Position numbers and translations under genes: made by a program | Shown: piece by piece, positions 1-64,000 of the stretch | Layout of the letters: each line of letters begins with the position of its first letter | How positions within the stretch are numbered: position 1 is the stretch's first letter | NCBI GenBank assembly: GCA_028753945.1 | Contig: JAPNXP010000009.1 | Coordinates: forward strand, 3,410,001-3,474,000 | Source: Hexactinellida sp. DTS-2022 | Taxonomy: Eukaryota; Porifera; Hexactinellida | Direction: 5' to 3' | Length of the DNA stretch: 64,000 nt | The notes under the pieces: generated by a model | Told to the model about the DNA's origin: nothing | Seen by the model: the letters and a program-made list of their open reading frames with translations, nothing else | The model's database searches: none

Positions 1-84
1 CTGCATTGGAGTATTACTCTTCCCGTCTGATGGTGAGAAGTGATTTGAGCTATCTACACATGTTAAAATATTAGAGTAGATCTA

Positions 85-728
85 TACAGTGGCCTTGCTG
101 ATGCTATTTATGCTGGCGATTCTAATCCTAGAGATTTGGGACGTAAAGTGATTTGCCTTCCACCTTCACCTCGACAAATGTTTGAGTTATACCAGGACAG
201 TATGTCTATAGTCAGGAAATATGGTAGCCAGACTTATTCATTACATTTACTTGCAATCCTAAATTGGAGGAGATATCCTCTGCTCTTATAGGAAACCAAA
301 GAGCGACCGATCGTCCTGATTTAATTGTTAGAGTGTTTAAGATTAAATTGAAAGAATTACTTAATGATTTCTGAAACAAACACGTATTAGGTAAATCGTT
401 GGCGCATGTTTATACAATAGAATTCCAAAAACGTGCCTCCCCCATCACACATTTTGTAATTTTATGTCAAAGCAATAAACCTCGAGAACCATCAGATTAT
501 GACAAAATTGTATGTGCGGAAATTTCCGACTCAATCCATAATCCCAGGCTTCACGATATTGTTATGCGTTGTATGATGTATAGTCCGTGTGGCTCTATAA
601 GGAGGAACGCTCCTTGCATGCGAGATCCAAAAGCTTTTGCTAAATGTACTACAACAGGCAACGATAGCAATCCTATATACCAACGTCGTGATAACAAACG
701 AACTGTACAAGTAAATCTATATTGTTAA
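85..728 (+). pseudogene. Helitron Rep N-terminal fragment
   Basis: From about 85 the plus strand reads GLADAIYAGDSNPRDLGRKV and then SMSIVRKYGSQ, the stretch that precedes the Rep endonuclease in Helitrons. After frameshifts, 399-728 reads VYTIEFQKR, then DKIVCAEI, a PCGS motif, APCMRDPKAFAK and YQRRDNKRTVQV. These match the region around the HUH motif of Helitron Rep, a metal-dependent nuclease that nicks one DNA strand. The two catalytic histidines (normally H-U-H just after the EFQKRG motif) are ruined here (SPITHF), so the nuclease would be dead. The frame closes at 728, where the tandem-repeat insertion begins, and homology resumes at about 1650. I am confident of the family and equally confident that the gene is broken. 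Confidence 0.8.
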
Positions 729-831
729 TTCTCGATTGTTGTGTATTTGTGTGTTTGTCCGGATTGTATTAAAGTGATGGGGGACTAGAAACCGCATATA
801 TAATTGAGATATAGACTAAATTCCAAATGTT

Positions 832-1545
832 ATAATAGGTAAACAAGTATGCTGAACACGAATTTTGCGTTTAAAAATTATAATCTGAATATTTGTTGTA
901 GTTGTTTACACAAATATGTAAACAGATTTATGAAAATTGAAAAATCGACCTAGAAGTTAGCTTTCAACGGATATTATAGGTAAACAAGTATGCTGAACAC
1001 GAATTTTGCGTTTAAAAATTATAATCTGAATATTTGTTGTAGTTTCTTTACACAAATAGGTAAACAGATTTATGAAAATTGAAAAATCGACCTAGAAGTT
1101 AGCTTTCAACGGGTATTATAGGTAAACAAGCATGCTGAACACGAATTTCGCGTTTATAAATTTATAATATTAATATTTGTTGTTGTTGTTTACACAAAAT
1201 AGGTAAATAAATTAATGAAAATTCAAAATCAACCTAGAAGTAAGCTTTCAACGGGAATTATAGGTAAACAAGTATGCTGATTCGAATTTCGCATTTATAA
1301 TATGAATATTTGTTGTTGTTGTTTACACAAATAGGTATACAAATTAATGAAATTCAAACTCAACCTAGAATTTAGCTTCAACGGGTATTATAGTTAAATA
1401 GTTATGCTGAACACGAATTTCGAATTTCTAAATTTATAATATTAATATTTGTTGTGTTGTTTACAGAAATAGGTAAACAATTAATGAAAATTCAAATTCA
1501 ATCCAGGAGTTTGCTTTTAACGGGTGATATAAGTATATAACTATG
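832..1545. repeat. ~140-bp tandem array inside the Helitron Rep
   Basis: The motif AGGTAAACAAGTATGCTGA recurs at 837, 978, 1120 and 1262, with decayed copies near 1392 and 1530, a period of about 130-142 bp. Each unit also has a TTTGCGTTTA block, a TGTTTACACAAATAGG block and CAACCTAGAA or CGACCTAGAA. The array lies exactly between two Rep fragments that would be adjacent in an intact Helitron protein. Units diverge towards the right. Confidence 0.9.
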
Positions 1546-1610
1546 ACAAATATTACTAACTATGTAATCAATTGTTTAGTGAGGAGTAAGGCCGCATAGC
1601 GGCCGTTAAC

Positions 1611-1817
1611 TTGAGGATGCGTAGCACCGATCTGTCGCAAAACGACCGAGACCGAAGGGCTCGTGGTATTGAATTAGACAATCGTTCGGTTGTTCCATAC
1701 AATCCTTATTTACTTCTGAAATATAATGCACATATTAATTTTGAGATTTGCAGTACAGTTAGTGCAGTTAAATATCTATACAAATACGTGTCAAGGGTCA
1801 TGATAGAGCCATTGTAG
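1611..1817 (+). pseudogene. Helitron Rep fragment with catalytic-tyrosine region
   Basis: The frame reads RGIELDNRSVVPYNPYLLLK, then NAHINFEIC and VKYLYKYV. This is the part of Helitron Rep that contains the tyrosines which attach covalently to nicked DNA. It continues the protein interrupted at 728. The reading frame is lost after the KYV motif, and 1818-1959 holds only degraded coding sequence. Confidence 0.8.
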
Positions 1818-1959
1818 AGTTCCATACTGCCGACTGTAGTGAAAGTAGTAAGACTAAGAACGTAGATTAAATTGCAAACCATCTAGAAGCTCGATATGTT
1901 TCTGAACTGAAGCTTGCTATCGACTCTTTGCATTTGATCTCCACGCAAATTTTCCACAT

Positions 1960-2604
1960 GTGATGAGACTAGCTTTGCATCTAGAAAATCAGCAGCCTGT
2001 AGTATTTGCTGAAAGTGCTTCTATAGAAGATGTCCTCAGTAGGAAGAGACACACTACTCTTACTGGGTGGTTTGTTGCTATTCAAAAATTTGCGAGTGCA
2101 AGGGATCTTACTTATACAAATTTTCCCGATCAATTTGTGTGGGATAAGACAGATCGTGAATGGAAGGAGTGGGTTAAAGGGCATGGCACCGTGATAGGCC
2201 GTGTCTATTCAGCTCATCCAGGTGACGGTGACCGTTATTTCTTAAGAATGCTTCTTAATCATGTCACGGGCTGTACAAGTTTTCAGGAAATCCGCACTCT
2301 CTCTGATGGCATCGTGTATGATACCTTTAAGGAAGCAGCCCGTAGGCGAGGCCTTTTGGAGGATGATCAGGAATCTGATGACTGCTTGACAGCAGTTGCC
2401 ATAAGTGAAGTACTAGCACAGCTATGCCAGCTGTTTGTGACTATTATTTTGTTCAACGAGCCATCTGAACCACTAGCTTTGTGGAATAAGCATAAAGTCT
2501 CCCTGTCTGAGGACTATTTATTTAAAGCTAGAGTATTAGCTCCCAATCTCGAATTGAACGAGTACTTGACTAACAAGGCATTAAGAGGTATTCATATCGA
2601 CTAG
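1960..2604 (+). pseudogene. Helitron linker region between Rep and helicase
   Basis: A 214-codon open frame contains VIGRVYSAHPGDGDRYFLRM, LLNHVTGCTSFQEIRTL, DTFKEAARRRGLLEDDQE and LFNEPSEPLALW. This is the most conserved stretch of animal Helitron proteins lying between Rep and helicase. Its length is about what is expected, and it is the longest undamaged piece of this copy. An antisense open frame across the same DNA has no recognisable content. The downstream stop at 2604 and the next frame at 2701 show that the protein is interrupted rather than spliced. Confidence 0.85.
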
Positions 2605-2700
2605 AACAACAGGGTAAATCACTATCAGATTTTCCTGGAATGCCACTTCCGTACTCTTGGCAAGAGACCCTATGACCAATGTAGCATCATTCGATATGAA

Positions 2701-4285
2701 ATGGATTATAATGTCACTGAACAATTAACTGTTGCTGAGGAAAATATCCGGGGGCTTAACCCTGATCAAACTGACGTGTTTGAATGCATAATGGAGGCTA
2801 TCAATGATTCAATGATTGCCCAGAGAGCATTATTATTGATGGACCCGGAGGTACTGGCAAAAACTTTCTGTACAACACGATATTAGCTAAAGTCCGATCA
2901 CAGGATCGGATCGCACTAGCGATGGCTTCTTCTGGAAATCTGGGATAGCAGCTCTTCTGCTGCAAGGCGGGAGGAATTCATTCTAGGCTAAAGATTCCAA
3001 TTCCTGTGAATGAGTTATCCGTGTGTAGCATTTCTAACTAAACAGAGTGCCCTAGCTAAACTAATACAATCTGCCAAGTTATTAGTATGGAATGAAGGCA
3101 TACTGCTGAGTGTATAGATCGGGATTTGAGAGACCTTTGTTCGTGTGACCGACCTTTTGGTGGAAAGGTTATCGTATTTGGAGGTGACTTTCGTAAAATT
3201 CTACCAGTAATTAGGCACGGAACTAGATCAGAAGTTGTATCTGCCTGTCTAAATATGTCACCACTTTGGCGTTGTGTTAAAGTGATGAAGTTAGCGATCA
3301 ACATGCGTCTTCATCGATTCTTCTCAGGATTTTGTTGAAGTGACCGAATTCTCAGACTTTTTGCTAAGAGTAGGTGATGGCACTTAACCTCAAAACGAAG
3401 ATAATATGGTTCATATAAATGAGAAATTTACAGTACGTGGTGAAACTTTCGCAGACTTGGCCACAACTATCTACTCTGATATTACGGAAAATTTTCAAAA
3501 TCGTGATTATATCAATTCCCGCATAATTATGTGTCCTAACTCCTAAAACGACACAACAGATCAAATCAATGAGTTTGTGATGAATACAATACCCGGTGAG
3601 CTAAAGTATTATTGAGTGCGGATTCTGTAGATTCTAATCAGGCTGCCATGTATCCAATTGAGTTTTTAAATTCCATTATGCTTGCTAGCTTACCTCCGCA
3701 TCGCCTCTACCTTAAGAAATACGCCTCAGTAATACTTTTGCGTAGTATAGATCCCACTCAAGGGATGTGTAATGGCTCTCGCTTAACAATTATTGAAATG
3801 TCAAGCAATGTTATTGATGCTGAAATTGCAACTGGCACATATCGTGGTAAACGAGTGTTCACTCCTCGCATAGTGATGATACCTTCTGAGACAGACTTCC
3901 CGTTTGTTCTCAGGCGAAAACAATTCCCAATTCGTCCTGCATTTTGTATTACTATTAACAAAGGATCAGGGGTCAGGGCCAGAGTCTTAATTCAGTTTGT
4001 ATATTTTTACCTACTCCGGAGGCTATATTTAGTCATGGACAATTATATGTTGCTCTTAGCAGAGTCCAGAATTCTCGCGGCTTGAAAGTATTGGTATGTG
4101 GAGGAACTTACTCTGCTTCTGGTGGAGTTTCGGTACAGAATGTAGTTTATAAGGATGTATTTCAAAATCACCTGGGAAACATTTCTCCCTCCAACCAAAA
4201 CTCTGGATATTGTTCCCAAATGGATTTGGCATTCGAGAATGCATTTTCTGATTCTGAGCCAGACTCGGTTCCAGGTCATACTTAA
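2701..4285 (+). pseudogene. Helitron PIF1-type helicase, frameshifted
   Basis: The frame opens with GLNPDQTDVFECIM. A shift is then needed to read the Walker A motif DGPGGTGKNFLYN (2839-2877). Further on are DRPFGGKVIVFGGDFRKILP (motif III-like, 3144-3205), SPLWRCVKVMKL, the block YPIEFLNSIMLASLPPHRL (3651-3707), CNGSRL, FPIRPAFCITINK and, after another shift, TPEAIFSHGQLYVALSRVQN (4015-4070). All are in the order expected of the superfamily 1B helicase that unwinds the Helitron donor strand. At least four frameshifts or stops were counted. The last part (4082-4285) runs to a serine-rich tail before the OTU module. Confidence 0.85.
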
Positions 4286-4440
4286 AAAGAGGGAAGTTGC
4301 CTATATCGCAAGTTCGACAAACTGAATTGATAGAATCTCTAACAGGTTCTGTTAACCAATTTTCCCTACTCATGCGTAACCATATAGCAATGCATCTTGA
4401 TATGTAAATACAACCAATATTATCTATCCGAAATAATGGA

Positions 4441-4983
4441 ATGGTTATTGTTGATAGCACTTTAAAAGATTACTACGCATCGCTTGAAGCAAGGCTATCA
4501 CATTTGTTTGGTCACAATTTTGAATTATGCCCGGTAACTGGAGATGATAATTGTCTTTACCGATCCTTAGCGGCAATTATTTTTGGTTCAGAGACAATAT
4601 ATGAACATTTAAAATTAAAATTACAATTGATTCGTCAATTTCGAAACAGCCCTCTACACTGTTATAATGTAATGAAAATGTTACATTATAGCTGTGAAGA
4701 GGATTTGAACAATCATTTAGACGTCATAAGCAACCCAAATGAATGAGGTACTGATGTAGTATTAGCTATATTGGGTTCTCTAGCAGAGATAGATGTATTA
4801 GTTATCAATGCTACTCACACTAATCCTAATATGTGGAGAGTAGACACTATCTATGCTCATGACACATTGTCATCTACAACACAGAGTAATCCTGTGTTCA
4901 GCGGCCAGAAACTTGGTGTAGCGCTGCACCGACTACACAATGTCGAAGAACTCTATCACTTAGATCCATTTTATTATAAGTAG
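4441..4983 (+). pseudogene. OTU-type cysteine protease module, Helitron-associated
   Basis: The frame reads FELCPVTGDDNCLYRSLAAI, matching the OTU signature in which Asp and Cys (D-x-N-C) form the active site. About 150 codons later it has ELYHLDPFYYK, the region of the catalytic His. A single in-frame TGA at 4744-4746 separates the halves; the same frame continues from 4747 (GTDVVLAILGSL), and related modules usually have Trp there, so a Trp-to-stop change is likely. OTU domains cleave ubiquitin chains in their cellular relatives and are a known accessory of animal Helitrons; the role here is inferred. It lies ~160 bp after the helicase tail. Confidence 0.75.
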
Positions 4984-5049
4984 CTCCTAGGAATATATGT
5001 CGGCTACACTTTAAGAACTCTCTCGGAGTATTGCTTCGGCATGCTACTC

Positions 5050-5215
5050 CAAGATCTTTTAGCTAATTCTTTATAGATAGATATTTCAGTCAATGCATCG
5101 TCATGAATATGGACTTCAGCCAACATTGGACAGAAGTTGGGAATAGTCTAACAAAGACTAATTATTTCAGGTAGTGAACATTTTGATCCTATTTACCTAA
5201 TAGTTCAACATTGTG
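5050..5215 (+). pseudogene. Second, partial OTU C-terminus
   Basis: Shortly after the first OTU module, frames read IDISVNAS, then ANIGQKLGIV and finally SEHFDPIYLI, which mirrors the end of an OTU domain including the catalytic His. It carries two stops. It could be a duplicated OTU tail or the end of a second nested Helitron. 5216-5640 shows no gene or repeat that I can recognise. Confidence 0.5.
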
Positions 5216-5649
5216 TATACGTATTTAGAGGAGAGCTTGACAGTTTCCCTCTATGATATTATTATTTTATACTTTGTCTGTGATTTACACCACTTACTAA
5301 TGATAGCTCTTACGAGAGTGAATGAATGCTTTCGGGTATTGTCTCTGTTACGTGTAATTCCTGAGTAATTGCATTCTAAAAGATTCTATTTTGAGCTTCT
5401 ACTTCTTTCCATGATGTATGTATAAATCTATACGTGTATATCCATTTCATTATTTTTATACACTAACCTGTTTATTTGTTTCTATATTTTATTTTGAGAA
5501 AACTCACACCTCACAAAGCGAAAAACACCCCATTATACCCACCTCTACCGCTGAATATCTCCAAATCAACAGAAATATACGTAGCAGCAGCAAACAAGAT
5601 CACTATAAGAAAGAGGTAACATAGGAATGTAATGTTGTTTCTATTTCGT

Positions 5650-5832
5650 TAACCTGCCCAATAAAATAATACTCTGTTAATTTGGCGTTTTGAAACATTA
5701 TTTCATTGGCTACCGAAGTAGTCATAAGCAAATTTAAATTGTCCAATCAAATAATACACCAGTATATTTATCCCATTGGCCCATTATTTCATCGGCTCCG
5801 GTAATAGTCATAAGCAAAAAATTCTATAAATA
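5650..5832 (+). promoter_or_regulatory. CCAAT-rich, TATA-containing promoter-like block
   Basis: CCAAT or ATTGG elements occur near 5654, 5705, 5740 and 5776, followed by TATAAATA at 5825-5832. A ~45-bp segment (ATTTCATTGGCTACC... TAGTCATAAGCAAA) is present twice, near 5700 and 5785. An ATG follows the TATA box by 25 bp at 5857. The arrangement resembles a compact RNA polymerase II core promoter; function is inferred. Confidence 0.4.
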
Positions 5833-5856
5833 GTTAAAGCAAGTTTTAAACCAATA

Positions 5857-6101
5857 ATGCAAAATACTATCGTTAGAATTGAAAATTTAAACATTGGTAA
5901 TGCCAAATCAGATCCCACACAATCCTCTTCAGATCCCAAACAATCCTCTCAAGATTCTAAACAATCCTCTCCAGATCCCAAACAATCTCAATAGCATTTA
6001 GAAAGCTCAGAGGCCTAAAAAATCCAGAGAGAAAAAGAAGAGGAAATGCGGAAATTGCTCTGCAATTTAAAAAGTTAAAATTATTGGAAAATATTATTGA
6101 A
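5857..6101 (+). pseudogene. Short exon-like ORF with a DPKQSS repeat
   Basis: An ATG at 5857 opens 45 codons that include four imperfect repeats of the type SDPKQSS before TAG at 5992-5994. In another frame the sequence continues as RKLRGLKNPERKRRGNAEIA, a basic helix-like stretch, and ends at a strong splice-donor sequence, GAA|GTAAGT, with the GT at 6102. One frameshift would join the two parts. The protein is not recognised. Its position between Helitron relics and the basic leader suggest the first exon of another transposon protein, but this is inference. Confidence 0.35.
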
Positions 6102-6507
6102 GTAAGTTCCCTTTTAATCAATTCTATATTGAATAATACAAATATCGTGCTTAATACTAATCACATTAGAATCCAGAGGCACTGAATCTGTTGAAAAATA
6201 ACAAATTAACTATCAAATTAACTATCAACTTATAATTTGGTGAGTTTTCCATTCTTTAATTATATCTACATATTTTGAATCAATTTATTTTAATCTACCT
6301 CTTCTAGATTCTCACAATCAATTTACTTATAACCATCCATATCAAGCCAGTATTTATTCTATATTCTTAAATCACAATGATATGTTTGATTATTTTGTTC
6401 GAAGTGGGACGAGCCACTATGCCTCTAGATAAATATTGTAAGTGCTACCTATAAATACTGTATTAAAATACAACCAGCATATACTTTGAAAGGAATATGT
6501 TTGCTAT

Positions 6508-6573
6508 ACAAGCGAGGGCCGCAGGCCCGAGTGCAAGTTGTAAGGACGCGCGTAGCACGGACGAGCAGCTTGT
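6508..6573. repeat. ~66-bp GC-rich dispersed motif, copy 1
   Basis: AAGCGAGGGCCGCAGGCCCG, followed by GAGTGCAAGTTGT, GACGCGCGTAGCACGG and GAGCAGCTTGT, stands out in AT-rich surroundings. A second copy is at 31749-31815 in the same orientation. It contains the stem GGGCCGCAGGCCC. Role unknown; perhaps a subterminal block of a transposon. Confidence 0.7.
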
Positions 6574-6628
6574 ATTAATTAAATTGTAATCTAATTAATA
6601 GTTTAGAGAATGCAGTATCTAAACCACA

Positions 6629-7240
6629 ATGTTATGGGAATCATTTCACGACGCTGTTCCGCTCCGTAATCCATACGAAACACCGATGGACCCAAGGATC
6701 AATGTGAGAGCAGAAAATTGGCAGCGTAGTAAAGTGATATGTTGGGGATACAATTTGAATCAGTTTGTAGACAACCATATAATAGCGTTGGGAAGTTACT
6801 TAGCGTTTTGAACCTGGGAAACGGCACATATCGAAGGAGATGGTAATTGTATATTTCGATGCATATCTAAATTAATTACTGGGAGTGAAAACAGCCACCT
6901 ACAGCTTCGTTCTATCATCTCTCGCTTTATTGCCAGTGAAGTAACAAGGAAACTATTTTCAAAACCAAACAAATGACACCGTGTAAATACCTTACCACAC
7001 AAGTACTTATGAATCGTGAATACTTAGGGAACAGATGTGGAAATTTGTGCTGCTTCTGCTATTCTTGATGCCGATGTCTACGTTGCCAATAACTTCTACA
7101 CAACGAAAGAGTAAGTAATTCGCGAGGTGCGTTGGAGTTTGCACAGGGCCACAGATAACCCTACAGCCATCCTTTATATGTATCCAAAACTACTTCTACC
7201 ACTATCAACCGGTCGTATCAATGCTGAACACGATTTACAA
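6629..7240 (+). pseudogene. Degenerate OTU protease module
   Basis: Joined fragments read ALGSYLAF, a stop, then AHIEGDGNCIFRCISKLITG with the intact D-G-N-C active-site signature near 6850. Next come GTDVEICAASAILDADVYVA (7023-7082) and, after a shift, YFYHYQPVVSM with the expected catalytic His near 7190-7220. At least three frame changes are needed. It is clearly a member of the OTU family found on Helitrons, and its sequence differs enough from the 4441 copy to come from another family. Confidence 0.7.
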
Positions 7241-7500
7241 GACTTATGAAACTATTTCAGATGATGTCCAAACGATTGAATAACAGCTCACAACACTCTT
7301 TCGAAAGCAATCAAAGGCAAGGTACATCGAACTTTGTGGGGACCTCTGCTCGAGGTTATTCAGACAACGCAATCCCAATCATGGCTAGAACAGATAATGG
7401 AAACCTGACCTTCAACGGCATATCCCCAGTGGCAAAGACGAGCTGTTATCTACGATCTATGATGCAAAAAACTGACGGCTAGTATGTAGGTAAATTATCT

Positions 7501-7710
7501 GTGGAATCAAGTGAGTTAACATTTTTAACTATCTACTCATTGGTATGGGATGAGGCTCCAATGTCACATAAGCATGTCGCTGAGTACATGCAGCGGCGTA
7601 GGAACATTATTGTGCTTGGGGGGACGAAAAATCATCAACAATATTACTACCGTCTCTTTTTGCTAAATATTCTTCGAAATTTTAATTTTCTTAAGGCTAA
7701 CAAGAAATAG
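7501..7710 (+). pseudogene. Helitron helicase Walker B fragment
   Basis: The frame contains SLVWDEAPMSHKHVAEYMQR followed by NIIVLGGT. WDEAPM-SHK is the Walker B region of Helitron helicases, and VLGG begins the next helicase motif. Flanking homology is lost within ~100 bp each side. 7240-7500 has open but unrecognised frames. The fragment shows that the 6.6-7.7 kb region is a separate Helitron remnant rather than an isolated OTU gene. Confidence 0.7.
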
Positions 7711-8340
7711 GATTGAAGATATGCTTTTTGCATTAATTTAATCCAACACACAAAAGACAAATGTAAATTGGAAATGACCAAAAAAATGAAATCTTCTTTT
7801 ATTTGCCATCATAAATTGTTTGGCAATTCCAAAGCAAACAATATATCCAAATGTATATTATGGGATCAACAATTTTTGTATATTTAACGATTAACAAGTC
7901 AATTGTTTCATTGACAAGACTATTAAGTCAACTTTAAACATCATTAACGGACTAATTAACTTCCGTTACATTGTTTAAAGCCCTTCTATATTTTGCAAGG
8001 CTCGTCAATGCTGAAGTGAAGATAAAAGCCATCGAGTTTAAAATTGTTTCTTATACTAGTGTACAGCAGTGCTCGATGTATTAGGTGGTTTGGTGGCGTA
8101 GCCACCAGAAACTTTCAAAAGCCACCAAATTTAGCCTTTGTTGGATTATGTGACTTTTATGTATATTATACTTTTCGTTGCATTATTTGGTATTAATATT
8201 AGTGTTGTTTCAAGGCATCAGAAGTTTGTTAAGGATAAATGATTTGTCAAAACGACTGTTGTTTATTCTTTAGCCCCCGTTAAAAGTGAGGTGGTAGCTT
8301 AATTAGACGCCATCAAAATTTTAGTTTGTCGTGCACTGGT
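7711..8340. other. AT-rich spacer without recognised features
   Basis: No coding signature, tandem repeat or inverted repeat pair was found here. Short homopolymer runs only. Confidence 0.5.
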
Positions 8341-8343
8341 ATA

Positions 8344-8522
8344 CAATCGACTCCGATTAATAGAGCCACCGGTTAATAGATTTAAATGCTTAATGGGATA
8401 AAAATTTCACAGAATTGATAGGACGGAATTACAGTTTAACTTTATTTCGTTTAAATGATCTATCCGCTTATTCGGGTCAAATAACCTGATTCCGACGTGA
8501 CTCTATTAAGCGGAGTTGACTA
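8344..8522. mobile_element. TA-flanked MITE (pogo/Tc1-like ends)
   Basis: The left end CAATCGACTCCGATTAATAG and the right end (reverse complement TAGTCAACTCCGCTTAATAG) are inverted, each next to TA. At ~180 bp with no ORF it is a non-autonomous element of the Tc1/mariner-pogo type. A related single terminus, GAGTTGACTGTATAG, occurs again near 8714. Confidence 0.6.
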
Positions 8523-8734
8523 TATATCAAAGTAGTGCTAGCAGAAATTTTAGCTTAAAAAGACTAATTAAAGGGTCACTTTATAGTTTTAGCATTTTTG
8601 CAATTTTTAGAGCTAAAAAGCTGATTTTGTTGTTGTTCGTATAATTTAAATTAACGTTAACGATTTATCGTTAACTTCGTTATAAGCACTTCGTTATATA
8701 CGACTTGGTTAGGAGTTGACTGTATAGTAAATTA

Positions 8735-8817
8735 ATTGGGGGGGCCGGCCCCCAATGTTGGATGTTGGGGCGGAGGAGGGGGCATGCCCCCGCCCACCCC
8801 CCTTTCCTACGGCCCTG
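8735..8817. repeat. G/C-run palindromic end of a hAT-like repeat
   Basis: A run of Gs, GGCCGGCCCCC, and then GGGGGCATGCCCCC lead to a right end that reads CAGGGCCGTAGGAAAGGGGG on the minus strand, a common hAT-type terminus. The opposite end was not found. Confidence 0.4.
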
Positions 8818-8894
8818 AGTACATGGATCGCATATTGAAAGAGCTGTGCTCTCCATACCAATCAAATCCTACAAGTTTTTAAACAGGCAACTAG

Positions 8895-9388
8895 AGGTGA
8901 ATTTGTGTCGGCCTGATGAATAGATCACCTCTTTGGCGTCATGTTAAGGTAATGCAATTGACTATTAACATGCACCCGGTGATATTATGTTCGCAGGAAT
9001 CTCTTGAGATCAATTAATTTTTCTGACTTTCTATTGAGGGTAGGAACAGGCACTAAACCCGAGGATGAGTTTCAAATGATTCACATAGAGAAGAGATTTG
9101 TATTTCCGGAGATCATGTTTCTAGCTTGGTTATAATTTGAAGCGAAGTGTATTCCCAGTCCTTCCTGCTTTCTGCATGACTATAAACAAGGTCCAGGGTC
9201 AGAGTATAGATACTGTCGGCATATTCTTACCCTGTCCTGAAGCCATATTCAGCCATGGTCAACTTTATATGGCTCTGAGCCGAGTTCAGAATCCTAGAGG
9301 TATTAAGATCATGGTCTGTGGAGGAAAGGTATCTGTCGGCAGTGGAGTGTTGGTTAAAAATTCTAACTCGGATAGAAAACCTTTGTAA
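8895..9388 (+). pseudogene. Helitron helicase C-terminal relic
   Basis: Degraded frames give SPLWRHVKVMQLTINM, FSDFLLRVGTGTKPEDEFQM and then, from 9137, a clean stretch: LPAFCMTINKVQGQSIDTVG, CPEAIFSHGQLYMALSRVQN, IKIMVCGG. These are the last motifs of the Helitron helicase (TINK-QGQ and ALSR). An internal deletion near 9120 removed the middle motifs. It is followed ~550 bp downstream by an OTU module, repeating the order seen at 3.6-5.0 kb and indicating a second Helitron copy of the same architecture. Confidence 0.8.
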
Positions 9389-9711
9389 TCCTGTCCGGAT
9401 CTGATTACTTCATTTTCGCAGGATTCGCCGATCTATTCCTCTCACGGAATACCTGTCTTCTCGTCTCTTAGGCGAGGCTTGATGGGTGATCATAATGAGA
9501 AAGACAGAGAGTAAAGTGTCTAAGATATAGGAGTTCAGTCATAGTGATGTTATCGTATTCTTTCAATCGATGACATTTCTAATGGTTCAACTGTTATTCT
9601 CATATGTGAGGTTTTTAGGTTTCCTAGAGAAGTATTAGACGATTCGGGTAACTCTTCGGTAAAATTCGACTCAATTTAGCCCAATCAATTGGGGTAGATA
9701 CCGGGGAGATA

Positions 9712-9897
9712 CAGTCGAAACCGGTTTATTCTAACCAATTCTTTGCATGTAAATAAACTAAGGATAAAATCGATATTTAGAATAAACCGATTAAAAATAA
9801 AAAAAATTTGAATTCTTACACATTTTGATTAAATAGTTAGTTAGAAAAACTGATTAGTTAGAAAAAACCGGTGTTAGAACAAAACCGGTTTCTACTG
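9712..9897. mobile_element. TA-flanked MITE with CAGT(C/A)GAAACCGGTTT ends
   Basis: The left end CAGTCGAAACCGGTTTATTC at 9712 and the inverted right end CAGTAGAAACCGGTTTTGTT ending at 9897 form a TIR of ~25 bp. TA flanks both sides (9710-9711 and 9898-9899). Size and ends suit a pogo/Tigger-like non-autonomous element. Confidence 0.75.
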
Positions 9898-9929
9898 TAT
9901 TACCGCATCGTGAAGATCTCTCAATACGT

Positions 9930-10390
9930 GGAACATCCTTGCGTTATTATACATCATTAACCACAAAACTGTTTGATAAATTTGGAAATAAATTCAATTT
10001 ATGTCCAGTTTATGGTGATTATAACTGTTTATACCGAGCTCTATCTAATATAATTTTAAAACGAGAGGTCGCTTCAGAAGTTAATCTACATCATTATTTT
10101 AATGTTATGGGTAGATCAGGCATATACAGCCAACAGGACCTCCATTGTTCTTATGATCGAATCATATCTCCAAATCAGTCGGTACTATGTTACTAACACT
10201 GAGTTGAATATGATTGGGCTTTAGCTGGGATACACGTGGTGTCAATTGACGCAACTAATGTTGACCCAAACAATTGGAGTATCCATCCTGTTTATATTCA
10301 TGAACATTTGGTGGTTCAGTTAGAATGTAGTGCAATCTATGATAGTCAAAAATTTGAGAAATTTACCACAGGATTGACAATAAAGTTGGC
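9930..10390 (+). pseudogene. OTU protease module after the second helicase relic
   Basis: The frame reads KFNLCPVYGDYNCLYRALSN, an OTU active-site block with Asp and Cys kept. A frame break at 10196 follows; the downstream frame gives WALAGIHVVSIDATNVDPNN, the β-strand region seen in the other copies, then KFEKFTTGLTIKL. No convincing catalytic His survives. It pairs with the helicase piece at 8895-9388. Confidence 0.65.
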
Positions 10391-10862
10391 ATGAAGCACT
10401 TTAATCCATTTAACCAGTTACTCGATAGATCTAGTAAATATACATTCACAAACCAAAAGTATTTGTACCTATCAATAATTTGTGCAACAATTGGCACATG
10501 GCGGAAATATGATGCAAACTTCGTTTGTGTCATCAAACTAGTCAGAAATAAAGTAATTTCAAGTTTGTTTACTAGTTTGTTATACTAAATATTTGGGGCC
10601 ATCTTAGTCGACATTCCCAAAGTAGCCTGCCTATTTCACTACAAATTTGAGAGTGACTGCAAGCTGACAACTAATTATAGGAATGTTTAGAAAATTCACA
10701 GCAAGACTAATTCTGACATGTACAATTCAGTCTTTCATAAATCGAAAGACTCTATATGGTAAGCAGAAAATAATATTTGATAAGCTCATTATCTAGTTAA
10801 TTTGGTTAATACCTCAAAAAAACATAAAATACAAATATTAATTTTAAAAAAATAACCCTGAT
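10391..10862. other. Spacer before the P element
   Basis: Only short unrecognised open frames occur here. It ends with CCCTGAT (10856-10862), the left target-site duplication of the P element. Confidence 0.5.
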
Positions 10863-11445
10863 CATAGCAATCTATTTACTAAGGCAATGATAGTCCATTG
10901 AAAATATGGACGATGGACAGCGATGTATAGCTAATTTCAAAATATATTTCCGTGGCTATTTTAACTTTGTCTATGATTTGATTTATATATTTATACTCAA
11001 TTCACACCCTCCTACCTCATAACATTACTTAAGAACATTTTTGACGAATATTAAATTTCGCATTATTGAGTAGCTGGATTTTAAATCTAAAACTGATCGT
11101 ATATCCCCTATAAATATGAGCGAATGAATGTTCTAATAAGTTTATATCATCTTCAGCTACCACTATTATATTTGCTGATGTAAATAGTCCTGGTTAGTGT
11201 GCTATTATCTGATTACATACACACTTATTATCAAAGAAACGTGTAATAGGTGTCACATTATAACCACCCATAATTATTGTTTACAAAATTGATTATAAGT
11301 TAACGAAATTATAAATAAATTATGAATCTATTACAACTTCAACAATATCGATAATACTTGTATTCTCTATTACTATTAATCATCGTTTCATCGACTTTTA
11401 GTCATTGTCTCACTTTTATCATAGTTATACGATTTTCTTTTCAAC

Positions 11446-12080
11446 ATGACATGTGTGGTGCCAGGTTGTAAATCTAATTATCATTCTGAGTGTGGATTTA
11501 CTTCTGTTTTCTCTTTCCCTACTGATGAGGATATTCGTGAGAAATGGTTCCGGGCTATACCTAGGCCGAGAGAAGATTACGAGACGCACAAACAGTTGAA
11601 GGTAAGATTAACTTTTAAATTTACTACTAGGGTATATTTCTATAAGGTGAAATTTATAAATCCCATATTTTTGTCAACCTAAATATTTGTTCTCCCCACC
11701 AAAACAATGAATATTTACACTTTAGAAAGAGTTCGGATAATCGAAGTTGCACTGTCATAGGATTATCAATATAAGAATTCATTGACACTGCTGTAGTTTC
11801 CTATGACTTCCGAATTCTTTACTTCAACACTTTCTTTGTTTCGAACTACAACTTGATACTCGTTTATTTTTAGAACTTAATTAATTAAATTTATAAATTT
11901 TAATAATATAATATAGTATTACTACGATCATCAAACAATATGATCGAAATATTTATAGTTTATAATTTATTCTTTATCTAAAGGTTTGTATTATCCATTT
12001 CAAGAATGAGGACATAGAGAGAAACTACATATGAATTTTTTGATGGTACTAAAATGGTGGAAGTACCCAGGAAAAAGATG
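11446..12080 (+). pseudogene. THAP zinc finger of the P-element transposase (two exons)
   Basis: Exon 1 (11446-11601) starts MTCVVPGCKSNYHSECGF and continues VFSFPTDEDIREKWFRAIPR, the first half of a THAP (C2CH) DNA-binding finger with its two cysteines. It ends at the donor AAG|GTAAGA. Reading resumes near 11983 with VCIIHFKNEDIERNYI, giving the C-x2-H second half, and after a one-base shift near 12032 runs into EFFDGTKMVEV and the AVPSIF motif (compare AVPTIF). The intron is about 380 bp. In P elements this finger recognises subterminal DNA. The one-base shift makes this copy non-functional unless it is a sequencing error. Confidence 0.8.
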
Positions 12081-13480
12081 AGTTTGAACAAATATGCAGT
12101 CCCAAGTATTTTCCCAAATTGTCCAGAATACCTGACAGATATAACTGTAAAACCCCAAAGACTTTCTAGTGCTGATAAGGAAGAGAAGATGATGCAATCG
12201 GCGTATAAAGAAAGTATTATTGACAACAAAGAAAATAATGCTAAGTTTTTTGTTGCTACTCTTGATTGTATGATTAGTAAATTGAGCCAAATTGAACTCA
12301 CTAACGGTTGGCTTTGCCACATACCTAACCCATCTACAATCCTTTTCCTAAAAATTCATTTTTATGGTGAAATAACTACAATAGATCGCTCCATAATTAT
12401 AGATCAAAACTTAATTTGTAAGGCTTTATATAAAGAGACACATAAAATTCAACTATCTTATAATGTACTGAATGATATGAGGTTATTGGAAAAAATCATT
12501 CAAGAAGTTGAGATATTTGAAATGGCCCAAATAAAAAGCGTCAGTTCTTCAGTCAACCCTGTTAATACACATGTTGAGAATGCAATAATGGAAATTTCTA
12601 GTGCTATCAATAAATTAGAGCCCAGTAATAATTCCCTTACTGAGTACGAAACCGGGAATACAGATTCTATGCGAATTCGTCTAAATTTTTTGTTAGATCA
12701 GCTCAAATACTTAATCCTTGATAAATATTCTCGTCGTTTTAGCATTCTTACTCAGGTTTTTTGTTTAAAACTTCAAGGAATTTCACCAGCCTCCTATCGT
12801 CTTATTCAGTCCTATAATTGTTTAATTCTTCCACATGAGCGTAACTTATTAAGAATTAGAAACAGCATCGGCTTACAGAGTGAGTATACAAAAATCATCA
12901 AAGAAATTGCAACCACTTTTAAACACCTAGAGCGACATGTCATCCTTCAAATGGATGAAGTACATATTCGTAGCGATGCAGCATATAAGGGAGGAAGAGT
13001 AATCGGGTCAATTGATAACCCTGAAGATCCACCCACGACAGTTTTTTCAATAATGATTTCAAGTTTAGCCGCTAGGTTTTCCACAATTGTACGGTTAATC
13101 CCTTTGGGCTCTTCTTCAGCAGAAAAATTATATCCAATTATCAAGTCAACTATTTATGATATCGAAGCTTGCGATCTGTTTGTTGAAGCTCTCTGTACAG
13201 ATAATTACCCACTAAACGTTCGTTTTCACACATTGTTCTCCGCTGATAATACACTTGTGCCAAAAGTAACGCACCCATGCAACCCAGAAAGAAGTATAAT
13301 TTTGTTTTTTGATATCGTTCATATCATTAAATGCATCCGTAATAACTGGTTAAATCTCAAGGATTATGAAAGGACATTTATTTTTCCGAAATTCGAAGAG
13401 TGTCTATTGGAAGGAGAAAAGTGTATCAATTCTATTAAATCTAATAAAACTCTTTTATCTCAGTCTCCACAGCCAACATT
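12054..13480 (+). pseudogene. P-element transposase, N-terminal and central catalytic part
   Basis: An open frame from 12054 (M1) follows the THAP AVPSIF motif. Residues ~160-225 are a low-complexity, coiled-coil-like spacer. The catalytic RNase H-like fold begins with HVILQMDEVHIRSD (Asp at residue 301), then KGGRVIGSIDNP, CTDNYPLN (Asp 383) and FFDIVHIIKCIRNNW (419-432). The order matches the P/THAP9 transposase, where the first two acidic residues come from equivalent motifs and a GTP-binding insertion follows. The true frame is lost near 13455-13480: the sequence continues in another frame as STKHFTSKTLY, LCYAPFQDIRNLF and joins the next segment. Confidence 0.85.
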
Positions 13481-14812
13481 TCAACTAAGCATTTCACTTC
13501 CAAGACACTTTATCCAGAACTGTGTTACGCACCTTTCCAAGATATTCGAAATTTATTCACATCTGATAAGTGTAATATCTTGAAAAGAGCGCCAAGATTA
13601 ACAGCTAAAGCGTGCTGGCCATCCACATTAGAAAGACAAAATGTTAACTTTGCGTTAAAAATCTTTCATGAAACAACATCCGCTGGGCTTTTATCTTGGA
13701 AAATGGAGAATAACATCGTAAACATTAATCAAACGGTCGAATTTCTTAATCTAATAAATCAGGTTTGGAAAACATTCAATGTCAATTGGGTAGGAAAAGA
13801 TATTCGGTTCAATGATGATTATTTAGCTCCTATTTATCCAGGTGATTTCCGTTTGCAATTTTTAAGAAATGTTGTCTCTTGGTTGGATAGCTGGATACAT
13901 CAGCCATTTGCACATGGGAAGTTAACACCACAAACTTTTACAAGCTTTCGACATACCTGTGAAGCATTACCAATGCTTGTTAACCGACTTACTCAGCACT
14001 GTGGATACCAGTATCTTCTAACTTCAAGAATCCAAAATGATGCGTTAGAACACCACTTTGGTCTGTATAGGCAAATGTCTGGGTCTCATTATCAGATATC
14101 ATTTACTCAAATTTTAGAAAGTGAACGTAGACTTCAGCTTTCTAACATTTTAAAGGTGTTTGCTATTAAATGCCAAGTTACTTCAGACGAAAAACCAGTC
14201 TCTCTAAAAGAATATATTAGCCAATTTAGTGACAACAATGATGTTGAAGAACAACTTGATTTTGAAATAGAACTCTATATAGATAAATTGAATGAAATTT
14301 CTCGTCCAGAAATTGATGTTGGCCAAATTGATTGTCTCGTATATATTGCAGGCTATGCAGTATTCTCTTATCTTAAAAAATCTAATGGTTGTCCATATTG
14401 TCAAGATTTCTTAACGACAGACAAATCACTTGAAGTAAACAATGATGTAGGTTCTCAATATACGTTGATAGATTTAGTGGATAGAGGCTCTCTCAAATAT
14501 CCGTCTCGTTGTGTAGTAGATTGTGTCTGTATCCTGTATGAAATTTTTATCAAGATTGATAACTGTAGTACTTTGAACAAAGAGTTTTATTTGGGACAAT
14601 GTCGAACCAAGTTGGTACAACTTTCTATTAAAATGATTACAGATAAATATAGTGATATGTGGAATGATTGGTGTCGGTGTAATGTTTGGAACTGCGATAT
14701 CCTAAAGAAGTTATGCGTAACATGGTCTAACTGCATCCTATCAAAGCGAGTCCAGAATTATAATAATGTGGTTCTGAAGAGAGATAATACCAAACTGAAA
14801 AGATACAATTAA
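13480..14812 (+). pseudogene. P-element transposase, C-terminal part
   Basis: The frame contains APRLTAKACWPS, VEFLNLINQVW, then LTSRIQNDALEHHFGLYRQM with the catalytic Glu (residue 157 counting from 13580). This is the ALE-x-F-G motif of P transposases that supplies the third acidic residue. The tail has CLVYIAGYAVFSYLKK, NGCPYCQDFL and DRGSLKYPSRCVVD, typical of the P-family C-terminus (a C-x2-C pair and LDRG-L-YPS). It reads cleanly to TAA at 14812. Together with the preceding segment it gives a near full-length transposase with one shift between the two. Confidence 0.85.
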
Positions 14813-15253
14813 CTTTTAAACCATTCCTTTATATAATTCAACCTCGAAAGTTCAGTCCAAGAGTTTAGATAATGGCGAGATACTTAGTAGACAATTCCCG
14901 GAGTCTCTAATATTATAGTTGTTTCTTCAGTCCAGTAGTTTGTTTACAAGTCCAATCCAGGAGTATTCATACTTACTTGTATTTCTTTGTTATGTATTCA
15001 CGTGTACCTAATTATGAATGTACTAGTTGCTGCAAATGCTCATTAAAATATCAATTCTCTACTAATATATATCTAGAACATAGCTCAGATTTGCTTAAGG
15101 TGTAGCACATCTTTAGTTGAACTAGAATAGAAAGTATTTATAACTGGAGTGTATGCGTTATAAATTTAGTATTTTTGAAAATTAGCTATACATCGCTGTC
15201 CATGGTCCATATTTTCAATGGACTATCATTGCCTTAGTATATAGATTGCTATG

Positions 15254-15660
15254 CCCTGATATAGGAATATCTCGTAATATCTTTACCAAATTCAGTGTCT
15301 ACTTCTATTGAAATGTTGATGATTCAATGATGAATGTACAAAAGAAACGTGGAAATTATTGATCGGTAAGAATACTTTTGAGTTTTTGGTAGGTGATTGT
15401 ATTCTGTGTACTGCATTACTTTGCAGTACATCCCAATTATTGGTTTGTGAATCAATATGTGCAATAATTCCTGATACTGGATGGCAGTTTGCTTTAAATA
15501 TGCTCCCGTGTCTTTCCAAGTGTGAATTTGGTTATGGTTGTATTGATGATTCTGTATTAGCCAGTCGAGATATAGATCATCGGTATCCTGTGATCAGAAA
15601 TATATGCAGATCTGACTTTTACTTTGATGTTATTTATTTAGTAGTTTGTTGAGGCCTCAG
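15254..15660. other. Spacer, unrecognised open frame
   Basis: After the right TSD, 15359-15652 is open but matches nothing that I recognise, and an antisense frame covers the same bases. No promoter or repeat was seen. Confidence 0.4.
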
Positions 15661-15823
15661 ACCTGCAATTTAAAAGTAAATTATATCTGTTACTTGTAGT
15701 CCAACTAGTCTATTCTATTAGCTATTATTCAAAACAAAGTTTGACTCTCTAGCTCATATAGTTTCCAAGTTACAGCAAGGTATGTGAATATGGAACTAAA
15801 TGACGTGTCATTATTATTTAATA

Positions 15824-15897
15824 AGCACATATATCTCAGTGGTTAGGATATATGCCTGTCATTCAGTTGATCATGCGTTCGAATCCCTGATCTGCAT
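15824..15897 (+). tRNA. tRNA-Asp-like pseudogene or SINE head
   Basis: Box A-like CTCAGTGGTTAGG and box B-like GCGTTCGAATCCC occur at tRNA spacing, and CCTGTCA resembles a tRNA-Asp anticodon loop (GTC). The D-stem TATC/GATA pairs, but the acceptor, anticodon and T stems are mismatched. A decayed tRNA or tRNA-derived SINE is likelier than a working tRNA. Confidence 0.35.
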
Positions 15898-16387
15898 ATA
15901 TTTTTCTTTTCTTGTTGCATTATCAACTGATTATTTGGCTATATCATATTCAAATAAATTTTCATTTATATTTAGTAAATACTTGCTTTATCCCAGCTAA
16001 CGTAGACGAGATGAAATACCTTCTTTTTGAGGATATATTGGCTGAAATCTTAACAAAACTTCAAACATAATTATCTCAAAACAAGGAAATTATGATTTCT
16101 GCGGATTTTAATTAGAAATCTATGAATCCTAAAAGCCTGAAATTCATAAGGAATATTTTACATGTCATTTGCAATAAATGCAAGCATTTTCAGTATCAAC
16201 AAATAACTTCATCATATGATCAGGACAGTGGAGGTGGGAAAAGTACAAATTTGGTACGTTTTAGACGTGTAATCACGAATATCCACGCTGTTGAGAAATT
16301 AGCATTCTAATACAACCTCACACAGGTTGCATTTTTAAGTCTAGTTACTTTCTATATACACAAGAGTTTTTGGAACTTGCGGTTATA

Positions 16388-16693
16388 CACTAACCGGCCA
16401 AAAGTATTTGAACAGCAATAATTTGTATTCAGACATTTGAGGCTATAACAGCATAATAACATTAGTAGATTCTACAAAATGGCTATTTACATGAAAGATA
16501 TGTAAATATTATAAAACAGCAAAATCTTCGAATTTACATTTTTATGGAGGAGTTAAACACATAAAATTTATAATTAGGTAATTAAATAATTAATTTGTGA
16601 TCATTAAGACATTGAACAATATTATTAGGCCTACTATGGTACTATTTTAAATAGGAAAATGTTGGATGGTCGAATACTTTTGTCCGGGTACAG
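16388..16693. mobile_element. Tc1/mariner-type MITE
   Basis: The left end CACTAACCGGCCAAAAGTAT and the right end (reverse complement CTGTACCCGGACAAAAGTAT) are inverted and flanked by TA on both sides. The ends and the TA target fit Tc1/mariner. No coding sequence. Confidence 0.8.
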
Positions 16694-16791
16694 TATGTTT
16701 AGTTTAATGTATTATCTGTACACTTCCAAAGAAATCGAATCTAGCTCTCATACTTTTCTTAATATAGAATTGTTTGTGAAACTGGAACTAT

Positions 16792-16970
16792 CATAGGCGT
16801 CGGAAATGGGCCCTCCGGCCCTTAGGGCCGCCCGGCCCGAAAGCTCCGGGGCCGGCCCAATCGATTCTGGGGCTGCTACATTCAAGGCATCACTAACACA
16901 ACTATGGGCCGGGTAGACCCTTCGGGCTGCCCGGCCCATTCCGGGTGGCCGGGTGGGTCCGACGCCTATG
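16792..16970. mobile_element. GC-rich hAT-type MITE, copy 1
   Basis: A sharply GC-rich 179-bp block begins CATAGGCGTCGGA and ends with its exact reverse complement TCCGACGCCTATG. GGAACTAT is duplicated perfectly on both sides (16784-16791, 16971-16978). An 8-bp TSD is typical of hAT. The interior is made of GGCCGCCCGGCCC-like palindromes. A sister copy is at 23232-23368. Confidence 0.9.
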
Positions 16971-17740
16971 GGAACTATTATATATTTGTATTACGATTAA
17001 TGCAAGTCAGAGAATTGCTCAGTCATTTCCAAAGTTCAGCAATATGGCTTGATATCAAGTTAGATAAACTGCTAGGAATACTTGCATACACTTTCATCTA
17101 TGGAGACAAAGCTTTTTGGTGATGATATCAACTTTCAATTCGAGGCGAAAACGATGATTTTGAAGATTTTTTAAGGTTAAATTACCCCAGGTGAATGAAA
17201 TTTCTTGTATTAAGTTATGCTGAATCAAAAAAAAAAAGTAATAAATTTAACAATAATTGAGAATTTTCTATTCACTTTAATTTCCAGGAAAATTGGGTAG
17301 TTATCAATGTGATGTTAGTGCCAATATAGTTAGTACTAACTAGCTACCTTTACGTAATAGAGCCTTTTATTTTATATCGTGTTTACTTTCAACACTGTCG
17401 GAATGGTAAGTTTGGAATTTCACACCTTTTTGAAAAATTCCAGAAAGTCGTTGGTGTAGTATTGAAAGTAAACATGATAGTATCGATTAAAACGCTCTAT
17501 TACGTTAAGGCAGCGAGAAATTAAAGTGATTAAAAGTTCCTGGAAATTAAAATGAGTAGAAAATTCTCAATTAATGTTAAATAAAAATAACACGTCATTT
17601 AGTTCCAGATTTACATACCTTGCTGTAACTTGGAATCTATATGAGCTAGAGAGTCAAACTTTGATGAATAATAGCTAATAGAATAGGCTAGTGGGAATAC
17701 AAGTAACAGATATAATTTTGCTTTTCAATTGCAGAAGGTC

Positions 17741-18430
17741 AATCGCCTTGACATGATTCAGTGCCATATTCGAATATTGAGGGTCGCACTCTATGGCCCA
17801 TTCTACTTCGGTAGTTTGTGCTTAGATCTTTTGCTGATCTTCCCCTACTATGGTAAGTTTGTTTATCAGGTTGCTACATGTTGAAATTGTAGTGGCGTAC
17901 CAATCGGAGTACACTTGGAATAGATTCTGCACTATCTCTTAGTGCATAGTCTGACGGTTTGAATTTGCTGGATTCAACTTTCTGAAGGAATTGTAGAGAT
18001 TATCAAAGTGCAGAATGTAATTTTTCTGCCACATAAATTTGGTTCACCACTTCGGGGAAAGGTACAGAGTGTGTCCCAAGTAAACTCCTTTAGCAGCTAT
18101 AGGAGAACCCTGATGGTAAGAACACATAATGACACTAAAGCTTGTCGTTTCTATTCGTATTTTTTGCTTTTGGACAATTGATATTTTGCCTATTAATACA
18201 CTATATTGTTTTATGCAAATAGCATTCCACAAAATAAACGCCGGAGGGAGGGGTAAGGGAAGGTAGAGGGACCCAATAGCCCGGCGGGCTATTCCGGGAT
18301 TACCCAGGATACTCGCAGGTCTAACATAGGCAGCACTTCTGATTGTAGTTTAGATACACTTATTCAAGTGTTATAAAGTTTGTTTATAGGCTGAGATAAA
18401 TAAAGTATTTTATGTGCTCTATCGCTTAAT
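17741..18430. other. AT-rich spacer with a short G/C patch
   Basis: 18240-18310 contains GGAGGGAGGGG and GCCCGGCGGGCTATTCCGGG, perhaps the worn end of another GC-rich MITE. No coding signature was recognised. Confidence 0.3.
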
Positions 18431-18680
18431 GGAAGTAAAGAACGAAGTGCAATTTCGGTGTCACTGTTTGGACACTTTTTGACGCAAAATCAATTCATCA
18501 ATATTAAAAGAAACAGCCGGAAACTTCCTTAAATTCATGCATTTATCAATTTGGGTGTTTATTGAGAGTCATTGGACCAAAAAAATTCTTGATTTAGAGC
18601 TCTTAAATGAATGTAAATGAACGAAGTGCAATTTCAAGGGCACGGTCTGGACACTTTTGACGAAAATATAATTTTTAAAT
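18430..18680 (-). repeat. ~185-bp repeat family, two units, inverted
   Basis: GAACGAAGTGCAATTTC followed by ...TGGACACTTTTTGACG occurs at 18433-18484 and again at 18613-18662. On the minus strand these read as the units of the 53.9-55.5 kb array (CACTTCGTTCATTTACATTC, then AAGAGCT, a CCATTTTTT-like block, AATGACT and CGGCTGTTT). Confidence 0.75.
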
Positions 18681-18892
18681 CAAAAGAAACAGCCGGAAAC
18701 ATCCTTAAGGTTAAATTACGGCAGATTCTTGCCAAAATAGACATTAATTTCGTTTCAAAGTTAGGTTTTAATTTCCACATATATGATGGAAGACATTATA
18801 GCTATATCAAAACTGAAAACGAAACCGAATTATCTTCTATAATTTCGATTTTATGGGGCGTGCAGTTTTATGGTAATACAAAAGTCCCATAA
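18617..18892 (+). CDS. Unrecognised 91-aa open frame
   Basis: The first ~20 codons fall in the repeat unit described for this interval. The rest (KVKLRQILAKIDINFVSKLG ... ENETELSSIISILWGV) is outside it and has a mixed hydrophilic and hydrophobic composition that could be protein-coding. I do not recognise it, and no promoter or splice sites support it. Confidence 0.15.
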   Translation: MNEVQFQGHGLDTFDENIIFKSKETAGNILKVKLRQILAKIDINFVSKLGFNFHIYDGRHYSYIKTENETELSSIISILWGVQFYGNTKVP

Positions 18893-19623
18893 GGGGATTT
18901 CTTCAGACTCAGCCTAATAAGTGTGTGGTTTGCAAGATCATTATTAGCTAAATACATATTGTGCTATATATCACATAGATCATCGTTATGGGCGGTTGGT
19001 GGCCGGTTTAGAATTTTGATTTGACCTAAATAAAATAATTGCAATCTTTTGAACTCAAAAAATGATTAAAAAGGTCATTTTTTAATGCGATGTTTGAAAA
19101 AATAAATTCGGAGTCATAATTCAAAAATGTAAACAGACTACCAACTCCGTTCGCTTATAATCTTTTCAATATTAATTCTGATAACAAACATTGATGGCCG
19201 GATTGCCAAAATATCGCGACCACCACTTTTGGAAATCGCCCTATGGGAGATTTGTATTTGCCAAATTTTGAAACCGACAAAAAATAAAAAGTATAATAGA
19301 TAGAGACATTCTTTTTGATTTATTGCTTTGTATCGTATAGGGATCTATTTCTCACAATTACTTATTAATACAAGACATTTCATTCACCAGGGGTAATTTA
19401 ATTAAGCCATCTGCTAATAAGTTTAATTGCACAACTTGCTTTAATTAAGAACATATGTTTCATATAAACAAAATATTTGTAAGAGAGGCGTGCTGATTAA
19501 TTACAGTCAACTACTTTTAATTAATTGCAGTAAATATTGCTGTTAATTTACAATAAAATATTTCGTATTAATAAATATATGGATAGACAGACGAAATTAA
19601 AATAACTGATTGGATGAATGAAC
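18893..19623. other. AT-rich spacer
   Basis: It includes AATACAAGACATTTCATTCA at 19369, the inverted match of a stretch near 17190-17210, so a further long inverted pair may span 17.2-19.4 kb. Nothing else is recognised. Confidence 0.3.
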
Positions 19624-20191
19624 TAGAGCCGAGCGATAAGACACGAACGTGAACACGACACGAATTCGTGTTCGTGTCGTGTTAGGTCAAAGTTTTCGTG
19701 TTCGTTTCGTGTTGTGTTCAAAGTTCATGTCTCGTGTCGTGGTCGTGTCGTGTTGGGCAAAGATTTTCGTGTTCGTGTTCGTGTCGTTTTCGTGTTCAAA
19801 GTTCAAAGTTCATGTATCGTGTCGTGTTCGTGTCGTGTTCGGTTAAAGTTTCATGGGGGTTTTGTTATTAATATTATACAATACTTGTGGTATACAAGTT
19901 ATTGTATAATATTCGTATGTTATGATCTTAATTCATTATATTAATTCATTAATTTTTCCAACTTTGTATTTCGTGTTAATATTCGTGTTTCTTGTTGGCG
20001 TTCATGTTTCATGTTGGCGTTCGTGTTTCGTGTTGACGTTCGTGTTTCGTGTTGACGTTCGTGTTTCGTGTTCGTGTTTCGTGTTTGGTGTTCGTGTCGT
20101 GACATATTGGTGTGTGGAATTCGTGTTCGTGTCACATGTTTCGTGTTCGTGTTAGTCTTAAAGACAAATTTGAATACGACGCTCACCTCTA
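19624..20191. mobile_element. hAT-like MITE rich in GTGTTCGT repeats
   Basis: The ends TAGAGCCGAGCG and (reverse complement) TAGAGGTGAGCG are inverted. The flanks GAATGAAC and GAATATAC agree at 6 of 8 positions, a worn 8-bp TSD. The interior is two blocks of degenerate CGTGTTCGTGTCGT-type repeats around a 100-bp AT-rich core. Confidence 0.6.
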
Positions 20192-20948
20192 GAATATACT
20201 TCCTCTTGACCAATTAAATCACAGTCTCAGATAGGGATTATATAATGCACACTTAACAATTGATAGAGACACTAATATCCTTTTATACGAATTGAATGCT
20301 AGCTGCTAATCCATACTGGAAAACCTTCGAATTTAATTGTCTAAAGGTTTTGTCACCTTTAGGGAGGGAAGATGTGAATATTTTTCTTAGATATTAGAAC
20401 TTGTGTCTAGATACAGTATTCCCTACCCCCCTGCCAAATTTAAAGTAAATTCCTCAATCAATTTTGGACAAACAAAGAAACAAAAAAATCATTGTGATTT
20501 AACACTGTAAATATTCAAGTGTTTCTTATGAAACACATATCACTTACAAACAACTAACATAATAATAACATTCATTATCAAGCAGTATAGTAGTAGGCTT
20601 ATGTAATGTGTTATTATACTATCATATACTATAGTGTAATTACAATATGGAGAAGATGGCTGATTTTTGTAAATAATTGATATTAAAATAGAAAGAACAT
20701 CCTTAGGAGAATACAACCTCTATATTTTCAATAGCTAATTCGAATTATTAAAGAGTCACTGGACCAGAACACAAATTTCGATATAACTGACGAACAAAGG
20801 CGAAATAGAGAAATCGGGCTTCGAGGTGATCATCTCCGGGAAATTATATATCTCCTGTCCAAATTTGAAATCTCTATCACCAATGGTCTAGTCAGGCCAT
20901 CGCGTACGGCCGGAAGTCCGAAAGAGGTAAATTTAGAACTATGCATCT
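20192..20948. other. AT-rich spacer
   Basis: No gene was recognised. 20895-20930 (CAGGCCATCGCGTACGGCCG) is GC-rich and may belong to the next element. Confidence 0.35.
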
Positions 20949-20956
20949 TAGAGTAT

Positions 20957-21092
20957 CATGGCCGGCGGAAGCAGTTATATGGTCAGGCCATGGCTTGACC
21001 GACCAACTAGTGACGTAAGAGTGGTAAGGCTATTGGCCTGGCTACTTTACAAAAGTGGTCCGGCCATGGCCTGAACGCTTCCGCCGCCCCTG
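20957..21092. mobile_element. hAT-like short element, GCCGGCGGAAGC ends
   Basis: The left end CATGGCCGGCGGAAGC matches the reverse complement of the right end, CAGGGGCGGCGGAAGC, at 13 of 16 positions. Direct TSDs are unclear (both flanks contain AGTAT). Confidence 0.45.
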
Positions 21093-21790
21093 AGTATAAA
21101 CTATAGTAGGACCCTACTACATAACGTTTTTACTAGAAGAAGCACACTAAAAAGAACGGTAGACGGAATTTTCGTCTGAGGAAATTTCTTATCCAGAAAT
21201 TTGGTATCGGAAATTTTGTCTCGTGGAATATTCGTATCCAGAATTTTTGCAGGGCTATGGCTTCATTTAGGAGATGGCTCTTGCCATCCCTTGTATTTCT
21301 TGAAACCTTGTCATTCTTCAATCCTCGCCATCACTTATTCCTGAAAACCATAATTTTGCCATCACTTGACTTGAGTCAATGTCTATATGAAACCCTGTTT
21401 TGTCTTCGGAATATATTAAAATAGCTCGGGACTCAGCGATAACTTACTAATGTAAAAATCTGGCCGATATATTAGGGATCCCTTTTATATATACCTAACA
21501 ATCCATAAATATACATTTATTAATGATTCAAAATTTAGTAACGGTCGTGAATAATTGACATTTCAGGGAAATTGCTTTCTGTTATACGAATTTTTTTGCA
21601 TATAATTATACCTTTGTTATATTTTTTAATATTCAATCTAATTTTTGTGGAAAAACTCTAGGATCACCGATATTACGTCATTTAACACCTCCTTATATGG
21701 TCAACAATGATTTTATTTTGAGTAATATTGAAAATACTGGGTAATATGTGAATAAATTCTAGTATTTTTTGTTTTAAATTAAGGGAATCC
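21093..21790. other. Spacer without recognised features
   Basis: Short repeated phrases (GGAAATTT, AGAATTTT) occur between 21165 and 21250. An antisense 62-codon open frame here is repetitive and not convincing. Confidence 0.4.
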
Positions 21791-21953
21791 TTATATAGAG
21801 CTGAGCTTTGTAGAGTTCAGATTTTATCCCATACTAAAAGCCCAGGCTTACTTTCTAAAGGTCAATTTCGAACTCTGGAAAAAAACTGACCTTTCTCAGA
21901 TAATGAATACACATAGTGAAAAACTGAACTCTACAAAGCTCAGCTCTATATAA
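21791..21953. mobile_element. 163-bp MITE with perfect 30-bp TIR
   Basis: TATAGAGCTGAGCTTTGTAG and the next 7 bases at the left are the exact reverse complement of the right end, extended by TTA/TAA on the outside. A TA or TTA target is implied (Tc1/mariner or PIF/Harbinger-like). No ORF. Confidence 0.8.
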
Positions 21954-22197
21954 GTAATTTCTTAAATTAATATGTTTTACAATATTATTTTTTGTTTTTT
22001 AAATTAATATGTTTTACACGCTTTTCTATGGTACTACATTTTCATTAGAACAAAGCCACCATATACGTACAATAATGATATGTAATCGGAAACCACTTAT
22101 GAATTTACTACTAGGCAACCAAAATACAAAAATGATATGTAATCGGTAACCACTTATTTATTTAAAACTAGGCAACCTCAAAAGAATAATGATGTAC

Positions 22198-23024
22198 CAT
22201 AGCATTCTATACATAAGGCAATGAAACTGACTCAAATTTCTGGACCATGGATGAACTAGTATAGTCAACTAAATATACGCAATGCAATTATTCTTCGAAA
22301 TAAGTAATCCAGGGTGCTTCTACTTATGTAATTGTTTTATATAAAGGTGGTCATGTACAAGACGCATATTTTTGATGTACCACTTAGTCGAAATGACGTC
22401 ACCGTATTGTCTAATAGACAAAATATGCCAAAACTTTGCAAAGTTTTGGCATATTTTGAACACATGTAAAATGTTCAATTTCGCTTTTTCAAACAAATTG
22501 CTGTGACTAACCCATCTAGGAGTTATTTTACATAAAATATCTCTGAATCAATTATGGAATGTTACCAAATTTCTCTGTTGCCTTGGAAACGTGAATTCAA
22601 TGATTGAGGTAATATCTCGAGTAGGAATATAGTTACAGCTTAGTCAATGGATCCAATCGATAGGGGCAAGTCCTTAACTTCCTAATCAATGATAATACAT
22701 TTCGATGCTCTATCTCCAACCAATTTTGCGCAAATGTGTATAACCATTAAAATGTATATTCCAATAATCACAATTCTGCGTTCAAAGTTTTGGCATATTT
22801 TGTCTATTAGACAATACGGTGACGTCATCTAGACCAAGTGGTACCTCAAAAATATGCGTCTTGTACATGACCACCTTTATATAAAACAATTACATAAGTA
22901 GAAGCACCCTGAATTACTTTATTTCGAAGAATAATTGCATTGCATATATTTAGTTGACTATACTAGTTCATCCATGGTCCAGAAATTTGAGTCCGTTTCA
23001 TTGCCTTATGTATAGAATGCTATG
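22198..23024. mobile_element. Non-autonomous P-superfamily element
   Basis: Long TIR arms (about 22198-22445 and 22790-23024) start CATAGCATTCTATACATAAG. The terminus resembles that of the P element at 10863 (CATAGCA-TCTAT ... AAGGCAATGA). GATGTAC is duplicated exactly on both sides (22191-22197, 23025-23031), again 7 bp. A further hairpin, AAAACTTTGCAAAGTTTT, lies at the inner end of the left arm. There is no coding sequence. Just outside (22040-22190) a ~70-bp AT-rich unit with ATGTAATCGG and CCACTTAT is repeated twice. Confidence 0.85.
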
Positions 23025-23039
23025 GATGTACCTTATTAT

Positions 23040-23640
23040 AGGAAATTAACGCGCCATGAAATTACCGCGAATTTCTCCAAATCGCGTTAAATTCCTTCGC
23101 GATAATTTCATGGAGCGTTTATTTCCATGACCTTAATTTCCTGATATTTAGCAAAATTATACAATGGATGGACAAACTTCCGAGCTACATATTTTCAGAT
23201 GTGCAACTAGGTTGAAAGGTTATACCATGTCCATAGGCGTCGGAAATGGGCCCGCCGGGCCTTTGGGCCGCCCGGCAAGAAGGCTCCGGGGCCGCTACAT
23301 TCACGGCCGGGTAGCCCCTTGGGGCCACCCGGCCCATGCCGGGTGGCCGGGTGGGTCCGACGCCTATGACCATGTCTACAAGTAGATTAAATACAATAAA
23401 TAGTATTTAATCAGGACGAGTGTGAAGTTAGCAAAAGATTCAAACGAGCACACTTCAAACGCCAATTTGACCCACTTATACATGCTCAATTGACTTGATC
23501 TTTGTTTTGCTTGAAAGAGGGGATAAAATGGATTAGGAATATCCCATATTTACACAAAAAGGTGTGAAAAATTTTCAAAAAGTTTGTTTAGAAAATTGAC
23601 AATTTTTCCTACTTAAATTGTCAATTTTCCTACTTATTCA
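23040..23640 (+). repeat. Dispersed repeat B, copy 1
   Basis: It shares with 33480-33843 (inverted) the blocks GGAAATTAACGCGCCATGAA, GAGTGTGAAGTTAGCAAAAG, ACGCCAATTTGACCCACTTA and GAGGGGATAAA-TGGATTAG. A GC-rich hAT MITE has inserted into this copy. The nature of the element is unknown. Confidence 0.75.
23232..23368. mobile_element. GC-rich hAT-type MITE, copy 2
   Basis: A 137-bp block with the same CATAGGCGTCGGA / TCCGACGCCTATG ends as the copy at 16792, flanked by perfect duplications of ACCATGTC (23224-23231, 23369-23376). The interior is shortened relative to copy 1. Confidence 0.9.
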
Positions 23641-23820
23641 CTTACAATTGTAAATCTAAGACCTTCAGAATCTATAGATGCCATTCGATACAATTTGAAA
23701 TAGTAAAATAGTTAATTCATATTAGACAACATTTAATAAGAATAATAACTAATAATGGTAATAGAGACTAATAATATGCATAGAACTGTAGAAACTATAC
23801 AAATCCCCACTAAGTACCTA

Positions 23821-24322
23821 CAGTGGAACCTCTATAAGTGGGGAGCATGGGACGGGGAAAATTTCAATTGCCCCCCATTCCCCGGTTATAAAATTCAATT
23901 GGAAAAACATTATATATGCTATATTATACAAAGTATTCATATAACACACACATTAATGCACGTTATAGTTATTATTTGTATATTATGACAATTTAGTTAA
24001 CTGCTGATCTACACTAGGTGATTTCTTCTAAAAACATCAGAGTAGATCAATCGAAAATATTTTTTCTGTAGAACTTTAGAATCGATTTATTGGAAATATT
24101 GTATTATTTTATAAGAATCATGTTAGGATTTGTCCATTCCCCCCATTTATGGAGGTTGTTTTGTATGCAGATAAAAACTCCTTGAAATTTATGGTCCCCC
24201 ATTCCCCACTTCCCCGCTTATAGAGGTTCATTTGTATGGATATATACGAATATGGTAAAAAAAAATTCCCCACTTATGGAGGTTCCCCATTTATAGAGAC
24301 CCCACTTATAGAGGTTGCACTG
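23821..24322. mobile_element. Pogo/Tigger-like MITE
   Basis: The ends CAGTGGAACCTCTATAAGTG and (reverse complement) CAGTGCAACCTCTATAAGTG differ at one position, with TA on both sides. Near the right end the motif CCCCACTTAT(A/G)GAGGTT recurs as subterminal repeats. No transposase. Confidence 0.85.
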
Positions 24323-24359
24323 TATTATATAATTTAGATGCTAGAGTAAGTATTAACTG

Positions 24360-25653
24360 TTTTTACTGTGCCGACTATACTATAGTATAGTGGCCCAGTT
24401 CTAAACTTAGTGCTTTGTTTAGTTATTAGTCCGTATTCTCTATACAGAACAGAGTTTAATTAACTAAGAGCCCAAATTTTCAGGATAAGTGTCTCATGGG
24501 TTACAGATGTGCACCTGGGGTCACGATTTTTGATAACATTTTTTTGGACACATTTTTACACCTGTTTAATATTAGAAAAGGAACAATAAATAGTACCCGA
24601 ATATTCAATTTATATGCATTCGATAGATAATTAAATTCTACACCTTTTCACAGTGCACGAATTTTCAAATTGCGCTTCGTTTGTCCCACAATTGACTTGC
24701 AAATTTCCTTTGTTTACTAACACTTCAGTTCAATTGAAGGTGTTAAATCTAATTCTATTGTTTCACCTTGCGATAATTCTAGTGATTCAAGATCGAGTAG
24801 GTTTCTATTTTATAATTGAAAACTAAGATTCTACATTCCATAACAACGACAGATTATGTGATTATATTTATTTCTGCTTAGAATATTATTGCACAATGGA
24901 TACATGACAAATTTAATTCTAATTTATTCGCTCTGTGTTTAATTAACCCTCGTCTGGCTAGGAATGTAAAATTGAAACTGAAAGTTAATTGAATTTCAAT
25001 TGAAAGTGAAAGTGGGGTTTTTCTATTTATACCTTTTACCCCAAGCCAGAAGAGGGTTAACTTATAGAGATGGTTCCAAATAGATTAGTGGGGTTATCGA
25101 GTGCGCTGAATTCAAATATGATAGTGAAATTCAATTTAGATTAATAATTATTGCAAATAATTGAATTGAATTTATTTTGATGTACATAATATTGGTGTTA
25201 AATTATTAATAGATTAATTAATATTATACTAATTATCTAAATTTCATTAATATCAGAAATGATATAAGATGGAAACAAACTTTCAATTTATCAATTGGTC
25301 CTTATGGCACGTAGCACCTATACAAGTGGGTCTTGACACCTTGAGGTGATGATTACATCGTTAAAAAAATATCTTTTTTACAATTTTGTGAATTCTATAT
25401 TGAAAATGGGTTGGTTGGTGTTGGGTGATGACCAAACACAGACATAAAAAATGCTGAGTCTTCACCTTTAATATTCTACTCAAACTTGAATATCTCTAGA
25501 ATGAAGTGAGCTAAATGGAAACTTCCACCAGTCTAAGGGTCGATGCCTTCTGAAACACCTTTCTGAAATAATTTAACACCTTCATAGTGATGATGAAATG
25601 GCGAAAAAAAAATCCAAAATTGCAGCATGTGCCGACAGCATGTTCCTTAGGAG
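24360..25653 (-). repeat. Repeat family A, one inverted unit
   Basis: This is the reverse complement of the ~1.3-kb units at 36.0-39.0 kb and 47.4-53.2 kb. It begins with the TACTATAGTATAGT palindrome minisatellite and ends in the left half of the conserved hairpin (ATCCAAAATTGCAGC... at 25610). The right half of the hairpin reappears at 27771-27845 because another element inserted into its loop region. A piggyBac-type MITE sits inside. Confidence 0.85.
24947..25056. mobile_element. piggyBac-type MITE (TTAA)
   Basis: TTAA flanks both ends (24943-24946, 25057-25060). The termini CCCTCGTCTGGCTAGG and (reverse complement) CCCTCTTCTGGCTTGG are inverted. CCCT ends with a TTAA target are diagnostic of piggyBac. 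110 bp, no ORF. Confidence 0.85.
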
Positions 25654-25657
25654 GCAC

Positions 25658-27766
25658 TGTTGCATGGGAAATTGACTCCCCCTTCATATGAACCATGGAT
25701 ACTGTATAGGGGAGTCATTTTCCCAGGGAAGTCATTTCCCCATATAAGATCCGTGGAAATATGACTCCCCCAATTGATTTCAGGATCGTCATCACATTGT
25801 ATACTTACCTTATCTAACACATATTACACTATTATTTCTTTGATAAGTATGCAGTAATGTGTAAAATGAAAATGACTTGATCAAAGGCAAGAGGCATAGT
25901 AAGTATTATCACTACTAATCTTGATAATAATTATTTAGATTATTACTTCTGTCTATGTTATTACTTCTTATATTTATTGCCCACTATGATAAAAGCAATC
26001 TAGTAGCGTTTCTCTATACAATTTGAATAATTCAATGGATCCTGTTGAATACCAAGAAATATGTGATTTTTTACTTCACAAAATATACCCCGAACATTCT
26101 GTTCACAACAAAGGGTTGAAGAGAAATTTTAGAAGCTCCACTCAATCCACATGGTTCAGAAGTTGAAGATGAAATTCTAAATAATTTGAAGCCTAAACTT
26201 ATGCAAGCACTAAAAGAGAAATCATATTTATCTGAATTACATAAAGTACTTGATGAAAAATCAAAGTGCACTCGGTTTATAGATATTATCGCACTCCATC
26301 CAAGTACTTCAGTACACTATTCAGTCAAAGAAAAAGTCGCCTGCTTAGTTTCAGAATGGTATAATGAATATCTCGATACCCAGCTTATAGAAATCAACGA
26401 TACGCACAAACGAGGCTACCCATTAACAGTCCTACTGCCGGTAGTCCTAGAGTGCATTTCTAATTCAGAAATAGTCGCCATTAAGTCTGATAATGAAGAA
26501 ACGAGTGATCATGAGTTAATCACAAATCCAGATGCATTTCAAGGATGCAGTTATAGTTTCAATTCCGACATGGAAAACTTATGTCCTAAGTGGAAAGGTG
26601 AATACAATAATATATTGCACCTAAATACCTGCTCTATTGACAATATAATTTCATTGATTAGTTTATACCGAGAAATGATAGAGAAAGCAGGAAAAATCAC
26701 AGGAATTTCGCTAAATCCGGAATCCCAACATATTATCTCACTAATACATCGTTGCCAGTTTGACGAACTTCGTGACTACATCGCCAGATTAGCTAGCATT
26801 TTGGTGACCTATGACATAATTGTGCCAAAATATGATTTTTTTGGGTCCGAATCAAGAATTATCAATATCCTACGGGAATTAGATATTTCTAATGATCTCT
26901 ATTCTGTTATACTTCAATACTACAGTTGTTGTACAACTTTCACCACTGTAACACAGATAGGAAGTATTAGCTTTGTTGCTTCTACTTTACAAGAATCCAT
27001 TAATAATAAGATGAGACCTAAGAAATGTAACAAATGTCAGTCAGCTGGATCAAATTTAGAAATACTCTCAGGAGCTTTCAATGCTATACCTTCCGTATTA
27101 ATTGTGGAACTTGGTCATCTTACTGAAACTAGCTGTACACTTCAACCCAACGATATAGATGAATTGATATATATTCCTGATAGTACTAGAAGTCTCGCTT
27201 ACAAACTAGCCGGATTCACGTTATCTTTGGGCAATCACTTCTACATGATAGTGAATCTGAATGACATTTGGTACAAATATGACGACATGTTTTTACCTAA
27301 CTAAAAGAATATTCAAAGCACACAAGTTTAGGAAAGTTGAACTCAGTACTTTACGTTTTACATGAAAAACTAATTCTCTAGTATGCATTTTTTAACTAAT
27401 TTTGGGAAATGAAACTTCGAGTCAACAGTTACTAATAGTCTTAGTTAGAATATAAGAAGTAACAACATAGACAGAAGTAATAATCTAAATAATTATTATC
27501 AAGATTAGTAGTGATAATACTTACTATGCCTCTTGCCTTTGATCAAGTCATTTTCATTTTACACATTACTGCATACTTATCAAAGAAATAATAGTGTAAT
27601 ATGTGTTAGATAAGGTAAGTATACAATGTGATGACGATCCTGAAATCAATTGGGGGGAGGCATATTTCCACGGATCTTATATGGGGAAATGACTCCCCTA
27701 GGAAAATGACTCCCCTATACAGTATCCATGGTTCATATGAAGGGGGAGTCAATTTCCCATGCAACA
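25658..27766 (+). mobile_element. Long-TIR transposon (TGT...ACA, 4-bp TSD) carrying a USP-like gene
   Basis: About 318 bp at each end are inverted and differ at only a handful of positions, so the insertion is recent. The termini read TGTTGCATGGG...CCCATGCAACA. GCAC is duplicated at both sides (25654-25657, 27767-27770). Deleting the element plus one GCAC restores the hairpin loop of repeat family A. TGT/ACA ends, long TIRs and a 4-bp TSD fit the Ginger group; no integrase core is present. Confidence 0.85.
26035..27304 (+). CDS. USP/C19-like cysteine peptidase of a transposon
   Basis: From 26186 a 372-codon frame runs to 27304. It has a candidate Cys box, LNTCSIDNIISLIS (Cys 149), a zinc-ribbon-like C-C pair plus CNKC (248-249, 281-284), the β-strand IPSVLIVELGHL, and a His box, GFTLSLGNHFYMIV (His 351), followed by WYKYDD (Asp 366 or 367). 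This order (Cys, CxxC, His, Asp) is that of ubiquitin-specific peptidases, though the Cys and His boxes deviate from cellular USPs. An ATG at 26035 opens a leader (PVEYQEICDFLLHKIYP ... KRNFR) like the start of Ginger/GIN integrases; it joins the main frame only after one frameshift near 26125. It is the only clear gene of its element. Substrate unknown; ubiquitin-like protein cleavage is inferred. Confidence 0.6.
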
Positions 27767-27770
27767 GCAC

Positions 27771-28041
27771 TATCAATAAACAACCAACAAAATATAGTGC
27801 CACCAAAGGAACATGCGTCGGCACAGGCTGCAATTTTGGATTTTTTATTACTCCTAGAATGAGTTCATAATGATTTCCCGTGTAATGTATGTATATACTC
27901 CCTAAATAGTTAGATGTTGGTGAGTGTATCACTTCACCTATACTTTTCCCTGATCCTGAGAATATTTCCCATTTGTTTCCAACTGAATAGACCCAAATAT
28001 CAGTTCGGAAAATTAAGGCCGCGGAAACAATTCAGTATCAG
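27771..28041. repeat. Right half of the family A hairpin and spacer
   Basis: 27771-27845 completes the hairpin interrupted at 25653 (GTGCCACCAAAGGAACATGC, then CGGCACAGGCTGCAATTTTG). 27846-28041 has nothing recognised. Confidence 0.75.
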
Positions 28042-28591
28042 GGCCCGTATTCACTAAGAAGTTAAGTAGTAGGTACTTAAGTCGTATTCACTAAGATTTA
28101 AGTGTGTACTTAAGTACATACTTAAGTACAAAACTTAAGTAACCTACTAAGTTGACTTAACTTATAAGAATTTCTTTTATTGACTCTTTAGACGTTGGTG
28201 TTTAATTAGAACATTGTATTAGATTTCTACTATTACTTGATTTACTTTAGGGGATGTTTATGATTCTATTTTCAACATTTATTACTATTGGTGTTGTTTT
28301 CTAAAGTTTCTGTTTTTTCTCAAGCACACAAATCACAGTAACTTCATTGAGAATATTCTTTTTAAAGTTAAAAGAATACAGCAAGCTATTACAAATAGCA
28401 TTCCATACACTAATATGCTATGCTATTATATATAATTGAATAAATATAATTCAATTTCGTACTTAAGTACTTACTTAGTTAAGTATGTACTTAAGTACAA
28501 CAATATTTCTTAGTGAATACGACTTAAGTATGTACTTAACTAACTACGTACTTAGTACTTAAGTACTAAGTAATCTTAGTGATAACGGGCC
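28042..28591. mobile_element. PIF/Harbinger-like MITE with ACTTAAGT motifs
   Basis: The ends GGCCCGTATTCACTAAGA and (reverse complement) GGCCCGTTATCACTAAGA are inverted, with CAG directly repeated at both sides (28039-28041, 28592-28594). Both subterminal regions are crowded with the palindrome TACTTAAGTA. A 3-bp TSD fits PIF/Harbinger. Confidence 0.7.
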
Positions 28592-29176
28592 CAGTTCTCT
28601 TTTCATTCTTATTTTATTTACGTAATCTATGGTACTTCTGAAACCACTGACTGTGACTGGATACTTGTTATTAATATAATTATAGCAGACATCCCCATAC
28701 TTCCCTACCATATTATTGACTATTATATTGAGTACTGTCGCTTGGTCATCAACACTGCCAGTTATCCAATATCATAATGATGAAAATAGACAATTCCCAT
28801 TTCCTGCAATTGTTTGATACCTGCAAGGACTACATTTTTGTAAATTAATATTTTTGTTATCATTGATTGAAATATATTCTTTACCATACCATATTGAGCT
28901 TAAGATCTTTACACATGTTACTTTGCCATAATGGTGTAACAGGATTAAATGGAGGTAGTATGCTTAGTCAATTGAAATTTCAGCTAAATCACAATCCGAT
29001 ATAATATTGACATTTTGGATAGGTAGTTTGAAAGAAGAAATATCACTTCGATCTTCCTTGTAAAGTACATTAGCTTGGTGAATTCAAACTAGGTGTTCTT
29101 TTATTTAGATTGGACATTAATGAATTATTGCAATGTTGCAGAGTATTTTCTAGTTGGTCTTTTACAAACCTTTTAG
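28592..29176. other. Spacer without recognised features
   Basis: AT-rich. No convincing open frame or repeat seen. Confidence 0.4.
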
Positions 29177-29930
29177 TCAAGTTGCTACAATGTCGTTTTG
29201 TGGGAAATTGTCCAAATGCTTTCTTAATTTTATTTGTCTGAGGGTATATATAACTAGAATTGCATTTCTTTCGTTTAGACCATTTTTCATAACAAGGTTC
29301 CTCTTCACGGATAACTTGTGATAACTACCTCTTCTTAGGTACAGAATTTTTCGATATAGCCTCAAAGCCAAATCTAAATGCCGCAACTGGCTCTTGAATA
29401 TTTGGATATATTTGTCGAATAAAATCTGCAGCTTTAATATTTAATTTGCCATCAAAAACACTGTATTTAACATTCCTGAACCAATTTTCAACAGATGCAT
29501 TACTATCTGTAGGATGATTATCAGGTTTTATATTATTAAGAATTAGCCCACTCCACAAAGGAACTAATGGCATGTAATAAGTGAGGAATGTTTTAAGATA
29601 TTAGGATTAAAACAGGTATTATAATTTAATTTGGTTTTGAGAGATTTTTCATAATTCTGTATGTGATTAATACATTCATTCCACATAGAACTAAAATGTC
29701 GACCAAATAGCGATTTTTCTTATATGTTTTAGCATTTTCATTGGATTCGTTTTCTTTATCAATGTCCTCTACATCCGAATCAAAGGAATACTCCCCCTGT
29801 ATTAATGATTCTAGGACAATCAAATGTTCACTCACTGAAGGAATAATAAATTCACTAGCTAACACATAGCATAATGAGGTGAACAAAGTATCAAGTTTTG
29901 AAATTTGTTTACACGAAATCATTGATCCAA
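29177..29930 (-). pseudogene. Decayed transposase-like fragment
   Basis: Minus-strand frames read MISCKQISKLDTLFTSLCYV, an acidic stretch (SFDSDVEDIDKENESNE), NRYLVDILVL, then after a break MPLVPLWSGLIL, DSNASVENWFRNVKYSVFDG and FIRQIYPNIQEP. The pattern of a PLW-G block followed by (S/T)N-x-VE-WF-x-(V/L)K occurs near the C-terminus of several animal DNA-transposase families. I cannot name the family. Several frame breaks show that it is dead. A further piece lies upstream on the same strand at 31082-31527. Confidence 0.45.
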
Positions 29931-31081
29931 AACATACAGTATCAATGATTTTAATTTCTTGTCAACCTTGAATTTCTTAGCTATTTGATGAGAAAATCTA
30001 TGCATAATGTGTGCTGAACAAATATAAAGGACTGGTTCAAATTAAGTTCTTCTTTGTTGACGATAATACCACAGTGGGAATTTTCAGGGGTGTAAGTGGA
30101 AATAGGAAAACTATGCTAGATAGACTCTAATGAAGTATTATTGACATATAGGTTATCGGTAGCTGCAAACTGAATGGAATTATCAAAAATGATGTACGTA
30201 TTCACCTAAACGTAGTTCTAGACAATTCATGTTAATTCTATCATAAATTATACTTTAGGTTTGTTAACAAATTTTTTATTGTTCACCCATGATTATTGAT
30301 TATATTTCTTGAACAAGGTATAATTTTACCTGGATACGATATTTCCCATCACCTTGAAGGAGGGGACTAAGCAAGGATTTATTGTCCGAATCGTGTATTT
30401 TCCGTTGCCACACCCCATAATCAATTTATACTGAGATGTTATTAACTTATTATGATATCTAATATATCTAATTAATCCATGTATATCAGAATATTCAAAA
30501 GAGAAGTCATTCTCAAGAACAGTGTTCTCAAAATCTGAAATGAAGCATTGGTAACTTTATAGAAATTCCAATTGTCAAAATCTAATACTTTGAATAGTCA
30601 TAACAACCAAAATATTTCTTAGATCGGAATGAAATTATGCATTGCTAGGTTATTTGATATTCTGAATTCAGTGGTAAGCACGAATTCAAGTTTCAAGAGA
30701 ATCATAATTTTATCCTAAATTCCCAATGTGAATACACGTTTAAAAAAAAATAAGGAACACCTTTAATTAGGCTAATCAATATCAGCAAAAAATTATGGTC
30801 TCAGCTTATCCATTGTTTTACTGTAGAACACTTATACATAGTATATAATGAAACAACCATTGAAATTTCCATTTTACAAATACTTTTTTGAAAATGGATT
30901 TTTTAAATTTCGTAATGTTAAATTCCTATACCCTAGAGGGTTTGCGCCAACATTCCCACAGAAGTGTATATGCAAGATATCAAGTTGAATGTTATTCTAT
31001 CGTATAGTTCATGAATAGATCTGTGATTTGTCGGGTTGTATAAGCTCTATCAAATTTAGAAGTATTTTTTTTTTTTTCGAG
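29931..31081. other. Degraded interval between two transposase-like pieces
   Basis: This probably held the middle of the minus-strand gene, but no frame longer than a few dozen codons survives and no motif is recognised. Confidence 0.35.
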
Positions 31082-31527
31082 TTAATACCTTATTTGTAAA
31101 TCTTCGTTACTAGGCAAATATTGTGGAGGTTTAATAATAAAAACGGGACGAACTTGTTCCGTTTTACAAGTTTCTGGACGATTTTTATTATTCGCTGGAA
31201 CAGAAACATTTAGTTTAGGGTGGTTTGTAACAGCCTCAAAATGCTTGTTGACACAATCCAGGATTTTAGAAACATTCTTCACCCACTTGAGATAAATCTT
31301 CTTCCTCAACAATGGACGATTTCGGCCATTAACCGCATTACTAATTTTGCCCCAAATAGAGTTAGGATGTGAGTCAGTTTGATTAAGAAGTTCCATTGCG
31401 TACTTGAGAGAGAAAATGTATTTTCAATGATAAATTGAAGTACCCATTGTAAATCGGGCGGTAAATCTAAAAGTGTGTAAGCAGTAGATATAACTACATT
31501 ATATATAAAGATTTGAAAAAAAACCAT
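31082..31527 (-). pseudogene. Decayed transposase-like fragment, upstream piece
   Basis: Two overlapping frames give LPPDLQWVLQFIIENTFSLS and then KYAMELLNQTDSHPNSIWGK, ISNAVNGRNRPLLRKKIYLK, ending in a proline- and lysine-rich tail. The join needs one frameshift near 31390. The content looks like real protein and lies upstream of the VENWFRNVK fragment on the same strand, so both may derive from one transposase. Family not identified. Confidence 0.35.
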
Positions 31528-31748
31528 TCGTCGGAGTAGATTATATACTAAGTACCCTTGTTTTTTCGAATAATCTTATATATTAATCGCAATGGTTTTT
31601 TTATTAATCGCATTGGTTTTTTTATTTCAAATAGCAAAAAAACGTATCGTAGGGCGAGGGGATGCATAATTTTCACTAATTTTCGTTACATATCACAATA
31701 TTTAATTACAATTAGCATAGCATTTGAAAAGGTATTTGCTTTTGAATA

Positions 31749-31815
31749 TAAGCGAGGGCCGCAGACTTGAGTGCAAGTTTGTCAGAACGCGCGTAGCGCA
31801 GAGGAGCAGCTTGTC
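31749..31815. repeat. ~66-bp GC-rich dispersed motif, copy 2
   Basis: AAGCGAGGGCCGCAGACTTG, GAGTGCAAGTTTGT, ACGCGCGTAGCGCA and GAGCAGCTTGT match the block at 6508-6573. Upstream, CGCA(A/T)TGGTTTTTTTATTAAT is duplicated at ~31588 and ~31610. Confidence 0.7.
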
Positions 31816-32184
31816 ATTACGAACTGCAAACGCAATTATTCCGAAAGTTATGGACTGGCTGCTAAGTTAATATTCGCTTTGAATATTAACTCCTAACTAA
31901 AATCCCTAAGAAATCGAGTAATGTTAATTAATTAAAATACTCATAGTAAAGAGTGGAAATTGTATCATATTTAAATGAAACAAAGTACTTACCGAAGACG
32001 TTGAATGGTATTCCATATTAATGTTGAGGTACTTCCATTTGAATATCGAAAACTAGTTCTTAATCAAAGTATACTATGTTCTGTTTTATATTAAAGAACA
32101 TTTACCTGTAGATAATAATACACATCTATCAAAAACTGAAGTGAGAATTGTGGATTAACAAATAACACTCATGGATCATCATTA
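31816..32184. other. AT-rich spacer
   Basis: Nothing recognised. It ends in CATCATTA, the left TSD of the next element. Confidence 0.4.
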
Positions 32185-32704
32185 CAGGCCTGGGGTAATA
32201 GTAATATGTAATAGTAATTGTATTAGTAACGATTACATTTTAGAAGTAATAGTAAAAGTAATAAGTAATAGTGTTTCAAATAGGATGTAATAGTAATAGT
32301 AATAGTAATTGAACCTATTGTAATAGGAATTATCTATTACAATTCTACAACTTCGGACTGGCTTATTTGATTTTTCGTGAAGAAATAGGAAGTTGTTAAA
32401 ATAAATTTAAGGCAAGATGATTATCGATTTGAATTTGTCATTATATTGAAATTAGTTGTTTTCTTAGGTTAGATAATATGTTTTTGTTTGTGTGGGATAA
32501 TCAATTAAAATAATAAACTTCAGACATTCTGAATCATAGCAGAGTCTTAGTAAATGTCTAGTAATTTGTAATAGTAATAGTAATAGTAATAGTAATATAT
32601 TACATATTCTAATAATGTAATTGTAATAGTAATAGTAATAGGAAGAAATATAAGTAATAGTAATAGTAATATATTACATTTTAGAGTAATTGACCCCAGG
32701 CCTG
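32185..32704. mobile_element. hAT-like MITE filled with GTAATA repeats
   Basis: The ends CAGGCCTGGGGTAATAGTAA and (reverse complement) CAGGCCTGGGGTCAATTACT are inverted. The flanks CATCATTA and CATCATCA agree at 7 of 8 positions. Both subterminal parts are AGTAATAGTAAT-type arrays. Confidence 0.75.
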
Positions 32705-32710
32705 CATCAT

Positions 32711-33155
32711 CAGGATTTGCAATCCCGGGATCCCTATACATTTTCTCCCGGGATTCGAGACCAATCCCGGGATTCAATAAAGTACTAGGAATCCTGATCA
32801 ATTTGTAGTTGTTAAGTGCTAACCACGTTCCATTAATGCAAATCCTTTGATTTAATTAGTAGATGTGTGAACTTAAACACGATGCTCAACAAGAATTATC
32901 ATATTATATGATTCCAAGTGTTTACTACTAATTATTCTCTTTCATTATTTACACTTTTATCACTATTACACTCATTATACAGCATTAAAGTAACGTTTAG
33001 ATCTATTAAGTTATGCTACTTAAAAGTTGATTTCATTATACTAGCTTTTCCATACTATATTACGTGAAATGTTTAATCCCGGGATCCCGGGATTGAGTAT
33101 CGGGTCAATCCCGAATCCCGGGATTGGAAAATATGCCCCGGGATTGCAAACACTA
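32711..33155. mobile_element. hAT-like MITE with AATCCCGGGATT palindromes
   Basis: Inverted ends with TTTGCAATCCCGGG bound a block in which AATCCCGGGATT-type palindromes recur at both ends (32722-32775 and 33076-33145). It lies immediately beside two other MITEs with a similar design. The TSD is unclear in ATCAT-rich flanks. Confidence 0.55.
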
Positions 33156-33167
33156 ATCATCATCAAG

Positions 33168-33279
33168 GTTGGGCCGATTACGATTACAATCTTCATCAAT
33201 TTTAATCGATCACACATTTAGCTATTTTCCTAATCGTAATCGTAATCATAATCACCTGAAAAGTAATCGACCCTAAAGC
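33168..33279. mobile_element. Short MITE with CGATTACGATTAC repeats
   Basis: GGGCCGATTACGATTAC at the left and (reverse complement) AGGGTCGATTACTT at the right are inverted. The inner part repeats GTAATCGTAATC-like hexamers. TSD unresolved. Confidence 0.45.
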
Positions 33280-33479
33280 TGACAATCATGTCTTTACGTC
33301 AACGTTATATAGACAATCCCTAAATTATTAACACATTAATCATCTAATAGTGATGAAGAATTAATTAATCAACAATTGACTATCAAAATTTACGGAAAAG
33401 TCAAATAATGTAGAACTTTAAATTATCAGAGGTAGTTGGAAATATTGATCCATTCATGACATTTTGAGATCTATAATTC

Positions 33480-33843
33480 ACTGTTACATAAATTTCTAGG
33501 CTCAAACCAAAAATTGCCAATTTTCTAAACAAACTTTTGAAAGAATTGAAAATTTTATGTGAAATTTACAAGTGCAAATTTCACAAAAATATGGGATATT
33601 CCTAATCCACTTTATCCCCTCTTTAAAGCAAAACTAAGATCAAGTCAATTGAGCATGTATAAGTGGGTCAAATTGGCGTTTGAATTGTGCTCGTTTTAAT
33701 CTTTTGCTAACTTCACACTCGTTTAATCAGGAGATTAATATTCCTGAAATTTTTTCTAAAATTTATTCGCATTAATTTCATGTATTTGAAAATGTTCAGC
33801 TCCAATTCGCGTTAATTTCATGGCGCGTTAATTTCCTATAATA
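33480..33843 (-). repeat. Dispersed repeat B, copy 2 (inverted)
   Basis: Reverse complement of 23040-23640, lacking the GC-rich MITE. The outer end reads GCGCGTTAATTTCCTATAAT. The AT-rich sequence just beyond it (33840-33935, ATGTAATCGG, CCACTT) resembles 22040-22190, so the homology may extend further. Confidence 0.7.
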
Positions 33844-34039
33844 ATGTAATCGGAGAGCACATATAAATTTAGAACAAGCAACGACTATAGAGTAATGATA
33901 TGTGAAACCACTTGAATATCAATTTACACAAACAGAGTGGTTTTATAATACGGCAGCTTAGGTATAAAAAGTTTGAGATAATCAGAAAGAAAATAAAACT
34001 ATATTTTCACCTTTATCTGATCCTTGTCGCTAAATATCT

Positions 34040-35717
34040 CCTCATCCGATGATGAATATCACTCTCCACCGCAATACCGGTCTGCACCACTACCGATGCA
34101 AGCATACCCTCTCCATTCAAGTCAGAGGAATCATCAATAGATTTCGAGACTGGCAGTGACAGTGAAACACCATTAACACCGGGAAATCCTCTTTCACCTT
34201 AAGGGGATGAGTATTCCTTCCTCGGTGTATCATCTCAGACTTCGGAGGCCGGAGAATTTGCAACTCCTCGGCAGAGAAAGAAGCGCTACAGTAAGCGACG
34301 TGCGCTTAACCTAAAAAAGTATCTATTCGGGACAACCGGGACAACAGAAACCCGCCACATACTTCGTCTAAACGGGCTAAGTCCTCCCGCCCTACATCTT
34401 ATTTCTTCAGCCACATCCAATTCCCACCTGTTCAAGAATCTTATAGTGTCAAGATCGCTGAAGGTGGCGAATTAGCAGAGACACAACTCGTTCCACGTGG
34501 GAACCAAATCTTTAATCTGGAAAAACTTTCCAATGTATTCACACTCCTTTTGTGTCCAGATAAATATTGCCCAGGCAGGCCAAAGCTTACATCAGCACAC
34601 TTCCAAAGACGGGTTACAGAGAACTTTTTGCTGAAATGTTATGTCTGCCATACACTTATCGCGGACTTCCCAGCTTCACTCCCAATTGGTGCATCTCCAG
34701 ATATCTGCATTAATAACCCGATTGCTCGCATTGGACAGAGCGAGATTAACGCGGGGGCTCTCATCGCCGTACATTGCACTGCATCAAGCTGGGAAGACTT
34801 CCGTCTTAAATGTATCCTGGATCATGATGTTCCTTCTAACAAAATGCCCAAACATTATCTGGTTAAATTTGTCGACGCCTCCAAGTCAGTAATTGAACGT
34901 TCAACGGACATCTCTGGACAAAAGGTCTACACGAACTCAGAACCTTCAGCAATGCTTCTCCCAGGAACACGTGAATGCATTGTTAGTTTCGATGCTTCAT
35001 GGCATCGACGCGGCCACTTCTCAAATCAAGGCTTCGCGGCTGCAATTGATTCGGAAACCGGGAAAGTACTAGATTAGTATGCTCTCTATGACCATTTTTG
35101 TTATTTGTGCTCTAAGTGGGACGGGGAACGGCAATCGCAGAATCCCGATGATTTACCGATTTTTTGGGAGAGACACAGGCTCAATTGCACCGCGAATTAC
35201 AAGGGTAGTTCACAAGCAATGGAAACCACAGCAGCATTGGATATTTGGAAACGTTCCGAGTGTAAAGTACTTATTGACGTCAAGGAAAAGCGTATTGCAC
35301 ATCTATACGCACTCGTTTTTGTGCAAAATAGGGGCAAAGTATCTGAAACTATTCGTCACGCGCTCAATATTCTCCTCGAACACACCAGGGAGCAACACGA
35401 CAACTGTCCTGTAGGCGAGTCTTCATGGTGTTACTACCAGAAACAGGTAGCTCGTTGTCTCAAGGACGATACTTTACCAGCGCCATACACCCGAATCTCC
35501 TTATTTGATACCAAATGAGTATAAGCGAGCAAGAGAGTTCTTTGACATCTTTGCGTACCTTCAATTCTGTGGCTCTATCACACTCGGAAAGACCCAGAAT
35601 TACATCGAGTCACTTCACTCAATGATATGTCATCACTCTTCGAAAGCGAAGCGAGTATGTGCAGAAGTCCCTAATTGCCAGCACTGCGATGGCAGTCCTG
35701 TGCTTCAACGATGGATC
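34040..35717 (+). pseudogene. Mutator-like transposase, N-terminal 3/4 (split gene)
   Basis: A markedly less AT-rich coding stretch. It begins Ser/Pro-rich, has a nuclear-signal-like PRQRKKRYSKRRA near 34270, then PRGNQIFNLEKLSNVF, LLCPDKYCPGRPKL, LKCYVCHTL (zinc-ribbon-like cysteines), IVSFDASWHRRGHFSNQGFA (first Asp, residue 148 counting from 34550), WERHRLNCTANYKGSSQAME, CPVGESSWCYYQ, TLGKTQNYIESLHSMI, and in a shifted frame KSLIASTAMAVLCFNDG. This matches the Mutator-like transposase domain common in invertebrates. An in-frame TAG (35075-35077) and shifts near 34310, 35515 and 35660 break it. At 35717 it stops abruptly at a hAT-type insertion and resumes at 55628. Confidence 0.8.
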
Positions 35718-36064
35718 CAGGGGCGAGGCCAGCCCTAACTTTGGGAGGGGGCTTTAGCCCTTGGACCTTATTCCTCTTAGAAAGAAACATTTAGACCTAC
35801 AACCTAAATAATAATTTCCCACAATGGTGTTATATTTATACTTTGTAAATTTGAAACAAAATAGTACTGTAATTTGGTTTTAATTAATTATGTTAATCTT
35901 GAACTAAATCTAGGCCAGATTTGATGTCTAAAGTAAAGACACTATATCTACCTATACATATATTGTAATCCCAGTAGTTTAGTGGAGAGCTATAATATAA
36001 TTTTACGTTGATTGCCCTCAGATAGAAATGTTGTTTACGCTTGACGTAATATCGGGATAGATGA

Positions 36065-39060
36065 AAAATCCAAAATTGCAGCCTGTGCCGACGCATGTTC
36101 CTTTGGTGGCACAATATTTGTTGGTTGTTTATTGATAGTGCCTCCAAAGGAACATGCTGTCGGCACAGGCTGCAATTTTGGATTTTTTTTTCGCCATTTC
36201 ATCATCACTATGAAGGTGTTAAATTATTTCAGAAAGGTGTTTCAGAAGGCATCGACCCTTAGACTGGTGGAAGTTTCCATTTAGCTCACTTCATTCTAGA
36301 GATATTCAAGTTTGAGTAGAATATAAAAGGTGAAGACTCAGCATTTTTTATGTCTGTGTTTGGTCATCACCCAACACCAACCAACCCATTTTAAATATAG
36401 AATTCACAAAATTGTAAAAACACATTTTTTAACGATCTCATCATCACCTCAAGGTGTCAAGAGACTCAAGACCCACTTGTATGGGTGGCACGTGCCATAA
36501 GGACCAATTGATAAATTGAAAGTTTGTTTCCATCTTATATCATTTCTGAGATTAATGAAATTTAGATAATTAGTACAATATTCAATTAATCTATTAATAA
36601 TTTAACACCAATATTATGTACATCAAAATAAATTAAGTTCAATTATTTGCAATAATTATTAATCTAAATTGAATTTCATTATCATATTTGAACTCAGCGC
36701 ACTCGATAACCCCACTAATCTATTTGGAACCATCTCTATAAGTTAAACACAGAGCGAATTAATTATAATTAAGTTAATTAACTTCGTCATGTATCCATTG
36801 TGCAAGAATATTCTAAGCAGAAATAAATATAATCACATAATCTGTCGTTGTTATGGAATGTAGAACCTTAGTTTTCAATTATAAAATAGAAGCCTACTCG
36901 ATCTCACAAGTTGAATCACTAGAATTATCGCAAGGTGAAACAATAGAATTAGATTTAACACTTTCAATTGAACTGAAGTGTTAGTAAACAAAGGAAACTT
37001 GCAACTCAATTATGGCACAAACGAAACCCAATTTAAAAATTCGTGCACTGTGAAAAGGTGTGGAATTTAATTCTCTATCGAATGCATATAAATTAAATAT
37101 ACGCGCACTATTTATTGTTCTTTTTCTAATATTAAACAGGTGCAAAAATGTAGCCAAAAATTTGTAATAAAAAATCGTGACCCCAGGTGCACATCTGTAA
37201 CCCATGAGACACATATCGTGAAAATTTGGGCTCTTAGTTTACAAAACTCTGTTCTGTGGACGATCTACGGACTGATAAACATAATGATAATAATCGGTAA
37301 CCAAAGCACTAAGACAAATACTGGGCCACTATACTATAGTATAGTCGGCACAGTAATAACTAACCAAAGCACTAAGATTAGAACTGGGCCACTATACTAT
37401 AGTATAGTCGGCACAGTAATAATAAAATCCAAAATTGCAGCCTGTGCCGACGCATGTTCCTTTGGTGGCACTATATTTTGTTGGTGGTTTATTGATAGTG
37501 CCTCCAAAGGAACATGCTGTCGGGGCAGGCTGCAATTTTGGATTTTTTTTCGCCAAGTCATCAACGCCCAAGGTGTGAAGAACCATTTGCCAATCGGTCC
37601 GAGTCACAAGGAACAGTAGATAAATTTGAAGTTTGTTTCTATCATAAACCACCTTGAGTTTACTGCCATTCATTCATTATGTATTGATAATATATTATAT
37701 TATTGGTTATTTATTTTAGCAATGTTATCCACGGTGATTTGTGTAAAGTCAATAAATTCCTTATATTATTAGATTTTCTTTAATCCATTGTATAGTAATA
37801 CTACAATTAAATAGAAGCCAGCTGGAATTTATAAGTTGAATCAATATAATTATCGCGAGTTGAATCAATAGAGTAAGATTTAACAAGTTAAATCAATATA
37901 ATTGCTACAAGTTGAAACAATAGAATTAGATTTAACAGTTTTACAGAAATTGAAGTGTGAGTAAACAAAATAAATTTTCAACTCAATTGTGGCACAAACC
38001 AAGCCCAATTTGAAAATTCGTGCACTGTGAAAAGGTGTAGAATTTAATTCTCCATCCAAATATGCAAATTTTATCAAGCTCACTATTAATTATTTAATGT
38101 TATGAGGTTTAATTAGATTAAATAGGTGTTAAAGTTATTTGATCACTAATCGTAACCCCAGGTGCAAATTAGACGGTCACTTCGAAGGTACATGCCAAGT
38201 TTCAGCCCTCAATGTATCATGGCGTGGTCAGGGCACCGTCTACGGAGAAAAAATAATAATAATAATAATAAAAATAAAAAAATCCAAAATTGCAGCTGTG
38301 CCGACGCATGTTCCTTTGGTGGCACTATATTTTGGTGGTAGTTTATTGATAGTGCCTCCAAAGGAACATGCTGTCGGCACAAGCTGCAATTTTGGATTTT
38401 TTTCCGCCATGTCATCATCACTATGAAGGTGTTAAATTATTTCAAAAAGGTGTTACAGAAGGCATAGACCCTTAGAGTGGTGGAAGTTTCCATTTAGTTC
38501 ACTTCATTTTAGAGATATTCAAGTATGAGTAGAATATAATAGCTGATGACTCAGCATTTTTTATGTCTGTGTTTGGTCATCACCCAACATCAACTAACCC
38601 ATTTTAAATATCGAATTAACAAAATTGTAAAAACACATTTTTTTGACGATGTCATCATCACCTCAAGGTGTCAATACCCATTTGTAGAGGTGTTACGTGG
38701 CATAAGGATCAATTGATAAATTGGAAGTTTGTTTCTATCTTATTTAATTTCTGAGATTTATGATATTTAATTAATTAGTATAAATAATAATTAATATTAT
38801 TTATAATTTAACACCAATTTCAATGTCAACTTACAATTATTAAATTAAATTATTTTGTCATGAATAATTAATTAATTATTTGGTTATCAAATTTCAATTC
38901 CGCACACTCGATAACCCCTAATAAACATATTGGAAGCATCTATACAAGTCATATATCATGTTATCATGTTATCAATTGTAATTAGAATAATTTCGGATCA
39001 AATGGAATATACGTATACCTTGCGCAATAAGTAAATTTCCTGGTATTTGCAAACCACCTT
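36065..39060 (+). repeat. Repeat family A, left array (2+ units)
   Basis: Units of ~0.85-1.4 kb each start with a ~120-bp hairpin whose arms read AATCCAAAATTGCAGCCTGT and its complement, at 36068, 37424 and 38280. Two copies of the 18-bp palindrome ACTATACTATAGTATAGT lie before the second hairpin. The bodies are AT-rich with conserved phrases (CACCCAACACCAACCAACCC, GACCCCAGGTGCACATCTG). Open frames across the hairpins are by-products of the palindrome. The last unit breaks off near 39060 at the Helentron. Confidence 0.85.
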
Positions 39061-39487
39061 AATTCATTATCAACCAATAATTTAACATCAATTAAGATGT
39101 ATTACTTGAATTCACCTTTCACAAATACCCCCATATATAAGATAATTACAGAATACTGCTTTAAATCTATGGAGAATTTCAATTCGGTCCCTCAAGGGCT
39201 GCTGATAAAAATCAGTGGGTGCACTTGGGACACACCTCAGTACCTTTTCCCCGAAATTAACCCATAAATTACTAATTGCACCATGATCCCTGTTACATAA
39301 GCCATATGAAACAGTTACATGTATTAATTAGCAAAGTATTATTAAACCTGATTGTACTCATAATGACAAACAATTATAGTATGAACTCCAGGAAAATTTG
39401 GAATCTCATAAAGCTATGAAATAGCATAATCCATTATTTGTCAAGAAATTCTATATAAGAAAATAAACGCCAATAGCTAAAATACTA

Positions 39488-40414
39488 TTAAATCATGTAG
39501 ATTGCATCATAGTGGTTCGCACCACTTCCACAATGATTAATGGAATGAAATAGAACTATTAATGACTTTCCTTGATAGATAGGATCATTGGGTATACCTA
39601 GATTATTTGCATTATATACATCAGTAATCACCCATTTAGACGGGTCTGTATCAGGAGCATTAATATAACTTACATTAATGCGGGCTAAAATGCCTAACAT
39701 AATAAGTTCATTCACAGTTCCCCAAGAGTAATTACGCTTCATATTACTCAAGTGTTGCTGAATAGTAACTGCATTATAGCCTTGGTGGCCACAGAAAGCA
39801 GCAACATAAGGACTTTGTTCAAATGTTTCTATTAGAGAACCACGGATATTATGATGCTCACTTTCATCACCGAAAATAATGTGAGACAATGTTCTAAAGA
39901 AACAATTCCCATCACTTATTACAGGAACTATCCTGAAATTAAACCGATCTCTTATATTTGTACGCATAAAATCGTAATAACTAGTAGCAGAGACTCTAGA
40001 CCCAGTATAGTTAGTCGGTCTTAAAGGTATTCTCTGTAGATTAATGCATGCTGCTAATGACTGTCTCATCGAAAATGTGAATGAATTAACATTGTCATAT
40101 GTATTTACGGGAGACAGCACAGGAGTAGGGATGTGTACATGACTAACAATTACATCCTGAATATCCTTGGTTGTATTATCATTTGATATTTGGTCAATAT
40201 CAATAATATCATGTTGACTAGTAGCATGTGATATAATTGGTTGATTATCCACATTACTACAGTCACTAACAACACTTCCAAGAGAAATCAACATTGGTTT
40301 ATGATCACTAAAGTATGATTCATAAAAACCAGATGAACAGATCAAGTTTTTAGTGAATACACAATCCAGCTGAGATCCATAGTTAGTGGATACTCCAGAC
40401 AAAGATTGCATCAT
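39488..40414 (-). pseudogene. Helentron endonuclease C-terminus and OTU protease
   Basis: The first ~45 residues end the endonuclease/exonuclease/phosphatase fold: GSQLDCVFTK and YFSDHKPMLI (catalytic Asp-His). A low-complexity spacer leads to FRIVPVISDGNCFFRTLSHI (Asp 168, Cys 171), GTVNELIMLGILARINVSYI and GANHYDAIYMI (His 301): a complete OTU triad region. This is the best-preserved of the OTU modules in the window. It is in the same frame as the upstream 41344-40460 segment; only an in-frame TGA (40462-40460) separates them, so the two were one protein. Confidence 0.85.
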
Positions 40415-40459
40415 CCCTTTATTTGAAAAATACTTTACCAGGGTATCTCTCTCAAGAGA

Positions 40460-41619
40460 TCACGCAAATAAATCTATATTGAAGTCCCCAGTAACTATCA
40501 AGGAATCAGAGTTATCAATTTTACATAGAACCTGATCAAGTTCCGAGTAAAATTCCTTCATTAGGGATTGTGGTGATCGGTATATAGACATTACCACGAC
40601 AGGTTTATCGATAATCATGGGATCATAGAACTGGAGAATCAATATCTCGATCCTAGCGCCATTATGACAGCCTGAGTGTGCAACTAAAAACTTACACATC
40701 GCTGGATTTCGGGAGTATATTTGTGTACCAGAACCAGGAAGTCTAGCACTACCATCAATTCTACCAATGAGAGTATGACCAGGGATATTAAAGTTATCAG
40801 TGGCCAAAGTCATTGTCTCCTGCAAGATTAACACTTGGGATTGTACTATGAATTGATTTACGGTCAAATCTTCCCAGTGTTTGTTCAATGAACGAACATT
40901 GTGTACATAGATATCTGGACTAGTTAGTGGAATAGACCAGATAATAGCACACTGTTCTCTTAACCGCTTAAGTTCTAAGTGGACAGGATCTTTTTCAAAT
41001 AACTTATTAGTTAGTTTTAGATTACCCACTATAAACAGACCAGAGGCAGATTTAGCCCTACTGAGCGCGGTGTATAACGCATTACGTAGCATACGTACTT
41101 CTATATGGACTACAACACAATCGTAAGTATCGCCTTGACTCTCATGAATTGTAAGAGCTTCGGCTACTATGAAAGGAAACTGCTTCCTAACAATCTTATA
41201 GGAACTCACACCTTTCCCTCTCTGGAAACGTCGTGTTTCCAATCCAATAGGAGTCCAGTTCCTTGGAATTGCATTATCTCTAAGATAACGATGGTGAGAC
41301 TTTGCTCGTTTATCCTTTCCTACTGTTGGATCGTCAAACTCCATCCAGAGAATGCAGGGAACTCGTTCCAGAGAATCGCTCTAGGTACCATAAACTATTT
41401 TCTTCAAGAGGCCAGTAGCTCCATTAATCAGACCATCTTGTATGTCGTTATTCACTGTCATGAGGTATCTAGCGCCCAGCTTCAAGAAGAGCTCATAGGG
41501 TAGTCCCTGGGTGTCACACACCTTTAGGTGTTTAATAAGGTTACTCAGCTTGTCAGTTATACCTCCAGCATTGTCTCCTACTAAAGAATCAATAGCTATA
41601 AATCTAAAACCTTCAGTGG
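40460..41619 (-). pseudogene. Helentron helicase C-terminus fused to endonuclease
   Basis: The minus strand reads LTTEGFRFIAIDSLVGDNAG, LFLKLGARYLMTVNNDIQDG and LLKKIVYGT, then an in-frame TAG at 41383-41381, then VPCILWMEFDDP, RKQFPFIVAEALTIHESQGD and LYTALSRAKSASGLFIVG (last helicase motifs). The endonuclease follows: YVHNVRSLNKHWEDL, LILQET (catalytic Glu region), GSGTQIYSRN and VTGDFNIDLFA. Fusion of an AP-endonuclease-like domain behind a Helitron-type helicase defines Helentrons. It cuts DNA in related proteins; its role in transposition is not settled. Confidence 0.85.
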
Positions 41620-42063
41620 TTAATGCATTGAGAACAATCTCGTTATGAACATTAACACTGGCGTTTGTACTAAACAGATGGATAGATCTGATGGGAAGAT
41701 TCTCATAAGAATCTTTCGTAATATTCTACTGGTAAAAAGATTTGTGTCATCCTCAGTTAAACAACAGTTAGCAAAATTGTTCAATGCTAATGCAAACTTC
41801 TGATCATCTTTTTGTCTCATTATTTCCGTCAGTTCTATATATGAGAATTTTTCCCAAAGGTACGGACCAACCAGCCCGTCGTAATTATTGGCACTGGAGA
41901 CTGAAATTTGAAATACATAGCTATCCATAACCGGACGTAACTGATGGAAATCTCCAACACAGATGATGGAGACACCACCAAAGTCCAGTGAATTGTCCAT
42001 AATCGCTTTCAATCGCTTATTAACCTGAGACAAAAAATTTACTACCAACCATGGATATTTCAT
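41620..42063 (-). pseudogene. Helentron helicase, middle motifs
   Basis: It continues the upstream segment after a frameshift near 42045 (joining ...IIDEISMVGS to NFLSQVNKRLKAIM). It carries GVSIICVGDFHQLRPVMDSY (motif III) and FSYIELTEIMRQKDDQKFAL (motif IV region), then shifts frame again near 41695 to rejoin NASVNVHNEIVLNAL. PIF1/RecD-like superfamily 1 helicase. Confidence 0.85.
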
Positions 42064-43885
42064 CTATTATGATAACTTTTAAATAGCTTAGCTTACTTCT
42101 TAATGTGTTACAAACATCAGAAGATAAGTTGGGCATTTCGCCGTTAAACTCCGTTACAGGTAAAGCAAATGCAGAATGTAGTGTCATACCACTGATATTA
42201 AAAGCAGCTTTACCTGTAGGAGCTGTTAGCAGTACCTTAATAGCATCAGGCTTAGTGCCAGGTAGTGAATTCATAAATCTTACCAAACTTTCGTATAAGA
42301 CTCGTACCACCGTACTCTTACCAAAACCAGCACCTCCTCCTATATAGAGATACATAGGTGGCTGCTTGATAGTCTTAAAGCAGTGCAGAGTGTGGAGGAA
42401 TACAGTACGCTGAACCTTGTTCAAGCTGCGACACATCTCAAGGAATACTTCCTCAGTATTCATGTTAGGAATTGTGAAGAATCCCCCTACAGATTTAGTT
42501 CCGGGGTCACTATTGGGATCTACAGTCCAGGGATTGTCGTTCCCTGGATTGTCTACCTGGAAGTCAGTATCCTCAATAACCACTGCACCCTCATTGTTCA
42601 TTATTTCCTCAATAGCAATCCCATCAAAGTTGAGCTCATCAGGGTCCAAGTCCTCGAGGATATTAATAGCCGCGTCAATTGAGGATTGGTCTCTACTTTC
42701 AAATAATTCCCTATTCTGAGTAATCAGATTAAGATGGGTAGCATACATAGACTTAAAGTCAATATTGTCAGTATCACTACTGTCAGTTCTCCATGGTACA
42801 AAAAGCATTAACTGTTCTCTATAAAAGTTAACTTCGTCCTGTATAATACTATACCTTCTAAATCGAATAATTTTAGCTTTACGACGAAGTCTCATAAAAC
42901 CTGTATCTTTGAGAGAGAATAGTCTCGGATTATCGACCAGGGAAGCTGCCTCGTCTTCCATATTTTCCTCATCAAAGTCGGGTATAATTTTACATATTCG
43001 CTTACTAGATTGGAATTCATACCAAGCGGCAAACTCTGCTAGGCATGTTTCCTCTAACTCATCAGGTCGTTGCATGTAGTGCTCAATTAGACCTGACAGA
43101 AGTATATCTACAGAATCCTGTTCCATACCCATTAGAACGGGTTTGGACTTGAGTATCCTAACCCGTTTATTAGCAGGATTGGTGTTAATATACACATTTG
43201 CTCTACTGCACTTAGAGAGAGGGAGACTGAGGAGATGGTAAGAAACCTCCTGAGCTGATACCTCGCTACAGCTCTGAAATTTGTATGCAATTCCCCTCAG
43301 TCTCTCCTTAATAGTGGCATTTCCTGCTTTCAGATGCATCAAGGCATCTCTCAACAACTTAGACATCCCACGTTGGGACTTTCCGATATACGAAATAACA
43401 TAAACAGCACAAGCATATGGATGCAATATGTATTGGAGATCCATATTAGCTTTCCAGAGATGCAATATAGTCTTATTATGAGCATTGATTCGTATCTCAT
43501 TCAAATTTCGTTTCAGAAATATAGTAGATCTATTTATACAAGATCTCAATGCAGTTATGTATTGCTCTTCGGTAACATAGAGTTCATTAAAGAAATCCTG
43601 TATCGTTATACTACCTAATTCAGTATCGCTCTTATCATAGGTGTCAATTAGAGTATATATTTTCTTAGCAGTCTCCTTAAGAGCTGCATTAGCTGCTATC
43701 TCCTCTGTGGTAGCCGTACTGGCATCAAACTCCAATGGTTCTAGAATTTTAGTTGATACCATTGGAGGGTACGGAATACCAAACCTACAGCGCCGAAACG
43801 ACTTTTTCTTATAACACGTATTTGTGTGCTTATGTCGCTGTAACTTAATATCATTCTCAGTTATTATACTAGTCTCATCTGGCAA
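42020..43885 (-). pseudogene. Helentron Rep C-terminus, linker and helicase Walker motifs
   Basis: The longest frame of the element (621 codons). It has a His/Cys cluster RHKHTNTCYKK...CRFGIPYPP (residues 17-42), the Rep tyrosine region CAVYVISYIGKSQRGMSKLL (Tyr 162 and 166, spaced Y-x3-Y), an acidic linker (~300-465), RSLNKVQRTVFLH, Walker A YIGGGAGFGKST (514-525), LLTAPTGKAAFN and Walker B VIIIDEISMVG (604-614). It is in frame with the preceding Rep part; a TAA at 43915-43913 (...LPEVI-stop-FIDRTIS) interrupts, where relatives have Glu. Confidence 0.9.
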
Positions 43886-43912
43886 TTTAACTGAGATAGT
43901 ACGATCAATAAA

Positions 43913-44546
43913 TTATATTACTTCAGGTAACGAATTGTGGCCATACTTAGGGGCTTCTTGTACCCAAAGTAACGAATGCACATGTGGTGAACCTCTTTGT
44001 TGAAATTCTATTCTCAAATAGTAATCAGTCAATTTACCAAGGGGACTAACCTCTGATCGAAGCACCTTAAATAGCTCCTTGGAGCGGTGATCAAAGTACC
44101 TAGCACAAGTGACAGGATCTCTCCTTATCAGATCTGCTCTCTCGCTCCACTGGAACTCCAGAACCTCTTCAACAGACAGCTTAACGTCATCTAGGATCTG
44201 TTTCAGTATCCTGAGTAGCTCTAGCCATTTAGTCTCAGCAGCAGACAGAGTTAGAAAGAACGTGGGACATCCCAGCTGTCTTATCGTAGACATCAGCTCT
44301 CTCTGTTTCTGCTGCCAGAATGCAGGGGTAGACCGGACTTGTTTCAAGAACTTAAAAGCCTCATCGTCCTCAAACCATTCTCTCCAGATTCTCGTCATTG
44401 AGAACATCAGACACAGTTATAGCCTGTCCGTCTGTAGACTTTGTTTTTCTCAGACAAATACTGATAGCACTGTTAAGACTAGCTGTCTCTACCAGTTTGT
44501 ATTTGAGAAATAGAAGGGGATGTTAGTGCTACATCTCCGATCATAT
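43913..44546 (-). pseudogene. Helentron Rep nuclease, exon 3
   Basis: The exon starts after the acceptor TTCACTAG at 44547 with RYDRRCSTNIP, shifts one base to FLFLKYKLVETASLNSAISI (~44515) and again at ~44390 to reach FKFLKQVRSTPAFWQQKQRE, IRQLGCPTFFLTLSAAETKW, DPVTCARYFDHR and FQQRGSPHVHSLLWVQEAPK. PHVH is the HUH motif whose histidines hold the metal for strand nicking, and it is intact here. The minus-strand donor/acceptor pair bounding the preceding 172-bp intron (44547-44718) has GT...AG ends and restores phase. Confidence 0.85.
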
Positions 44547-44718
44547 CTAGTGAATTGTTTTGTAGTTATTAAGTAAGATAGTAATTACAAGAAATATATA
44601 ATTTGACCATGGATACACATCTGAATTAGGCTAAAAATCCTTGGTTTAGTATAACAATTAAAATAATATTAGTAATTTAATAGTAAAGATTTAGAAATAA
44701 GTATTGAGTATAACTAAC

Positions 44719-45565
44719 CTCAAGATGTCAGACTTTGATTTCTTGAGGATAGACAAGTCCTCAGGTAAGTCTCTGCATTGACCAGCAAACACACAAGGGT
44801 AAGCTAGTTCCTCTATAAACTTATCCTGTGAGAAGTACAGAGGCTTCCTCCCTTCTCCAGGAGCCAATTTCATTAGCAGGTTCTCATTAGACAGCAGCAG
44901 TGTGTCTAGAGAACCAGGGTTAATGGGGAGATCATCCTTGGTCTCATCCCAATCATCAATCTCCTTCAACAACTCAAGGATATCGAAGAGTTCCTCGATA
45001 CCAGGAACAGTCTCAGAACTCTGTTCCTCTTCATCTACAACTATATCACAAGGCTCGTCATTCGGGTTAACAATAAAATTAACATTACCAGAACAGTTTG
45101 TGGAACAGAGTTAACCCAATCCTCTGAAACTACTACTTTCTCTAGCTTGAAGAGCTCAGTGGTAGAGAGATAGAGAGCTGCTTCTAACACTACATTCGGT
45201 CTTATCGTTTCGTATAAATAGGGTTTCGCGAACGATAACTTACGAAACAATTGTAATTGAATAGTTTGGGACTGTAGGAACGTCCTAGGTAACCGATTAA
45301 CAGTCTTATCTACGTCTATGGGAACATTAACAACCATGCCATGCAGTCCGTGCTGTCTCTCCCTGCCTATAGATCTAATGTTCATGAACTCGTGTCTGGG
45401 AGATACCAGTCTCTGTTCAATCACAGTCAGACCAGTTAGCTCAGGAGGGATCTCGGGGAAAGACAAGCCACGGCACAACGCTATCATAGGGACTCTGCCA
45501 TCTTTGATGTTAATGAAACAGTTCTTACATACATACTCAATGTTAAGTGTCTCATAGAGAAAAAC
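44719..45565 (-). pseudogene. Helentron N-terminal region, exon 2
   Basis: The exon begins VFLYETLNIEYVCKNCFINI (C-x2-C), continues LCRGLSFPEIPPELTGLTVI, EQRLVSPRHEFMNIRSIGRE, RQHGLHGMVVNVPIDVDKTV and LPRTF, a strongly conserved block of Helentron proteins before Rep. One frameshift near 45090 joins it to the acidic segment DEEEQSSETVPGIEELFDIL, NPGSLDTLLLSNENLLMK, LAPGEGRKPLYFSQDKF. It ends at the donor TTGAG|GTTAGT. The 149-bp intron upstream (45566-45714) has CAG|GTAATT and TTTAG| borders and keeps the frame. Confidence 0.85.
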
Positions 45566-45714
45566 CTAAAGGAGTATAACAGATAATAATAATGTAATAG
45601 GATAACGCGCATATTATATTTGAGTGTGTCTTTGATTAATTAATTATCTCTAAAATTAAATAATATTTTAGTAAAGAAATTATTTAAATATATAAAGTAT
45701 AAGAATATAATTAC

Positions 45715-46998
45715 CTGTTTGACGAAATCAGAGTTGGAAAGATTCGTTGAAACAAGTTTCTCTCTCTTAAGAATAACAACTGTTTTCCTGAAATGGAGAC
45801 AACCACAACAAGAACAAACATACGTTGGACCTTGAGATATCTGGGAGAAATAACTTTGATTAACAGAGTTAACCTCCTCTCTATTAGTTCTATACTTCTC
45901 CAGAACATTTTTGTTGTGCTTTTCACGCTTTTCAGGATCCTTCAACCTCTCGGCCACAGCGTCATTATGCACTGCACGCTTTTCAGGATCCTTCAACCTC
46001 TCGGCCACAGCGTCATTATGCACAGCACGCTTTTCAGGATCCTTCAACCTCTCGGCCACAGCGTCATTATGCACAGCACGCTTTTCAAGATCCTTCAACC
46101 TCTCGGCCACAGCGTCATTATGCACAGCACGCTTTTCAGGATCCTTCAATCTCTCTGCTACAGCGATATTATGCTCAGCACGCACATTAGGATCCTTCAA
46201 TCTCTCTGCTACAGCGATATTATGCTCAGCACGCACATTAGGATCCTTCAATCTCTCTGCTACAGCGATATTATGCTCAGCACGCACATTAGGATCCTTC
46301 AATCTCTCTGCTACAGCGATATTATGCTCAGCACGCTTCTCAGGATCCTTCAATCTCTCAGTCATAGCGTCTAGCTGCTGTTTATTATGCTCAGCACGCT
46401 TCTCAGGATCCTTCAATCTCTTTGTAATGTCTCGTAATTGATTTTCTTTGTGCTTAGATATAAAATCGGGATCATCACAATCCTCATTGAAACGCTCAAG
46501 ACGAGCCTCATTCTCAGTTTTACAAAACTCTGAGTCATCAGTTCGTCTCTTCTTGATAGCAGCTCGATTTCTATCTTTTCTAGCCCTGTATCCTTTTCTC
46601 TTCCGAGACTTAGGGGTAGAGATTCCCTTCTCAGGAGTCATTGGTACATCAGAATACTGGCTAGACAAATCGAGGTCGTTTAAAGGTACAACTTGAGACG
46701 ATATCGGAGTCTGTTGTACCGTTTGAGAGGAGGGGAATATAAACACATCTGGTTGGGAAGATTCATCTATCTCCATAGAACAAATTTCCTCCTCCGTTGT
46801 TGAACCAGGCCCAGGATTTATTTCAATCCCACTGATTATCAATAAGGCGCTGATGGTGTCAGCCTGTAGGCGGGTAGACATGCGAAACAATATGTCGAAA
46901 CATAGACAATACTTTTTGACTATACACTGGGATAGTGGGGACTTAGCACGCCCACCCCAGCCACTTATTCTTGCTCTATAGAGCTCGATTGATATCAT
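45715..46998 (-). CDS. Helentron leader exon: 2A-like motif, KDP repeats, zinc knuckle
   Basis: An open exon of ~428 codons. Residues 50-65 read SALLIISGIEINPGPG, close to the 2A ribosome-skipping motif (D-x-E-x-N-P-G-P) but with Gly where Asp is usual. Residues ~120-160 are basic (RKRKGYRARKDRNRAAIKKR), nuclear-signal-like. Then ten copies of a charged helix repeat (ERLKDPEKRAEHNIAVA type, 17 residues, the first 20). The exon ends with SQGPTYVCSCCGCLHFRKTV, the cysteine cluster that opens the conserved part of Helitron-like proteins. A second in-frame ATG at residue 40 is also possible as start. It is free of stops. Confidence 0.75.
45905..46430 (-). repeat. 51-bp in-frame coding minisatellite
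   Basis: Ten tandem units of 51 bp (the first 60 bp) encode the 17-residue KDP repeat. Two sub-types, EKRAVHNDAVA (left) and NVRAEHNIAVA (middle), form blocks, showing local amplification. The length is a multiple of three, so both strands stay open over the array; only the minus strand is part of a recognisable protein. Confidence 0.95.
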
Positions 46999-47390
46999 AT
47001 CTAATTAGCAAGTTAAAGTATAAAGCGAAATATAAAATAGATTTACAGTAAATACAGCAGTGAAAAAGAAAGTTTAATTAACTATATTATCATATTATTT
47101 TGTATTAATTAAAATTAAAATTGATTTAAAAATACCGGTAGTAATTAATTAAACTTAATTAATACACATAAGTTCTAGCAGGAACAGTAAATATTGAGAA
47201 CGAATTGTGAGAAAGAAAAAGAAAGTGTATTAATAAATAGAATAGGAAAAACATTACCTTCAAAAATAGAAGTTTACGACAATGATTCAAAAGAATAAAG
47301 GTAAAAAAGAATAAGTAAAGGTCAAATAATGAGAAAGATAGAAATTATTAAATTTATACTTTTTGAAGAAACCTGTAAGTATAGATGTTC

Positions 47391-50300
47391 AATAAATATA
47401 ATTATCGCAAGTTGAAACAATAGATATGATTTAACAATTTGAATCAATATAATTATTACAAGTTATTAAATCTATTTCCATTGTTTCAACTTGTAATAAT
47501 TATAATGATTTAACTTGTTAAATCTTTCACTATTGTTTCAACTTGGTACAATTATATTGATTTAACTTGTGAATTCGAGCTGGCTTCTATTTTATTGTTT
47601 TAACAGTTTTACTGAAACAGAAGTGTGAGTAAACAAAGAAATTTAAGCCCCCATTTGTGGCAGAAATTAAACCCCTTATTGAAAGATTTCTTCTCCCATC
47701 AGACGCAAAATTTTACGGTGAATCAAAATATGAAATAAAATTTGCGGGTTTAGTAAAAGATTTTTTGAGTTATGGACCAGACAAATTTTGAAAGGTGTTA
47801 AAGATGTGTCAAAAATTTGTTAATCAAAAATCGTAACCCCAGGTGCAAATTAGACGGTCCCATCGCACCTACATGCCAAGTTTCAGCCCATCAACTATAA
47901 AGCTCAGGCCAGGACACCGTCAACGGAGAAAAAAAAAATCCAAAATTGCAGCCTGTGCCGACGCATGTTCCTTTGGTGGCACTATATTTTGTTGGTGGTT
48001 TATTGATAGTGCCTCCAATGGAACATGCTGTCGGCACAGGCTGCAATTTTGGATTTTTTTTCGCCATGTCATCATCACTATGAAGGTGTTAAACTATTTC
48101 AGAAAAGTGATTCAAAAGGCAACGACCCTTAGTGAGTTGGAAGTTTCGTTTTAGCTCACTTCATTTGAGAGATATTCAAGTTTCAGTAGAATATAATATG
48201 TGCTGAGTCAGTATTTTTTAGGTGCCGTTTGGGTATTCACCCAACTCCTACCAACCCATGCGAATTATTTAATTCACAAAATTGTAAAAATACATTTTTT
48301 TGACGATGTCATAATCACCTCAAGGTGTCAAGACCCACTTGTATAGGTGGTACCTGGCATAAGGACCAATTGATAAATTGAAAGTTTGTTTCTATCTTGT
48401 ATCATCTCTGAGATTAATGAAATTTAGCTAATTAGTATAAATATTTAATTAATTTATTAATTATTTAACACCATTATTATATACAGCAAAATAAATTAAG
48501 TTCAATTATTTGCAATTATTATTAATTTAAATTGAATTTCACTATAATATTTGAATTCCACGCACTCGATAACCCCAATAATCTATTTGGAACCATCTCT
48601 ATACGGTAAACACAGAGCGAATTAATTAGAATTAAATATGTCAGTACATTAATTGTGCAAGAATATTCTCGCCGAAATAAATATAATCACTTAATCTGTC
48701 GTTGTTGTGGTATGTAAAATCTTAACGGTTCTATCATAAACCATCTTTAGTTTAATGCCATTCATTCATTACTTATTGATAATAAATTAAATTATTAGAT
48801 ATTTATTTTAGCAATGTTATCCACGGTGATTTGAGTTTAGTCAACAAATTCCTTATATTATTATATTTTATTTAATCCATTGTATAGTAATACTACAATT
48901 AAATAGAAGCCAGCTGGAATTTATAAGTTGAATCAATATATTTATCTCAAGTTGAAACAATAGAGTAAGATTTAACAAGTTAAATCAATATAATTATTAC
49001 AAGTTGAAACAATAGAATTAGATTTAACACTTTTACTGAAATTGAAGTGTGAGTAAACAAAGAAATTTCAAACCCCATTTATGGCAGAAATTAAACATAT
49101 TTTCAAAATATTCTTCTCCCATCAGACGCAGAATTTTATGGTGAATCCAAATGTGAAATAAAATTTGGGGGTTTAGTAAAACATATTTTGAGTTATGGAC
49201 CAGACAAATTTTGAAAGGTGTTAAAGATGTGTCAAAAATTCGTTAATCAAAATCGTAACCCCAGGTGCAAATTAGACGGTCCATACGCACCTACATGCCA
49301 AGTTTCAGCCCTCCATGTATTTAGGTGTGGCCAGGGCACCTGCTACGGAGAAAAAATAAAAATAAAAATCCAAAATTGCAGCTGTGCCGACGCATGTTCC
49401 TTTGGTGGCACTATATTTTGGTGGTGGTTTATTGATAGTGCCTCCAATGGAACATGCTGTCGGCACAGGCTGCAATTTTGGATTTTTTTTCGCCATGTCA
49501 TCATCACTATGAAGGTGTTAAACTATTCAGAAAAGTGATTCAAAAGGCAACGACCCTTAGTGAGTTGGAAGTTTCGTTTTAGCTCACTTCATTTGAGAGA
49601 TATTCAAGTTTCAGTAGAATATAATATGTGCTGAGTCAGCATTTCTTAAAGTGCGTGTTGGGTGTTCACCCAACTCCAACCAATCCATGTGAATTATTTA
49701 ATTCACAAAATTGTAAAAATACATTTTTTTGACGATGTCATCATCACCTTAAGGTGTCAAGATCCACTTGTATAGGTGGTACGTGCCATAAGGACCAATT
49801 GATAAATTTAAAGTTTGTTTCTATCTTATATCATTTCTGAGATTAATGAAATTTAGATAATTTGTTAAATATTTAATTAATCTATTAATAATTTAACACC
49901 AATATTATGTACATCAAAATATATTAAGTTCAATCTTTTGCAATAATTATTCACTTAAATTGAATTTCACTATCATATTTGAATTCAGCGCACTCGATAA
50001 TCCCAATAATCTATTTGGAAGTTGGAACCATTTCTATACATTAAACACAGAGCTAATTAATTAGAATTAAATATGTCATGTATCCATTGTGCAAGAATAT
50101 TCTATGCAGAAGTAAATATAATACATAATCTGTCGTTGTTGTGGAATGTAAAATCTTAGTTTTCAAATAGAAAATAGAAGCCTACTCGATTTCACAAGTG
50201 GAATCAATATAATTATCGCAAGTTTAAACAATAGTGTAAGATTTAACAAGTTTAATCAATATAATTATTACAAGTTGAAACAATGGAATTAGATTTAACA

Positions 50301-53161
50301 GTTTACTGAAATTGAAGTGTGAGTAAACAAATAAATTTCAACCCCCATTTATGGCAGAAATTAAACCCATTACTAAAAATTTCTTTACCCATCAGACGCA
50401 GAATTTGAAGATGAATCCAAAGAAGAAATAAAAATTGGGGGTTTAGTATAACATTCTTTGAGTTATGGACCAGACAAATTTTGAAAGGTGTTAAACATGT
50501 GTCCAAAATTTGTTAATCAAAAATCGTAACCCCAGGTGCACATCTGTAACCCATGAGACACCTGTCCTGCAAATTTGGGTTGTTAGTTAATCAAACTCTG
50601 TTCTGTGGATGAGCTACGGAAGAATAAAAAAAATCCAAAATTGCAGCCTGTGCCGACGCATGATCCTTTGGTGGCACTATATTTTGTTGTTGGTTTATTG
50701 ATAGTGCCTCCAAAGGAACATGCTGTCGGCACAGGCTGCAATTTTGGATTTTTTTTTTCGCCATGTCATCATCACTATGAAGGTGTTAAATTATTTCAGA
50801 AAGGTGTTTCAGAAGGCAACGACCCTTAGAGTGGCGGAAGTTTCCATTTAGTTCACTTCATTTTAGAGATATTCAAGTTTGAGTAGAATATAATAGCTGA
50901 TGACTCAGCATTTTTTATGTGAGTGTTGGGTCTTCACCCAACTTCAAATAACCCATTTTAAATATCGAATTCACAAAATTGTAAAAATACATTTTTTGAC
51001 GATGTCATCATCACCTCAAGGGGTCAAGACTCACTTGTATAGGTGGTACGTGGCATAAGGACCAATTGATAAATTGAAAGTTTGTTTCTATCTTGTATCA
51101 TCTCTGAGATTAATGAAATTTAGCTAATTAGTATAAATATTTAATTAATAAATTAATAATTTAACATCATTATTATGTACAGCAAAATAAATAAAGTTCA
51201 ATTATTTGCACTTATTATTAATTTAAATCGAATTTCACTATCATATTTGAATTCAGCGCACTCGATAACCCCAATAATCCAATTGGAACCGTCTATAAGT
51301 TAAATACAAAAGGAATTAATTATAATAAATTACGTCAGTACATTAATTGTGCAAGAATATTCTCGCGAAATAAATATAATCACTTTATCTGTCGTTGTTG
51401 TGGAATGTAAAATGTTAACGGTTCTATCATAAACCATCTTTATAATAATGCCATTCATTACTTATTGATAATAAATTAAATTATTAGTTATTTATTTTAG
51501 CAATGTTATCCACGGTGAGTTGAGTAAAGTCAACAAATTCCTTATATAAATTAATTTAATTTAATCCATTGTATAGTAATGCTAGTATTAAATAGAAGCC
51601 AGCTGGAATTTATAAGTTAAATCAATATAATTATCGCAAGTTGAATCACTAGAGTAGGATTTAAAAAGTTAAATCAATATAATTATTACAAGTTGAAACA
51701 ATAGAATTAGATTTAACACTTTACTGAAATTGAAGTGTGAGTAAACAAAGAAATTTCAACCCCCATTTATGGCAGAAATTGACCCCTTTATTGGAAAATT
51801 TATTCTCCCATCAGACGCAGAATTTTATGGCGAATCCAAATATGAAATAAAATTTGGGGGTTTAGTAAAACATATTTTGAGTTATGGACCAGACAAATTT
51901 TTAAAGGTGTTAAAGATGTGTCAAAAATTTGTTGACGAAAAATCGTAACCCCAGGTGCAAATTAGACGGTCCCATCGCACCTACATGCCAAGTTTCAGCC
52001 CATCAACAATTAAGCTCTGGCCAGGGCACCGTCTACGGAGAAAAAGAAATCCAAAATTGCAGCCTGTGCCGACGCATGTTCCTTTGGTGGCACTATATTT
52101 TTGTGTTGCTTATTGATAGTGCCTCCAAAGGAACATGCTGTCGGCGCAGGCTGCAATTTTGGATTTTTTTTCGCCAAGAAATCAACGTCCAAGGTGTGAA
52201 GAAGCATTTGTTATTTGGTCCGAGTCACAAGGAACGGTAGATAAATTTGAAGTTTGTTTCTATCATAAACCATCTAGAGTTTAATGCCATTCATTCATTA
52301 TGTATTGATAATAAATTATATTATTAGTTAATTATTTCAGCAATGTTATCCACGGTTGGTTGAGTTGAGTCAACAAATTCCTTATATTATTTTATTTTAT
52401 TTAATCCATTGTATAGTAATACTAGAATTAAATAGAAGCCAGCTGGAATTTATAAGCTAAATCAATATAATTATGTCAAGTTGAATCAATAGAGTAAGAT
52501 TTAACAAGTTAAATCAATATAATTATTACAAGTTGAAACAATGGAATTAGATTTCACAGTTTTACTGAAATTGAAGTGTGAGTAAACAAAGAAGTTTAAA
52601 GCCCCATTTATGGCAGAAATTAAAGCCTTTATGCGAAACTTTCTTGTCCCATCAGACGCAGAATTTTATGGCGAGTCCAAATGTGAAATAAAATTTGGGG
52701 GTTTAGTAAAATATTTTTTGAGTTATGGACCAGACAAATTTTGAAAGGTGTTAAAGATGTGTCAAAAATTTGTTAATCAAAAATCGTAACCCCAGGTGCA
52801 AATTAGACGGTCCCATCGCACCTACATGCCAAGTTTCAGCCCATCAACTATAAAGCTCAGGCCAGGGCACCGTCTACGGAGAAAAAAAAAAAATAATAAT
52901 AATAATAATATTATTAAAGGCAGTAAGATTAGAACTGGGCCACTATACTATAGTATAGTCGGCACAGTAAAAATAATAAAAATAATAAAGGCAGTGATTC
53001 CAATACTGGGCCACTATACTATAGTATAGTCGGCACAGTAAAAATAAAGGCAGTGATTCTAATACTGGGCCACTATACTATAGTATAGTCGGCACAGTAA
53101 TAATAAAGGGAGTGATTCCAATACTGGGCCACTATACTATAGTATAGTCGGCACAGTAAAA
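47391..53161 (+). repeat. Repeat family A, right array (4+ units)
   Basis: Hairpins start at 47936, 49368, 50630 and 52047, spacing 1262-1432 bp. Each is followed by TTTTCGCCA(T/A)GTCATCATCAC-like sequence and preceded by GTAACCCCAGGTGCA ... CTACGGAG. The array ends with four copies of a ~60-bp unit holding ACTGGGCC plus the palindrome ACTATACTATAGTATAGT (52934, 53005, 53064, 53123). No protein is encoded; the small open frames crossing the hairpins are artefacts. Confidence 0.9.
47936..48060. repeat. Representative ~120-bp hairpin of family A
   Basis: Left arm AATCCAAAATTGCAGCCTGT, then GCCGACGCATGTTCCTTTGG; the right arm mirrors it with GCCTCCAAAGGAACATGCTG and CACAGGCTGCAATTTTGGAT. The stem is ~45 bp with few bulges and the loop is ~25 bp. 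The same hairpin occurs at 36068, 37424, 38280, 49368, 50630 and 52047 and, interrupted, at 25610/27771. Confidence 0.9.
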
Positions 53162-53371
53162 ATGTCGACCACCTTGTCCAAATCAATTCCTTGTGACAAT
53201 ATATTTTCTATGTTCAGTAGAGCCAAACCAGAAAGTCTCTCCTCGCTAGTTGAACTCCTAAGGAAAGTGCGGAGATTGCGTAGAGATGAAAATGAACGTT
53301 CTGAGCTAACGTTGGCAATTGGTAGCGTCAGAACAAGTAGGAAGATTCGTAGTAAACTAGGAAACCAGTAG
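53162..53371 (+). CDS. Unrecognised 69-aa open frame
   Basis: The ATG follows directly on the last palindrome minisatellite. The product is basic and helix-prone (LVELLRKVRRLRRDENERSE, SRKIRSKLG). Codon use looks less AT-rich than the flanks, suggesting that it was coding sequence once. I do not recognise it; it could be a fragment of a transposon accessory protein. Confidence 0.3.
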   Translation: MSTTLSKSIPCDNIFSMFSRAKPESLSSLVELLRKVRRLRRDENERSELTLAIGSVRTSRKIRSKLGNQ

Positions 53372-53442
53372 TAGGTGGCTGTAGAATTTTCATAATACTC
53401 AATATTGAATCAGATTTTTGGGGAGTTGCATTAATTATGTTC

Positions 53443-53827
53443 CAGTGATGTGCTCCGTTACTAGTAACGGAGTAACGGTAACGGAAAAAAGTACGGTAAC
53501 GGGCGTCGCGGGGTAACGGTAACGGAAAAAAGTAACGGTAACGGACATCCTTTACTTTTGACTAGTTAGCATTATCTTTAATCAGTTACTCTTACCATTA
53601 CTTTACCGTAACACAGTAACCGTTTATACATTAAAAACTTATTCCATTGCCATTACGACGTTATTTAAAATCAGTTACCGTTACATTAAGGTAAACTGTA
53701 CTGAATAAAGGTAAACGGACAAACTTAACAAAAGTAACGGAGTATACGGTAACGGAGTAAAGGTAACGGGAGATATAAAGTAACGGTAACGGAGTAACGG
53801 AAGATTTAGTAACGGACCATATCACTG
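53443..53827. mobile_element. hAT MITE with GTAACG repeats
   Basis: The ends CAGTGATGTGCTCCGTTACT and (reverse complement) CAGTGATATGGTCCGTTACT are inverted; TTATGTTC is duplicated perfectly on both sides (53435-53442, 53828-53835). The interior is almost all GTAACGGTAACGGA-type repeats. Confidence 0.9.
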
Positions 53828-53889
53828 TTATGTTCATGCATACTTCTATTTCTGATAAAAAAAGAACATTTATTGATACAATAAGAATC

Positions 53890-55540
53890 TGCAAAAATTT
53901 AAGAGCTTTCAATCAAGAAAAACCATTTTTTGGTGCAATGACTGACAACAAACTCCCAAATTAACAAATTCGGAATTTAAGGATTTTCCAGGCTGTTTTA
54001 TACAGGCTAGAAAATATTTATCATCAAACGGTCCAGACAGTACCCCTGATTTTGCACTTCGTTCATTTACATTCATTAAGAGGTGTAAATCAAGAAAAAC
54101 CATTTTTTGGGGTGCAGTGACTCAAAAAATTCCTAATTTTACAAATTCGTGGTTTAAGGAGGTTGCGTCTGTTTCTTTGGATGTTAAAAATTATACATCG
54201 ACAAAAGTATCAGACAGTGCGACTGAAATTGCACATCGTTCATTTAGATTCATTTAAGAAAAAACATTTTTTGCAATAACTGACAACAAACTCCAAAATT
54301 AAGAAATTTGGAATTTAAGGATTTTCCCGGCTGTTTTATACAGATTAGAAATTATATATATTCAAACGTGTCCAGACAATTCTTTGGTGCAATGACTGAA
54401 AAATACTCCCAAATTAACAAATTCGGGATTTAAAGACTTTCCCGGCTGTTTTCTTTCATCCTAAAAATTAATCGTTAGAAGTGTATAGAGAGTATCTCTA
54501 GAAATGCACTTCGTTCATTTACATTCATTTAAGAGCTTTCAATCAAGAAAAACAATTTTTGGTGTAATGATTGACAACAAACTCCCAAATTGATAAATTC
54601 GGAATTTAAGAACTTAAAAACCATTTTTTATTGCAATAACTGTCAAAAAACTCCCAAATTGATAAATGGGTGGTTTAAGGATGTTGCCGGCTGTTTTCTT
54701 TCATGCAAATAAATATATTTCGTTAGTTGATTGTTACACTTGTTAGCAGGGGCGTCGCGGCCATACAACATATCGGGTGTCGACCGAAATTTTAGGGTGG
54801 CGCCCCCCAATAGTCGCCATAATACAGCTTAGGGCGCGCCCAACCCTGTGGACTCAGGGGGCGCCTCTAACCCGGTGGACTCTGGGTAGGTTTCCAACCC
54901 TCCCGGAATAAGACCGATTTTCCCGGACAACAGCAAATCCAATCCGGGAGATTTTGATATTAGAAATGTTATCATTATATTGTTGATGTCAAAATTCAGG
55001 GATTTTGAACTGAGGTCGATTCTTATTAAGAACAATTGTGTGGGTTGTTTGGTACATAAACTAATCACTTGCCTACTTACCTATAACTCGTTTGACAGTT
55101 CATTTATTTGATATATGTACCTACTAATACCGTAATGCTCTGAATAAGCGCTTATTTGGAATACATGCCGAGGGATGGTGTACAATCATCCTCCCGGAAA
55201 ACAACTGAGTCGAGTTGGTAACCCTAACTTGGGGGCGCCCTGACCCGGTGGACTCAGGGGCGCCGCGCCGCCCCTGCTTGTTAGTGAACCATAGTTAATT
55301 AAAAGTGTACTGAGAGTACCCCTAGAATTGCACTTCGTTCATTTAAATTCATTAAGAGCTTAAGATCAAGAAAAAACATTTTTTGGTCTAATGACTGTCA
55401 AAAAACTCCCAAATTGATAAATTCGTTGTTTAAGGACGTTGCCAGCTGTTACTTTTGATGCTATAAATGATATATCGTCAAAGGTGTCCAAACTGTACCT
55501 GAAATTCCAACTTGTTCATTTACATTCATTTAAATTAAAT
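53890..55540 (+). repeat. ~185-bp tandem array at the right end of the 19.9-kb insertion
   Basis: The block AAGAAAAACCATTTTTTGG followed by TGCAATGACTGAC, AACTCCCAAATT, AATTTAAGGA, GCTGTTTT and GCACTTCGTTCATTTACATTC recurs at about 53918, 54095, 54255, 54378 (truncated), 54545, 54617 (truncated) and 55366. A hAT MITE interrupts it. The same family occurs inverted at 18430-18680. Confidence 0.85.
54747..55276. mobile_element. hAT MITE, CAGGGGCG ends
   Basis: The ends CAGGGGCGTCGCGG and (reverse complement) CAGGGGCGGCGCGG are inverted; CTTGTTAG is duplicated perfectly (54739-54746, 55277-55284). Subterminal copies of GGGCGCCYYTRACCCGGTGGA-type sequence. 530 bp, no ORF. It lies within the tandem array. 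Confidence 0.9.
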
Positions 55541-55627
55541 TCAGCAAATTTTATGTTATTTAATACGTCCTCATCTTCAGAAATTTAGGGGCTACTTTTA
55601 CCCCCTGCATTCGCCTCTGGATGGATC

Positions 55628-56042
55628 GCTCGCATACGCTTCCTTGTTGAATGAGATTTGGATCACTGTCAGCCACAACACCCTCCAGTTCCTCGCTCGA
55701 CGCGATAAAGGAGGCAGATGGCCACGCAAATTGCCGCAGCTGAATCTTCTCGGAGGCGTCGGGACAAAGGAGCCGTCTACCAGTCAGACCGTTTTTGGTT
55801 CTGAAGTCCCACTTTCTGATAACGACTAGGATGCAGAATGCCCAGTCTGTAATGAAAGAAATTGTCCCCTACCTCCAAAAAGGAAAAAGGAGCACCGGCT
55901 TGCATGTCATAAATGTGAAACATGGATTCATTGGTCCTGTGCCGGGATAAAGTCCAAGAAAGGTCTTCTAAAATATTATTTATGTACCAATTGTCAAAGT
56001 AATGGATTTAGTTGTGATTATTGCATAGACTCCTTTAGATAA
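55628..56042 (+). pseudogene. Mutator-like transposase C-terminus with PHD finger
   Basis: It continues the gene cut at 35717. The joined frame reads FNDGSLAYASLLNEIWITVS, NTLQFLARRDKGGRW, then TAG at 55827-55829, then AECPVCNERNCPLPPKRKK, LACHKCETWIHWSCAGI and YYLCTNCQ, ending at TAA 56040-56042. The cysteine/histidine pattern (C-x2-C, C-x2-C, W-x-H-x2-C, C-x2-C) is that of a PHD finger, which reads histone tails in chromatin proteins. As in the N-terminal part, the DNA is less AT-rich than its surroundings. The PHD at the end of a Mutator-like transposase is seen in the sequence; its role in target choice is inference. Confidence 0.75.
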
Positions 56043-57148
56043 GGACTGGAACGTCGCGATCTCGGGTTTAACTTGAGTCTGAGAGGCTCCAATTTTATAA
56101 ATTGAAAAAGGATTATATTTCCGGTTTCCAAATGTGATTTTTGGTATATAGGGGTAACTTTTGGCACCCGTCAACAATTTGAGGTTTTCACTCAAAATTT
56201 CTCACACCACGACAAGTTATGACGTCATTGTCACATTTCGTAAAGCCCGAAAAGTCACTTAATCGCACATAATTCGCGCACTCTAAGAGAAAAATATGAA
56301 AATTTAATAGAACATGCTTTAATATTTTTTGAGTTTATGAGCTCATACCATATACCGAATACTAGTTAATTATCTCATTAAATCAAAAAGTATTAAAGTT
56401 AGGCATATGAAATGTACTATTTATTAATAGGAAGTCAACTATAGCGGACAGATTAGCACTAGTCTAGTTTACATAACATTTATAGTTTTGGAGTTATGGC
56501 TCATTTTAGGAATATACATTTGCCTGACAACCGAGGAATGTGTCAACATTCCATTTATAATTTCGATATATTTTATTTAACTAGATCTGGGCATCACTAT
56601 GTACCAATGTTGAACATTTGTAAAGCGTTTAACTGTGTTAAAAGCAGGCTTTACTCTAAAAACATGATAATTCGCGGGAAAATTGACGATTACACAATCA
56701 GATGAGTGAAAGTTTGATGTTTCACAACTGTTGGATTCTATTTATAAATTGATATTTAATTACATAGCAACGTAAAGGCGGATATGATATTCTTATTCCT
56801 TTGACATTTATGCTAGTATATAAATATACGAAGAGAGAGTCGTAAGCAAATTCTCTGAAAATTTTCTGTGTACTCTCAATGATGTTGAACAATAATCGGA
56901 CACAATTATTTTGCCTATTTAGTGTGAAAAATATCGGTGAGCAGTCGTGAGCAGATGTTTTTAATTTTTATTATGATAGCTAATTGGTTTAACTTTAATT
57001 TGGTATATTTTATCGGACCGCACCAAGCCGCCCCGAGGCCCTTCTGCCCAATTTTCTAGAAGTCAATAATAAATTTCTTAAAATGTTTAAAATATAAAAA
57101 TTCAAAATTGATCAAATTTTAACATTGTTAGACTGTTGATATTATAGA
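56043..57148. other. AT-rich spacer upstream of the RAG1-like gene
   Basis: It holds one plausible small open frame (56496-56705). Just before the RAG1-like start is a GC-rich patch, CCGCACCAAGCCGCCCCGAG (57018). No RSS-like heptamer that pairs with the downstream one was found. Confidence 0.4.
56496..56705 (+). CDS. Small ORF upstream of the RAG1-like gene
   Basis: The 69-codon frame (MAHFRNIHLPDNRGMCQHSI ... RSGHHYVPMLNICKAFNCVK) has a protein-like mix and an ATG. It lies ~440 bp before the RAG1-like ORF on the same strand and could be an N-terminal exon of that gene, but no clear splice donor was found. I do not recognise the family. Confidence 0.3.
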   Translation: MAHFRNIHLPDNRGMCQHSIYNFDIFYLTRSGHHYVPMLNICKAFNCVKSRLYSKNMIIRGKIDDYTIR

Positions 57149-59274
57149 ATGAATAACAAAGAGGCTTTTAAACTTTTAAACTCTAAACCATCAATCAGAG
57201 CTGCTTCTGAGGAATTACTACACATATTCCAACAGCCGGATAGCGAATTTCATTTCATTACTCGAAATTTTCGCGATCTCAAATCGGGAAGAGAGAGCTT
57301 TGTAAAGAAAAGTAATTTATGCACCTGGGAGGAGTTGATGTTTTACTCTCCTAGAGTTAAACAAGATGCGGAGAAAATACCTTCAGCTGACAATGGAATC
57401 TTTACCGTTGACTTATCAGCAGAAATACGAAAGGACTTATCAAAGTTAACCTTCAAGGGATTGAGAACTAGATTAGCGCCAGTATTGCAACTAATCCGTC
57501 AAATAGCTGAGAAAGAGGATTTTAGTGCCAAAACCATAGCCGCTCAAGCGCTTCAACTTATTTCTAACGAGACTAAGGATGTAAGCACGGCAAACTTCTG
57601 CAAGGAAATCATTTCAAAGGGGACATTTGCAGATAAATCGAAAATTATGTCCATAGATAAATCAACGTTCTTGCTTGATCTTCTCGAAATTGGTAAGCAA
57701 AAATATACATCTTTTCGGTTAATTTGTAAATCAGAGGACATAATATTTCCATCTTATTCTAAACTTGCTGAATATCGTAAGGATGCCGTTCTAGTTAACG
57801 AGTTAACCTATGTAAACAATGTCCATAATGTTACTATCGGGATCTCACTATCTTATAGAAGGATTTTATTCCAGAGTTTATTACGTCTATTTCAAACATT
57901 ACCTCCGATCCTTGATTTTGAATTCCCTTTATCAGTAAAATTGCTGACGGCCTCGATGGTTCTGGTTGTCATCAGATTTATAATCATTACCAACTCAATC
58001 CAACCCCAAGTTCGAAATTATTTATCTTATTCGCATTCAAAATTTTATCCATACACAACTCGAGTAACATGCAAATATGGAAAAACTACTCACCTAATTC
58101 TTCATTTGGCGTAAGACCAGTTGTATTATTGGCCCAGAAAGAATGTTATGAGAACGTTAAATTCATTATGACTAATTTCATTAATCCAGAAGTATCAGTC
58201 ATTGAGCAAGAAGGAATAAAGTTTCCTAAAGGTGTTGTTCGTGTTAAAATCAGCCGTAGTATGCTCGATGGGAAAATGTCTGGTATTCTAAGCGGAGCTG
58301 GTGGCGCATCGTGTCAGTTATGTACTGCACATAAACACGAATTAAAAGATCTAGAATTAGTCAGGGCCGGATTCCCTATTAATAGGCACATAGCAGATGC
58401 AAAAGAACTGTTCAATTACGTGGATGCGGATGAATATTTATCACTTCCTCATGCTGATAGGTTAGGTATCACTCATGAACAACTATCCGATATAAACATA
58501 CTGTCGGCGTCGCCTTTACATAGCTATACTTGTGTCTTCCATTGGTTCATGCTCCTTGTTTATCATTTAAAGACTGGAAGGAGAGTATGGTCGCCTACTT
58601 CAAAACCAATCGAAACAGCGAAAAAGTTTTGTTCTGAATTTCTCTTTGAAAAAACTGGCCTTCGAATAGATGAGCCAACACCTCAAGGCGGTACTACTTC
58701 AACAGGGAATATTTCTAGGCAATGTTTTTCCAATAAAAATGATTTTATCACATGGGTATCCTGTCTAATTCCGGCAGACGTTAGAGAGCAGATTGCAATC
58801 ATTCAAATGAATCTATCAGTTATCTTACGAGTTTTTAACAGTAGCCAGGAGGTAGAAACAGAAAAAATGGATGTCCTTTGCAAACAGACTTACGAGCTAA
58901 TTTTAACAACCTTCCCATGGGCAAGTATTACCCCTTCATTGCATAAGGTTTTAGCTCATTCCACAGAATTAATCCGTGATTGCAATGACGGTTATGGACT
59001 GAAAGAATATTCAGAAGAGGCTGTAGAAGCTTGTAATAAGCTAATAAGGCGCTATCGTGAACACCTTTCAAGAAAGAATTCATTTTCCTTAAACATCAGA
59101 GATGTTTTTATTAGACTTCTTAGTCAGAGTGACCCTCTCTTTTCAAGTTACCGTAGAGTTTTAGTGTGCAAACGTTGCGGATAAATAGGGCATATCAGGA
59201 AGGAGAAGTGCAAAGGAGATAAAGTGGCTTCACTGGATCAGGAAAAACTTTTGGATTCATTGCTCTTCAAATAA
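57149..59274 (+). pseudogene. RAG1-like transposase (DDE, zinc site, CCHC tail)
   Basis: Two frames overlap, offset by loss of one A in the run at 57937-57940. Across it the protein reads PLSVK then IADGLDGSGCHQIYNHYQ, where ADGLDGSG holds the first catalytic Asp (57946-57948). The second part (counted from 58069) has the CX2C zinc pair SGAGGASCQLCTA (Cys 82, 85), Asp 141 in LSDINILSASPLHSYTC, LRIDEPTPQGGTTSTGNISR, HKVLAH (His 292, 297) and YSEEAVEACNKLIRRYRE (Glu 320). The DDE plus CX2C...HX4H order matches the RAG1 core, related to Transib. TAA at 59182-59184 splits a CCHC knuckle (CKRCG-stop-IGHIRKEKC); the frame then runs to 59274. In ProtoRAG-type proteins such a tail binds TIR DNA. No RAG2-like kelch gene was seen nearby. 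Alternatives: Transib or Chapaev-like. Confidence 0.75.
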
Positions 59275-60732
59275 ATTCCTTAGTTTAGTATCTATGATAT
59301 TAATAATAAAAATTTGAAAGTTAATATTGAATCGTGAAAGCATGAAGTAGTATGTCTTAAATAGAGTGAAAATAATATGCATTGCATTCGAAGTATTTAG
59401 GAACACATTATAGAGCTAAATAGATATTTTTGTAAATATGTGATGTCACGATGACGTATTAAATCAAAAAATTGAAGCGGTACATAAAATTAAGTGATGT
59501 AAATTGAATGTAGAGGGTTGATAACCCATACGCAAATAATACATTTGATAGGTCTGTCTGCCTCGCAAATGCCTATTTCCCCTGAATAGCCATAATAACC
59601 CACTGTGTAGCGACCCCTGTATTTTTTCGGGGGATTGAATAATAATATATAAGAGAAAGTACCTGTAAATTTTGAATGAATTATGATTGTATTTTATCTC
59701 GGAAAATTGCGCTCAAAGTATGAAAAGAGAAAACAAAAAAAAAAGAGATTTACACCACTTTAAAAATACTTATTTATCTGGTATATAGGGAATATTCGAG
59801 AATTTAATGGCATTGAGGTAAACTTCCGTGTCTCCTCTAACGAATGATACCAAAATAAATTAGATTCAGTTGATATTGGATAGGAATTGACACTTTGAAC
59901 TAATCATACTGAGTTGACTTTTCAAATTTCGACTTTCACGCATTTTCCCAACTTCAAGTTTGAATTTTTATAACTCAAAACTTTCTTGCGAAATTTTAAA
60001 TAAAATTTAAATCACATAACCTCCATTACTCCAAAGCAATTACAAATTTTCAGAATTGTAAACAAATTTTGAGATAGTGATTTTTTATGAAATACCAACC
60101 CTGAATTGTATGATAAAAATAACTAACTGAAATTTAATTAAAAAAAAAATCATATTACAGTAAACCTCCGTATCTCCTCTCTCGAAAGATAGTAAATTTA
60201 TTCAAATCTGATAACTAAAAGTGAGTCAAATATGTGACTGAAGTGACCCTGGTCGAATACTAAGTCAACTTCACACTCATTCATGCTGTTCGGTATTCGT
60301 TACAACTGTATTAATTTTGAATTAATGCAAATTCCATAAGGATTATATATGTAAAAGAGTACATCACTAATAACATCACATTCAATATAGCACGCTATCA
60401 ATTTAATACGTTTTGTTCATTATGCAGCTAAGTGGATACTGCAATATTGACCTATTTAATTTGACCTTTATTATATCACGACTCACACAAATAGATCACA
60501 ACATCCTAATATTAATTGATAATATCTAATTACTATTTTCGGTTTCAGCGGCGATAACCTAAATAAATTGTTTTAATCAAGGATACATTTGGGAGGAAAA
60601 CTATATAAACGCAACGACAGTTTTGCAATTAGTATCAAATAAGTCAATAATGAATATCTTTCCAGTTAGCAATTCCGTATACACTTTTCTTCAAAGAGAA
60701 ATATATCAGTGAAGTGATTTGTAAAAAGGAAA
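59275..60732. other. AT-rich intergenic interval
   Basis: Two direct copies of a (A/T)AAACYTCCGTRTCTCCTCT-type phrase (59819 and 60164), similar to pogo/Tigger termini, occur here. No kelch-type gene or other ORF was seen on either strand. Confidence 0.4.
59601..59607 (-). other. Candidate RSS-like heptamer (right TIR end?)
   Basis: CACTGTG, the reverse complement of CACAGTG, lies 327 bp after the RAG1-like ORF, in the orientation expected of a right terminus, followed by TAGCG. No matching left end with the same 5-bp flank and similar inner sequence was found, so this may be chance. Confidence 0.2.
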
Positions 60733-61792
60733 TTAGTCATTAGAATCTGATTTTGATGACTCAGTTAAATTCTGTGGAAGATTGCTGTTTTTATTAAAAT
60801 ATGATCTGTAAGATTGTGATGAAGGAATGTTCATAGATGCATTAAATTCTTTAGGAGAGAAACAAGCAAATTCAGAAGTTACATCAATTGGTAACCGATT
60901 GCTTTCTCTAGCGATTTTCTGTTCTATTAGATAAAAAGTATATTCATCGAATAATAAGCGAATTAAATGAAAAGAGCCAAAACTTGTAGATGATCGTAAT
61001 GTCAAATCACGAATTATCATGGAACTATAAAAAGACCACTTGAGTAAGAATTGTCTCGAATACTCAATTAAGTCCAGGGAAGAACTAGCGTTCTGAATAC
61101 AATTAGAGACTACATTTTCAAGCCATTTCCCCCAGTTTTCTAGGGAAGGACGTTTAACTAATGTTTGCTTAAATTCTTTTTCTAACTTTGAAACTAGAAA
61201 TACGTCACACTGACAAATCCATGAAGCTTGTTCTTGAATGCTTACGAAATTAACCTTTTGAATATCATCGTACATTTCAGTCGTATTCCGTGGATTCTGT
61301 AACACTGTCCTTGCTGCATGTGCTAAATGGTTCAAAGATGTATACCTACGAAGAATCTGTGAAAAAGATAAAATAGTTGCCAATTTAGAATTCAAGAATT
61401 TTATAGGGTAATCATAAATACATTCTAAGAGCAAGATATCCAAAGATTTTGCAAATTGTCTAACTTCCTGAGTAATTGCAGTTGGTATTGGTTTAAGAAC
61501 ATCAGGTATCAGTGTAGAAATAATAGATTGGTATAATATTTGGTCACATTTTCTTGACCACACTAAAATCTTTTCATGTGAACATATTTTAAGAATAATG
61601 TCATTTTTATAAAGATTGGATTGATTCAATGATGTATTCTCACAGTTATTGGCAAAAAAGGTATTCATTGTACTAATTGGGCAATCTTCTTTCTGTGATT
61701 TGGGTCTTTCTAACTTAGTAGATTCTAAATTTTGTTGATCAACATTAATGATTTCGTCAGTATCATCTTGATTGAGAAATATACTTGCCGAC
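60733..61792 (-). CDS. RFX-family transcription factor, terminal exon
   Basis: From the acceptor CTTCTAG|G at 61793 the frame is open for ~350 codons to TAA at 60733. It encodes the conserved C-terminal half of RFX proteins: ILVWSRKCDQILYQSI, LIPDVLKPIPTAITQEVRQF, ILRRYTSLNHLAHAARTVLQ, VNFVSIQEQASWICQCDVFL, NWGKWLENVV, RQFLLKWSFYSSMIIRDLTL and RSSTSFGSFHLIRLLFDEYT. In RFX1-3 this region mediates dimerisation and follows the winged-helix DNA-binding domain, which would lie upstream on the minus strand (above 61792) and is not recognisable here. RFX factors switch on ciliary genes through X-box sites. It is free of damage, so it is most likely the host gene; a partial retrocopy is the alternative. 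Confidence 0.85.
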
Positions 61793-62240
61793 CTAGAAGA
61801 TTACATAAATAAGCAAATACTCAATATTGAGCGGTAGGATACTAAAATCCATTACATTGTGAGTGTATGAAACAACGGATCTTTAAAAATACGAAAGTCT
61901 AGTCCGAGGCATTGTATTAAATCAAATACACCGGAAATCACATAGATTATGGTATTATATATACGATGTTATCCAGCCAAAGCATTTGAACAATAGGAAT
62001 TCAAAGCAAACACAATAATGATGATGTAACAAATTAATAGCTCTTTTATTTACTCTGAAATGACTATAAATATATTACCATAGTTATAAATTAAAAATAT
62101 TATGATTTAATGTCATTTTAACCAATATCCATTAAGTGGCCTAAGTGTCTTTCCACGTCTCAGTAGAAAATAATCATGATGAGACCGCGGAATTTGACTA
62201 AAGCAATTTAAGGAATTTGACCACACATTGATGTTTCAAT
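61793..62240. other. Putative RFX intron and spacer
   Basis: AT-rich, no upstream RFX exon recognised. It ends in GTTTCAAT, the left TSD of the next element. Confidence 0.4.
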
Positions 62241-63131
62241 TAGAGCAGTACCGGATTAGAGATTTTCTACTCCGGCCGGATCCGGATATCCGGTATTCAA
62301 TTACGGTATCCGGTTATCCGGTCGGATATCCGGTTAAATATTTATTTAACAAATGATACCATAATATCACATCTAGAACAAGTTTTGCTTATTCTTAATT
62401 AATTTGTACATATTGATGGACTAAGCTTCTGTTTATTTAGTGAGGATTCTAAAAGAATTTGAGTGATTCCACAATGGATACAGTATATGGATATGCATTC
62501 ATTCGCATTCACCTTTGATTTATAAGATCTTTGCAATAACAAATTTAGTTTTCAATTCCCATTTATCTTTTGTTATCGCTTTTCCTATCAGCTTGAAAGG
62601 CAATTTCTTTTTATCAATCCCAGCACGAGTTAAATTTGGGCATTTTTCTCAACATCTATGAACGATTCTTCGAGAGCACTCTGTAATGAATGTGATGCCA
62701 ATATATCACGTGGTTAAAATCCGAAAACATATAGCACGTCAGTGACGTCACCACTGTGGAATCACATAAAACATTCACATCCAGAAATTAACAAAAAACA
62801 ATATAGGAAAATCATCTTGTAGAAATTCACAACAAGAAGATCATAATATTAAAACTCCCAATATTTTTCAATCAACTAGTTCTGCTTTTAAACATTCTCT
62901 AATTTCTCCTCTAAGAATAAATATACAAGAAAACCTGTACCAGACATAGAACGTAGAAAAAATGGACAATTAATGATCTTAGAGCAATGACAATTCACTA
63001 TAAAATAGAGAGATAAGTTATTCTTTAATTAATATACAAATACAATTGAGTCCGTTATTCGGGCGGATAGTTGTTCATATCCGGTAACTGGCCGGATACC
63101 GGATTAGAACCGGATATCCGGTACAGCCCTA
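62241..63131. mobile_element. hAT relic with CCGGATATCC repeats and BED finger
   Basis: The ends TAGAGCAGTACCGGAT and (reverse complement) TAGGGCTGTACCGGAT are inverted, with flanks GTTTCAAT and GTTTTAAT (7 of 8 equal). Both subterminal regions are full of CCGGATATCCGG motifs. The interior keeps the start of a hAT transposase, then is deleted. Confidence 0.8.
62655..62820 (+). pseudogene. BED zinc-finger remnant of a hAT transposase
   Basis: Translation gives NDSSRALCNECDANISRG, a stop, NPKTYSTSVTSPLWNHIKHS and HPEINKKQYRK. The C-x2-C ... H-x4-H pattern with LWNHIKHSHP is a BED finger, the DNA-binding N-terminus of hAT transposases. The catalytic domain is missing; the sequence decays into the right TIR. 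Confidence 0.7.
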
Positions 63132-64000
63132 GTTTTAATCGCTAACAAAGGGATACATTATATTTAGTAATGTACAATTATAATAGGATATACTTACTAT
63201 TGAAGTAATATTTCTTAAATATTAAACATTTTTGTACAATCTCATTATAACGTAATGGAAGTAACTTTGGTTTAAATAAATTAAAAATGTTCTAGTAATT
63301 ATCAGGCAAGTTTTTTCTACACTAAAGTGAGAGCTTCTAAACAATAACTAATGTAAGATGTCCGATTCTGGGTGTCCAGAATATGCTAAAATAGGTAACT
63401 TTTCAAACTTTATAATACCTACATCACATATGGTCATGCGAGGTAGAGGAGGCACATTAACTCTCTGAATTTTATTTACGAAATAAAATCAAGCGGGTAG
63501 CAGAAAGTTCTTCTGAAAGACTGCATGAAGTTTCAATGAAACTTGTCTTGAAGATCCTTTTGAAAAATGGCAATATTTCAGCAATTGACAGGCAAGTGCA
63601 AAAGAAGGCGTCCATTTCCACATCTCCCTAACGGCGGATCCTGGGGGGGGAATTGCCCCCCCCCCCCCCACCAGTATTTAAACATTAGAATAACTGAAAT
63701 TAATTAGTGAAAAAATAATATAATTTATTGGAAATTCTAATAGAATGAACACGTATTAGCTAGCAAGGACAAATTGTAGTTTAGTATGTGTACTGTGTAG
63801 TATTCTATAATGGAATCAAAAAGTAGCTCTGATAAGTTCAATTTTGCTTCCACAGATTTTTTGGAAATATTGTTTTGTTAAGAAATAGATTTTCCTGAAA
63901 TAGCGCTGCGACTCACGGATTCAAATTTACAGAATGTTATGTAATTGATATTATCAATTTCATTATTCGATATTGTGAACAAATCAAATTAAATAATTCT
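63132..64000. other. Right edge: AT-rich DNA with a G/C homopolymer palindrome
   Basis: 63637-63670 reads a run of Gs, AATTG and a run of Cs, forming a perfect hairpin, with GGCGGATCCTGGGGG just before it. This is likely the end of a non-autonomous element whose other end was not found. The minus-strand open frame across it is a by-product. Nothing else is recognised. Confidence 0.4.

Follow-up and report, generated by a model that had tools for sequence, protein, structure and literature searches.

A dead, left-truncated transposon, very probably of the Transib superfamily, and its intact relatives in a hexactinellid sponge genome

Introduction

Transib transposons are described by Martin et al. 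2020 (PMC7204232) as elements with one gene, CAC tips and 5-bp target site duplications (TSDs). The same authors distinguish Transibs from RAG1 and RAG1-like (RAG1L) proteins by two traits, their low identity and their lack of the RAG1 N-terminal region. Tao et al. 2022 (PMC9435367) divided the Transibs further. Members of Subgroup I have an alpha11-alpha12 region, a CTT1 tail, and asymmetric ends and are closer to RAG1L, while members of Subgroup II have lost the alpha11-alpha12 region and have another tail. Among the listed titles and abstract openings of open-access papers on Transib and sponges, none reports a Transib in sponges.

Here, we analyzed a stretch of 64,000 nucleotides from Hexactinellida sp. 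DTS-2022 (the window). The original prediction for this window, made from the sequence alone, was a RAG1-like transposase core at 57149-59274 in an invertebrate-type genome. We conclude that the locus very probably holds a cut-and-paste transposon of the Transib superfamily, most like Subgroup I, in a copy that is dead and truncated on the left. The intact element measures about 3.08 kb and has one transposase gene of about 710 aa.

Results

The transposase sequence lies on two overlapping stop-free frames of the forward strand (57140-58114 and 57922-59184 in the ORF listing). Piece 1 (57149..58114, +) runs from an ATG to the first stop past a frame break and, by its own ORF and by the single ORFs of siblings (relatives of the element elsewhere in the genome), comprises the N-terminal part, a part like the RAG1 nonamer-binding domain (NBD), and the pre-RNase H part. 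Piece 2 (57922..59184, +) comprises the RNase H-like catalytic core, the zinc-binding part, and the start of the C-terminal tail. It matched the Pfam RAG1 family (PF12940; E = 1.1e-7, 30.9 bits, cut-off 25), and its top match in the PDB was HzTransib of Helicoverpa zea (6pqn; E = 7.7e-20, 74.6 bits), followed by amphioxus RAG1L (6b40; E = 2.1e-7, 33.7 bits) and mouse RAG1 (E = 6.6e-6, 28.8 bits). Given these Pfam and PDB matches, the resemblance to the RAG1 family is not due to chance. Piece 1 alone returned nothing significant (best Pfam E = 0.03, best PDB E = 0.018).

Searches with a profile built from 12 intact relatives in the same genome gave the same ranking. Against the PDB, the profile scored 156.9 bits for HzTransib, the one Transib reference used for scoring, 73.1 bits for RAG1L, and 63.5 bits for RAG1; the E value for HzTransib went from about 1e-20 with the single sequence to 1e-45 with the profile. 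Over the aligned stretches, identity was about 27% to HzTransib and about 22% to amphioxus RAG1L. The window family and HzTransib also have in common a GTT..GN..R motif, which was not seen in RAG1L or mouse RAG1. The alignment to mouse RAG1 began at position 72 of the profile, and positions 92-150 reached the RAG1 NBD chain 3gna (E = 0.0053), marking an NBD-like stretch at 57422..57602 (+) in the window. About 91 aa of the transposase lie upstream of this stretch, and no Pfam zinc or RING match was found in them.

The catalytic and zinc-ligand residues of a RAG1 core were present in the window copy, in RAG1 order, and were invariant in the 12 aligned siblings. They comprise a first catalytic Asp (57955..57957, +), an additional Glu (58141..58143, +), and a second catalytic Asp (58267..58269, +), each aligned to mouse RAG1, along with the CX2C zinc ligands (ZnC2; 58312..58323, +), an intervening His (58519-58521), the HX4H zinc ligands (ZnH2; 58942..58959, +), and the final catalytic Glu (59026..59028, +). 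We take the four acidic residues to be the equivalents of D600, E662, D708, and E962 of mouse RAG1. This confirms the predicted RAG1-core transposase with its acidic residues and zinc ligands. Between the zinc ligands, an insert of the alpha11-alpha12 (RAG2-binding) type (58369..58506, +) aligned with RAG1L and RAG1 and fell in a gap of HzTransib in the sequence alignment.

A CCHC-type tail had likewise been predicted, and it was recovered as a C-terminal zinc knuckle (CX2C...H...C; 59167..59211, +). In the window, the knuckle is split by an in-frame stop (59182-59184); it is intact in L003, L012, L014, and L015. Among the 12 aligned siblings, a CX2CX4HXnC knuckle was present in seven and missing in five, with n = 5 except in L024, where n = 3. 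The intact siblings of the window family read CX2CX3GHX5C, compared with CX2CX3GHX4C in the RAG1L CTT1 motif, so that the spacing agrees only approximately.

The element as a whole is larger than the predicted interval, which contained the transposase pieces. By homology to five siblings (L009 to L013), it occupies 56705..59607 (+). Four of these (L009, L011, L012, and L013) matched the window over 2904-2964 bp at 97.9-99.7% identity, and L010 matched over 2610 bp at 98.9%, plus a displaced right end. In L010 (C4:1678806-1684905), the two ends are 6.1 kb apart, with about 3 kb inserted just past the transposase gene. Homology stopped at 56705 in all five, and sibling sequence ran on for about 177 bp beyond this border, to a CACAGTG. 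The window copy therefore keeps its right end (59590-59607) and is missing about 177 bp on the left, including the left terminal inverted repeat (TIR). The left break adjoins an interspersed repeat (56365-56675) that also matched sequence in L016 and in L019.

Fuller siblings are 3077-3081 bp long and have the inverted repeat CACAGTGGGTTATTATGG at both ends. In the window, this repeat is found at the right end (59590..59607, -, reading inward), where the genome-wide search for the TIR matched it without a mismatch, and comparison of end motifs placed an inner TIR motif, GGGGAAATAG reading inward, at 59573..59582 (-). The near-identical siblings are flanked by 5-bp duplications (CGCTG, GATTG, TAGTA, and CATTT). 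By analogy, TAGCG, the first five bases beyond the right end of the window copy (59608..59612, unstranded), is presumably a target duplication whose left partner has been lost.

The element carries a single gene between its TIRs. In siblings, the transposase occupies one frame of about 710 aa, which is broken in L009 as well as in L011; a single ORF of 708-710 aa encodes the same protein in L003, L012, and L013. No ORF longer than 115 aa was found outside the transposase frame in any of the 13 delimited copies, and no RAG2L gene was found within these elements. An ORF with a PHD finger (55830-56039, +; Pfam PHD, E = 3.2e-5) lies about 0.7 kb to the left of the window copy. We considered it as a RAG2-type partner and rejected it, since it is outside the element, whose left border is at 56705.

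The window copy is dead, as it cannot make a full protein: its frame is broken, and the stop falls inside the zinc knuckle. Because its left end is lacking, it can also no longer move as a unit. It had been suggested that the breaks might be assembly errors. For the stop, this does not hold, because the sequence around both the frame break and the stop recurs unchanged in L009 on contig C3 (99.7% identity over 2904 bp), a copy with two ends and a duplication of its own at an unrelated insertion site. The lost left end is real as well, and assembly error is ruled out for it. The other four siblings differ from the window around the two lesions. L012 and L013 read through the frame-break position in one ORF, and L011 has a length change of a different size at that position. 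This change makes it possible that the site of the frame break, though not the stop, is a mutation hot spot or a run prone to repeated error; the frame break may thus still be an error.

Since L009 shares the lesions but occupies an unrelated site, and the homology between the two copies stops at the tip of the element, the simplest reading is movement in trans: a broken element would have been mobilized by the transposase of an intact sibling, giving a near-identical copy elsewhere. The variation of L011 at the same run weakens the case for trans-mobilization, and gene conversion is an alternative route to two copies that share lesions.

We examined the ends of the family at 19 loci, accepting pairs with CAC tips, at least five matching tip bases, 12 of 20 matching positions, and at least four of five duplicated bases. 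Thirteen loci were accepted, and both ends began with CACAGTGG in all of them, although, with CAC tips required by the search, independent evidence comes only from the AGTGG that follows. The duplication was complete (5/5) in 12 of the accepted loci and 4/5 in L025. For L014, the second-ranked pair was used, since the top-ranked one extended over 6.7 kb and had a duplication of 4/5. No pair was obtained for L010, with its right end displaced by the insertion, or for L019, L020, and L027. Two more loci were set aside: L017, with a 4/5 duplication and a weak tip, and L016, which contains an inverted piece, though the ends of its pair, too, read CACAGTGGG and are flanked by a 5/5 duplication.

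Behind the tips, the two ends differ. An inner motif resembling GGRAATAG is located near base 26 of the left end and near base 35 of the right end. Taking nine family representatives out of the 13 accepted loci, we found the motif shifted by +9 or +10 on the right relative to the left in seven, including the window family (+9); the offset was chosen after the ends had been seen and the families are related, so these do not amount to nine independent trials. In 2,000 shuffles, such an offset occurred in 0.20 representatives on average and in three at most. The opposite offset (-9 or -10), evaluated over a shorter stretch, occurred in none of the nine. The exceptions were L018, with an offset of +14, and L026, with none. 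A difference of 9 also separates the 4- and 13-bp spacers of an Aureococcus RAGL element (PMC9435367), and 12/23-like ends are reported for a few insect Transibs (PMC8355894).

Many relatives of the element are present in the host assembly (112.4 Mb in 18 contigs). Piece 2 matched at least 105 stretches, a lower bound given that 100 of 900 candidates were scored. At least 13 of the 105 contain stop-free frames of 711-757 aa, so that the intact copies for which a search had been proposed do exist, and recent activity, also predicted, is supported for the family. A 711-aa frame at C16:1909003 was not counted as intact, because neighboring rows from that copy contain stops. The alignment comprised 12 of the 13 intact frames, with C5:2424851 omitted as a near-duplicate; the aligned set contains two near-identical pairs, and pairwise protein identity within it ranged from 99% down to 38%. 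The 18-bp TIR, allowing two mismatches, had 54 matches in the genome, compared with two for the reversed pattern. Seven facing TIR pairs with CACAGTGGGCTATTATGG-type ends are only 1.06-2.45 kb apart and are probably non-autonomous derivatives. One of the seven, at C18:3407130-3408200, lies about 1.8 kb to the left of the window. Beyond the host, no relative was confirmed among 66 pattern hits in prokaryote contigs or 67 in viral contigs.

In an unrooted tree of 13 sequences from this genome together with HzTransib, RAG1L, and mouse RAG1, RAG1 and RAG1L were split from all other sequences with support of 100/100. The tree has long branches for HzTransib (4.05), mouse RAG1 (2.98), and L029 (1.87), with the attendant risk that long branches meet, and the make-up of RAG1L is unusual.

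The highest Pfam RAG1 score of the genome search (32.4 bits, among the 68 of 76 candidates scored) belonged to a relative at C2:3227715-3229808 (L050 plus L029). It has a 698-aa stop-free frame with the catalytic residues kept and scored 105 bits against HzTransib and 80 bits against amphioxus RAG1L. The sequence is single-copy, the 74 other scored rows being 26-44% identical to it. Its right end, at 3230203, about 0.4 kb past the frame, reads CACAGTGGGC... and contains a GTGGAAATAG motif whose last base is number 36. Upstream, 1.1 kb of sequence showed no matching left end, and a search of that stretch and of 1.5 kb downstream for a TIR pair with its duplication was negative. A domesticated gene was considered for this locus and rejected on finding the family-type right end; it is a divergent transposon copy, perhaps immobilized because its left end is lost, or with that end further away.

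Elsewhere in the window, we observed a Helitron-like element (40463-44416, -) with a Helitron N-terminal domain (E = 2.3e-28), a PIF1 helicase, UvrD_C_2, and an endonuclease on successive ORFs. Near it is an ORF with many tandem AERLKDPxxRAxHN-type units (45640-47004, -). At 12018-14812 (+), the first of two overlapping ORFs contains a TNP-like RNase H transposase domain (E = 2.4e-10), and we take this locus to be a broken P-element-type transposon. An ORF at 60736-61800 (-) with an RFX BCD domain (E = 3.5e-85) is probably an exon of a host transcription-factor gene. Many of the sampled loci are transposon-rich, and GC content was 32-37% in 40 of the 48 (range, 29.7-47.7%).

The predicted invertebrate-type host was borne out. 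The genome had no match to cellulose synthase, which makes a tunicate unlikely, and none to a silicatein-like DNA pattern, a result that lends no support to a demosponge with silicatein. It contained 12 homeodomain matches at E = 1e-8, with no clear Hox among them; we read these as Msx, NK, POU, Prd, LIM, and Six types. Such a set without Hox is usual in sponges.

Discussion

The locus has the marks of a Transib: HzTransib is its best match, it belongs to elements with a single gene, and the family has CAC tips and 5-bp TSDs. As far as its sequence can tell, the window family also shows both of the features by which Martin et al. separate Transibs from RAG1 and RAG1L. The original prediction was thus right in calling the protein RAG1-like in the sense of RAG1-core homology. 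It was not right in the sense of RAG1L or ProtoRAG, given the HzTransib match, the single gene, the short N terminus, and a tree position outside RAG1 plus RAG1L. Best matches and a tree placement firmly inside Transib had been named as what would count against that prediction; the best match is indeed to a Transib, and the tree, with three outside references and no root, goes part of the way.

Within the Transibs, the alpha11-alpha12 stretch, the asymmetric ends, and a tail knuckle that approximates the RAG1L motif lead us to file the window family as probably Subgroup I, an assignment by features, the tree references having been HzTransib, RAG1L, and mouse RAG1. Subgroup I elements likewise have asymmetric TIRs, an alpha11-alpha12 equivalent, a CTT1-like tail, an NBD-like region, and a single gene (PMC9435367); the window family differs from them in the spacing of the knuckle, in its absence from five of the 12 aligned siblings, and in having a sponge as host. 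HzTransib (6pqn series) resembles the window family in the DDE core with ZnC2 and ZnH2 and in the GTT..GN..R motif. Its solved chain, however, has 497 aa rather than about 710, is only about 27% identical, and is without the alpha11-alpha12-type insert that the window family has; the zinc-knuckle tail of seven of the 12 aligned siblings is a further difference.

The RAG1L-RAG2L elements of the ProtoRAG type share with the window family a RAG1 core, CAC TIR tips, 5-bp TSDs, and a CCGHC-like tail. In contrast to them, the window family has no RAG2L gene and no detected RAG1 N-terminal zinc region, and identity to amphioxus RAG1L is about 22%. In vertebrate RAG1 and its recombination signal sequences (RSSs), the catalytic and zinc residues follow the same order, and there are two types of end, which differ in how far inside the inner motif lies. 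The consensus RSS heptamer is CACAGTG, the same as the end heptamer of the window family. However, the inner motif of the window family is GGRAATAG-like and not the nonamer, the shift is 9-10 bp and not 11, and vertebrate RAG1 is a host recombinase, whereas the window family is a mobile element.

Could the locus instead be a ProtoRAG-type RAGL element, or a RAG1L gene, that has lost its RAG2L partner? The Pfam RAG1 match, the alpha11-alpha12-type insert, the NBD-like stretch, the CCGHC-like tail, and the bipartite asymmetric ends would all fit, yet we think this very unlikely. HzTransib scores more than twice as high as RAG1L and shares with the family the GTT..GN motif unseen in RAG1L or mouse RAG1, the (unrooted) tree split has support of 100/100, and a second long ORF is absent from all 13 delimited copies. 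The window family also appears to lack the RAG1 N-terminal zinc/RING region that a RAGL or ProtoRAG element should have, as none was found before the NBD-like part. Across the genome, a RAG2 model matched nothing and a RAG2-PHD search gave one match below the cut-off (E = 0.8). The RAG2 control was silent as well, so that genome-wide absence is only weakly shown and the single-gene elements are the firmer evidence. Still harder to credit is that the element belongs to Chapaev or another distant DDE superfamily and has its motifs by convergence. Kapitonov and Koonin 2015 (PMC4411706) place Chapaev in a wider Transib superfamily with weaker similarity, but the HzTransib match (E = 1e-20 to 1e-45, by single sequence and by profile), the 5-bp TSDs, and the CACAGTG ends speak for Transib proper.

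The remaining alternatives concern the state of the window copy. Retention of the active-site residues is what a Transib-derived gene domesticated by the host would show, but a broken frame, a stop, a lost left end, and the presence at other sites of four near-identical copies flanked by 5-bp duplications leave this reading next to no credence. There is also little chance that the frame break and stop are both sequencing errors in an intact gene. A homopolymer had been noted at the break and the length of L011 differs at the same place, as repeated errors would give; however, L009 on another contig is identical at both breaks, a nonsense codon is not what a homopolymer error produces, the copy also lacks its left end, and L012 and L013 have one ORF through the place of the frame break. 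We therefore retain a dead, left-truncated Transib copy as the preferred reading.

The way in which intact members of the family move may be pictured from what is described for related elements. Two transposase subunits would bind both ends through the CACAGTG tip, the inner motif, and the NBD and knuckle parts, with a short-spacer left end pairing with a long-spacer right end. The CAC tips would be cut through a nick and a hairpin, and insertion would occur with a 5-bp stagger.

The new copies add material to a known kind of element; the host and the subgroup are of interest, while the window copy itself is ordinary. Asymmetric ends and the insert have already been published for Subgroup I (PMC9435367), and what is added here is material, not a new principle. 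The predicted bearing on the origin of V(D)J recombination does not come from a RAG1L protein, but the family still bears on RAG origins, because it shows those features of Subgroup I Transibs that come closest to RAG1L. A bolder interpretation, which we offer only tentatively and regard as doubtful, is that an early-branching animal harbors a large, recently active radiation of RAG1-related elements lacking RAG2, whose transposases pair only a short with a long end, so that a precursor of the 12/23 rule and the RAG2-docking insert of RAG1 predate RAG2 and exist without it. The same tentative interpretation would have the V(D)J-type design kept across families sharing only about 40% protein identity, with a CACAGTG tip and an inner motif whose two positions differ by about one helical turn. 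The value of the family lies in its many intact and diverse RAG1-family transposases, with RSS-like heptamers, spacer asymmetry, and RAG2-free elements. With them, it could be tested whether transposases without RAG2 already favor short/long end pairs and whether the RAG2-binding insert of RAG1 is older than RAG2.
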